The position numbers were made by a program, and so were the translations under genes. Shown here in pieces: positions 1 to 41,308 of a stretch of DNA of 41,308 nucleotides (within the stretch, counting starts at the first letter, position 1; the number at the start of each line of letters is the position of its first letter). Origin of the DNA: Anaerolineales bacterium (lineage in GTDB: Bacteria; Chloroflexota; Anaerolineae; Anaerolineales; DRKV01); NCBI GenBank assembly GCA_020061145.1, contig JAGUYX010000113.1:1-41308 (forward strand), read 5' to 3'. A model generated the notes under the pieces. It was given only the letters and a program-made list of their open reading frames with translations. It did not search any database and was not told the origin of the DNA.

Positions 1-674
1 GCCGAGACAAATGTGTTTACCCACCAGGCTGGCTCAGGAGCCTGTTTGGCACGTAAGCATTCCCATAGAATCCGGGTAAAAGCCACACAGCAGGCGTTCG
101 ATGCCCGGTCGTTGTGGGTGATCATCCCGGCCAGGGCTGCATCTGCCCACAGCGCCGCAGACGGCTGGCGCAGGTGGGGAATCAGCACCGGCGCAATGCG
201 CATCAGCGCGCCGTTTCCAGCGGATGGCTGACCGGATTGTTCCCAGGGTAGTCCCTGATCTTTGTAACTGCGCAGGAAAGCTCTGACCGTGCTGCCGATG
301 CCGAAAATTTGATTCTGGCTGAACTTGCGCGCCAGATGTTCGGGATTTAACCCCCCGTCTTCCAGGGATTGTTCCAGGGTCCAAAATGCCATTTGGGAGT
401 CGTCTGTCGGCATCCCGACCGGGCGATCGTTGGCGTGCCGGTTGGGCAGGTAATCGCGGATTTCACCATAGGTCTGGCGGCGAACGGGCGGCAGCCGCGA
501 CTCGGTCGTATTCCCCAGGGCGTCGCCAATTGCCACACCAAGCAGCATGCCTTCAACGCGCTCAAAATCCCAATCTACGGGAAGCGGAGCCGGCGCCAGT
601 TTCAGGAAAGGCGCCGGTTCGAGGGCAATCCGCCCTTTATCGAAAAGTTGGTCCAGCAGGGAGGTGTTATCCAT
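1..674 (-). CDS. ADP-ribosylglycohydrolase family protein (5' part, runs off window)
   Basis: I translated this by hand. It is missing from the ORF track because its stop codon lies outside the window. The frame opens at an ATG at 672-674 (MDNTSLLDQLFDKG) and stays open to base 1, giving about 224 residues. Family motifs are clear: GVAIGDALGNTTES near residue 46, PTDDSQMAFWTLE near 90, SAGNGALMRIAPV near 150 and AGMITHND near 180. The Asp residues of the TDD motif normally bind the two Mg ions used to hydrolyse ADP-ribose from proteins or metabolites. It is divergent from the cytochrome operon, with 343 nt between them. The substrate cannot be inferred from what is visible. Confidence 0.88.
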   Translation of the reverse strand, partial: MDNTSLLDQLFDKGRIALEPAPFLKLAPAPLPVDWDFERVEGMLLGVAIGDALGNTTESRLPPVRRQTYGEIRDYLPNRHANDRPVGMPTDDSQMAFWTLEQSLEDGGLNPEHLARKFSQNQIFGIGSTVRAFLRSYKDQGLPWEQSGQPSAGNGALMRIAPVLIPHLRQPSAALWADAALAGMITHNDRASNACCVAFTRILWECLRAKQAPEPAWWVNTFVS

Positions 675-1017
675 GTTCGTTGGGTCCAAATTCTCTAACA
701 ACCGCCCTGTTCAATAGCCGGTCTACAGAGGGAAGGGAACGCAGAGAGGAGGACATGCCTGGACAACTCCAGGCAAAAATAAGTCGTTCTCAGAACACAA
801 GTGTACCATCACGCGATGTCCCCGCCGTTGAAATAGATAATAAATCGGTCTAATCTAGATTGTTTTACCGATTTTCTACACTGTGCTGGATACATATACT
901 GCGGTTAATTGGTGAGGCGAGGACCCGTGTTTTTCCCCTTTCCTGGGAAAAACGAGATCAAATCCGTGAGGTCTGAAACTACCGCAGCCGACAGTCACGA
1001 GGAATTCAGGACTCTCC
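675..1017. promoter_or_regulatory. Divergent intergenic region between ADP-ribosylglycohydrolase and cytochrome operon
   Basis: This 343-base stretch separates two divergent genes, so it must hold promoters for both. The track ORFs inside it (for example 386..853) run antisense into the glycohydrolase and resemble nothing. A TATACT hexamer near 890-900 could be a -10 box for the cytochrome operon, but no convincing -35 is seen. A GAGGAA purine run near 1000 is a plausible if distant ribosome-binding site for the gene at 1018. Confidence 0.35.
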
Positions 1018-2769
1018 ATGCATCATTCCAACAAAAAGTGTTCAGCGTTCCTGTTTGCTTTTATTTGCATAACGGTTGTCCTGGCATTTACCACAGGTGT
1101 GCAGCCCATCCAGGCAGAAGAGGATACCTGTCTAAATTGCCACAGCGACCAGGAGTGGTTGAAGGAGTACACCGTGAATTGGTCTAAGGTGTACGTCGAT
1201 CCAACGCAGATGGCTGAGGAGGCTCACGGGGGATTGGATTGTGTCACATGCCACACCGGCGATCCAACGAAAGATACCCCCGAGGAAGCCTGTATCGGGA
1301 TTGCTTACAAAGATCCGGCCGCCCCGGAGACCGTGCGGAAGACTTGCGGAAGTTGCCATCCCGAAATCACCGATCGTCACCTGTCCTCAATTCACTCCAC
1401 ACTCAATGGCATTCGTCTTTCGCTACATGATTTGGTCGGTGAGGAAGAAGGCGAGGCTCGTTTTCAGGCTTCCTGCAATAAGTGCCATACAACCTGTTCA
1501 AGCTGCCACATGGAGCAGCCAGGCGCTCACGGCCTCCTTCAGCCGCAGGTAGAAAGCCATTCTTTCGCCGCCGAATCCTCAACGGATGTATGTGTTGCGT
1601 GCCATGACGGCACCGGGGTATCCTATTTGGGCAACCCTAAAGTTGAAGGGGCTGTGCCCAGCTCCATGGCGGAAGCAGGTATCGAGTGTATGGGGTGTCA
1701 TGTCGAAGAAGACGTACATGGCACTGGTGTACGCACCAATTTCCTTTCAGAAACAGAGAAACCAAAGTGTGAGACATGCCATAAGGATCCAGGTTACCTG
1801 GTAAGCGTCTCCGAAGGGCAGCGGCTCGCTCCCCAATTCGATGAGGAAAATCCGGCCCATGCTGATCACAAGAACTCCCTAAGCTGTGTAGCCTGCCATA
1901 CCCAATGGTATCAGAGCTGCTGGAACTGCCACGCTGGCCGCGAGGAAAGATCGACGACCGATGTTTACCTGGCGGTCAACCCGTTGACGAACCTGGTGCA
2001 CCCCGCAGTGCATTCCCCCGCGACCAGTCCGGACTGGGGTGACATCCCCGCAGAGATCGGCGGAGGCTGGGCGATTAAATCCCGGCACAGTTGGGGAGAG
2101 TCGTTAACTTGCGAGTACTGCCATACCGATGCAGCGGTTTATATCACAGGCAAGGATCGCCAGGCGCCTTTTGTCGGTGTTTGGGGGGAAGGTCGTGCAC
2201 AGGCCGCCTTTGTGGACGAGACCGCGATCCAACAGATCTTGATCGACGCGGAAGCGCTGGCTGCTGGCGTCCATAAAGATACAGGCTGTCTCGACTGCCA
2301 TTCCACGACCGATGATGCCGTTTGCAGTGAATGCCATGCAAACGTAGAAAAATCCGGATTGACACTTCTGGCTGATGAGACCGATTGGTCACGGACTGGC
2401 TACGCCACTACCCGCGACAATCTTCGGGAAATCGAAACCATCCTGATAGAGCTCGAGGCGCGGGGCATCCAAACTGGTGATTGGAGTGAGCAATGGTCAA
2501 GTATTAACGAAGACTATCTGCAGGGTTCGAAAACTTTCCACGACAAACCTGGAGAAACGCAAAAAGCGATGGATGAGATTGCCGGGAGGTCGGAGAACTT
2601 GATCGCAGAAGTCGACCGGGCAATGGAAAAAGATAACGCTCGCAGAGACTGGTTGCTGGCAGGCATTCCCTTTGGGCTCGGAGTCATAGGAGCAGTTGTA
2701 CTTGGTTATGTCGTCGAAAAACCAAATCGGAAGGATGAGGTGAATCACAAATGCGAAGAAACAGAGTGA
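1018..2769 (+). CDS. Thirteen-heme c-type cytochrome with C-terminal membrane anchor
   Basis: A 583-residue exported protein with 13 CxxCH heme c attachment motifs by my count: CLNCH, CVTCH, CGSCH, CNKCH, CSSCH, CVACH, CMGCH, CETCH, CVACH, CWNCH, CEYCH, CLDCH, CSECH. Residues 7-37 form a signal peptide (FAFICITVVLAF, cleavage after PIQA). The hemes end near residue 445. A roughly 90-residue charged helical stretch then leads to a C-terminal membrane helix (LAGIPFGLGVIGAVVLGYVV), so the heme part faces outside. It is the first gene of a four-gene operon and overlaps the next by 19 nt. By family logic it carries electrons between the quinone-linked cytochrome b (4592) and outside partners. Its redox partner and direction are unknown. 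Confidence 0.9.
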   Translation: MHHSNKKCSAFLFAFICITVVLAFTTGVQPIQAEEDTCLNCHSDQEWLKEYTVNWSKVYVDPTQMAEEAHGGLDCVTCHTGDPTKDTPEEACIGIAYKDPAAPETVRKTCGSCHPEITDRHLSSIHSTLNGIRLSLHDLVGEEEGEARFQASCNKCHTTCSSCHMEQPGAHGLLQPQVESHSFAAESSTDVCVACHDGTGVSYLGNPKVEGAVPSSMAEAGIECMGCHVEEDVHGTGVRTNFLSETEKPKCETCHKDPGYLVSVSEGQRLAPQFDEENPAHADHKNSLSCVACHTQWYQSCWNCHAGREERSTTDVYLAVNPLTNLVHPAVHSPATSPDWGDIPAEIGGGWAIKSRHSWGESLTCEYCHTDAAVYITGKDRQAPFVGVWGEGRAQAAFVDETAIQQILIDAEALAAGVHKDTGCLDCHSTTDDAVCSECHANVEKSGLTLLADETDWSRTGYATTRDNLREIETILIELEARGIQTGDWSEQWSSINEDYLQGSKTFHDKPGETQKAMDEIAGRSENLIAEVDRAMEKDNARRDWLLAGIPFGLGVIGAVVLGYVVEKPNRKDEVNHKCEETE

Positions 2770-3395
2770 TTTTTGTGACTGTATTTGTTTTTGGCTTGAT
2801 CGCTGGCCTTGGCATCGGAATGATGATCGGTAGGGGTGGTTCAAACGCAGATCTGGCGCAGGCAAATACTGAACTGGAGGCCCGCCTGGATACAGCCACT
2901 GAAAACTATATGATCTTGATGAGGGAGTATAACAAGCTGTTTTCTTCGAAAACCGCTTTCCTCGCTGGATCTCCTGTTCAGGTGAGCTCTGCCTCTGAGA
3001 ACCAACCAGCCGTGATCGTGACGCAAGAGCCGACAACAACCTCTGAACCACAGGTAATTGCCACGAGCACCCCAACCCCTCTACCGGTTGGAGATACCGG
3101 CAAACCGGTTGCGGATTTTGAGGCGGAATCGATCAACGGAACCGGACCCCTGGAAGGGCCCCCTCCTCAGCCTTTCCAATTTACAGACAAGTCCACCGGA
3201 GTAATCACCAGTTGGTTATGGGACTTCGGCGATGGCACGACCAGCAATGAGCAGCATCCCTTGCATACCTATGAGAAGTGCCCTGGCGATGCCGAGCTGT
3301 GCACCGTGTCTCTGACGGTCTGCGGACCAGATGGCTGCGACACCATGACCAAGGTTGATTACTTGTGGGTCTCTGAGTCCTGCACCGGGTGCTAG
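2751..3395 (+). CDS. Membrane-anchored PKD-domain protein
   Basis: A 214-residue protein with an N-terminal membrane helix (VIFVTVFVFGLIAGLGIGMMIG, residues 6-27), a short coiled-coil-like stretch and a Ser/Thr/Pro-rich linker. Residues ~115-214 form one PKD domain with the diagnostic WLWDFGDGTTS signature. The domain carries several cysteines (KCPGDAELC, VCGPDGC, SCTGC). The same PKD sequence type with matching cysteines recurs at the C-terminus of the cytochrome b two genes later, so the two probably share a function outside the membrane, such as protein contacts. The gene overlaps the upstream cytochrome gene, which implies translational coupling. Confidence 0.85.
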   Translation: MRRNRVIFVTVFVFGLIAGLGIGMMIGRGGSNADLAQANTELEARLDTATENYMILMREYNKLFSSKTAFLAGSPVQVSSASENQPAVIVTQEPTTTSEPQVIATSTPTPLPVGDTGKPVADFEAESINGTGPLEGPPPQPFQFTDKSTGVITSWLWDFGDGTTSNEQHPLHTYEKCPGDAELCTVSLTVCGPDGCDTMTKVDYLWVSESCTGC

Positions 3396-3434
3396 CCGGG
3401 ACTTCCCATAAGATAACGAATGGGAAAAGGTAGC

Positions 3435-4595
3435 ATGCACTTCAAGAAACTCTTTCGTACACTCGCCGTTGCCACGGTCGTAGTTGTGTGGGGAGCCGGG
3501 TTAACCGTTTCCCGCACCGCGCTTGCCCGTGATGCAACCCAGGCAGCCAGCCCAGGGGATGAGTGCGTCACCTGCCACTCCACCCCCGGCCTGGGGATGC
3601 GTTTCACTACGGGTGAGATCGTCTCGGTCTACGTCGATCCGTGGCAGTGGGAGCAGTCCGTTCACGGTTCGACCCTACAATGCACCGCCTGTCACGCTGA
3701 CAGCGCGGTTTATCCTCACCTGGGGCGCGCAATTGCCCATCCGAGTCCCCGGGAGGTGGGGTACCTGACGCGCGGGTATGCTACCTGCGGTGAATGTCAC
3801 CAGCAACAGTATGTGGAATATCTGGGAAGCGTCCATGCGATCGCGCTCCGGGATGGCCAGGCCGAATCCGCGGTGTGCAGCGACTGCCATGGGGATCACG
3901 ACATCGAGCCGGCAGAAGCGAAACGAGATGGTTTGTCCGTCAGGACAGCTGTGATCAACTGTGGAAAATGTCACCAAGAGGAGTTCCAGCAGTATCAGAA
4001 TAGCGTGCATGGTAAAGCACTCTTGAATGGCGGTGATCCGAACGTTCCTGTCTGTGTAGACTGCCACGGTGTGCATGCCATGGGCGATCCAACGATGCCT
4101 GGATTTCGCCGTCAGTCACCCTATCTGTGCGCCTCCTGCCACGCGGATGAGGCGCTGATGAAAGAATATGGATTATCGGCCTCTGTTATGGAAACGTATG
4201 TCGCTGATTTCCATGGGACAACAATGCGGATGATTTCTTCTGATGATGCACCGATATCTGCCGGCGCTGCGCCTGGAGTAGCGATGTGTTACGACTGCCA
4301 CGGGGTCCATGAAATCCGCAGCATGGTCGATGCGCAAAACCCGGCCAGCGGTGATGGTTTGCTGGATATCTGCCAGGAGTGCCACGAGAACGCGCCGCAG
4401 GATTTCCCTGCCGCCTGGTTAGGGCATCGCAAGCCAGATTCCGACCGCTTTCCTCTTGTATTCTGGATCCAGCGCATTTACTCCATTGTAGTTGGTGGGA
4501 TGATTATCGTCTTTGTAGGCCATATCGGCCTCGACTTTGGGAAGATTATCGTTGGCAAGTTACGCGATGAGAGGAAGAGGAGGAGAGCTGAATGA
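3435..4595 (+). CDS. Nine-heme c-type cytochrome with C-terminal membrane anchor
   Basis: About 386 residues with nine CxxCH motifs: CVTCH, CTACH, CGECH, CSDCH, CGKCH, CVDCH, CASCH, CYDCH, CQECH. I prefer the ATG at 3435 over the track start at 3420 because AAAGG precedes it and the protein then opens with a normal signal peptide (MHFKKLFRTLAVATVVVVWG, cleavage near ALA). A C-terminal membrane helix (IYSIVVGGMIIVFVGHIGLDF) has a histidine that could ligate heme b. The layout resembles NrfH/cytochrome c554-like electron carriers partnered with a di-heme cytochrome b. It overlaps the cytochrome b gene by 4 nt (ATGA). Confidence 0.9.
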   Translation: MHFKKLFRTLAVATVVVVWGAGLTVSRTALARDATQAASPGDECVTCHSTPGLGMRFTTGEIVSVYVDPWQWEQSVHGSTLQCTACHADSAVYPHLGRAIAHPSPREVGYLTRGYATCGECHQQQYVEYLGSVHAIALRDGQAESAVCSDCHGDHDIEPAEAKRDGLSVRTAVINCGKCHQEEFQQYQNSVHGKALLNGGDPNVPVCVDCHGVHAMGDPTMPGFRRQSPYLCASCHADEALMKEYGLSASVMETYVADFHGTTMRMISSDDAPISAGAAPGVAMCYDCHGVHEIRSMVDAQNPASGDGLLDICQECHENAPQDFPAAWLGHRKPDSDRFPLVFWIQRIYSIVVGGMIIVFVGHIGLDFGKIIVGKLRDERKRRRAE

Positions 4596-5782
4596 GTGAA
4601 ATCAACCTGGAGAGGTTTAGCCGATTCTCTCGAAGTGAGCGCATCCAGCACGCCCTGTTGCTGGTCATGGTAACGTTGCTGGCGCTGACCGGACTGCCAC
4701 AAAAATTCAGTTCAATGGATTGGGCGCCGGTCATGATACGCATGCTCGGTGGTGTGGAGGTTGCCCGCCTTATTCATCGTTTCTGCGCATTCACTCTTAT
4801 CGCCGGGATGACCTATCACGTGTTGTATGGTTTGTATCGGCTGGTCTTAAAGCGCGCCAGGTTTGAAATGCTGCCCAGAATCAGGGATTTTAATGATTTG
4901 AAAGGAAACATCGCCTATTTCGTTGGAATCAAGAAAGAGCGACCGCGTTTCGAGCGCTTCAACTATATTGAAAAGTTTGAATATTGGGCGGTGCTGTGGG
5001 GGATGGTCGTGATGACGCTCACCGGCTTGATCTTATGGTTCCCTGCCAGTGCCGCCAGGATTTTGCCTGGGCTTGCCATTCCCGCTGCCAAAGCTGCTCA
5101 CAGCGGTGAAGCCTTCCTGGCTATAACCGCGGTCGTAATCTGGCACATGTATAACGCTCACATGAGTCCCAGGGTGTTCCCCATCAATAAGTCCATCTTC
5201 AATGGGAAGATCTCAAGGCATGAACTGATGAGCGAGCATGCAAGCGAGTACGAGCGCCTCACCGGCGAGGAAGTGCCGGGAGAAGTTCTTGCGGAACGGC
5301 CGGAGGTTTCTTGGTCCATGCTCCTGACTTCCGGTCTGGTGGGCGTGTTGCTGGTTAGTATGTTCACTATCTTGCTGTACTGGAGCATCACGCCGCCCAA
5401 GCCGGCTCTTCTGCCACCTCTTCACCCTCCTCTGGAGCGGAACTCGATCCTTGTGACGGAAACCCCTTACGGTGCAGACCCAACCGTTTTCTGGGCGGGG
5501 CTTCAGGCACCTCCCGTGGCAGACTTCTCTGTCGCTCAAGAAGAAGTGGGGGAGGGTGGAGCGGCCATCCAGGAACTCCGTTTCCACGACCAATCCACTG
5601 GCCAGGTGACGAGCTGGTTGTGGGATTTTGGCGATGGAGAGACCAGCATGGATCAAAACCCAGTGCACGTTTATAAAGGGACATGCCCGGCAGGCGATCA
5701 CTGTCTTGTTTCCCTGATTGCCTGCGGACCGGGTGGCTGTAACCGTCTTACAAGACCAACCTTGATCCAGCCGCACAGGTAA
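4592..5782 (+). CDS. Cytochrome b (FdhI/DUF4405-like) fused to a C-terminal PKD domain
   Basis: A 396-residue integral membrane protein. Residues ~15-270 contain about five hydrophobic helices with histidines placed for b-type heme (IQHALLLVMVTLLALTGLP, LIHRFCAFTLIAGMTYHVLYG, AAHSGEAFLAITAVVIWHMYNAH), as in formate dehydrogenase gamma/NrfD-associated cytochromes b. A proline-rich linker follows, then a PKD domain (residues ~305-390) with WLWDFGDGETS and cysteines matching the free-standing PKD protein at 2751. This subunit would exchange electrons with the menaquinone pool and the two multiheme cytochromes. The fusion of a cytochrome b to a PKD domain is unusual. Confidence 0.85.
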   Translation: MSEINLERFSRFSRSERIQHALLLVMVTLLALTGLPQKFSSMDWAPVMIRMLGGVEVARLIHRFCAFTLIAGMTYHVLYGLYRLVLKRARFEMLPRIRDFNDLKGNIAYFVGIKKERPRFERFNYIEKFEYWAVLWGMVVMTLTGLILWFPASAARILPGLAIPAAKAAHSGEAFLAITAVVIWHMYNAHMSPRVFPINKSIFNGKISRHELMSEHASEYERLTGEEVPGEVLAERPEVSWSMLLTSGLVGVLLVSMFTILLYWSITPPKPALLPPLHPPLERNSILVTETPYGADPTVFWAGLQAPPVADFSVAQEEVGEGGAAIQELRFHDQSTGQVTSWLWDFGDGETSMDQNPVHVYKGTCPAGDHCLVSLIACGPGGCNRLTRPTLIQPHR

Positions 5783-5846
5783 TAGCCCCTTGGTTAGTCA
5801 GCTATTCCCGTGAGAAACCGTCCGCCAATATCGTGAGGTAATCGGC

Positions 5847-6404
5847 ATGAGCAAACCTGGTTACACAGAACCGACGATCCTGGAGAGTTCCCTGACCCCT
5901 CTCATCCAACACTTTAATGATCACCTGGGCAAGGTGCGTTTTATCACCCTGCTCTCTCCCACCTGACCGAAGTGAATTGACAAAGGTACCCGTGCGGTAC
6001 GAAATGGTATCCTCGAAGCTTTTCCGGGTGCTGATATTGCGATCATGGTGGTCTGGATCAGTATGATGGAGGGTGATACTTTGGAAGCTGCGCGCAAAGG
6101 TAGCGAGACCTTGCCCGATCCCCGGATCCGATTCTTCTTCGACCCCATCCAGCAATCGGGGCAGGCCATCGCGGCCAGTCTGGGAAACCCCAGGGAAGTC
6201 GCCTGGGACGTTTACCTCTTCTACCCACCAGATTCCGTTTGGGAAGGACGGATCCCCCCCGGACCTGAGATGTACATGCATCAGTTGAGTGATAGCTGGG
6301 CAGACCAGGGACGCTTGTTTCAAGACCTGGAGCTGGGCAAGGAACTCCACCGCGAGATGTCCATACGAATTGACAGATACAAAGTCGGCAAAGTGAAAGA
6401 ATGA
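5847..6404 (+). CDS. Thioredoxin-like selenoprotein with UxxU motif
   Basis: The track shows only the downstream ORF 6045..6404. The same frame extends upstream through two UGA codons (5964-5966, 5973-5975) to an ATG at 5847 with GAGG 9 nt before it. The 185-residue product reads LLSPTUPKUIDKG at residues 36-48, where the homologous family carries a CxxC thioredoxin-type motif after a beta strand. The conserved tail includes FFDP, VAWDVYLFY and MHQLSDSWAD. Both sides of the UGAs belong to the same recognisable fold, so this is not two genes. No signal peptide is seen, so it is probably cytoplasmic. It lies 64 nt after the cytochrome b gene and overlaps the next gene by 4 nt. Confidence 0.82.
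5986..6000 (+). promoter_or_regulatory. Putative bacterial SECIS hairpin for the UxxU protein
   Basis: Stem GTACC/GGTAC (5 bp) with loop CGTGC. The loop starts 16 nt after the second UGA and 25 nt after the first, within the range expected for SelB recognition. The loop lacks GG but has G at position 2, which makes it the weakest of the set. Confidence 0.5.
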
Positions 6405-6862
6405 AGCGGCAAAGAGAGATTTGTAATACCCTGCTCCTGGCGTTGGCAACAGCCGTGCTTGCCGCTTGTATGTCTGGCACGGAGGCCTCGCCATCTCCCA
6501 TTATCCCCACACGGGCGGGAACACCTGCCCGTGAAACCACCGCTTCGCCTGCCCCCACACCAGTCCCACTCGCGCAGATGGCCGCAGATGAAGACGAACC
6601 CGGGAGTGAAGAGGGGGCGGAGGAGATCGATTGGGGAGAGGAGATCGGTCTCGATACTGTCATCGAGCTGGCGAAACGGGACGATCTGGTCGAAATTCAA
6701 TGGCACGTGATGCCGAACATCATCCGGGTGTTAATTGCAGATGGCAGTATTTATCATTTCAGGAATGAAAATTCAGGGATCGATATCATCAGAACTCTGG
6801 AGAATGCCGGTATCACGGTTGGGAAAGGAGGCGTTACCGTTCGATTCTCCTTTTGCAATTGA
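6401..6862 (+). CDS. Unknown lipoprotein, possibly a C-terminal selenoprotein
   Basis: 153 residues as drawn. A type II signal peptide ends in LAAC near residue 23 and is followed by a Pro/Thr/Ser linker and an acidic stretch. The C-terminal domain (IELAKRDDLVEIQWHVMPN, IYHFRNENSGIDIIRTLENA) looks well folded, but I cannot name it. The frame stops at UGA 6860-6862 right after FSFCN. The hairpin directly downstream has the perfect form of a SECIS, so the UGA may instead be read as Sec, giving a tail CNUEAP ending at TAA 6872-6874. A C-terminal thiol/selenol pair on a lipoprotein would recall the Cys-Cys-COOH (SaoC) type of partner known near SaoD/SaoT. That link is only a guess. It overlaps the upstream gene by 4 nt. 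Confidence 0.7.
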   Translation: MKRQREICNTLLLALATAVLAACMSGTEASPSPIIPTRAGTPARETTASPAPTPVPLAQMAADEDEPGSEEGAEEIDWGEEIGLDTVIELAKRDDLVEIQWHVMPNIIRVLIADGSIYHFRNENSGIDIIRTLENAGITVGKGGVTVRFSFCN

Positions 6863-6871
6863 GAGGCGCCT

Positions 6872-6889
6872 TAACCCTGGTCAGGGTTA
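6872..6889 (+). promoter_or_regulatory. SECIS-like hairpin after the lipoprotein UGA
   Basis: TAACCCTGGTCAGGGTTA is a perfect inverted repeat that can fold as TAACCCT-GGTC-AGGGTTA, with the GGUC apex of classic bacterial SECIS loops. The GG lies 17-18 nt after UGA 6860-6862. No U-tract follows, so an intrinsic terminator is unlikely. Confidence 0.55.
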
Positions 6890-6916
6890 GGGAAGTGTCG
6901 GGTGAGCTTGGGAACG

Positions 6917-7285
6917 ATGCCATACAGCAGCCTCGTACTGCAATATTTTTATGCACGGAAAGGCCTCGGAGATGTGCAGGATCCCGATGGGATCGGTGAA
7001 GCCAGCAGCGAGCGGATCTACATTCGCATCGCAATACGGGTGAGTGAGGACCACATTGTGGAGGTCAAATATCGTTGCCCCACCTGTGTGGTTGCCATCG
7101 CCGCGTGCAGTGCCCTGGCAGATCGGGTTGAGAACCTGACCCTGGAGGAGGCAGCGCATGTTTCTCCGGACGAGCTGAGCGCCATGCTCGGCGGCATCCC
7201 AAAAGAGCGTTACGATCGTTGTATTCTTGCGGTCGATGCCTTGAAGAGAGCAATCAATAACTACAAAGTAAATCGAAAGGATTGA
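6917..7285 (+). CDS. NifU/IscU-like protein with altered ligand set
   Basis: About 122 residues if started at ATG 6917 (the track start GTG 6902 adds five). It has the NifU/IscU N-domain pattern: YSSLVLQYFYARKGLG, then YRCPTCVVAIAACSALAD where scaffolds have a Cys-centred helix start, then ERYDRCILAVDALKRAI matching the third-Cys helix. The usual first ligand segment (G-x-x-x-CGD) here reads GIGEASSERI, so one canonical Cys is missing. It may therefore be a modified scaffold or sulfur/selenium relay instead of a normal Fe-S scaffold. A NifS-type desulfurase lies four genes downstream in the same operon, giving a NifS/NifU-like pair beside selenoproteins. Confidence 0.72.
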   Translation: MPYSSLVLQYFYARKGLGDVQDPDGIGEASSERIYIRIAIRVSEDHIVEVKYRCPTCVVAIAACSALADRVENLTLEEAAHVSPDELSAMLGGIPKERYDRCILAVDALKRAINNYKVNRKD

Positions 7286-7289
7286 GACC

Positions 7290-7622
7290 ATGAAAGTCGC
7301 CTATATCTTTTCTACCACGAATAGCCACAAGATCCTGGACACAATGATTCTGCCGCAATTGGAAGAAAAAAGGCATGGCGTTACCGTCGTTGGGATGTTT
7401 TTCTTTTTCGATAACACCTTCTTTCTCATGAACGGGACGGACATCGGGGCGCGCCTGCAGAAGATCCAGGGAGAAACGGGTATGCTGCTCATGGGCTGCG
7501 ACCAGTGCATTTTCGAGCGCCATCTTGCCGACAAACTCATTCCTGGCGCGCGCATGGGATGTTTCCCCGACCTGTATCAGGCATTGGGCCCTGCTGCACC
7601 TGATCAGGTGATCACGCTTTAG
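7290..7622 (+). CDS. saoD: DsrE-related protein SaoD
   Basis: 110 residues with a DsrE-like Rossmann-type start (MKVAYIFSTTNSHKILDTMI), the segment EEKRHGVTVVGMFFFFDNTF, a GCDQC motif near residue 71, and the ending GCFPDLYQALGPAAPDQVIT. I recognise this as the SaoD family, which occurs in selenium-associated operons. DsrE proteins usually relay sulfur on a cysteine. Here the paired cysteines of GCDQC could relay sulfur or selenium, but that is an inference. AAAGG lies 8 nt before the ATG. The gene ends in TAG, so no UGA question arises. Confidence 0.82.
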   Translation: MKVAYIFSTTNSHKILDTMILPQLEEKRHGVTVVGMFFFFDNTFFLMNGTDIGARLQKIQGETGMLLMGCDQCIFERHLADKLIPGARMGCFPDLYQALGPAAPDQVITL

Positions 7623-7634
7623 TTCTTCTTTCCC

Positions 7635-7653
7635 TTCCCGGCTCGTCCGGGAA
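7635..7653 (+). other. Intercistronic hairpin between saoD and saoT
   Basis: TTCCCGG-CTCGT-CCGGGAA, a perfect 7-bp stem in the 87-nt gap after saoD. A second GAGGG/CCCTC hairpin follows. No U-tract is present. It may stabilise or process the message; no function is proven. Confidence 0.4.
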
Positions 7654-7709
7654 AATCCTGATGGCGGAGGGCTGCCCCTCGGGAGACGAACGAGCGTTGA
7701 GGAAAAGCC

Positions 7710-8015
7710 GTGAACAAGATCCTGGTTGAGTTCTTCAGCACCTGCCCGGGTTGAAAAGCTGATGAGCAGTTGGTAACTGCTATCTGCGCCAGCCCTGCTT
7801 GGCGCGACAGGGTCGAGCTCAAGGTATATCGCCTGGACCAGGACCCTTCCGAGGGCAAAAGGTATGGGAATATTCGGGGAGCCACGGTCGTGATTAACCA
7901 GAGGGACATGCTTCGACGGATAAACGCCTATGCCTTGCAGCAAGCCTTAGCACAGGCAGAAACAAACCAGATAAACGAACACCTGGCCGTGAATAATGAG
8001 TGGTTCCATGAATAG
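7710..8015 (+). CDS. saoT: Thioredoxin-like selenoprotein SaoT (CPGU)
   Basis: The track shows only 7770..8015. The same frame runs back through UGA 7752-7754 to GTG 7710, preceded by GAGGAAA. The 101-residue protein opens VNKILVEFFSTCPGU, a beta strand leading into a CxxU redox motif (Cys12, Sec15). It then continues with the thioredoxin-like RVELKVYRLDQD and RGATVVINQRDMLRRI. There is no signal peptide. I recognise it as SaoT-like, and its place directly after SaoD supports this. A perfect SECIS-like hairpin follows the UGA. Its end overlaps the next gene by 20 nt if that gene starts at 7996. It probably reduces or relays selenium/sulfur with SaoD. Confidence 0.85.
7765..7781 (+). promoter_or_regulatory. 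SECIS hairpin of saoT
   Basis: AGCAGTT-GGT-AACTGCT, a perfect 7-bp stem with loop GGU. The GG lies 18-19 nt after UGA 7752-7754, as expected for SelB-dependent Sec insertion. Confidence 0.75.
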
Positions 8016-8568
8016 CACTATGCTGATCCTCTTGTTCACCCTCCTCTCAACAGTGGCTCTTCTGCTGTTGGCAAACAAGCTCCGCCTTTTCCGCGACCGG
8101 GAAGTGGTTGGATCAATCCTTCATTTGGCGATCACTGACCGGGAAAGCGTGCGGCTTGGCATCGTAGCCGCGGCAATGTATGTGGCGGTTTTTATGATTT
8201 TTGGCGGTCAGGGTGGCCGTATCCATGTTTTTTGGGGACGCTGGATCCTCACCATGACCGCCGGTGATGCCGTTCTTGGCGTGTTCATCGCGTTCCTGAT
8301 CGGACTGGCGGTGGTCCTGATCTCCTACAGTATCAAAGCCATGGGATTGCCCAAGGCTGGAAAGGGCGGAATAGGCGTATTGGGCACGGCGCTTGCCATG
8401 CTTGCTTCTTTCTGTCCCTGATGACTCCCCATGATCACAGCTCTGGTCGGAGCTGCAGGAGCCGTATTCTTAGCCAGCTATTGGAGCCTGCTGGCGCTTT
8501 TGTCGATCGATATGCTCCTGGCCAGCGTTTTGATGTTGGTAGCGAAGTTGAGAGATGAGGCGACTTGA
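7996..8568 (+). CDS. Polytopic membrane selenoprotein with tandem UGA (CPUU)
   Basis: The track ends this ORF at 8421, but the frame contains two consecutive UGA codons (8419-8424) and continues to UGA 8566. Read with Sec it is 190 residues: LASFCPUULPMITALVGAAGAVFLAS around residues 137-162. Hydrophobic helices lie on both sides (MLILLFTLLSTVALLLLANK, VRLGIVAAAMYVAVFMIF, GVFIAFLIGLAVVLISYS, SLLALLSIDMLLASVLMLVA). The part after the UGAs is itself an amphipathic-to-hydrophobic helix pair, so the sequence is one protein. The Cys-Pro-Sec-Sec-x-Pro site at a helix start recalls metal or thiol carriers such as MerT. It may correspond to the SaoE efflux family, but I cannot confirm that. Start could also be ATG 8008. 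Confidence 0.78.
8438..8455 (+). promoter_or_regulatory. SECIS hairpin of the CPUU membrane protein
   Basis: CAGCTC-TGGTCG-GAGCTG, 6-bp stem, loop UGGUCG containing the GGUC core. GG is 21-22 nt after the second UGA (ends 8424). Confidence 0.72.
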
Positions 8569-8570
8569 AT

Positions 8571-8657
8571 ATGACAGCCAAGCGAGTCCTAGTTAAGGAC
8601 TGGAACAACCAACCCGATAACCCTATGCCGTTGCTGCGTTTGTTCGAGACCGTTTAG
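8571..8657 (+). other. Short ORF/hairpin gap before the cysteine desulfurase
   Basis: A 28-codon ORF (MTAKRVLVKDWNNQPDNPMP) starts at 8571 with GAGG about 10 nt upstream, but it resembles nothing and may not be real. The same stretch holds a hairpin AGTCCT-AGTTA-AGGACT (8585-8601). In the frame of the preceding membrane gene it follows UGA 8566 and UGA 8572, which would give a tail UIUQPSES before TAG if both were recoded. I favour plain termination at 8566. Confidence 0.25.
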
Positions 8658-8659
8658 AG

Positions 8660-9862
8660 ATGATTTACCTGGATCATGCCGCGACGACCCCCGTCCGTTC
8701 CGAAGTGCTGGATGCCATGATGCCCTTCTTCTCGTTAAATTATGGCAACCCTTCGAGCCTTCATCATAAAGGCCAGGAGGCCTCTCAAGCGCTCGAAGAT
8801 GCCCGCCAGTCAATCGCCAAAGACTTGAATTGTTATCCGGATGAGATCGTTTTTACAAGCGGCGGTACAGAGAGTGATAATCTTGCCATCCGCGGGTATG
8901 CATTTGCCAATCAACGAAACGGCAAGCACATTATCACCTCCTGCGTCGAACACCATGCTGTTCTAAACACCTGCCGCCAGCTTCAACAACACCATGGTTT
9001 TGAAGTCACGTACCTGCCGGTCGATTCGACCGGGATGGTATCCCCAGACGATTTCCAGGGGGCGATCAAACCAGAGACGATCCTGGCGAGCATCATGTAT
9101 GCCAACAACGAGGTGGGCACGATTGAACCCATTCGGGAATTGGCCCGGATTGCGCATGACCACGATGTCGGGTTTCATACGGATGCCGTCCAGGTCTTGG
9201 GACTGATAGATTTGAATTTGAGAGAGCTCGGGGTGGATATGCTCTCGCTCTCAGCCCATAAGTGTTATGGCCCCAAGGGTGTAGGGGTGTTGTTTGTGAA
9301 GCGCGGGGTCCTGCTCATGGAAATCCATGCCGGCGGGGGGCAGGAGAGCACACGCCGCTCTGGGACGGAAAATGTACCGGGGATCGTCGGCATGGCTACG
9401 GCAATCCACCTGGCCTTCTCGGGTTACCGGAAAAACCTGCATCGTTTGGAGAAGTTACGCGACCGCTTGATTGAGTATATCCTGGAGGAAGTACCCGGTG
9501 CCCAGCTCACAGGACATCCTGCTCAGCGCTTACCGAATTCCGCCAGTTTCACCTTCCCGAATATACCTGGCCCGGATGAATTGATTTTATTGCTTGATTT
9601 GAATGGAATTGCGGCCTCCAGCGGGTCAGCCTGCCATGCGAAATCCATCGAACCTTCTCATGTGCTCACCGCAATGGGCGTTTCTCTGGAGCGATCCTCC
9701 GGCAGCCTGAGGCTCAGCCTGGGATATGAGAATACAGAAGAGGAGATCAAACAGGTGCTGCACATCTTGCCAGAGGTGGTGATGGAACTGCAAGGGCTGT
9801 CGGGGGGCTTTCATGCTACGAACAGCAAAGCAAAAAATCCATATCTAGAATCGGGAAAATAG
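8660..9862 (+). CDS. NifS/IscS-type cysteine desulfurase
   Basis: A 400-residue PLP enzyme. IYLDHAATTPVRSEV opens it. TSGGTESDNLAIRGYA is the cofactor-phosphate region, SAHKCYGPKGVGVLFV carries the PLP lysine, RRSGTENVPGIVGMA is a family motif, and SSGSACHAKSIEPSHVL holds the catalytic cysteine on the mobile loop. It releases sulfur from cysteine as a persulfide; some members act on selenocysteine. Its location amid selenoproteins and a NifU-like protein suggests it supplies S or Se to this system and not general Fe-S assembly. It follows the CPUU gene by 91 nt. A weak gap before 10039 ends the operon or continues it. Confidence 0.92.
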   Translation: MIYLDHAATTPVRSEVLDAMMPFFSLNYGNPSSLHHKGQEASQALEDARQSIAKDLNCYPDEIVFTSGGTESDNLAIRGYAFANQRNGKHIITSCVEHHAVLNTCRQLQQHHGFEVTYLPVDSTGMVSPDDFQGAIKPETILASIMYANNEVGTIEPIRELARIAHDHDVGFHTDAVQVLGLIDLNLRELGVDMLSLSAHKCYGPKGVGVLFVKRGVLLMEIHAGGGQESTRRSGTENVPGIVGMATAIHLAFSGYRKNLHRLEKLRDRLIEYILEEVPGAQLTGHPAQRLPNSASFTFPNIPGPDELILLLDLNGIAASSGSACHAKSIEPSHVLTAMGVSLERSSGSLRLSLGYENTEEEIKQVLHILPEVVMELQGLSGGFHATNSKAKNPYLESGK

Positions 9863-10038
9863 ATAGTTGTACCTATTACTATCGACCGGACCGTTCCTGT
9901 ATGATGCATCTGAAAACTGTCTTCATCGGATTCGAAGAGAAAGGAGAGGAAAAATACGCCAGATCGCCAAACATTACCGATTTTTCGTAACGTCTATTCC
10001 TATGCAACTCACAGAACATCAAAAGGAGTATGCAACCA

Positions 10039-11829
10039 ATGCGTAAGAAGTTTGCAATAGCTGTCCAATTGATGCTGACGCTGGCAATGATCCTTGCCGC
10101 GTGCGGCGCCCCGGCAGCTCCGCAAGCCACGCCTGAGGTCATCAAAGAGACCGTTGTCGTAACCCAGCAAGTGCCCGTGGAGGTCGTTAAGACCGTCGAG
10201 GTCCCAGTCGCACCCTCCGAGTACTCGATAACGGTGCTGAATCCCCAGGGAGCGATCCCGTTCGCCAGTGATCTGGCGCCGCGCCTCGATACCCTGGAGG
10301 GAAAACGTGTGGCCCTGTGGCTTTCCGCGACGCCTGATCATACGTACGCTGGACAGGGAGCGCCGCTGTATGATGAGTTGGCGAAGATGCTGAAAGAAAA
10401 ATTCGCCACCATCGAGATCATCCCTTACACTGATCTTCCCATGAAGTATTCCCCCGCCGATGAGGTTATCGCGGCAATCACCGCGACGGAACCCGATGCA
10501 GTCGTTGTCGCCTTCGGTGGCTGATGAGGGTGCCTTGGAGCGATGGGTTCCATCGCAGTAGAACTGGAAAAACTGGGTATCCCAACAGTAACTCTTTACA
10601 ACGAACGGCATGAGACACGTTTCATGGGTACCGTGTTGGCAAAAGGTTTTGCCGATTATCCGGCAAAGAATTTCGTTGAAATCGATACGCTGACCGAGGA
10701 GGGCGTTCTCGCCCTGGCTCCCCAGGCGTTCGATTTCCTGGTCGCAGGTCTGACAACCTGGGCTCCTCCGTACCTTGAAAAGCAAGGCGATCTGTGGGTT
10801 CCCACCGAATCGGAATTTATCTTCACGGGAGCAGCCTACGCAGAAGCCCTGGAAAACATGAACGAAGCCTTTCTTGCCGATCTCCGCTGGGGTGATGGAT
10901 TACCTTTGGTGCCAGCGACTCGCGAGCGCGTCGACGCCCTTCTGGCTGGCACGGACCTGGCCCCAGACACAGTTATCGGCACCTGGGGTCCGACAGGCGC
11001 TCAGTTCACGGTTGAAAAGATCGCCATCAATGCCGCCATGGCCGGGGCCCAACCCGAGTATATGCCGGTCATCTTAGCCGCCCTCCAGGCGATTACTTCC
11101 GTCAGATGGGATTCCTATGGACCTGTCATGAAGTCGCCGGTCCCCCTGGTGATCGTGAACGGCCCGGTTGCGAAGCAGATCGGTCTGAACTCCTCTGCGA
11201 ACGCGTTCGGTCCCAACCCGAAATACCCTGCAGGCGCGACAATTGGCCGGGCGATCAGCCTGGCGATGCACAACATTCCAGGTAATGGCCGTGGTTTGCT
11301 GCCCTCCAATCTGGCTGGAAATCCTGCAATGTACGCAGGGATGGTGATTGCGGAAGCTGAGGAAACCGAAGCGCTTGCTGAGGGCTGGGATCCGCTGAAC
11401 GTCCAGTTGGGATATGCCCCCGGCACGAACACTGTGACCGTGTTGGGCGTTGACCAGATGGACATGAGCATCTCGGGCTTTGTCGCTAACGTAGCCGCTT
11501 ACGTTGCCCCCGATAAGAACATCTGGCCAAGCTCGGCCGAAGCCTTCGATCAGCGCGTGGCAGGCGTGGTCGCGGTATCGGAAATGATGTTGATCACCGA
11601 CGGCATGATGAAGGGCATCACCAAAGCCGATATCCAGGAGGAGATGTACGAGAAGGCTCGCATCCCGGTGGATGAGTTCATGACGTTGGTTCTCACCGCG
11701 GAAGACGGTAGCGCTGTGGAACCGAACGCATTTATAAGAGAGCTCATTGGCGGTCTTGCTCCGGGAGAGGGCGTGCCGGTTGCAGCTGCGCCAGACAAGT
11801 TTCTGGTGGTAGCCACCGGCGGCCACTGA
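10039..11829 (+). CDS. UGSC-type lipoprotein selenoprotein with tandem UGA (GGUUGC)
   Basis: The track splits this into 10030..10524 and 10543..11829, which are in the same frame and are separated only by two adjacent UGA codons (10522-10527) and five sense codons. Full length is 596 residues. I choose ATG 10039 because AAAGGAG lies 10 nt before it. A lipobox (ILAAC, residues ~18-22) predicts an outward-facing lipoprotein. The site reads VVVAFGGUUGCLGAMGS at residues 155-171, matching the position of the U/C-G-S-C motif in UGSC proteins. Next comes the family-like IAVELEKLGIPTVTLYNE. The C-terminal domain (WGDGLPLVPATRERVDALL onward) is typical of these proteins and ends intact. The chemistry is unknown; the family is thought to be redox active. 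Confidence 0.85.
10540..10556 (+). promoter_or_regulatory. SECIS hairpin of the GGUUGC lipoprotein
   Basis: GCGATGG-GTT-CCATCGC, perfect 7-bp stem (or 6 bp with loop GGGTTCC core). The GG/G apex begins 18 nt after the second UGA. It lies inside the coding frame, as bacterial SECIS elements do. Confidence 0.75.
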
Positions 11830-11956
11830 ACTTGAGCACCGTATTCGTGGCTCGGTTCGAGCCGCTGGATGAGCACCCCTGTAACCGTCGAGATCTCCCT
11901 TCCCGCTAATTGGGAAAGCCTGGTCTCACAGTAGTAACTTACCAAACGATGATCTT

Positions 11957-12006
11957 ATCACGGTGGGAGCTTCGAAGCTCCCGGGCAGAGAAGCCCCCAT
12001 CGTGAT
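11957..12006 (+). ncRNA. Compact three-way-junction RNA just before tRNA-Sec
   Basis: Closing helix ATCACGGTGG/CCATCGTGAT (10 bp with one G-U). It encloses hairpin GAGCT-TCGA-AGCTC and hairpin GGGC-AGAGAA-GCCC, with almost no unpaired linkers. It ends 10 nt before the tRNA-Sec 5' end and 127 nt after the lipoprotein gene. No U-tract follows, so it is not a standard terminator. I do not recognise a known RNA class. It could be a processing signal or the end structure of the upstream message. Confidence 0.55.
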
Positions 12007-12016
12007 TTCAAAGCCC

Positions 12017-12111
12017 GGGAGTGATTGAGTCCTGGTGGGCTCCTCGGTCTTCAAAACCGCTGTGGGGAGGTGGAAACCTTCCTGGGTGGGTTCGACTCCC
12101 ATTCACTCCCG
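12017..12111 (+). tRNA. selC: tRNA-Sec (UCA anticodon)
   Basis: Acceptor GGGAGTGA/TCACTCCC (8 bp, 12017-12024 with 12103-12110) and G at 12111 as discriminator. CC follows but the final A is not encoded. The D arm has the Sec-specific 6-bp stem GAGTCC/GGGCTC with a 4-nt loop. The anticodon loop CTTCAAA has TCA at 12051-12053. A long variable arm (GGAGG...CCTTCC) and a 5-bp T stem with TTCGACT complete it. The 8+5 and 6-bp D-stem layout is that of bacterial tRNA-Sec and decodes UGA. It explains the in-frame UGAs on both sides. Confidence 0.95.
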
Positions 12112-12150
12112 CCTTTTACGCAGTATATGACAGGATTGCTTTGATAGAAA

Positions 12151-12365
12151 GGAGGTATGCCGGTGCGAAAATTAATCCTCTGCATATGATTCGATTTCAC
12201 CCAACGCAGTGACTGCGTTATTTCTGTACACAGACCGCGATGCTGCACATCCCCGAACCGGCATCCCTCCACGTAGAGAGCGTGCAACCGAAGCAGTTAC
12301 ATACTCCCTGGGGGCTGGTTCCGGCGGCTGGCAGCCGGCCCATGTCAACCAAATGGAGGGAGTAT
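12151..12365 (+). promoter_or_regulatory. Structured leader of yedE with long-range helix, UGA-containing leader ORF and anti-SD helix
   Basis: GGAGG-t-ATGCCGGT (12151-12164) pairs with ACCGGCAT-c-CCTCC (12257-12270): 13 bp around one mismatch. Inside are hairpins AACGCAG-TGA-CTGCGTT (12203-12219) and TCTG-TACA-CAGA. A strong AAAGGAGG precedes ATG 12157/GTG 12163, opening a tiny ORF (MRKLILCI from the GTG) that stops at UGA 12187-12189. The AACGCAG hairpin starts its loop 21 nt after that UGA. Downstream, ATACTCCC (12301-12308) pairs with GGGAGTAT (12358-12365), covering the yedE ribosome-binding site. The parts fit a selenium- or metabolite-responsive leader. The mechanism is not shown. Confidence 0.55.
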
Positions 12366-12370
12366 TTTTC

Positions 12371-13516
12371 ATGTCTGCACATAATCGGTTTTTTGCCTCA
12401 CGCTGGGCAATGATATTGACTGGAGGCGCAATCGGTGCCCTTGCGGCGTTGCTGGTCAAATGGGGAAATCCAGGCAATATGGGGCTCTGTATGGCCTGTT
12501 TCATCCGAGATATTTCTGGAGCCTTGGGACTGCACCGCGCTGCAAGCGTACAATATATCCGTCCTGAGGTGATCGGACTTGTTCTGGGGGCGAGTGCTGC
12601 TGCCATAGGCTTTAAAGAATTCAGAGCACGCGGTGGATCCGCCCCCCTCCTCAGGTTTCTATTTGGCAACCTGGCGATCATTGGCGCCCTGGTGTTTCTG
12701 GGTTGCCCCTGGCGGGCGTATCTGCGATTGAGCGGGGGTGATTGGAATGCCATTCCCGGCATTTTGGGATTGGCCGCCGGAGTCTTTTTAGGGGTCCTGC
12801 TCCTGAAGGCAGGTTTTAGTTTGGGGAGGAACCAGCGTGGACCCGCTCCGATTGGATTCGCTTTTCCCGCCCTGGTGATCCTCCTCCTATTCCTATTGGT
12901 CTTCGCGCCCATGTTCGGACGGGATGCCGATGGCAGACTGGTTGGTCCGATCTTCTTCTCCGAGAATGGGCCGGGTGCGCAGCATGCACCGTTGCTAATC
13001 TCACTCTTTATTGGTCTGGTGATCGGCTTCCTGGCGCAACGTAGCCGTTTCTGCACGATTGCCGGGTTGCGCGATCTGATGCTCATGGGGGATACTCACT
13101 TTGCTAGCGGCATTGTAAGCCTTGTGGGGGTCGCGTTTCTCGCCAACCTTGCCCTGGGCCAGTTCAAACCCGGCTTTGCTGATCAGCCCATTGCCCATAC
13201 CGACGCACTTTGGAATTTCGGCGGTATGGTATTGGCAGGGTTGGCATTTACCTTGGCTGGGGGCTGCCCTGGGAGGCAGCTCATTCTGGCTGGCGAAGGC
13301 GATGGAGACGCGGCCATGTTCGTCTTTGGTCTGCTGACCGGAGCAGCCATCTCCCATAACTTTAACCTGGCAAGTACGCCGGCTGGCCCGAGCCCCTACG
13401 GACCTGCGGCAGTTGTGGGCGGTCTGCTGGTTATTTTGGTTGTTGGCCTGGCGATGCGTGAGCGCTTGGTGGTATCGACGGAGAGTATGCAAGTTACGCA
13501 AGAGGTGAAAGCATGA
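12371..13516 (+). CDS. yedE: YedE-type selenium metabolism membrane protein
   Basis: About 381 residues from ATG 12371 (GGAGGGAG upstream); the track start at 12209 would add a leader that is not membrane-like. About ten hydrophobic segments and family motifs are seen: GNMGLCMACFIRDISGALG near the start, FLGCPWRAYLRL, FLAQRSRFCTIAGLRDLM and GGCPGRQLILAGEGDGDAA. This YeeE/YedE family, when next to yedF and selD, is assigned to transport of selenium (or a sulfur/selenium precursor), with the cysteines as carriers. It overlaps yedF by 4 nt. Its ribosome-binding site can be hidden by the leader helix described above. Confidence 0.9.
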   Translation: MSAHNRFFASRWAMILTGGAIGALAALLVKWGNPGNMGLCMACFIRDISGALGLHRAASVQYIRPEVIGLVLGASAAAIGFKEFRARGGSAPLLRFLFGNLAIIGALVFLGCPWRAYLRLSGGDWNAIPGILGLAAGVFLGVLLLKAGFSLGRNQRGPAPIGFAFPALVILLLFLLVFAPMFGRDADGRLVGPIFFSENGPGAQHAPLLISLFIGLVIGFLAQRSRFCTIAGLRDLMLMGDTHFASGIVSLVGVAFLANLALGQFKPGFADQPIAHTDALWNFGGMVLAGLAFTLAGGCPGRQLILAGEGDGDAAMFVFGLLTGAAISHNFNLASTPAGPSPYGPAAVVGGLLVILVVGLAMRERLVVSTESMQVTQEVKA

Positions 13517-13743
13517 ACCAGACACCCGAATCACTTCTCGTAGACGCCCGGGGGCTGAGCTGCCCGCAACCGGCAATCCTCACGCGCCAGGCGATCAGCC
13601 AGGCGGCTGGTAGGGTGCTCGAGATTCTCGTGGATGCAATAGCACAGCGCGATAACGTGATCCGCGTGGCGGTGAAAGAAGGCTGGTCGGCAGTCCCAGA
13701 AGAGACAGCCGATGGTCGGATACGCATAAGATTGACGAAGTAG
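13513..13743 (+). CDS. yedF: YedF, TusA-like selenium metabolism protein
   Basis: 76 residues with the TusA/SirA signature LVDARGLSCPQPAILTRQAI, where the CPxP cysteine normally carries a persulfide. This short form covers only the TusA domain, without the C-terminal DsrE-like extension of some YedF proteins. It overlaps yedE by 4 nt and is followed by the aminotransferase after 6 nt. In this setting it probably relays selenium or sulfur toward SelD. Confidence 0.85.
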   Translation: MNQTPESLLVDARGLSCPQPAILTRQAISQAAGRVLEILVDAIAQRDNVIRVAVKEGWSAVPEETADGRIRIRLTK

Positions 13744-13749
13744 GCAGAT

Positions 13750-14916
13750 TTGGATTCAAGTCTGATTTATCTGGATAACGCCGCCACCTCCTGGCCGAAA
13801 CCGCCGGAGGTTGTTCAGGCAATGGCCAGCTTCATCGCAGAGAGCGGTGGAAATCCGGGGCGTTCTGGTCACCGTCTGTCTCTGGCGGCTGGCAGAGTAG
13901 TGTACCAGGCGAGGGAAGAACTGGCCGACTTCTTCGGGTTAGATGACCCTCTCCGTTTAGTGTTCACCGCCAATGTGACCGAGGCCATCAACCTGGCGCT
14001 CTATGGGCTACTGCGCTCTGGTGATCACGTTATTGCCAGCAGTATGGAACATAACGCCGTCATGCGCCCTCTCAGGCACCTGCAGCGTGAAGGCGTACAT
14101 CTGAGCTTCGCCCCCTGCGGGATGGATGGCCATGTTTCCTTAGCGCATGTTGAAAAACTGCTCAAAACCCAAACCCGCCTGGTTGTGGTCAACCACGCTT
14201 CCAATGTAACCGGAACCATTCAGCCCATTGCAGAAATCGGCGCGCTCTGCCGAGAACACAACACTCTCTTCCTGGTTGACGCGGCTCAGACTGCGGGTGT
14301 ACTGCCGATCAACATCGAAGAGCTTCAAATCGACCTGCTCGCCTTTACCGGTCATAAGGGGTTACTGGGACCAACCGGTACTGGTGGATTGCTCCTGGGT
14401 GAGCGGGTGCCGTTCGAGGAGATGAAGCTGCTGGTGCGGGGTGGAACGGGAAGCCGGTCGGAATACGAGGAGCAGCCTGAGTTCCTGCCTGATCGCTTTG
14501 AAAGTGGCACCCCCAATTCGATCGGACTGGCCGGCCTTTTGGCAGGCCTTCAATTTATCAAGTCACACGCGCTGGATGCCTTACGCGAACAGGAAACTTC
14601 TCAGTTAGCCCGCTTGATCATAGGGCTGAGTAATCTCCCAAACGTCCGGCTGTTTGGCCCGCGCGATCCATCCCGACAGGTACCCGTGGTCTCTTTCACG
14701 CTCGATGGCATGCGGGTATCGGATATCGGTTTTCGACTGGATGAAGAATATGGCATCCTGTGCCGGCCTGGCTTGCAATGTTCCCCTGCTGCTCATCGTA
14801 CCTTAGGGACTTTCCCGCATGGAACGGTCCGGCTCTCTCCAGGTCCATTCACAAAAGATCGTGAAATTGAGAGCGTGCTCGAGGCGGTTGAGAGGTTATC
14901 GGCGGAATTACTATGA
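13750..14916 (+). CDS. Class V aminotransferase, cysteine desulfurase-like (EF2568 type)
   Basis: 388 residues: LIYLDNAATSWPKPPEVVQAM at the start, FTANVTEAINLALYGLL, VDAAQTAGVLPI, FTGHKGLLGPTGTGGLL with the PLP lysine, and CRPGLQCSPAAHRTLG with the catalytic-loop cysteine. This is the desulfurase-like family that habitually sits beside selD, yedF and DUF3343 in selenium users. It probably frees selenium or sulfur for SelD. No ATG is present at the start; TTG 13750 is the likely start, only 6 nt after yedF, so translation may be coupled. It overlaps the next gene by 4 nt. Confidence 0.9.
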   Translation: MDSSLIYLDNAATSWPKPPEVVQAMASFIAESGGNPGRSGHRLSLAAGRVVYQAREELADFFGLDDPLRLVFTANVTEAINLALYGLLRSGDHVIASSMEHNAVMRPLRHLQREGVHLSFAPCGMDGHVSLAHVEKLLKTQTRLVVVNHASNVTGTIQPIAEIGALCREHNTLFLVDAAQTAGVLPINIEELQIDLLAFTGHKGLLGPTGTGGLLLGERVPFEEMKLLVRGGTGSRSEYEEQPEFLPDRFESGTPNSIGLAGLLAGLQFIKSHALDALREQETSQLARLIIGLSNLPNVRLFGPRDPSRQVPVVSFTLDGMRVSDIGFRLDEEYGILCRPGLQCSPAAHRTLGTFPHGTVRLSPGPFTKDREIESVLEAVERLSAELL

Positions 14917-15140
14917 GTCAGTACGGAGTTGTATTGTTCTCGGGTACCCAGGCAGCCTTACGAGCTGAAAAACTGCTTGAGAGGGTTGGGCAGGTGGTGA
15001 AGTTGATTCCCACTCCCCGGCACTTGAGCTCCGATTGCGGGGTTGCGCTTCGTTTTTCCTGGGCGGAACAGAACGAAGTGGTCAACACGTTAGATCGGGC
15101 CAGGCTCGCCTATGAGACTATCGCTATTCTTGATGGGTAG
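14913..15140 (+). CDS. DUF3343 putative Se/S carrier protein
   Basis: 75 residues (MSQYGVVLFSGTQAALRAEK, then LIPTPRHLSSDCGVALRFSW). The single cysteine in the SSDCG motif is the conserved residue of DUF3343, a small protein regularly found with yedF and the EF2568-type aminotransferase. It is thought to carry sulfur or selenium, but this is from genomic context. It overlaps the aminotransferase by 4 nt (ATGA), and selD follows after 11 nt. Confidence 0.85.
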   Translation: MSQYGVVLFSGTQAALRAEKLLERVGQVVKLIPTPRHLSSDCGVALRFSWAEQNEVVNTLDRARLAYETIAILDG

Positions 15141-15151
15141 GTGGCATCGAA

Positions 15152-16201
15152 GTGCTAAAAACAACCATTCGTCTCACCGAACTCTCCTCCTGTGCGGGTT
15201 GAGCATCTAAGCTGAGCCCAGAGGCTCTGGCGCAGGTGCTGCGCCCTTTGCGTGCCATGTTCCAGCCCCAGGATTGTCCCGATCTGATGGTCGGCATTGG
15301 TTGTCTGGATGATGCCGCCGTGTATCGCTTGGACAGTGAACGGGCCCTGATCTTCACGACAGATTTTTTCACGCCGGTGGTGGATGATCCGTATGACTAT
15401 GGAGCCATTGCCGCAGCCAATGCCCTTTCTGACGTGTACGCCATGGGCGGAGCGCCGTTGCTGGCGCTAAACCTGGCCGCGTTTCCAGCGCGCCTGCCGG
15501 CTGAGATCCTTGGGCAGGTGTTGATGGGAATGGCGGATATGGTCAAACAGGCTGGGGCTGTGGTGGCTGGAGGCCATACGATCCAGGACGAAGAGCCAAA
15601 AGTCGGCTTGTGCGTGGCTGGGATGGTCCACCCGGACAAGCTGCTCACCAAGGGAGGTGTGCAGCCTGGCGATCAGCTAGTGTTAACCAAGCCTCTTGGG
15701 ACAGGCCTTATTACCACGGCTGCCAAAATGGATCTGGCGGATCGGGAGGATGTCGATGAGGCAATCCAGTGGATGAGACGGCTTAACAGAGCTGCCGGGA
15801 AAACCGCAGCGGACCTGGACTTGCGAGGCGGTACCGATGTCACCGGATTCGGCCTGTTGGGTCATGCCTGGGAAATGGCAGAAGCGTCGCGAGTAACCCT
15901 TAAGGTTTTTTTTGAGGCAGTGCCGTTCATGAACGGTGTTGTCCGTTATGCCGACCAAGGGCTGTTCCCCGGCGGAACGGCATCGAATTATACGGCTTAT
16001 AGCAAACGGATCCATTTTGCAGAATATTTGAATGAGGATCAAAAGATGCTGCTGTTTGATGCGCAAACAAGCGGAGGACTACTCTTGGCCGTGCCACAGG
16101 AGAAGATGGGGGAGTTCTCCAATATGATGGAATTCCATGGCGAAAAGTGTTGGATCATCGGTGAGGCGGTGGGCAGGGAAGCCGGAATTCAGGTCATCTG
16201 A
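15152..16201 (+). CDS. selD: Selenophosphate synthetase, itself a selenoprotein
   Basis: The track begins only at 15236. The frame extends upstream through UGA 15200-15202 to GTG 15152, giving 349 residues. The N-terminus TELSSCAGUASKLSPEALAQVL aligns with the SelD active-site segment, with Sec17 at the catalytic Cys/Sec position and the conserved Lys20. Later motifs are intact: GIGCLDDAAVYRLD, TTDFFTPVVDDPYDYGAIAAANALSDVYAMGG, AGGHTIQDEEPKVGL, GTDVTGFGLLGHAWEMAE and DAQTSGGLLLAVP. SelD makes selenophosphate from selenide and ATP. A Sec in SelD means the enzyme depends on its own product. selB follows after 26 nt. Confidence 0.93.
15218..15230 (+). promoter_or_regulatory. SECIS hairpin of selD
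   Basis: CCAGA-GGC-TCTGG, 5-bp stem with loop GGC. The GG lies 21-22 nt after UGA 15200-15202. An overlapping GAGCC/GGCTC pairing is possible as an alternative. Confidence 0.65.
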
Positions 16202-16227
16202 CCATCAGCCTGGGAAGGAGGGTTGCC

Positions 16228-18141
16228 ATGTATGTAGTCGGTACAGCCGGTCATGTCGATCATGGAAAGTCGACGTTGGTGCGGGCATTGACTGGGATCG
16301 ACCCCGACCGTTTGAAAGAAGAAAAAGAGCGCGAGATGACGATCGATTTGGGGTTTGCCTGGCTGGAACTGCCCAGTGGTCAGGAAGTCTCGATCGTTGA
16401 CGTTCCCGGGCACGAAGACTTCATTAAAAACATGCTGGCCGGGGTAGGGGGGATCGACGCTGTACTGCTGACGGTAGCTGCGGATGAGGCGATCATGCCT
16501 CAGACGCGCGAACATGTGGCGATTCTCGATCTCCTGGAGGTCAAGGCTGGCCTGGTTGTGTTGACAAAAGCCGACATGGTGCCTGACGAGGAATGGTTGG
16601 AGTTGGTCAAAATGGATGTGGCGAGTCTGCTGGAGAAAACCTCACTGGCAGGCGCCCCGATTGTGTTGGTATCCTCCAAGACCGGGAAAGGTCTGATCGA
16701 TCTGGAAGACAACCTCGATGCCCTTCTCAAGAAAACCCCACCACGCCGAGACTTCAACAGGCCGCGCCTATCTATTGATCGAATCTTTACAAAGCCCGGA
16801 TTTGGGACTATCGTCACCGGGACGCTGATTGATGGTCGTTTTTGTGTGGGAGATGAAATCGAGATCCAGCCGAAAGGGTTGAAGGGGCGAATCCGCGGGC
16901 TTCAAACCCACAAAAACAAAGTGGAAGTGGCCACTCCTGGCAGCCGAGTCGCGATCAACCTGACCGGCGTGAATCTGGAAAATCTCAGCCGGGGAGACGT
17001 TGTCACTCATCGCGGTTGGTTGAGCGGTACGGTTTTAGTGGATGCCCGCATCCGGGTTCTGGAGGACTTTGAACTGGCGCTGAGGCATGACATGGAAATC
17101 GAGATCTTCTCCGGGGCCTCACAGGTTTTGGGTCATGCCCGGGTGCTCGGCGCGGATGAAATTCGTCCTGGAGAATTAGGCTGGGTCCAGATCCGCCTGG
17201 TTGATCCAATTGCGTTGGTCAAAGGGGATAGGCTGATCCTTCGCCAGCCCTCTCCAAGCCGGACGATCGGCGGAGGAGTAGTTATCGATCCGCATCCCTA
17301 CCGCAAGCACCGCCGTTACCACGAAGAGGTCATCCGCCATTTAGGGGCAATGGCATCGGATACGCCTGAGGAAATCTTGCTGGCGACGCTGATGAAACAG
17401 GAGCCTATCTCAGCGCGGCTGGCCGTCCAACGCAGCCAGCTTGATTTGGAAGCAGCAGGAAGTGCGTTGTCTAAGCTGCTGGCAGAAGGATTGGTCTATG
17501 TGCTAAATAGCGACACTTCCGATCCTGGCAAGCTTGTTTCTGGCTCTTCCAACCTGATTTCCGCGGAAGGTTTCAATCGATTTGTTGAGCGGATCCGACA
17601 GGTCCTTTCGGAGTATCATACTGCGTTCCCGCTCCGCCTCGGGTTGCCCAGAGAAGAGTTGAACAGCCGCCTGGGTTTGGACCGTCAATTGGTCAATACC
17701 ATCGTAGAGCGTGCCGTGAAGCTGGGCTCGATTAGGGCTGTAGGGGGAAGCCTTTCCTTACCGGGGCACAAAGTGCTATTTTCTCCTGAACAACAGAGGC
17801 AAATTAACCAGGCTTTGGAGGTTTTCCGTCAGGCGCCTTTCACCCCGCCCCCTACAAGAGAGGTAGCATCGCTGATTGGAACAGAGGTCCTCTTTGCGCT
17901 CCTTGAGCAGGGGTGCTTGACCCAGGTGAGTAAGGATGTCGTTTTCATGACTGATACCTACAACCGCATCATCGAACAGGTTGTACAACACCTGAAGGAA
18001 CAAGGTACGATCACGATAGCGGAGGCGCGCGATCTCTTCAATACCAGCCGGAAATATACCCAGGCAATCCTCGAGCACATGGACGAAAAACGGATTACCA
18101 AGCGCCTGGGTGATAACCGGATATTACGACAAATGACTTAG
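16228..18141 (+). CDS. selB: Selenocysteine-specific elongation factor SelB
   Basis: 637 residues. The GTPase domain has [20 protein letters not shown] (P-loop), [15 protein letters not shown] (switch I), [20 protein letters not shown] (switch II) and LTKADM (base-binding). EF-Tu-like domains II and III follow to about residue 340, including [19 protein letters not shown]. The C-terminal half (about 380-637) is the winged-helix array that binds SECIS RNA; it ends [21 protein letters not shown]. It delivers Sec-tRNA to UGA codons marked by a SECIS. GGAAGGAGG precedes the ATG. It ends the selenium operon. Confidence 0.96.
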
Positions 18142-18224
18142 TAAAAGGTGATTTTAAGTAGTAAGGGTTTATCCGGCTATACTTTAAACTAACATTAATC
18201 TTTCTTAACCAGCGAAGGTTGAGT

Positions 18225-20600
18225 ATGAGACTACAACTGCGATCAAGACTCTTCTGGCAGGTATTTATCATCGTCCTGATCGGTTTGGGTCTGACATCGA
18301 TCGGCATGGCTGCACTCAGCCTGCAGGCAATCGATGATAATACACACCGTGCCCTGGAGGAGCGCCTGGTGTTGAGCCAGGCGATCGCGGGACGGGTGGA
18401 TGACTACCTGCATGAATCTACCCGCCACGTGGAGATCCTCATTGAAAGCGAGGGCATCGCCCAACACATGGAGGACGAAGCTCTTGCCCAGGAGTTTGTG
18501 GAAAAGGTGAAGTACCACCTGGGCAATTTTGCTTACTTCACGGTGTTGCTGGATAACTCGCGCCAGGTTGTCAGCATGGCTCCCTACAACGAAGAAGTGA
18601 TGAAAAATGATTTTACTTCAGCGAAATGCGTCGAGTTCGTCAGCGTTCACCGGACACCGGTTATCACGCGCGCCTTCGTGTTGGGAGCGCCCACCCACAC
18701 GGTCGCCCTGGTTATCCCTATCCTGGACAAGGAACAAACCCAGGTAGGTACGCTATTTACCGCCCTCAACCTGACCGACGAGGTCTTCACGCGTCTATTG
18801 AAACCCTGTTGTCCTGGGACAACCGGCCATTCGGAGATTGTCGATTCCACCGGATTGGTTCTTGCAAGTACGCAGCCTGAAAATTTATGGAAAGAAGATG
18901 GTCATGGCGAGCAATTCGACCAGTTGGTGTCTGATCGTCGATCGGTGGTGGGCACCTGTCACACTTGCCATATCGAGGATTCGCAGGTGATCGCACGTGA
19001 GGACGAGGTGATGGCTTTTGCGCCTCTAGCGTCTGCACAATGGGGTGTAGCCCTTCGGCAATCCAGCCAAGAGGCCTTTACCTTTGCGTCCATATTGAAA
19101 AAGCAACTGGCTGTGTATTTTTCCGTTGCCCTTCTGGCTGGGGTTGGAATCACATGGATGTTTACCAAAAGGATTGTGCGCCCCATCGAAAAGCTGACCT
19201 CGGCCTGCCAGGAAATTACGGAAGGGAACTTGTCAGTGGAGGTCCCGTTGGAAGGACCGGGCGAAATTGGCCGTCTGGGATCCTCGTTCGCTTTGATGCG
19301 CAACCGACTGAAAGAGTCCTTGAACCAAATTCAGAACTGGGCGGACGAGCTTGAAGACCGCATCCGACTGAGGACCACAGAGTTGGAAGAATCACAGGAA
19401 AAGCTTCAGAAGGCAAACCGGGAATTATCGGTTTTGAATACGGTTGGAGACGCATTGCGCCAGTCGCTCAACCTGACCTCGACCATGAACACGGCTCTCG
19501 AGAGGATGATCGAGTTGAGCGAAGCAGGGTTTGGTTGCATATTCCTGAAACAGCAGGAGAACCAGGAGCCGGTTATCGCTGCCCAGTCCTCACGAGATGT
19601 CGACTTTGGCATCACCAGGTTGCTTCCCGCTTTACGATCCCACGTGACGAATATTTTTTCGAAAGAACGGGCGGACGCGTTCAAGATGCCATTGCGTTCC
19701 ATCCCCTTGAACAATCATCGGGAGGTGGATTACTTCATCGCGACATTTATCCCTCTGATCGGAAAAGAAAGCATTCCTGGTGTGATGGTCCTGGTCAAGA
19801 AAAACCACTGCGGTTTTTCTATTCACGAAAAAGAACTGTACCGCTCGATTGGCATACAGATTGGGATTTCTATTGAAAATGCACTTCTTTTTCAAAGATT
19901 GCTTCAAAAGGAAGAATCGCTCAGCCAGTTGGTTCATAAGCTGATTGCAGCTCAAGAGGAAGAACGGCGCCGGATTGCCCGCGAATTGCACGACGAGACC
20001 AGCCAATCCCTAACGGCGTTAAGTGTGGGATTGAGAACGGCGATCATGGCAAAGGCAAGAACACCGGAAGAGGTCAAGAAGCGATTGGGGCCTTTGGATG
20101 GGATGGCCTCGGGTATGCTTGAGGAAATTAGTCGTATGATCCAGGATCTGCGTCCCAGTCTGCTGGACGACATGGGTTTACTGTCCGCCTTAGACTGGTA
20201 TGCAGACGTTCGCCTGCGGTCTAGAGGAATTCAGGTCAGTTGGGAGATTGTGGGCATAGAACGGCGGCTTCCCCTGGAACTGGAAACGACGATTTTCCGT
20301 CTGGGGCAAGAAGCGATCAGCAACGTTGCCAAACACGCCAAAGCCGAGAGCGTTACCATCCTTATTGAATTTCTAGACCACCACATCGTTCTTGAGATCG
20401 ATGATGATGGGAATGGGTTTGATGCAGAGCAAATACTGTCGAACAATCTATCGTCTATGGCGTATGGTCTTTTGGGGATGCGTGAGAGGGTAGACTTGTT
20501 TGGCGGTGTTCTAACAATTGATTCTAGAGTAGGAGTCGGCACCCGCGTTCGGGCTGAACTGCCGGTGATGGTTGCGCCAGTCGCGGATATAACCATATAA
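18225..20600 (+). CDS. NarL-family sensor histidine kinase with a heme c motif in the sensor domain
   Basis: About 791 residues from ATG 18225 (GAAGG upstream; the track uses TTG 18219). The first helix is at residues ~8-30. A long extracytoplasmic sensor follows (~31-285). It contains CHTCH at residues 245-249, a heme c attachment motif, and a CC pair near 198. The second helix is AVYFSVALLAGVGITWMF. A HAMP domain (RIVRPIEKLTSACQEITEGN), a coiled coil, a GAF-like domain (~410-560), HisKA_3 (RRRIARELHDETSQSLTALS) and HATPase (IDDDGNGFD, YGLLGMRERV) complete it. It probably senses redox state or a heme ligand. The cognate regulator follows after 9 nt. Confidence 0.9.
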   Translation: MRLQLRSRLFWQVFIIVLIGLGLTSIGMAALSLQAIDDNTHRALEERLVLSQAIAGRVDDYLHESTRHVEILIESEGIAQHMEDEALAQEFVEKVKYHLGNFAYFTVLLDNSRQVVSMAPYNEEVMKNDFTSAKCVEFVSVHRTPVITRAFVLGAPTHTVALVIPILDKEQTQVGTLFTALNLTDEVFTRLLKPCCPGTTGHSEIVDSTGLVLASTQPENLWKEDGHGEQFDQLVSDRRSVVGTCHTCHIEDSQVIAREDEVMAFAPLASAQWGVALRQSSQEAFTFASILKKQLAVYFSVALLAGVGITWMFTKRIVRPIEKLTSACQEITEGNLSVEVPLEGPGEIGRLGSSFALMRNRLKESLNQIQNWADELEDRIRLRTTELEESQEKLQKANRELSVLNTVGDALRQSLNLTSTMNTALERMIELSEAGFGCIFLKQQENQEPVIAAQSSRDVDFGITRLLPALRSHVTNIFSKERADAFKMPLRSIPLNNHREVDYFIATFIPLIGKESIPGVMVLVKKNHCGFSIHEKELYRSIGIQIGISIENALLFQRLLQKEESLSQLVHKLIAAQEEERRRIARELHDETSQSLTALSVGLRTAIMAKARTPEEVKKRLGPLDGMASGMLEEISRMIQDLRPSLLDDMGLLSALDWYADVRLRSRGIQVSWEIVGIERRLPLELETTIFRLGQEAISNVAKHAKAESVTILIEFLDHHIVLEIDDDGNGFDAEQILSNNLSSMAYGLLGMRERVDLFGGVLTIDSRVGVGTRVRAELPVMVAPVADITI

Positions 20601-20609
20601 GGCGGTGCC

Positions 20610-21263
20610 ATGCAGAAAATTCGTGTATTGCTGGTTGATGACCACGCGATCTTGCGGGAAGGCCTGCAAGCCATGCTCAGCTTGTGCGAGGATATCGAAG
20701 TGATAGGCGGCGCGGCGGATGGCTCTCAGGCGTTGGAAATTCTTCAGAGGTATATCGTTGATGTGATTGTGATGGATATGGCAATGCCGGGAATGGGCGG
20801 GTTAGAAGCGACACGAAGGATCGTAAAATCATACCCGCACCTAAAGGTATTAGTTCTAAGCCAACATGATGACGAAAGATACGTACTGTCGGTTTGCCAG
20901 GAAGGAGCTTCTGGTTATGTTTTGAAGCGTTCGGTGGGGAAGGAGTTGATTTCTGCAATCCGGACGGTTTACCAGGGAGGCAGCTATTTGCCTCCCGCGA
21001 TAGCCGATAAGTTGTTGCGCGCTTTTCGCAACCCAAATCATAGTCAGACCGTGGAAGTAGAGGGCAGCCTGACCGACCGCGAACGAGAAATTCTGATCCA
21101 TGTATGTGAGGGGATGACAAGCCAGGAAATTTCAGAACTACTTAGTATCAGCAAGAAAACAGTCATGTGCCACAGGGCAAATATCTATAAAAAGCTTGGC
21201 ACGCACAGAAGGGTGGAGTTGATCAAATATGCCCATCAAGCGGGGCTGATCCAGCTCATCTAG
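20610..21263 (+). CDS. NarL/LuxR-type response regulator
   Basis: 217 residues: receiver domain (RVLLVDDHAILREGLQAML, phospho-Asp in VDVIVMDMAMPGMGG, VLKRSVGKELISAI) and C-terminal LuxR helix-turn-helix (LTDREREILIHVCEGMTSQE, LSISKKTVMCHRANIYKKLG). AAGGCGG precedes the ATG. It pairs with the kinase just upstream. Likely targets include the adjacent selenium, cytochrome or corrinoid operons, but no binding site is proven. Confidence 0.93.
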   Translation: MQKIRVLLVDDHAILREGLQAMLSLCEDIEVIGGAADGSQALEILQRYIVDVIVMDMAMPGMGGLEATRRIVKSYPHLKVLVLSQHDDERYVLSVCQEGASGYVLKRSVGKELISAIRTVYQGGSYLPPAIADKLLRAFRNPNHSQTVEVEGSLTDREREILIHVCEGMTSQEISELLSISKKTVMCHRANIYKKLGTHRRVELIKYAHQAGLIQLI

Positions 21264-21580
21264 AGATTCCCCCACTCCCTGGGGGTTGGGCGGCGGGATG
21301 AATTCTCATTGGCCTTTGCCTTGCATCAAAGTCCTAACCGAAATTTGGTTCTTTGGCCTGGACTTGCCTGGAGAGCGATCCTGATCTCGCTCTGGTTTAT
21401 ATCTGGTGGGGAACTTGCATCTTCTATCCCAGGATTATGAGTTCCGCCGATTGGCATTACCTGCAAAAAAGCACCGCTATTTATGTCGGGTATAATTTGG
21501 AGGAAATTCGCTCGTTACTTGCCATTATCCATGCATAGATTCATGGAATCCGCTTATTCCCTGTCTGAACGATCCTGTCT
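21264..21580 (+). promoter_or_regulatory. Intergenic region with terminator-like hairpin and TATAAT box
   Basis: This 317-nt gap starts with CCCCC-ACTCCCT-GGGGG (about 21268-21284), a hairpin without a U-tract. A perfect TATAAT lies at 21491-21496, preceded by GTCGGG and with no clear -35. It could drive the corrinoid operon, with its start about 75 nt before 21581. The 61-codon track ORF at 21353 is not convincing. Confidence 0.4.
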
Positions 21581-22261
21581 TTGAACCACTTCAACGTAAT
21601 CCAACCAGAAGTATCACAAATCCTGCCCGATTTACGTACGCTCAGTCGGGCCACCGGTCGTTTCAGAAAAGGACCGGGTTCATCCATACAATTAGCCCGA
21701 GAAACGACCCTGGTGGAGGCTTCGACATTAATCAAGCCGGTGGCAATTTGGGCGAAAATCGAGATTTCTCAGAATGATTCATCCATATTTCCTGTTTGGC
21801 TGGCAAAAAAAGCCTCCCGGGTTGAGTCGATCGCTGGCATTGTCTGCACGATAGGCGATCAACTGGAGAACATGTCTCGTAAATACTTCTCGATGGGGCA
21901 AAACACCCGTGGTTATATTTTGGACCAGGTCGGGTCCCTCGCCGTTGCGCGCCTCGCCAGCCAGGTTGCTGAACAACTGCGCCGCGAATTGAATGCTCTC
22001 TATTGGGCGCCTGGCGATGACACGACCGACGTCACGCTCTCCGCCCAGCGTTGGCTCTTCGACCTCATTCCCGCCCAGAAGATCGGCGTCCGGCTTACCG
22101 GCCAGAATGTGATGGTGCCGGTCAAGTCATTATCTTTTTTTCTGCTCATCCGGACCGGACAAGCCGGTTTGAAGTGCGCAATTCCCTGCCAGCGCTGCAT
22201 CTGGAATGGCGCGTGCGATCAACGCATGCAGAAAACTTCCTCTGGCAATTCAGCGGCATGA
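21581..22261 (+). CDS. Methionine synthase activation domain-like protein
   Basis: 226 residues from TTG 21581. No ATG or ribosome-binding site is obvious, so the start is uncertain. The core resembles the vitamin B12-dependent methionine synthase activation family: CTIGDQLENMSRKYFSMGQNTRGYILDQVGSLAVARLASQV, then YWAPGDDTTDVTLSAQRWLF and VMVPVKSLSFFLLI. The end holds closely spaced cysteines (KCAIPCQRCIWNGAC) that may bind a metal cluster, as seen in stand-alone forms beside corrinoid methyltransferases. It probably helps keep the corrinoid protein active. The final residues after the cysteines are short. Confidence 0.72.
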   Translation: MNHFNVIQPEVSQILPDLRTLSRATGRFRKGPGSSIQLARETTLVEASTLIKPVAIWAKIEISQNDSSIFPVWLAKKASRVESIAGIVCTIGDQLENMSRKYFSMGQNTRGYILDQVGSLAVARLASQVAEQLRRELNALYWAPGDDTTDVTLSAQRWLFDLIPAQKIGVRLTGQNVMVPVKSLSFFLLIRTGQAGLKCAIPCQRCIWNGACDQRMQKTSSGNSAA

Positions 22262-22297
22262 AAGAGGCGGATTGACGGCCTGAAGGTAAGGGTTCAT

Positions 22298-23599
22298 ATG
22301 GAAACCACTGGCGATCATTCTCAAGAGCAAACAGACCTGGGGGCTGATCTCTTAAAGTGGGTCGAACACGAGCGTATCGGCCAGTTGCAAACGTACAGTA
22401 GGGGCCGGATGCTCTTCTGGCAGGGTGAAACGGTAGAGTATGTTTATTTGGTAAAACAAGGTGCAGTTAAAATCTATTCAATCTCCCAGGATGGGAAAAG
22501 CTATGCTTATGGGGTCGTCGGAGCGGGAGGCATAGTCGGTTTAACCTCGTTATTACAATGCATCGCACACGAGTCTTTAGCAGAAGTCATCGAAGACACG
22601 GAAGTCATTGCCATTTCTGCGGCGGAATTTAATCAGTTGCTGTGTACAGAGCGCCAATTTTCTCTGCTTGTCTTGAAGAAATTGGCGCAAGGATTGAGCC
22701 TGCTGGCCAGTAAAGCCAGGGATGCAGGTTTGTTGGATGTGCAGCAACGCCTGAAACACCGCCTGGTTGAGCTGGCCAGGGATCATGGCAGTGCTACAGA
22801 CAAAGGAGTCAAAATCAACCTGGATCTGACCCACGAGGAAATTGCAACCCTTGTGGCTGCCAATCGAAGCACAATTACGGGCCTTTTGAACGAGCTGAAA
22901 GAGCAAGGTTTCCTCTGGAAAGAAGGCCGGCATCTGGTGATTATCCCCCCGGTTCATATAGAGATCCTCGACGAGCTTACCCGATCGGTTGTGAATGGCG
23001 AAGAGGACGAAGCCAAAAAATGGGCCAGCAAAGCCATCGATTCAGGCGTTGAGCCAACAAAAGCGCTCAACGCGTTAACCAGCGGGATGAACCTGATCGA
23101 CAGAATGTTTAACCGGAATGAGATCGACGTATCCGACGTAATTCTCTCCGCCTATGCAATGAAAAGCGCCATTCCTATCATTGAGGACAAGATTGCAAAA
23201 AGCAGGCAGAAGGTTCATTCGATCGGCAGGGTTGTCATTGGAACTGTCCATGGAGACATTCACGATATCGGTCGCACGCTGGTTGCGATGTTGCTGAGAG
23301 CCAGGGGGTTCGAGGTGATCGATCTCGGGATCAACGTGAACTGCGATGATTTTATTCAAGCTACCCTGAAATTCAAACCAGATATATTGGCGATGTCCTC
23401 CCTGATGACGACCAGTGCGCAGGAGCAGTTCAAAGTTATCCATGCATTAAGGGAGGCTGGTTTGCGAGAAGATGTCAAAGTCATCGTCGGGGGAGGCGCG
23501 ATCACGGAGAAATTGAAACAACAAATGGGGGCAGATGGATATGAGCCCACGGCGCATCGTGCCGTAGAGCTGGCCTGGAGATTAACCCACTCGTCGTAG
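22298..23599 (+). CDS. Crp/Fnr-type regulator fused to a corrinoid-binding domain
   Basis: 433 residues. The N-terminal part (~25-130) is a cNMP-binding-type beta barrel (YSRGRMLFWQGETVEYVYLV, GAVKIYSISQDGKSYAYGVV). Residues ~165-215 form the Crp winged helix (LDLTHEEIATLVAANRSTIT). Residues ~222-300 match the helical cap of corrinoid proteins. Residues ~305-433 are a B12-binding domain with the base-off motif DIHDIG, the strand GFEVIDLGINV and GGGAITEKL. The arrangement parallels the corrinoid protein encoded downstream. It should sense a corrinoid cofactor and regulate this methyl-transfer operon. The ATG has GAAGG upstream. Confidence 0.9.
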   Translation: METTGDHSQEQTDLGADLLKWVEHERIGQLQTYSRGRMLFWQGETVEYVYLVKQGAVKIYSISQDGKSYAYGVVGAGGIVGLTSLLQCIAHESLAEVIEDTEVIAISAAEFNQLLCTERQFSLLVLKKLAQGLSLLASKARDAGLLDVQQRLKHRLVELARDHGSATDKGVKINLDLTHEEIATLVAANRSTITGLLNELKEQGFLWKEGRHLVIIPPVHIEILDELTRSVVNGEEDEAKKWASKAIDSGVEPTKALNALTSGMNLIDRMFNRNEIDVSDVILSAYAMKSAIPIIEDKIAKSRQKVHSIGRVVIGTVHGDIHDIGRTLVAMLLRARGFEVIDLGINVNCDDFIQATLKFKPDILAMSSLMTTSAQEQFKVIHALREAGLREDVKVIVGGGAITEKLKQQMGADGYEPTAHRAVELAWRLTHSS

Positions 23600-23716
23600 A
23601 AGAACGTCTCGAAATTGTTGTTTAGCCAACAGACAGGGGGAGTAATCTTTGCTATCTTTGATCCTGGAATATTCCCAATACCGATCTGGATTTCATAATG
23701 AGATATCTGTACTTCC

Positions 23717-25537
23717 ATGGCCTACATAATCGAATTTGAACCAATCGGCATTCGTCTGATTTGTGATGATCCTTTGACGATCTCTGAAGCAGCTCGCCAG
23801 GCAGGCGTAAGCATTCGTTCGGTCTGTGGCGGCAAGGCTTCCTGTGGCAAGTGTCTGGTTCGGGTCATGGAAGGGCATCTGGATCCGCCTGCCGAGGCGG
23901 AACAGAAACACCTGACTCTGGCGCAGATTTCAGCAGGCTGGCGCCTGGCGTGCCGCACGATCATCGCGGCGAACACCTGTGTTTACATCCCGGCGAATTC
24001 ATTAACGGAAAGCCAGGTTATCCAAATCGAAGGTTTGGAAACCACCGCCGTCCCCGATCCCGCCGTTCGCCTCCTGGCATTGCTTGTTGATCCTCCTTCC
24101 CTCTCCGACCAGACAGGGGACCTGGAACGGGTCGCCAATGCGCTGTGCCAGGCTCATGCTCTTGAAGGTGTCTGGGGCGGGTTGCCGGCGCTGCGCGCCT
24201 TGCGTTCTGTCTTGCGGGAAGCGGACTGGCAGATCGAGGTCGCATTGCGAGGAACAGAGATCATTGCGGCCTATCCATTGGGGCAACACAGACCGGTGGG
24301 GATGGCAGTGGACGTTGGTACAACCAAACTGGCCTGTTACCTGGTGGATCTGGAAAGCGGGCGCACGCTGGCTGCCAAAGGGGTTATGAATCCCCAGATC
24401 GCCTTTGGGGAGGATGTCATGTCCCGTCTGGAAACCGTTCTCGTGGAGCCGGAGAACGCCGATCGGCTCCAGGCTGAAGTCGTGTCGTCAATCAATGAGG
24501 TGGCGGAAGAACTCTGCGCGGCGCAAAGGCTCGCTCCAGATCATATCCTGGATTACTGTTTGGTTGGAAATACGGCCATGCACCATCTGCTGGCAAAGTT
24601 ACCTGCGCGGCCGCTGGCCGTCTCGCCATTCGTCCCCGCGCTCAGTGATGTGCTGTATATCGAGGCGGATCGATTGGGTTTGAACGCTGCACCCGGCGCA
24701 CGTGCATACCTGCCTGCCCCGCTGGCCGGCTTTGTCGGTTCCGATCACCTGGCATTTCTACTGGCCGCCGGTTTCGATGAAGGAGACCGGATTCGGCTCG
24801 GTATTGATATCGGGACGAACACCGAAATCGCTCTCCAGGTCGGGAGCAGAATCATATCCTGTTCAACCGCTTCGGGTCCCGCCTTCGAAGGAGCCCACAT
24901 CCACCACGGCATGCGCGCCGCTCCCGGCGCGATCGAACGCGTGAAGATCGCAGAAGATGGCGAGATTCAGTGTGACGTCATTGGTGGAGTCCCGGCAATA
25001 GGCATCTGTGGCTCTGGTATCCTCGACGCCCTGGCTGAAATGTATCGAGCCAGGATCATCAACGAACGCGGGCGGTTCCAGCTTAATGCGCCTGGCGTGG
25101 AAAGGGCCAACGATGATTCACTGATCTTCTACCTGTCAAAAGGTGTGAATGGCTACAGGGATGTCATGCTCTCCCAACACGATGTTGACCAGGTGATGCT
25201 GGCCAAGGGCGCCATCCGGGCGGGTATCGAGATTCTGCTCAATCAAGCGGGGGTCGCCCCGGCCGATATCGAGGAAATCGTGATAGCCGGAGCCTTTGGG
25301 ACCTATCTGGATCCCTGTAATGCGGTACGCATCGGGCTGATTCCAGGCGTGCCGGTGGAACGAATCCGTGCGGTAGGGAATGCAGCCGGGGCCGGAGCAC
25401 GCCTTTTGCTCTCTTCCCTGGAATATCGCCGCAGGGCGCAGTCACTGGCAAAACGGATCGAGTACGTGGAACTCACCATCGTGCCCGGCTTTAATAAATT
25501 TTTCGCTAAGGGTGTGCGTTTTCCGACCGCAGCTTAA
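23717..25537 (+). CDS. RACE-type reductive activator of corrinoid protein
   Basis: 606 residues. The N-terminal [2Fe-2S] ferredoxin domain has the four cysteines SVCGGKASCGKC and RLACR (residues ~30-80). The middle and C-terminal parts form an ASKHA-fold ATPase: GMAVDVGTTKLACYLVDL, LVGNTAMHHLLAKL, LGIDIGTNTEIALQ, GICGSGILDALAEMYRA, IVIAGAFGTYLDPCNAVRIG and AVGNAAGAGARLLL. These proteins use ATP to drive low-potential electrons onto Co(II) corrinoid and return it to Co(I). The neighbouring corrinoid protein is its evident client. No clear ribosome-binding site is seen in the 117-nt gap upstream. Confidence 0.93.
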   Translation: MAYIIEFEPIGIRLICDDPLTISEAARQAGVSIRSVCGGKASCGKCLVRVMEGHLDPPAEAEQKHLTLAQISAGWRLACRTIIAANTCVYIPANSLTESQVIQIEGLETTAVPDPAVRLLALLVDPPSLSDQTGDLERVANALCQAHALEGVWGGLPALRALRSVLREADWQIEVALRGTEIIAAYPLGQHRPVGMAVDVGTTKLACYLVDLESGRTLAAKGVMNPQIAFGEDVMSRLETVLVEPENADRLQAEVVSSINEVAEELCAAQRLAPDHILDYCLVGNTAMHHLLAKLPARPLAVSPFVPALSDVLYIEADRLGLNAAPGARAYLPAPLAGFVGSDHLAFLLAAGFDEGDRIRLGIDIGTNTEIALQVGSRIISCSTASGPAFEGAHIHHGMRAAPGAIERVKIAEDGEIQCDVIGGVPAIGICGSGILDALAEMYRARIINERGRFQLNAPGVERANDDSLIFYLSKGVNGYRDVMLSQHDVDQVMLAKGAIRAGIEILLNQAGVAPADIEEIVIAGAFGTYLDPCNAVRIGLIPGVPVERIRAVGNAAGAGARLLLSSLEYRRRAQSLAKRIEYVELTIVPGFNKFFAKGVRFPTAA

Positions 25538-25617
25538 GCATTGGATCACTTGCTAAAAAGATTGATCACACCAGCTACAAGGAATCAGGAAAGCATCTTT
25601 CCAAACGGAGGCAAACG

Positions 25618-26262
25618 ATGTCAGAAGCAATTTTCGACGCCATCAGCAAAGCCGTTACCGAAGGCGAGGAGGTCGAGGCTGACCGTCTCGTGGAACAGGC
25701 ACTCGAGGCTGGCCTGGCGCCCCTCGATATACTCCAAAAAGGAGTGGTGCACGGCATCACCCGGGCAGGAGAATTATGGAAAGCCAATGAGTATTTTCTT
25801 CCAGATGTTATCCTGGCCGCGGATGCCTTCAAGACAGCCATGCAACCCCTGGAACCCCGCCTGAAAGAGGGGACCGATGGGCGAAGAGGAGGAAAGTATG
25901 TAATCGGCGTCGTGGAGGGGGATATGCACGATTTGGGCAAGAGTCTGGTAGGTGCCATGCTCACTTCTGCCGGTTTTGAAGTGATCGACCTTGGCATTGA
26001 CGTCCCTGCCAGTCGTTTCATCGATGCCGTTAAAGAGCACCAGCCGGTTATTGTCGGCATGGGCGCTTATATGACCACCACCATGCTGCAGATGAAGACC
26101 ATCATCTCCGAACTGGAAAAGCAGGGATTACGCAGAGGTTTGAAAATCATGGTTGGCGGCGTCCCCACCAGCCAGGAATTTGCCGACGAAGTCGGGGCAG
26201 ACGCCTGGGGCAAAGATGCCCTGGATAGCATGCAAAAAGCGCTTAAACTGATTGGAGCATGA
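25618..26262 (+). CDS. Methyltransferase corrinoid protein
   Basis: 214 residues. A helical cap (residues ~5-85) precedes a B12-binding Rossmann domain with EGDMHDLGKSLVGAML (base-off His), FEVIDLGIDVPASRF, MGAYMTTTMLQMKTI and MVGGVPTSQEFADEVGADAW. It carries the methyl group between the two methyltransferases encoded just downstream. GGAGG lies 9 nt before the ATG. The next gene starts 3 nt later, so the three are co-translated. Confidence 0.94.
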   Translation: MSEAIFDAISKAVTEGEEVEADRLVEQALEAGLAPLDILQKGVVHGITRAGELWKANEYFLPDVILAADAFKTAMQPLEPRLKEGTDGRRGGKYVIGVVEGDMHDLGKSLVGAMLTSAGFEVIDLGIDVPASRFIDAVKEHQPVIVGMGAYMTTTMLQMKTIISELEKQGLRRGLKIMVGGVPTSQEFADEVGADAWGKDALDSMQKALKLIGA

Positions 26263-26265
26263 ACA

Positions 26266-27576
26266 ATGGCTAATCCAACTTTAGAACTGGTTCATGGTTT
26301 GCTTTATGGCAATGGTTTCCGCATTGGCAAGCTTAGTTCCACCGGGCGGGTGTTTGCCACCATACTCGGCAGTCACGGGGACACCATTCCCTTCATGGGT
26401 CCCCAGATTCACGACCACGCGATGACGGTTGCCAGAGTCCCGGCGCGCAAGTATTACTTCGATGCCCGGTTGTTGGTTGACGTGCAGCTGGCTGTAGAAC
26501 GCTGGTATGGCTTTGACACCTATACCATCATCCCTGACGCCTATAACTTTGAAGTCGAAGCTCTGGGCGCCAAAATGATCTACAGCGACGACGCCATGCC
26601 GACCGTCGATACCAATGTGCCGCTGATTAAAGATCGTGCGGACCTGGAAAAAATCGGTACTCTAGACCCATCGAGAGGACGGATTCCGATGGGCGTGGAA
26701 CTGGCCCGTTTGGTCAGCGAAAAGGCCTCCGGTCCATTTGCGATGGGCTTCTTCTGTTCGCCCTTCAGCCTGATTTGCCAGGCGATGGGGTATCCTAAAG
26801 CAGTCCGCGCGCTGAAGCGCGATCGGGCACTTGCACAGGAGTTATTCGACTTTGCCGAAAACCAGGCGATCTTCCCTTACCTGAAAGCGCAATCGGAACA
26901 GCCTGGGGTGAAGCAATCGGCCGGAGCGGATGCCTGGGCTGCATTTCCAAATCTGACACCAGAATTAGTTCAAGAATGGGTGACCCCTTCGGCAAAACGC
27001 CTGGCTGAGCGGGGCAAGCAAGAGCTGAAAATGACGGTCATGGCGGGCCTGGCTGCGGCGGATTATTGTGAAGAAGATCCGGCCAAGTTTGATAAGGAAA
27101 TCATGTTCAAGTGCTGGTCTGTGGCCCGCAATTCCTTTGTGATGGACGTGGCTTTGTCTGCAATGGGCCGCACTCAGGATTGGGACATGCGCTGGCTGCA
27201 AGAGTTTGCTGTACAGCATAGCAAGCTGGGTCGCAAGCTGCCCATTTACGCCTCTCTGAATGGACGCTTTATGCGAGATAGCTCGCCTCAACAAATCGTA
27301 GAAAAAATCAAGGAGTGGATTGATATCATGGGGCGAGATGGGCGCCTGTTGTTCTTCATCGCCAATGTTCCGGCAGATACGCCGCCATTGAATGTGCATA
27401 CCGCCGTCCAGTCCGTCCACACGCTGGGCAGGTACCCGATCGCGAAAGACCTGGCATCGATCAGGAGCGAGCCGCCAGGTTTTCAACCCTTTGACCAATG
27501 GTTGAAGGACCAGCCGGAAGCGGATACCATCTTCAAAGCGCGCGAATGGCAGCCTGAGAAGAAAGTGTTTGCATGA
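26266..27576 (+). CDS. UroD-family (MtaA/CmuA-like) corrinoid methyltransferase
   Basis: 436 residues of the uroporphyrinogen decarboxylase superfamily. GDTIPFMGPQIHDHAMTVAR and WYGFDTYTIIPDAYNFEVEALG lie in the N-terminal half, MGFFCSPFSLICQAMGYPKAV in the middle, and LFFIANVPADTPPLNVHTAV near the end. In such operons this protein moves a methyl group from an O-, S- or N-methyl substrate to the corrinoid protein. The substrate cannot be told from the sequence. The final cysteine/histidine zinc set of classic MtaA is not obvious, so the mechanism may differ. It overlaps the next gene by 4 nt (ATGA). Confidence 0.82.
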   Translation: MANPTLELVHGLLYGNGFRIGKLSSTGRVFATILGSHGDTIPFMGPQIHDHAMTVARVPARKYYFDARLLVDVQLAVERWYGFDTYTIIPDAYNFEVEALGAKMIYSDDAMPTVDTNVPLIKDRADLEKIGTLDPSRGRIPMGVELARLVSEKASGPFAMGFFCSPFSLICQAMGYPKAVRALKRDRALAQELFDFAENQAIFPYLKAQSEQPGVKQSAGADAWAAFPNLTPELVQEWVTPSAKRLAERGKQELKMTVMAGLAAADYCEEDPAKFDKEIMFKCWSVARNSFVMDVALSAMGRTQDWDMRWLQEFAVQHSKLGRKLPIYASLNGRFMRDSSPQQIVEKIKEWIDIMGRDGRLLFFIANVPADTPPLNVHTAVQSVHTLGRYPIAKDLASIRSEPPGFQPFDQWLKDQPEADTIFKAREWQPEKKVFA

Positions 27577-28433
27577 CGACCAGCTTGAAAGGAACCGGGG
27601 CTCCAATCGAGATTGATCCGGGCGGTCCTATCCGGATCATCGGAGAGCGGATCAACCCCAGCGGAAGGAGCAAGCTCCGACAGGCGTTATTGGACGAGAA
27701 CTGGGATTACATAGCGGCAGAAGCCCGGAAACAGGTCGAGTCTGGAGCCGATATTATCGACGTAAACGTCGGAGGAAAGGGTGTCGATGAGGTTGTAGCG
27801 CTGCCGCAAGCAGTGCGGATTATCTCTGAAGCGGTGGATGTCCCGCTGGCGATCGATACGCGCATCCCGGCTGCATTGGAGGCAGCCCTCGCAGTTTGCC
27901 CCGGCCGCCCGCTGGTCAACTCGATAGGGGGTGAAAAGAAGATATTGGCCGAGAATCTGCCCATTGTTGCGGATCACAGGCTGCCGGTGATCGTTCTCTG
28001 TATGGGTCAGGAAGGGATCCCGAAGGAAGCGGAAGGCCGGCTGATGGTTGCCGGGCAGATCCTGGAAACGGCGGTTCGGGCGGGAATCCGGGAAGAGGAC
28101 GTCGTCTTCGACCCGCTTGTGCTCACGGTCGGGGCTGACGACCAGGCTGCCCGCGTTGCGCTGGAGACCGTAAAACGCTTACGGAAGGAATTTCCCCGGA
28201 ACAACATCACAGGGGGAACCAGCAACGTCAGTTTTGGCATGCCGGATCGCCCTGTGATTAACGCCAGCTTTCTGAGCGCTGCAACGGTTCTAGGGTTGAA
28301 TTTGCCCATCACAGACCCGACCAACGCGCATTTGCGAACAACATTACTGATCGCAGATATTTTCCTCGGGCATGACCGGTACACCAGACGCTTTATGCAA
28401 TACCTTCGCCGGGAGGCTCATACCGAGCCCTGA
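27573..28433 (+). CDS. Pterin-binding methyltransferase (MeTr/AcsE-like)
   Basis: 286 residues with the dihydropteroate synthase-type barrel: IIGERINPSGRSKLRQAL, QVESGADIIDVNVGGKGVDE, LAIDTRIPAALEAAL, RPLVNSIGGEKKIL, DPLVLTVGADDQAA and NNITGGTSNVSFGMPDRPVI. It should transfer the methyl group from the corrinoid protein to tetrahydrofolate, feeding the Wood-Ljungdahl or one-carbon pool. It ends the corrinoid operon. Confidence 0.93.
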   Translation: MTTSLKGTGAPIEIDPGGPIRIIGERINPSGRSKLRQALLDENWDYIAAEARKQVESGADIIDVNVGGKGVDEVVALPQAVRIISEAVDVPLAIDTRIPAALEAALAVCPGRPLVNSIGGEKKILAENLPIVADHRLPVIVLCMGQEGIPKEAEGRLMVAGQILETAVRAGIREEDVVFDPLVLTVGADDQAARVALETVKRLRKEFPRNNITGGTSNVSFGMPDRPVINASFLSAATVLGLNLPITDPTNAHLRTTLLIADIFLGHDRYTRRFMQYLRREAHTEP

Positions 28434-28576
28434 GACTGTTTAGGATTCTTCTTGCAGAGGTTTTGCTTCCCAGGGCGCCCGGATAACTTGCTTTGGAAAA
28501 CTGAAGAAGCGGCTCTAAGATCTATCCTGGCCGGCAGCCGCAACGATGATCTCGTTGGGAAGCCGGCTCTGTCAGT

Positions 28577-29599
28577 TCAGGGCCTGCGTACACCTGTCCG
28601 GAAAGCACGCCAGGCAACAAAACTCGCCAATGCCAGGCCAATCAGATAGACCGGCTGTTCCCGGAGCATGAATGGGGGCGATTCAGGCGGAGTGGGACGA
28701 TGACGTGGACGACCTGCAAAGAGCCAATCCCAGTGTGGTTGCAGCGTCTCTTTCAGCGCAGGCAGAACAGGACGGGTGGCTTCTTCTCCTCGCGCGATGA
28801 GTTCGGCAACGCGGTTGTATCCGGTCAAGACGTTAACCTCGGCAGGAATGTCCGGCCTGACCAGGAACTCAGGGGGAGCATTCTGTAATTTGTATGCGCG
28901 TTGCTGGCGGACCAACACGTCGAGCGAATCACCCAGGGTCGCGATCAGACCGCCTATCGTACCGGAGTGGGGCTTCAGGTGGTCGGGAGCCTGCCAGGTT
29001 GAATCGTCTTGCCAATCCACATCAACTCCCAGGATAACATCGGCGCCCATCTGGCGGGCTGCATCGACAGGCAGGTTATTCAACAGGCCGCCATCCACCA
29101 GGCGCATGCCGCCCTGCACGACAGGCGCTAACAAGCCGGGAACGGAAACTGTGGCGCGTAATGCCTGGGCCACCGAACCTTCCCGTAGACAGACTTCCTG
29201 GCCCGTGTTCAAATCCACGGCGATTAGAGTAAGGGGGATTTGCAACTCTGCGAAGGTGCGTCCTTGAAGATACTGCTCAAAGAAAGCCATTAAACGCTCG
29301 CCGCGGAAGATTCCCTGTTGGGGAAGGGAAAGGTCGGCCAGCCGCAGGAGATTACGTGTCCGGGAAGTGTCGGCGGCTATCTGCTCGATCTCGTCTGGCT
29401 TCAGGCCAGCAGCGTACGCGGCAGCAATCACGCCGCCCATGCTGGTGCCGGCCAGATAATCTGGCTGGATACCGGCTTCTTCCAAGGTTTTGAGCACGCC
29501 AATATGCGCCAGGCCGCGAGCGCCTCCGCCGCTCAGCGCCAGGCCAAGACGCGGTTTACGCCGCAGGCTCAGTTTCACTCTGTCGAAAAATCTGTTCAT
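28577..29599 (-). CDS. Patatin-like phospholipase (RssA type)
   Basis: About 340 residues from ATG 29599 (MNRFFDRVKLSLRRK); the track start at 29632 is upstream of this. The oxyanion loop LALSGGGARGLAHIGVLKTL, the nucleophile elbow GTSMGGVIAAAYAAGL (Ser) and the DGGLLNNLPVDAARQMGADV Asp motif make a complete catalytic dyad. A C-terminal hydrophobic segment (YLIGLALASFVAWRAF) may anchor it. Its start overlaps the 3' end of the uppS fragment, which suggests former translational coupling. Confidence 0.88.
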   Translation of the reverse strand: MNRFFDRVKLSLRRKPRLGLALSGGGARGLAHIGVLKTLEEAGIQPDYLAGTSMGGVIAAAYAAGLKPDEIEQIAADTSRTRNLLRLADLSLPQQGIFRGERLMAFFEQYLQGRTFAELQIPLTLIAVDLNTGQEVCLREGSVAQALRATVSVPGLLAPVVQGGMRLVDGGLLNNLPVDAARQMGADVILGVDVDWQDDSTWQAPDHLKPHSGTIGGLIATLGDSLDVLVRQQRAYKLQNAPPEFLVRPDIPAEVNVLTGYNRVAELIARGEEATRPVLPALKETLQPHWDWLFAGRPRHRPTPPESPPFMLREQPVYLIGLALASFVAWRAFRTGVRRP

Positions 29600-29828
29600 G
29601 ATACACCTTAATCGCCTCAAGCAAATGTTCACGTTGGAAATCCGGCCATAGCACCGGCGTGTACCAAAAGACAGAGGTCGCGGTGCGCCAGAGAAGAAAG
29701 TTGCTCAACCGCCATTCGCCGCTGGCGCGGATTACCAGGTCGGCGTCGGGCGTTTCGGGCAGGTACAGATAACGGGCGAAAGTTACGCCGACCCCGGCGG
29801 GGAATCGCAACCGGCGCGTGGTGCCCAA
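29556..29828 (-). pseudogene. uppS: 3' fragment of undecaprenyl diphosphate synthase gene
   Basis: The frame encodes the C-terminal third of UppS: FARYLYLPETPDADLVIRAS, GEWRLSNFLLWRTATSVFW and TPVLWPDFQREHLLEAIKVY, with the substrate-binding SGE-RLSNF signature intact. The N-terminal two thirds, including the catalytic Asp region, are absent. The sequence 5' of about 29800 belongs to the glycosyltransferase in another frame. It looks like a deletion joining the two genes, so no active synthase is expected here. Confidence 0.75.
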
Positions 29829-30531
29829 AGCGATATTCGCCGAGATAGCGATCTAACAGAGCTTGATTGAAAGAATTTCCCATCATTTGATTGATCGCCA
29901 GGAAGGAGTAACGCGCCGCCACATTCCAGCGACCGTCGGTTTCCAACCGGCGGATCGATACGGGGATCGGCACGTGCAAAATGCCAAACCGGCATCCTTG
30001 AGCGACCATACGGCGGACGTAGTCGTGGTCTTCAGACAGATACAAAGCTTCGTCAAATCCGCCGATGCCCGCGTGTGCTTGCCTGTGGCTCAAAATACAG
30101 AAGCCTGGGGCATGTGGATTGAACGGGCGTGTTGCTTGAATAAATACGTTGGCTGCCTCATGGAAGATAGCGTCGGCAAGGCTGCCTCCCAGAGGCTGAA
30201 CCGGACTGGTCGCAACATCCAGGCCACGGCGGTCGAATTCCTCCAGAGCACGCGCCAGGAAATCGGGCTCAGGGAGCACGCCGGCGTCGAGGAATAAGAG
30301 AATATCGCCCAGGGCGGCCGCTGCGCCGGCATTGCGCCCACGCGCCGGCCTGCCGCCAGGTACCACCCGGCATCCCGCTTGAAGGGCGATTTCGACCGTC
30401 CGGTCGGAGGATCCGGCGTCGGCGACGATCACCTCCAGCGGAGGGCGGGTCTGTTGGCGAATGGCTTCCAACAAACCCGGAAGATAGGCTTCTTCGTTGA
30501 GCGCAGGGATAATAATTGAGACGGTTTTCAT
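29629..30531 (-). CDS. Family 2 glycosyltransferase with aberrant C-terminus
   Basis: 300 residues as drawn. The GT-A start is clear: VSIIIPALNEEAYLPGLLEA, VIVADAGSSDRTVEIAL, GRNAGAAAALGDILLFLDAG (DxD-like) and GGFDEALYLSEDHDYVRRM. The sequence is normal to about residue 235 (GEYRFGHH). Beyond that it is Arg/Pro-rich and runs out of frame through the uppS fragment, so the true C-terminus was probably replaced. It starts 3 nt after the DegV gene and is in the same operon. Confidence 0.82.
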   Translation of the reverse strand: MKTVSIIIPALNEEAYLPGLLEAIRQQTRPPLEVIVADAGSSDRTVEIALQAGCRVVPGGRPARGRNAGAAAALGDILLFLDAGVLPEPDFLARALEEFDRRGLDVATSPVQPLGGSLADAIFHEAANVFIQATRPFNPHAPGFCILSHRQAHAGIGGFDEALYLSEDHDYVRRMVAQGCRFGILHVPIPVSIRRLETDGRWNVAARYSFLAINQMMGNSFNQALLDRYLGEYRFGHHAPVAIPRRGRRNFRPLSVPARNARRRPGNPRQRRMAVEQLSSLAHRDLCLLVHAGAMAGFPT

Positions 30532-30534
30532 CGT

Positions 30535-31380
30535 TTACTCGACGTACAGGGCCAGGCCGATCGTGCCCGGTCCAACGTGGGTGCCGATCACGGGGCTGAG
30601 TTCAAACGTATAGAGCTGGTCACATTTGAGGCGTTCAGCCAGACGCGATTGAAATTCCGCAGCCTCTTCTGGGGCATTGGCATGCATCACCCCAACGTGG
30701 ACGGAATTGCTGCCTGCTTTTTCTTCCGACAGCTCGACCAGGCGTGCAAGAGCTTTCCGACTGGTGCGAACACGCTCCAGGGCGTCAATTTTGCCTTCTC
30801 CGTCGAAAAACAGGACCGGCTTGATGTTGAGCGCTGAACCAAGGTAGCGAGATGCACCGCCAATGCGCCCCCCTTTGTGCAGGTATTTCAACGTATCCAC
30901 CGCGAAGAAGACGTGCAGTTTCCGGACGACCTCTCGGGCGATTTGGGTGACCTCGGGCAGACTGCGACCCTGCTCGACGGCACGGGCGGCAGCCAGCACG
31001 ACCAATGCCAGCCCGGCTGAGGTGGAATGAGTATCTACGACCTCCACAGGCACCTTTGTAAACTCAGCCGACGCGGCCAGGGCCGAAGCCACCGTGCCGC
31101 TGATCCCGGAAGAGATCAAAGGCACGAGGATACCCTCGTAGCGAGCGGACAGTCGATCGAAGACCTGGAGGAAGTCGTGCATGGAGGGCTGCGAAGTGCT
31201 GGGTAGAGTGGAACTGGTTGCCAGGCGGGCATAAAACTCCACCGGGGTGATATCTACCCCATCCACCAGGGTTTCCTCGCCCCAATGGAGTTTGAGCGGT
31301 ATGACGTGGATATCATGGCGCTCAAGCAGATCTGGAGGCAGGTACGCGGAACTGTCGGTCAAGATAGCAATGCGGGACAT
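30535..31380 (-). CDS. DegV family fatty acid-binding protein
   Basis: 281 residues from ATG 31380 (AAAGGAG upstream); the track start at 31461 is in the upstream gene. IAILTDSSAYLPPDLLERHD and VIPLKLHWGEETLVDGVDIT open it, followed by STLPSTSQPSMHDFLQVFD, PLISSGISGTVASALAA, VVDTHSTSAGLALVVLAA and KYLHKGGRIGGASRYLGSAL. DegV/FakB proteins hold a fatty acid for phosphorylation by FakA. No FakA is seen here. Confidence 0.92.
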   Translation of the reverse strand: MSRIAILTDSSAYLPPDLLERHDIHVIPLKLHWGEETLVDGVDITPVEFYARLATSSTLPSTSQPSMHDFLQVFDRLSARYEGILVPLISSGISGTVASALAASAEFTKVPVEVVDTHSTSAGLALVVLAAARAVEQGRSLPEVTQIAREVVRKLHVFFAVDTLKYLHKGGRIGGASRYLGSALNIKPVLFFDGEGKIDALERVRTSRKALARLVELSEEKAGSNSVHVGVMHANAPEEAAEFQSRLAERLKCDQLYTFELSPVIGTHVGPGTIGLALYVE

Positions 31381-31404
31381 GAGGGTCTCCTTTGTCGAAA
31401 ATAA

Positions 31405-31416
31405 CGAAAAAATTCG
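31405..31416. promoter_or_regulatory. Candidate operator between regulator and degV
   Basis: CGAAAAAATTCG is an inverted CGAA/TTCG pair upstream of degV. A related CGAAAATTCCG lies at 32142-32152 upstream of the regulator's own start. The similarity suggests autoregulation, but it is short and AT-rich. Confidence 0.35.
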
Positions 31417-31426
31417 ATAAAAAAAC

Positions 31427-32134
31427 TTATTCGGCGAGGATGCTCGCCACCTCCCGCGCAAAATCGCTCAGCCGCAGGTGGTTCTCCTCATTGAGTTTCG
31501 CGAGCATCGTCTCGTACCTGCCTACCTGAGCCAGAAGCAGGGTGGAGAGGCGGCGATTGACGCGTTCCAGGAGGGAAAGCGCCATGCTGACGCCGCCCAG
31601 TGCGTTGAGGCCGATTTCGCCGGGGAGGCCAATGCGCCGCAGGCGTTCCATCAGCTTGTATGCTCCTGGGGTTTCCTGGACAGAGGCCAGGGTAAGGATC
31701 ATGGCCGTGATGATTTCGGTCGCATAAATCAACGGGGAATGGCGCTCAGGGAGGCGCGCCAGCAGGTCGGAGAGCAACGCTTCGTAGCCGCCGGCCTTCC
31801 CTTCCCGGAGCTGTTTCAGGATAAATTCTTTGACGGCCCGCCAATCATCGAGTTCGGCTGTTTCCCCGGCCAGCTCGTTGATCAGACGGGAGGCTTCTTG
31901 CGTTGGATAGAACAGGACCATTGAACGGCCCGGCCCGCGTTGATCCGGATCCAGATGGTACTCCGCCCGCACAAGCCCGCGTTCTTCCAGCAGGCGGAGC
32001 ATTTCGTAGGCGGTGACGTTTCCAATACCCAACCGTTCAGCCACTGCGACGTAGTGCACAGGCCGGTCCATATCCCGGTAGACGTCCAGAAACTGGCTCA
32101 GGAACTGTTGTTGGCGGTAAGTGAGTTTCTTCAT
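31427..32134 (-). CDS. HTH transcriptional regulator linked to degV
   Basis: 235 residues. An N-terminal winged helix (LTYRQQQFLSQFLDVYRDMD, VAERLGIGNVTAYEMLRLLE, ERGLVRAEYHL) is followed by an alpha-helical effector domain. The gene sits just upstream of degV, with 46 nt between them. The intergenic AT-rich CGAA-N4-TTCG palindrome may be its operator. The ligand is probably a lipid or acyl compound given the partner, but that is a guess. Confidence 0.8.
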   Translation of the reverse strand: MKKLTYRQQQFLSQFLDVYRDMDRPVHYVAVAERLGIGNVTAYEMLRLLEERGLVRAEYHLDPDQRGPGRSMVLFYPTQEASRLINELAGETAELDDWRAVKEFILKQLREGKAGGYEALLSDLLARLPERHSPLIYATEIITAMILTLASVQETPGAYKLMERLRRIGLPGEIGLNALGGVSMALSLLERVNRRLSTLLLAQVGRYETMLAKLNEENHLRLSDFAREVASILAE

Positions 32135-32158
32135 AAAAACCCGAAAATTCCGAAATAA

Positions 32159-32550
32159 TTATACACGACCCGCGCAGGCGGTGTCAACCCCGGTGCTAGG
32201 CGCATCAGCGCGCCATCGCCGGCGAATGGCGGCCATGGCCAGCTCCGGATAACGGTTAAGCAAATCCAGCGCCACTTCACGCTTGAGCGCCAGTAACTCC
32301 ACCGGCTCCAGGGTCAATACCGTCCCCGGGTAAGGCGCTCCGGCGAAAATCGCCACGCCGCCAAATATTTCACCCGACCGTAGAAATAACATGGCCTCCC
32401 CGCGTCCGGAGGGTGAGATGCGGATGGACTTCACCCGGCCAGAGAAAAAATCAGATAACTTCTCTGCCGGTTCATCTTCCGGGAAGATTACCTGGCCGGC
32501 ATTAAACCGCAGCTCTTGGTCAGGTTTTCTACTTCAATTGCGGTATGCAT
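32159..32550 (-). pseudogene. Mosaic remnant: ABC ATPase start joined to a Crp-like cNMP domain
   Basis: From ATG 32550 the frame reads MHTAIEVENLTKS, the typical start of an ABC transporter ATPase, and then stops at TAA within 21 codons. A second frame carries a Crp-type barrel from about 32513: FNAGQVIFPEDEPAEKLSDF, then SIRISPSGRGEAMLFLRSGE and VAIFAGAPYPGTVLTLEPVE. It ends at 32159 without a helix-turn-helix. Neither piece is complete. It looks like debris of two genes. The track start at 32434 is internal. Confidence 0.6.
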
Positions 32551-32574
32551 AATTGTTATTTCTTTCTGCTGTCC

Positions 32575-33393
32575 TCAGACTCCCAGGCCACGGAGCAAAG
32601 CGCCGACGACATAGGCTACTCCCGCTGCCAGCCCGCCGACCAGCAGCATTTCCAGCCCGCTGCGCCAGGGGTTGAGCTGGGTGACCAGCACCTTGGCTGC
32701 CCCCAACCCGAACAAGGCCAGTCCAGATAAGCCCAGCGCTATGGGGAAGGAATAGTTAGCCGGCAGGGGAATAAACAACCCCACAAGATAGATCAACAGG
32801 GGGATAGCTCCGGCGAAGACAAAGGCTCCCAGGGTTGCCAGGGCGCTCCATAAGGGTTTGCGTTCGTCAGGCAACATGCCCAGCTCGTCGACCATCATGG
32901 CATCCACCCAGCGTTCCGGGTCGCGTGCCTGGATTTCCACCAGTTGGCGGGCGTCTTCCGGGGAGTAGCCGCGCTCGAGGTAAATCTCCTGCAATTCGGC
33001 CCATTCACCCTCCGGAAAGTGCTCCACTTCCCAGGTTTCGCGCTGGCGCTCCCGCTGGTAATATTCCTGATCGCTCCTGGTGGAGAGATACGCCCCGGTT
33101 GCCATGGAAAATCCATCGGCGAACAGGTTAGCCAGGCCCAGGATCAGGATGATATTACTGCCTAACTGGGCGCCCGCCACACCGCTCACCACGGCAAAGG
33201 TGGTCACGATGCCATCCAATCCGCCATAAACCATGTCTCCCAGGTACAGGCTGCTGGCTCCGCCATGCTGTTCCAAGGTGGAATGCCTGGCGGCTGCTTT
33301 GATGATTTCCGGATCGTGCGCCCGGGCAGATGATTGAAGATCTCCCCGCCGGAAGGCTTCACGTGCCTGTTCTAATCGTTTGCTTAAGCTCAT
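32575..33393 (-). CDS. VIT1/CCC1-family metal transporter
   Basis: 272 residues from ATG 33393 (AAAGGG about 6 nt upstream; the track uses 33399). GDMVYGGLDGIVTTFAVVSG and LANLFADGFSMATGAYLSTR carry the VIT1 metal-site pattern. A charged cytoplasmic segment follows (YYQRERQRETWEVEHFPEGE...). The last three helices include ATLGAFVFAGAIPLLIYLVG and GLEMLLVGGLAAGVAYVVGA. It probably moves Fe2+ or Mn2+. It faces a metal-rich cytochrome context, but no regulatory link is seen. Confidence 0.9.
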   Translation of the reverse strand: MSLSKRLEQAREAFRRGDLQSSARAHDPEIIKAAARHSTLEQHGGASSLYLGDMVYGGLDGIVTTFAVVSGVAGAQLGSNIILILGLANLFADGFSMATGAYLSTRSDQEYYQRERQRETWEVEHFPEGEWAELQEIYLERGYSPEDARQLVEIQARDPERWVDAMMVDELGMLPDERKPLWSALATLGAFVFAGAIPLLIYLVGLFIPLPANYSFPIALGLSGLALFGLGAAKVLVTQLNPWRSGLEMLLVGGLAAGVAYVVGALLRGLGV

Positions 33394-33546
33394 TGTCATC
33401 CCTTTCTTTGCTTTTTTGTGTGCTAAATTTTATCGGAAGAATCCCTTCGCCATGGCGGCCGTTACCACGAAAAACCATAAGCGGCCCAATTGCTGCGTCA
33501 GGCTGGCGGCGCAGGTAACTCAGTAAACGTATGTTAATGCCCGGTT

Positions 33547-34242
33547 TCAGGCAAAAGTATCGATCGGGCCGGGCTTTAACAGCCGGTAAATCAGGCCTAT
33601 TCCAAAACCGGCGGCAAACCCGCCGATATGCGCCCAGTAAGCGACTCCGCCTGTTGCGGCTGTTTCAACACCCAGGGAGCCAAGACCGCTGAAGAATTGC
33701 ATAATAAACCAGAATCCGATGTAAAGCAATGCAGAAATCCGCGTTGTGCGGCTTAATGGACCCAGGAAGAAAAACACTCTGACCCGCCCTTTCGGGAATA
33801 ACAGCAGGTAGGCGCCAAGCATTCCGGCGATGGCTCCACTGGCGCCCACGTTGGGAATCTGGGATCCCGGGTTTACATATACCTGGACAAGACTCGCCAG
33901 CAGACCGGCAGCCAGATAAAACACCAGGTAACGGAAGTGCCCTAACCGGTCTTCGATGTTGTCGCCAAAAGCCAGTAAATACAGCATGTTAAAACCGACG
34001 TGCATCAGGCTGCCATGCACGAACATGGCGGTTAACAGGGTATAAAGCGATTGCCCGTTGCTGATCTGCGCCGGCACAAAACCGAAATTCAGGATGAAGG
34101 CGTCTAACGCCTGCTCGCTCCCGTTGAACAGCAGGCTAAATTCAAACAGGAACACCAGGCTGTTGAGCGCCACCAGCATGGTGGTGACGAACGGGAATTT
34201 CTGGCGGGGTATGGCTTCTTCAGTGCCAACCGGGATAAACAT
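33547..34242 (-). CDS. Rhomboid family intramembrane serine protease
   Basis: 231 residues with six or so helices. The rhomboid motifs MFVHGSLMHVGFNMLYLLAF, GASGAIAGMLGAYLLLFP (catalytic Ser) and AHIGGFAAGFGIG (catalytic His) are complete. GGAG precedes the ATG. Substrate unknown. Confidence 0.93.
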   Translation of the reverse strand: MFIPVGTEEAIPRQKFPFVTTMLVALNSLVFLFEFSLLFNGSEQALDAFILNFGFVPAQISNGQSLYTLLTAMFVHGSLMHVGFNMLYLLAFGDNIEDRLGHFRYLVFYLAAGLLASLVQVYVNPGSQIPNVGASGAIAGMLGAYLLLFPKGRVRVFFFLGPLSRTTRISALLYIGFWFIMQFFSGLGSLGVETAATGGVAYWAHIGGFAAGFGIGLIYRLLKPGPIDTFA

Positions 34243-34430
34243 GATTTTCTCTCCGCTTCTGGCTCGGCGCCTGCAAAATTTACATTCACCGTCATCCCCG
34301 GTCTGATCTGTTTGCGGCGTTTTTTGATTACATTTATTCTATCTGCTTCTGCGATAGTTTGCACCTCCACCGGCTCGCAGGAACAGTAACGCCTGCGATC
34401 CGGGAATCTGGTTGGCGAAACCCGGTCGTA
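34243..34430 (-). pseudogene. Possible membrane-fusion-protein C-terminal remnant
   Basis: A frame entering from about 34370 reads VEVQTIAEADRINV, then IRPGMTVNVNFAGAEPEAE and runs into the rhomboid start region. The RPGMTVNV stretch resembles the end of RND/ABC exporter membrane-fusion proteins. No complete gene is present, and the rest of 34371-34586 shows nothing I can name. If right, it would match the ABC ATPase start at 32550 as debris of one exporter operon. Confidence 0.25.
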
Positions 34431-34586
34431 TTTTCAGCCAACGGCGGAAGGAAGCGCTTCGGTTGTGAATTTGCCGGGGATTATCCGGAAAGCGGAAAAT
34501 GAAAGATTGCCAATGAAATCAAAGAAACAACCCTGCACCGCCAACAGTAACGCAAAGACACCTTCCGTTTGTCCTGACTGGGAAGG

Positions 34587-34928
34587 TCAGCAGGCGGTTG
34601 AAGTCCGGCGTGGCATGGATATTTTTACGCGTGAGGGAACCCCGCCGGCAAACACGCCGATTTCGTTGAATACCTCGCCCGGTCCGGCAAAGCGGATCAC
34701 CTGTTCGCGCCCACTCGGCGAGATTTTGACCGATTTTAGCCAGCCCTGTTCAATAAAATATAAGCCGGCGCAGGGTTCGCCTTCTAAAAAGACGACCTGA
34801 CCGGCTTCGTACTCCCGGCGAATGGCTGAAGTGGCGATTAACCCCAGTGTCTCAGCGTCTAATCCTTCAAAAGCAGGTATGGAACTGAGTTGAAGATGGC
34901 CGGCGTGTTTTAACGCTGGTTTTGGCAT
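34587..34928 (-). pseudogene. Truncated Crp-like cyclic nucleotide-binding protein
   Basis: 113 residues with a normal Crp N-terminus: SSIPAFEGLDAETLGLIATS, EYEAGQVVFLEGEPCAGLYF and SVKISPSGREQVIRFAGPGE. The barrel breaks off after IGVFAGGVP into an unrelated Arg/Ser tail. No helix-turn-helix follows in any frame I could see. Probably inactive as a transcription factor, though a short cNMP-binding protein cannot be excluded. Confidence 0.65.
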
Positions 34929-35116
34929 GCCCCAACCTGTGCAGTGATTCTGCTACCATCATTATAGCCATGAAAACCGATTCTGCGCCTGCGCGGTTTG
35001 GGCAAATATGCACTCAGATCGCTGATTGGGTTAAGGCTGAATACCGCAACTGCTTCCGCCGCTACCCTGCCCCTGGGGGATAAGCCCGTTAGAAGCCATC
35101 CGGGAGAGCACAGCCC

Positions 35117-35377
35117 TCACCGGCGGCGGATGAGCTTGACAACCGCCAGCAGGATGACGGCGCCCACAAGCGAGACCAGCAGGGCTGGTAAGCTGAAGTC
35201 ATTCTGGTTGATCGTGCCAACCCCCAACAGCGGGGTGAGGAACCACCCTGCGAGGACCGCACCAATGACTCCCACTACGATATCGAGGAGTAAACCTTGC
35301 TGTCCACTGGTGCCCATGATCCGGCTGGCTAGCCAGCCGATTACTGCCCCTGCAATAAGCCATAGTATGATGTTCAT
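35117..35377 (-). CDS. GlsB/YeaQ/YmgE family stress membrane protein
   Basis: 86 residues with three membrane helices and the family motifs IAGAVIGWLASRIMGTSGQQ, LLLDIVVGVIGAVLAGWFL and a basic tail (KLIRRR). These small proteins are general stress-response membrane proteins of unknown function. A conserved box plus TAGAAT lies about 155-225 nt upstream. Confidence 0.92.
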   Translation of the reverse strand: MNIILWLIAGAVIGWLASRIMGTSGQQGLLLDIVVGVIGAVLAGWFLTPLLGVGTINQNDFSLPALLVSLVGAVILLAVVKLIRRR

Positions 35378-35531
35378 ATATTATTCTCCCGATCTTCCTG
35401 AATTTTTATAGAAAAGCTGCCCCAGATCACGCCGGCGCTCGGGGCAGCGAAGTGCGCCGGTTTTCAAACCACTTCTTCGCCTTGAGACTTTCCCCGGTCT
35501 GGATGAACCGGTGGTGTCATCTCTTGAATTT

Positions 35532-35602
35532 ATTCTACGATAGAGAGCCTTTAGGCGTATCCATCTGCCAGGGGATATTTGTCTCCACCAGTTGGGGGAA
35601 AT
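35532..35602 (-). promoter_or_regulatory. Conserved promoter-like box, copy 1 (upstream of YeaQ-type gene)
   Basis: On the minus strand: CCCCCAACTGGTGGAGACAA, then GATGGATACG, then TAGAAT (35537-35532). The distance from GGAGAC to TAGAAT is 49 nt, identical to copy 2. No -35 hexamer is seen, which suggests an activator-dependent promoter. Confidence 0.6.
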
Positions 35603-35615
35603 TTATTGGGTGGAA

Positions 35616-36905
35616 TTATTGGTTATTTGTTGCTTCAGGGTTTTGTGGAACCAGGTAGCCACCTTCAGCGGTGATTGGTTGGAGCGATTGAATTGGCTCG
35701 GGAAAGTCGGCCGGTTGGGCAGAGGCCGGCAGAGCCGCCTGTAGTATGGGCTCCGCTTTCTCAATCAACTGGGTGAGCCGCTCCATGCTGCTGATCAACA
35801 GGGCAATCGGCGGTTCATCCATATTCTTTATGATCTCCCTTACGCGTTCTTGCCGCTCTTTGAGGTCTGAGACCTGGGCAGCAGCACCAGAAACAGCGCG
35901 GCGGCTGACCAGGCGGCTCCACAGGATCTGGCAAAAAACCGATAACGGCGGCGCTATGATGATGCCGACCAGGCCAAAAGCATCTGCCATGGCAATGATC
36001 AGGACTACGGTCAGAATGGGGTTATTCCATTTGCCCTTGAAAAGCCGCGGCGTGACCCATACGCCCAGGACAACAAAAATGACCAGGGTATAGAGAGCCG
36101 TGATGATGCTGAGCTGCAAACTGGTCAGCAATCCAACCGAAAGCACTAGAAACACCACCAGGGCTGCCCCAACCACGGGTATCAGGCTTGCCAGAGCGCC
36201 TACCAGCGCCAGCAGGGCCGGGTATGGGGATCCGATCAGCCAGTAACCGAGGCCGAATAACACCCCGGCCAGGAGGCTACGAATAACCTGACTGCGGATA
36301 TAAGCGCCGAGGTCAGGTTCGACTGTCCGCCAGATACCGCGCGCTTGTTTGCGCTGCTCTGAAGGGAGCAGCGAGAGCCAGAGGCGTTCAAAATGAATTT
36401 GGTTGATACTCCAATAGAGGCTAAGGAACAGGATGATGAATACGCCGCTCAGGACACCGGTAATACCCTGCGTGAAACCGAGCAAGGCCGGCAGCACGAG
36501 CTGCCCCTGATCGCCGGTAATTGCTTCGAAGAGCATACTCGGTGGTGGCAGCCGCGAGATCAGCGCTTGTTCGAACAAGCTGCCCTGCAGCCATACCGGC
36601 AAACTCCACGCACCCTGCGTGGACAGAGTGCTGGCTAACTGTTGGATCTCATCGATCGCAGCTTTACCCGTTTGGAAGAGCAAGAACCCGAAGCCACCCA
36701 GGACCACCAGGTACACCAGTATCCAGGCCATGCGCATGACAAAGCCTCGGCCAACCAGGCGGCTTGCCAATGGGCGCTGTGCGGCCGTAAGCGTAAGCGA
36801 GATCAACACATAAACGACGACAATCCGGAACTGCCACAGCACCACCAGCGCCAGCAATGTGGTCATGACTGCTGTCCCGAACAATACTATTTGCTTCTTC
36901 GTCAT
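35616..36905 (-). CDS. AI-2E family permease (second of pair)
   Basis: 429 residues with about eight hydrophobic helices. The N-terminal pair is IVLFGTAVMTTLLALVVLWQ and RIVVVYVLISLTLTAAQRPL. The conserved central to C-terminal block includes LLAGVLFGLGYWLIGSPYPA, VGALASLIPVVGAALVVFL and VVLIIAMADAFGLVGIIIAP. The cytoplasmic tail holds a coiled coil (VSDLKERQERVREIIKNM). Members export small molecules or ions; quorum signals are only one example. It overlaps the upstream paralogue by 4 nt. Confidence 0.88.
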   Translation of the reverse strand: MTKKQIVLFGTAVMTTLLALVVLWQFRIVVVYVLISLTLTAAQRPLASRLVGRGFVMRMAWILVYLVVLGGFGFLLFQTGKAAIDEIQQLASTLSTQGAWSLPVWLQGSLFEQALISRLPPPSMLFEAITGDQGQLVLPALLGFTQGITGVLSGVFIILFLSLYWSINQIHFERLWLSLLPSEQRKQARGIWRTVEPDLGAYIRSQVIRSLLAGVLFGLGYWLIGSPYPALLALVGALASLIPVVGAALVVFLVLSVGLLTSLQLSIITALYTLVIFVVLGVWVTPRLFKGKWNNPILTVVLIIAMADAFGLVGIIIAPPLSVFCQILWSRLVSRRAVSGAAAQVSDLKERQERVREIIKNMDEPPIALLISSMERLTQLIEKAEPILQAALPASAQPADFPEPIQSLQPITAEGGYLVPQNPEATNNQ

Positions 36906-38176
36906 GGGGTTCCTGAAGGATTAACCTGGGCCAGCAGAGAATCAAGGTCGGTAGTCAGGGCTTCGATCTCATCCATCACCTGGTCTGTTTGCTTGACCAT
37001 CAAGTCTGAGCCTCCTTTATCGAGCCGCGCCTGCTTGCGCAGGTCCTGGGCCAGGACCTGTGCTTCATAGCGCAACCGGCTGACATGGTCGCGGCCAGCC
37101 GAGACCTCCGGCTCCATCACTCCTGGATGGAAGACGAAGCGATCGAGTAAGAGTTGAATAATGGCGGCGATGGGAATTGCCATCAGCGCGCCTGCAATGC
37201 CAAACAAAGAGCTGAAGGCAAAAATCGCCAGCAGGGAGACGAAGGGATTGACCCCCACCGCCTTGCGCATGACGCGTGGTACCAGCAGGCTGTTTTCTAC
37301 TTGCTGAATAACGATTGTCGCAACGATCACCCAGATCAGCTTGGAAGGCGCGATGGATAAGGCGATTACCGCGGCAGGGATGGCGCCGAGCAGCGGTCCA
37401 ACCATAGGTACGACCTCCAGTATGCCTGCCACCAGCGCGAGCACCAGGGCATTGGGCAGGCCAATCAGTAGATAGGCTATCAGCGCCATGATGCCGATGA
37501 CCAGGCTAAGGACGCTTTGCCCGGCTATATAAAAACCAACTTTGGATTCCATGGCCGAAATCAGCTCGCTTATGCTCTCGCGCCGGCTTGCTGGAACCAG
37601 TAGCAATAATGACTGGATGGTTCGCGGCCCATCGAGTGTCCAGTGTAGGGCTAAGAGCAGAATAGCTGTAGTAAGAAAGATGCCTTTAGCCGCCAATCCC
37701 ACGTAACCCAACGCCTGACCTGCAGAAGCCAGCACCTGCACCCCCGTCTGCTGTACAGGCTGCAGGTTTGGAAGTGCCGCGGGAAGGAACTCGCTTAACT
37801 GTACAATCAATTGGTTGGGATGATTAACCATCCACTCACGCAGGCTCTGGTAGTAACCCGGCACGGCGGCAGCAATCGTTGTGCTCTGCTCGACTAACAA
37901 TGGGAACAACAACAGCACAAACCCGATGAGCAGGGCAAGCAGCACGAAGTAGACGAGAATGACCCCCGCCAAACGGGGCAGCCCTCGCTTATGCAACCAG
38001 GTTACAACCGGCCGGATCACCGTGCCGATTACAATGGCAATAAACAGAATGAAAACGACCTGGTTAAAGCGATAGAGAAGCCAGAAGCTGAGGGCGACTG
38101 TAATCAGGATGAGAGTCGCCCATACGACCCGCCGGAATGTCCATTCATTTGGTTGTGAAGGAGGATTGAGCGCCAT
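36902..38176 (-). CDS. AI-2E family permease (first of pair)
   Basis: 424 residues of the same family as the next gene: VVFILFIAIVIGTVIRPVVT, GVILVYFVLLALLIGFVLLL, LVAGILEVVPMVGPLLGAIP and LLAIFAFSSLFGIAGALMAI. It has a charged tail (ITSLDS-like coiled coil, residues ~365-415). The two paralogues, overlapping by 4 nt, may form a heteromer. The substrate is unknown. Confidence 0.88.
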   Translation of the reverse strand: MALNPPSQPNEWTFRRVVWATLILITVALSFWLLYRFNQVVFILFIAIVIGTVIRPVVTWLHKRGLPRLAGVILVYFVLLALLIGFVLLLFPLLVEQSTTIAAAVPGYYQSLREWMVNHPNQLIVQLSEFLPAALPNLQPVQQTGVQVLASAGQALGYVGLAAKGIFLTTAILLLALHWTLDGPRTIQSLLLLVPASRRESISELISAMESKVGFYIAGQSVLSLVIGIMALIAYLLIGLPNALVLALVAGILEVVPMVGPLLGAIPAAVIALSIAPSKLIWVIVATIVIQQVENSLLVPRVMRKAVGVNPFVSLLAIFAFSSLFGIAGALMAIPIAAIIQLLLDRFVFHPGVMEPEVSAGRDHVSRLRYEAQVLAQDLRKQARLDKGGSDLMVKQTDQVMDEIEALTTDLDSLLAQVNPSGTP

Positions 38177-38334
38177 GCTATTCCTAAACTGCTAATCACC
38201 ACGGAGAAGAAAATCATCTCTTCTCCCTGCCACACTGGCCAATTGTTCCTCGCAGCTTTGCGACAGGGTTACGGCAGCGCAACTGGCCGCGTTACCAGGT
38301 TAATCTTTTAATCGCCAAGGGTCGAGCAAAACCA

Positions 38335-38700
38335 TTAAGGAATACTCGCTACCGCGTCTCGCAGGCGTTCAGCCACTCGCATAGACGTTTCGCTTTTGCT
38401 GATAAACGCATCTGCCCCGGCTGAGAGGGCAGCCTGGTGACGAGGATCCAGATGGCTGATCAGGACGATGACCACTGCAGCCGGGCAGGACTCCCGAAGT
38501 TCTGGCAGGGCTGTCCCAGACTCGCCGGCGACCAGGCCCCAATCCACCACCACCAGGTCTGGGCGGGCGGCAGGAGCCAGGGCTAATACCGTTGGCCAGT
38601 CAGCGGCCTCGCCGACCACCAGCATGTTGAGATCTTGCAAGATAAGACGGAAGGCTGAACGTTCATCAGCCTGAGCATCCGCTAAAAAGGCGCGTTTCAT
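38335..38700 (-). CDS. Stand-alone receiver-domain protein
   Basis: 121 residues: RAFLADAQADERSAFRLILQ, phospho-Asp in PDLVVVDWGLVAGESG, and ALSAGADAFISKSETSMRVA with the conserved Lys. There is no output domain. It may act through protein contacts or as a phosphate sink. A candidate TAGAAT -10 lies only 7 nt before the ATG, which would make a leaderless message. Confidence 0.88.
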   Translation of the reverse strand: MKRAFLADAQADERSAFRLILQDLNMLVVGEAADWPTVLALAPAARPDLVVVDWGLVAGESGTALPELRESCPAAVVIVLISHLDPRHQAALSAGADAFISKSETSMRVAERLRDAVASIP

Positions 38701-38706
38701 ACCATC

Positions 38707-38776
38707 ATTCTATAACAATCACCCCCGGTCCGCATCCATCGACCGAGGGGTGTTTGTCTCCGCCAGTTGGGGGAGA
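38707..38776 (-). promoter_or_regulatory. Conserved promoter-like box, copy 2 (upstream of receiver-domain gene)
   Basis: Minus strand: CCCCCAACTGGCGGAGACAA, GATGGATGCG, then TAGAAT (38712-38707), with the same 49-nt spacing as copy 1. About 80 percent identity to copy 1 over the box region, with the intervening bases diverged. Confidence 0.62.
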
Positions 38777-38803
38777 ATCGGAAGGCAGCAAGCGGGCTGT
38801 CTG

Positions 38804-39445
38804 TCAGGTAATCAGTCCGCTGCGCAAAGCCAGCGCCACCGCTTCTGACCGGCTGGCGACGCCCAACTTGGAGAGAATGTGGCTGACGTGGGTTTTGATG
38901 GTAGATGGGCTGACCACCAGCTTTTCGGCGATCTGGGTGTTGTTTAAACCTTCGACCATCAGAGCCAGCACAACTCGCTCCCGCTCCGTCAGATCCTGGC
39001 CTGGCGCGGGCGGCTGGTTGGCTGCGTTTACGAGCGCCTGGGCAGCATCAGGAGAGAGAGTGGCGCGCCCCATATGCGCCGCACGGATGGCCCGAGCCAG
39101 TTCATTCGCCGACACATCTTTGAGCAAATAGCCGATCGCCCCGGCCTGCAGCGCGTTTTGAACCATATCCTGCTCTTTGAAGCTGGTCAGGGCGACAACC
39201 TGGACCGTGGGAAACTGCTGGCGGATGAGGCGCGTGGCGACGACCCCATCCATACCCGGCATCATCAGGTCCATCAGGATGACATCGGGCAGGATCCGGC
39301 CACACAGTTCGATGGCAGCCTCGCCGCTATCCGCCTCGCCAGCCAGTTCCAGGTCGTCAAAGACCTTCAAGAAGGTCGCCAATCCGCGGCGCACCATCGT
39401 ATGGTCATCGACTAACATCACTCGAATCGGCTGGGTAGGTTTCAT
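38804..39445 (-). CDS. LuxR-type response regulator
   Basis: 213 residues from ATG 39445; the longer track start overlaps the kinase. Receiver: RVMLVDDHTMVRRGLATFLK, VILMDLMMPGMDGVVATRLI (phospho-Asp) and YLLKDVSANELARAIRA. HTH: LTERERVVLALMVEGLNNTQ, VVSPSTIKTHVSHILSKLGV. It starts 2 nt after the kinase stop, so the two are a coupled pair. Confidence 0.94.
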   Translation of the reverse strand: MKPTQPIRVMLVDDHTMVRRGLATFLKVFDDLELAGEADSGEAAIELCGRILPDVILMDLMMPGMDGVVATRLIRQQFPTVQVVALTSFKEQDMVQNALQAGAIGYLLKDVSANELARAIRAAHMGRATLSPDAAQALVNAANQPPAPGQDLTERERVVLALMVEGLNNTQIAEKLVVSPSTIKTHVSHILSKLGVASRSEAVALALRSGLIT

Positions 39446-39447
39446 TA

Positions 39448-41178
39448 CTAACCGGCCTTCTGTTCCTGGGTCTCCAGCCAACGAATAACAATTTCGGTGC
39501 CGTGTCCCGGCTGGCTGGTGATGGATAGCGTCGCCCCCATAGCTGCGGCGCGCTCACGCATCATGCTCAGTCCATAGTGCCCGGGGGGCGTCTGTTCAGG
39601 GTCAAAGCCGCGGCCATCATCCCGGATGCGCAGTTCAACCGCACCCGCCTCATATTGCAGCTGGATATCCACCCGGCTGGCTCCGGCATGCCTGGCAATA
39701 TTGTTCAACCCTTCCTGGCACAGGCGGTAGAGCGCCACCTGCACTTCCGCGGGCAATTTCCCTTCTCCTGTTACGGTCACGCTGATCGGGATGTTCGTCC
39801 GGCCTGCCAGCGCATTTCCCAACAGACGCAGCAGGTCACCCAATTCTGCATCCGTCAGGGTTGAAGGCCGGAGCTCGGCCAACAGCAGACGCATATCGGC
39901 CTGCGCCCCGCGGGTCAACCGGCGTAAATCTTCCAGGGACCGGCGCCCCTCATCCGGGTCTCGCTCCCACAGGCGCGGCAAAACCTCGGCAATCAGGCCG
40001 GCGGAGAAAAGCGACTGGTTGACAGCATCGTGCAGGTTTCGCGCCAGGCGCTGGCGTTCCTCAAGTCTGGCAAGCGCTTGGGCATTTTCGTACAGCTCGG
40101 CATTCACCATCGTGATCGCCGCCTGGTTGGCCACGGTCAGGGCCAGGTCGGCGTGGTGGGCAGTGAAATAATTACGTTCAGCGTGAGCCACCCCGATTGC
40201 CCCAATCATGCTGCCCTTGATGGCCAAAGGCACCCACATCCAGGACTGCACTCCCTCCAGTAGAATGCTCGCCTGGTTATTCAGGAGTGAGCGGAGAAAC
40301 CGTGCCTGCGGGTCAGCGCTTAGCACATCAGCGATCCGGGTAGGCTGGGGCTCGTTGACCAACATGGTCAAAGCCTCCAGACTTTGCAGACCGAATTGGA
40401 AAGGCATAGCCCGCTCCAACAGTTGTGGCCCGCGCACAGCCAGGGCGGCCAGAGTTGAGCCCTCCAGCTTGAAAAGGCCAGCGTGCGTATAATCGATAAT
40501 CATCCGTAATTGATCGAGGATCAGACCTGGCCGCAGTTCGAGAGCGGAAGCCAGCGTTTGGGAGATCTCCAACAAGGTGGACTGTTCGCGTGTGCGCGCA
40601 TCCACCCATTGTTGGAGCATCTGCTCCGCATGGACCCGTTGGCTGACGTCACGAACGATACTCAGGAGGCATAACTTACCCTGATCAGGGAAAGCTGTCC
40701 CATGCAGCTCGACAAAGAATGAGCTGCCGTCCCGGTGCAGGTGCACCTCCAGAGCTTCGGACCGGCCCTTTGATTGAATCGCCTGTACATATGCACGGAA
40801 TAACTCACGACTGTCGGGGTGGATGAAGCGAGTCGGGTGCAGGCCGATGAATTCCTCGCGAGTATAACCGTACATCGTGCACGCCGCAGGATTGGCCTCG
40901 ACCACGAGGCTGGTCTCCAAATCATGGATAATCAACCCGTCGCTGGCGGTTTCGAAGATGCTCTGATAACGCCGTTCACTATCTTCAATCTGGAAAGAGC
41001 GATTTTGGCTCACGCTTCGCAGCGCGGCGTGCACCGCTTGAAGATCTTCCAGTAAGCCCCTTTCTTTGGATTCTGCCGGCCATCGATCGAGAGGGATTGC
41101 AGGAGGAGCATCCGGTTTTTGAGCCATTTGCCGGAGCAGGCTGGACATCAGCGCAAAAAAATCGTCCGCAGGAAACAT
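39448..41178 (-). CDS. PAS-GAF NarL-family histidine kinase
   Basis: 576 residues with no membrane helix. A PAS domain (~65-185: RRYQSIFETASDGLIIHDLE, VRDVSQRVHAEQML), a GAF domain (~205-350), HisKA_3 (RQRLARNLHDAVNQSLFSAG, phospho-His) and HATPase (IRDDGRGFDPE, YGLSMMRERAAAMGATL) are present. A cytoplasmic sensor; the signal is unknown. The regulator follows immediately. Confidence 0.93.
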   Translation of the reverse strand: MFPADDFFALMSSLLRQMAQKPDAPPAIPLDRWPAESKERGLLEDLQAVHAALRSVSQNRSFQIEDSERRYQSIFETASDGLIIHDLETSLVVEANPAACTMYGYTREEFIGLHPTRFIHPDSRELFRAYVQAIQSKGRSEALEVHLHRDGSSFFVELHGTAFPDQGKLCLLSIVRDVSQRVHAEQMLQQWVDARTREQSTLLEISQTLASALELRPGLILDQLRMIIDYTHAGLFKLEGSTLAALAVRGPQLLERAMPFQFGLQSLEALTMLVNEPQPTRIADVLSADPQARFLRSLLNNQASILLEGVQSWMWVPLAIKGSMIGAIGVAHAERNYFTAHHADLALTVANQAAITMVNAELYENAQALARLEERQRLARNLHDAVNQSLFSAGLIAEVLPRLWERDPDEGRRSLEDLRRLTRGAQADMRLLLAELRPSTLTDAELGDLLRLLGNALAGRTNIPISVTVTGEGKLPAEVQVALYRLCQEGLNNIARHAGASRVDIQLQYEAGAVELRIRDDGRGFDPEQTPPGHYGLSMMRERAAAMGATLSITSQPGHGTEIVIRWLETQEQKAG

Positions 41179-41308
41179 AATCTATAGTTTAACCCAGACT
41201 AACGCACCTGTCACCTTGTTACGATTTCAGGTTTAGGACTGTTTTCCGGGATTGTGCAAGGATAATTCTGTAAATTTGGTCTGGCGACCTTCGCCAGCTG
41301 GTAAAGAA

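Follow-up and report, generated by a model that had tools for sequence, protein, structure and literature searches.

The selenium operon studied here is preceded by a leader RNA that we interpret, with good confidence, as a leader-peptide attenuator in which a recoded UGA codon is the sensor of Sec-tRNA. Comparison of related sequences supports the mini-ORF, the exclusive use of UGA, the hairpin, the open frame with its positioned stop and three alternating helices. Sec insertion is inferred, and there are no selenium-response or SelB-binding data. The leader is probably the first RNA selenium sensor to act through conditional stop-codon recoding. Its regulon would comprise yedE, selD, Sec lyase, yedF and a putative selenate transporter, controlled by attenuation of transcription or translation in at least two phyla (Chloroflexota and Synergistota).

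The selenium operon and its leader

The stretch of DNA analysed (the window) is 41,308 nucleotides long and comes from a Chloroflexota (Anaerolineae) assembly. The features of the leader and operon described below are on the + strand. The tRNA-Sec gene selC (12017–12110; Rfam RF01852, 73.5 bits; ARAGORN) is followed about 40 nt downstream by the leader and then by yedE, a putative selenium transporter (12371–13516; TIGR04112, 5e-141). Next come a yedF/TusA-like sulfurtransferase (13513–13743; profile evidence), a cysteine desulfurase/Sec-lyase-like gene (13750–14916; TIGR01977, 8.8e-140), a Se/S carrier protein (14913–15140; PF11823 (DUF3343), 1.6e-18), selD with Sec at codon 17 (15152–16201, UGA at 15200–15202; profile and sequence) and selB (16228–18141; TIGR00475, 1e-105). 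A known Rfam family or riboswitch was considered and rejected, as only tRNA-Sec scored above the gathering score in the window and 12 relatives.

The mini-ORF has the Shine–Dalgarno (SD) motif AGGAGG (12150–12155), which doubles as the 5' strand of helix 1:2. The GTG at 12163 lies 7 nt from this SD, a better spacing than that of the ATG at 12157 (1 nt). With the UGA read as Sec, which is inferred, the frame from the GTG (12163–12276) translates as VRKLILCI-U-FDFTQRSDCVISVHRPRCCTSPNRHPST*. The earlier note, made from the sequence of the window alone, had placed a UGA at codon 9 from the GTG and a SECIS-spaced hairpin after it. The UGA, our proposed sensor codon, is at 12187–12189, and the hairpin (AACGCAG-UGA-CUGCGUU, 7 bp) occupies 12203–12219, 13 nt downstream. 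After the UGA there are 28 open codons and then a TAG (12274–12276), slightly beyond the 3' strand of a long-range helix.

This helix, described in the earlier note as 13 bp pairing the mini-ORF SD with a distant strand, joins region 1 (X, 12151–12164) to region 2 (W, 12257–12270, where the read-through ORF ends). It has 13 of 14 positions paired and masks the mini-ORF SD. The separate helix said to hide the yedE SD was also recovered, with 9 bp instead of the 8 claimed: the anti-SD strand Y (AUACUCCCU, 12301–12309) pairs with strand Z (AGGGAGUAU, 12357–12365), which lies over the yedE SD (GGAGGGAG, 12355–12362) and is followed by UUUUU. Both helices are part of the minimum-energy structure of the leader, which is more stable than its shuffles (z = -3.1 for 277 nt and -3.5 for the enclosed domain). 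Chance structure was rejected on this comparison and on conservation in relatives. Duplex tests and folding also gave W an alternative partner, region 3 (the antisequestor, approximately 12310–12338), and this pairing is present in the minimum-energy structure of the leader prior to transcription of the yedE SD. The second partner for W, the open frame after the UGA and the presence of selC just upstream go beyond the earlier note.

The leaders of relatives are split into two architectures. In type A leaders a terminator and an antiterminator exclude each other; in type B leaders the yedE SD is sequestered. The window leader is of type B, its SD-blocking helix and the following UUUUU standing in place of the terminator. 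An intrinsic terminator is present in 35 of 36 type A leaders.

Two observations concern other selenium-related loci. A UGSC-family protein (PF24696; 10030–11829 of the window) has two adjacent in-frame UGAs (10522–10527, ..AFGG-U-U-GCLGA..) and is a possible tandem-Sec selenoprotein; a hairpin in its gene (GCGATGG-GTT-CCATCGC, 7 bp, loop GUU), 12 nt after the UGA, has the same geometry as those of the leaders. The assembly also encodes another tRNA-Sec (70.3 bits) as well as another SelB, 50% identical (G000:C295 (L002) and G000:C41). This tRNA gene sits between glutamine-synthetase-like and membrane-protease-like ORFs, and either there are two Sec systems per cell or the assembly is mixed.

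Conservation of the mini-ORF, hairpin and read-through frame

We searched for yedE across the order, class and phylum and compared the upstream regions in gene orientation. The unit found in relatives consists of an SD, a start codon, usually 7–10 codons, a UGA, a hairpin about 10–14 nt further on and at least 18 open codons. Under a strict definition (SD, start, codons, UGA, hairpin and open frame), it is present in 44 of the 77 yedE upstream regions. In the same 77 regions, this definition gave no match with UAA, none with UAG and none on the reverse strand; shuffles averaged 0.5. A looser reading yields about 64 leaders, mostly from Anaerolineae, with a few from other Chloroflexota and some from Synergistota; among the carriers are Dehalococcoidia (L099, L105) and four Synergistota loci (L123, L143, L148, L159). 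None of the yedE loci examined in deltaproteobacteria, spirochaetes or firmicutes is preceded by the leader. In some genomes that use Sec, yedE lacks it (G083, G119, L033, L035, L037); for G083 and G119, its absence near yedE was judged on the upstream strip.

The design of start codon and SD is conserved in the approximately 64 leaders, as is the layout of start, UGA, open frame and stop, the window type included; that the mini-ORF is translated is inferred from this conservation. The first stop is UGA in every related leader found, and the stops that end the read-through frame are of all three kinds (TGA 31, TAG 23, TAA 8). The residues before the UGA are often HRRT (T at -1 in 40/64, R at -2 in 36/64), kept through several synonymous codons (for Arg, AGG and AGA are among them). 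This common ending would suit an attenuator that senses the charging of His, Arg and Thr tRNAs, or the rate of translation, with the UGA as an ordinary stop. We regard that explanation as very doubtful: it has to contend with the complete absence of UAA and UAG, the conserved SECIS spacing, the presence of SelB in nearly all carriers and the selenium genes downstream, and the window peptide itself lacks HRRT.

The HRRT codons (-4 to -1) overlap region 1 of type A leaders, and the nascent peptide could have a role in the choice between termination and Sec insertion. Two groups of leaders (L039/L041/L043/L045 and L077/L081) have a doubled UGA-x-UGA. In these codons (UGA-UUA-UGA and UGA-AUU-UGA) the second UGA is at the canonical SECIS distance, and the selenium response is possibly steeper. 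One leader (L036) has a very short ORF, MNRRT-UGA, whose read-through frame extends into yedE.

The published criteria for bacterial SECIS elements (bSECIS) include a stem of 4–16 bp, a distance of 16–37 nt from UGA to loop and a minimum free energy (MFE) of at most -7.5 kcal/mol (PMC13188914). Every criterion is satisfied by 48 of the 64 leader hairpins. The window hairpin (7 bp, 20 nt from UGA to loop) satisfies those on stem and distance and narrowly misses only the energy limit, at -7.2 kcal/mol for the bare hairpin. Its loop is UGA and not GG, as the earlier note had pointed out, and this is atypical: the loop is GGUC, GGUU or GGC in most relatives, many having one of the first two. In an alignment of 18 type A leaders, two-sided changes occur at 6/7 pairs of the SECIS stem, and 100% of the cells are paired. 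SelB binding and Sec insertion at this hairpin remain inferences, as there are no binding or translation data.

The conserved stem and loop are also compatible with a simpler switch, in which SelB and Sec-tRNA bind the hairpin and block expression directly, with no need for read-through, a mode of control reported in E. coli for the leader of selAB. Such a switch would leave the start codon, SD, pre-UGA codons, open frame and positioned second stop unexplained, and we consider a leader of the selAB type, acting by SelB binding only, improbable because the read-through frame is conserved. In type A leaders, the in-frame read-through stop lies 20–35 nt before the terminator in 33/35 cases; the first stops of the two other frames fall at that distance in 0/35 and 2/35. 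On this comparative evidence, read-through of the UGA is under selection. A frame of at least 18 open codons might instead encode a functional small selenoprotein, an idea to which we give hardly any credence: the sequence after the UGA is variable save where it forms the hairpin or strand W, and length and sequence drift while the position of the stop relative to the terminator stays.

The leader is associated with selenium genes beyond yedE. SelB is present in 50 of the 52 class and phylum genomes searched, most of which carry the leader. In the order set, SelB or tRNA-Sec was found in 14/14 leader carriers, and neither is present in 5/7 of the yedE genomes that have no leader. A covariance model of type A leaders (R1), run over 199 class genomes, matched leaders before selD (L175), Sec lyase (L186), yedF/DsrE (L192) and a putative selenate ABC transporter (L193; TIGR04553, 5.5e-107). 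SelB is encoded in 7/8 genomes whose R1 matches had been missed by the yedE search. The model detects neither the window leader nor the other type B leaders on which it was run.

Three further R1 matches or leaders stand apart. L194 is probably a false match, as it has no UGA mini-ORF. L187, upstream of a Sec lyase, retains the hairpin and terminator and has a UGA 16 nt upstream of the hairpin, with no clear in-frame UGA mini-ORF. L173 heads a CbiR-like TIM-barrel gene (downstream of 1696) and an aminoethylphosphonate-type ABC substrate-binding gene, which are candidates for unrecognized selenium-uptake genes.

The earlier note had proposed that read-through or stopping at the UGA remodels the leader and so sets expression by Sec-tRNA level. 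This is the best explanation, since UGA alone serves as the first stop, the hairpin, frame and second stop are conserved, nearly all carriers have SelB, and the leader precedes other selenium operons. It is not backed by selenium-response data, and the sign of the response is unsettled for type B.

Alternating helices and the direction of the proposed switch

Three pairings characterize each architecture. In type A, W can bind either the last codons ahead of the UGA or, as the antiterminator, the 5' half of the terminator; the terminator itself is formed by T5 and T3. In type B, W has as its two partners the mini-ORF SD and the region just past the read-through stop, and the anti-SD pairs with the yedE SD. 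These pairings were evaluated by an alignment-free permutation test in which the duplex formed by a leader's own strands is compared with duplexes formed with strands from other leaders. Foreign strands did as well as own strands in 0/20,000 permutations for X–W, for Y–Z and for W–T5, and in 0/2,000 for the alternate helices; most other region pairs were not significant in this test. In the 18 aligned type A leaders, two-sided changes were observed in 16/19 SECIS and terminator pairs and at 8/9 antiterminator pairs (0/500 shuffles in each case), and the antiterminator and terminator occupy the same alignment columns. Both helices of the earlier note co-vary strongly in homologues; a lack of compensatory changes, which would have counted against the switch, was not what we found. 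The leaders are related by descent and the permutation counts are not independent events, so the safeguard is the breadth of the pattern over two phyla and two architectures.

The proposed mechanism is as follows. Ribosomes would initiate at the mini-ORF and arrive at the UGA ahead of the SECIS-like hairpin. When SelB and Sec-tRNA(Sec) are abundant, the UGA would be read as Sec and the ribosome would continue for 18–36 codons in most leaders, to the stop beside region 2. There it would melt or cover region 2, and region 3 would therefore pair with region 4, forming the intrinsic terminator (type A) or the SD-blocking helix (type B, as in the window); the selenium operon would be shut off. When Sec-tRNA is scarce, the ribosome would pause or stop at the UGA, allowing helix 2:3 (antiterminator or antisequestor) to form and the operon to be expressed. 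Without translation, region 1 would pair with region 2. RF2 may, as a counterpoint, release ribosomes at the UGA instead of letting them pause.

The sign of this switch, off when selenium is replete, is inferred. For type A it is well argued on modelling grounds: folding with ribosome footprints gave a mean of 4.5 terminator pairs with the ribosome at the UGA and 8.7 with the ribosome at the read-through stop (p = 6e-5). The weaker terminator in the former case predicts that, in the manner of trp attenuation, the operon is off under plentiful Sec-tRNA.

For type B, the window included, the same sign has only weak support and is unresolved. Equilibrium folding of type B leaders with ribosome footprints gave no clear direction (p = 0.69). 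In many of them no more than about 10 nt lie between the read-through stop and the start of Y, which is then inside the ribosome footprint; a ribosome that has read through would mask the anti-SD strand too, a point in favour of the opposite sign. A ribosome between W and Y would then expose both SDs, and selenium sufficiency would switch the window operon on; in the model, placing a ribosome at the stop raises the accessibility of the yedE SD from 0.21 to 0.38. We hold this inversion to be possible but unlikely. The antisequestor between W and Y or the middle region is strong (the 0/2,000 above) and consistent with the logic of type A; the Y strand of the window begins 24 nt past the stop, and the Y–Z helix survives a ribosome there; and opposite signs would be odd, since types A and B both head yedE. 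We prefer the off-when-replete sign for type B as well, an inference from the strong conservation of the antisequestor and the 24 nt that separate the stop from the anti-SD strand of the window.

Significance and comparison with known systems

No Sec-coding leader peptide or bacterial selenium attenuator was found in open-licence PMC papers; a description elsewhere is not excluded. Very probably, the leader is a switch not described before that senses whether selenium suffices for making selenocysteine. How bacteria sense their selenium status is largely open, and reviews list candidate selenium transporters and a LysR-type regulator, a high-affinity uptake system being described as unidentified (PMC5322559, PMC9312934). 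If our interpretation is true, the end product, Sec-tRNA, is read out directly within the mRNA of the genes for uptake and synthesis, and the second meaning of a stop codon is, in a natural case, the signal itself. The leader supports a role of YedE and of the TIGR04553 transporter in selenium supply, and it offers a sequence signature for locating selenium genes, unknown transporters included.

Like the trp and his attenuators of E. coli, the leaders combine a short ORF containing a sensor codon with mutually exclusive 1:2, 2:3 and 3:4 helices and, in type A, a terminator and antiterminator. In trp and his the sensors are sense codons; here a stop codon, single or sometimes doubled, would be recoded to serve as the sensor, read by SelB and Sec-tRNA with a SECIS-like hairpin. 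A ribosome would reach the second stop only by passing the first, and the window type ends in an SD-blocking helix. The prfB (RF2) frameshift is a recoding-based sensor whose signal, like that proposed for the leaders, is how efficiently a stop codon is decoded. Unlike in prfB, the signal in the leaders would be the supply of Sec-tRNA, and the output the folding of the leader RNA and not a recoded product.

The bSECIS elements of bacterial selenoprotein genes share with the leaders a UGA and a hairpin at the same spacing (PMC13188914). Unlike them, the leader hairpin lies within an ORF of about 40 codons that encodes no conserved protein. The E. coli selAB leader resembles the leaders described here in placing a SECIS-like RNA ahead of selenium genes under selenium control. 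It was reportedly found by Thanbichler and Boeck in 2002 to be controlled through the binding of SelB, with no mini-ORF that codes for Sec. In our leaders, by contrast, the UGA, the frame and the second stop are conserved. PMC8124441 cites Thanbichler and Boeck 2002 for the SECIS-like element of selAB. SelB control of selAB is the nearest precedent; we class the leader reported here as a ribosome-mediated attenuator in which the sensor is a recoded stop.
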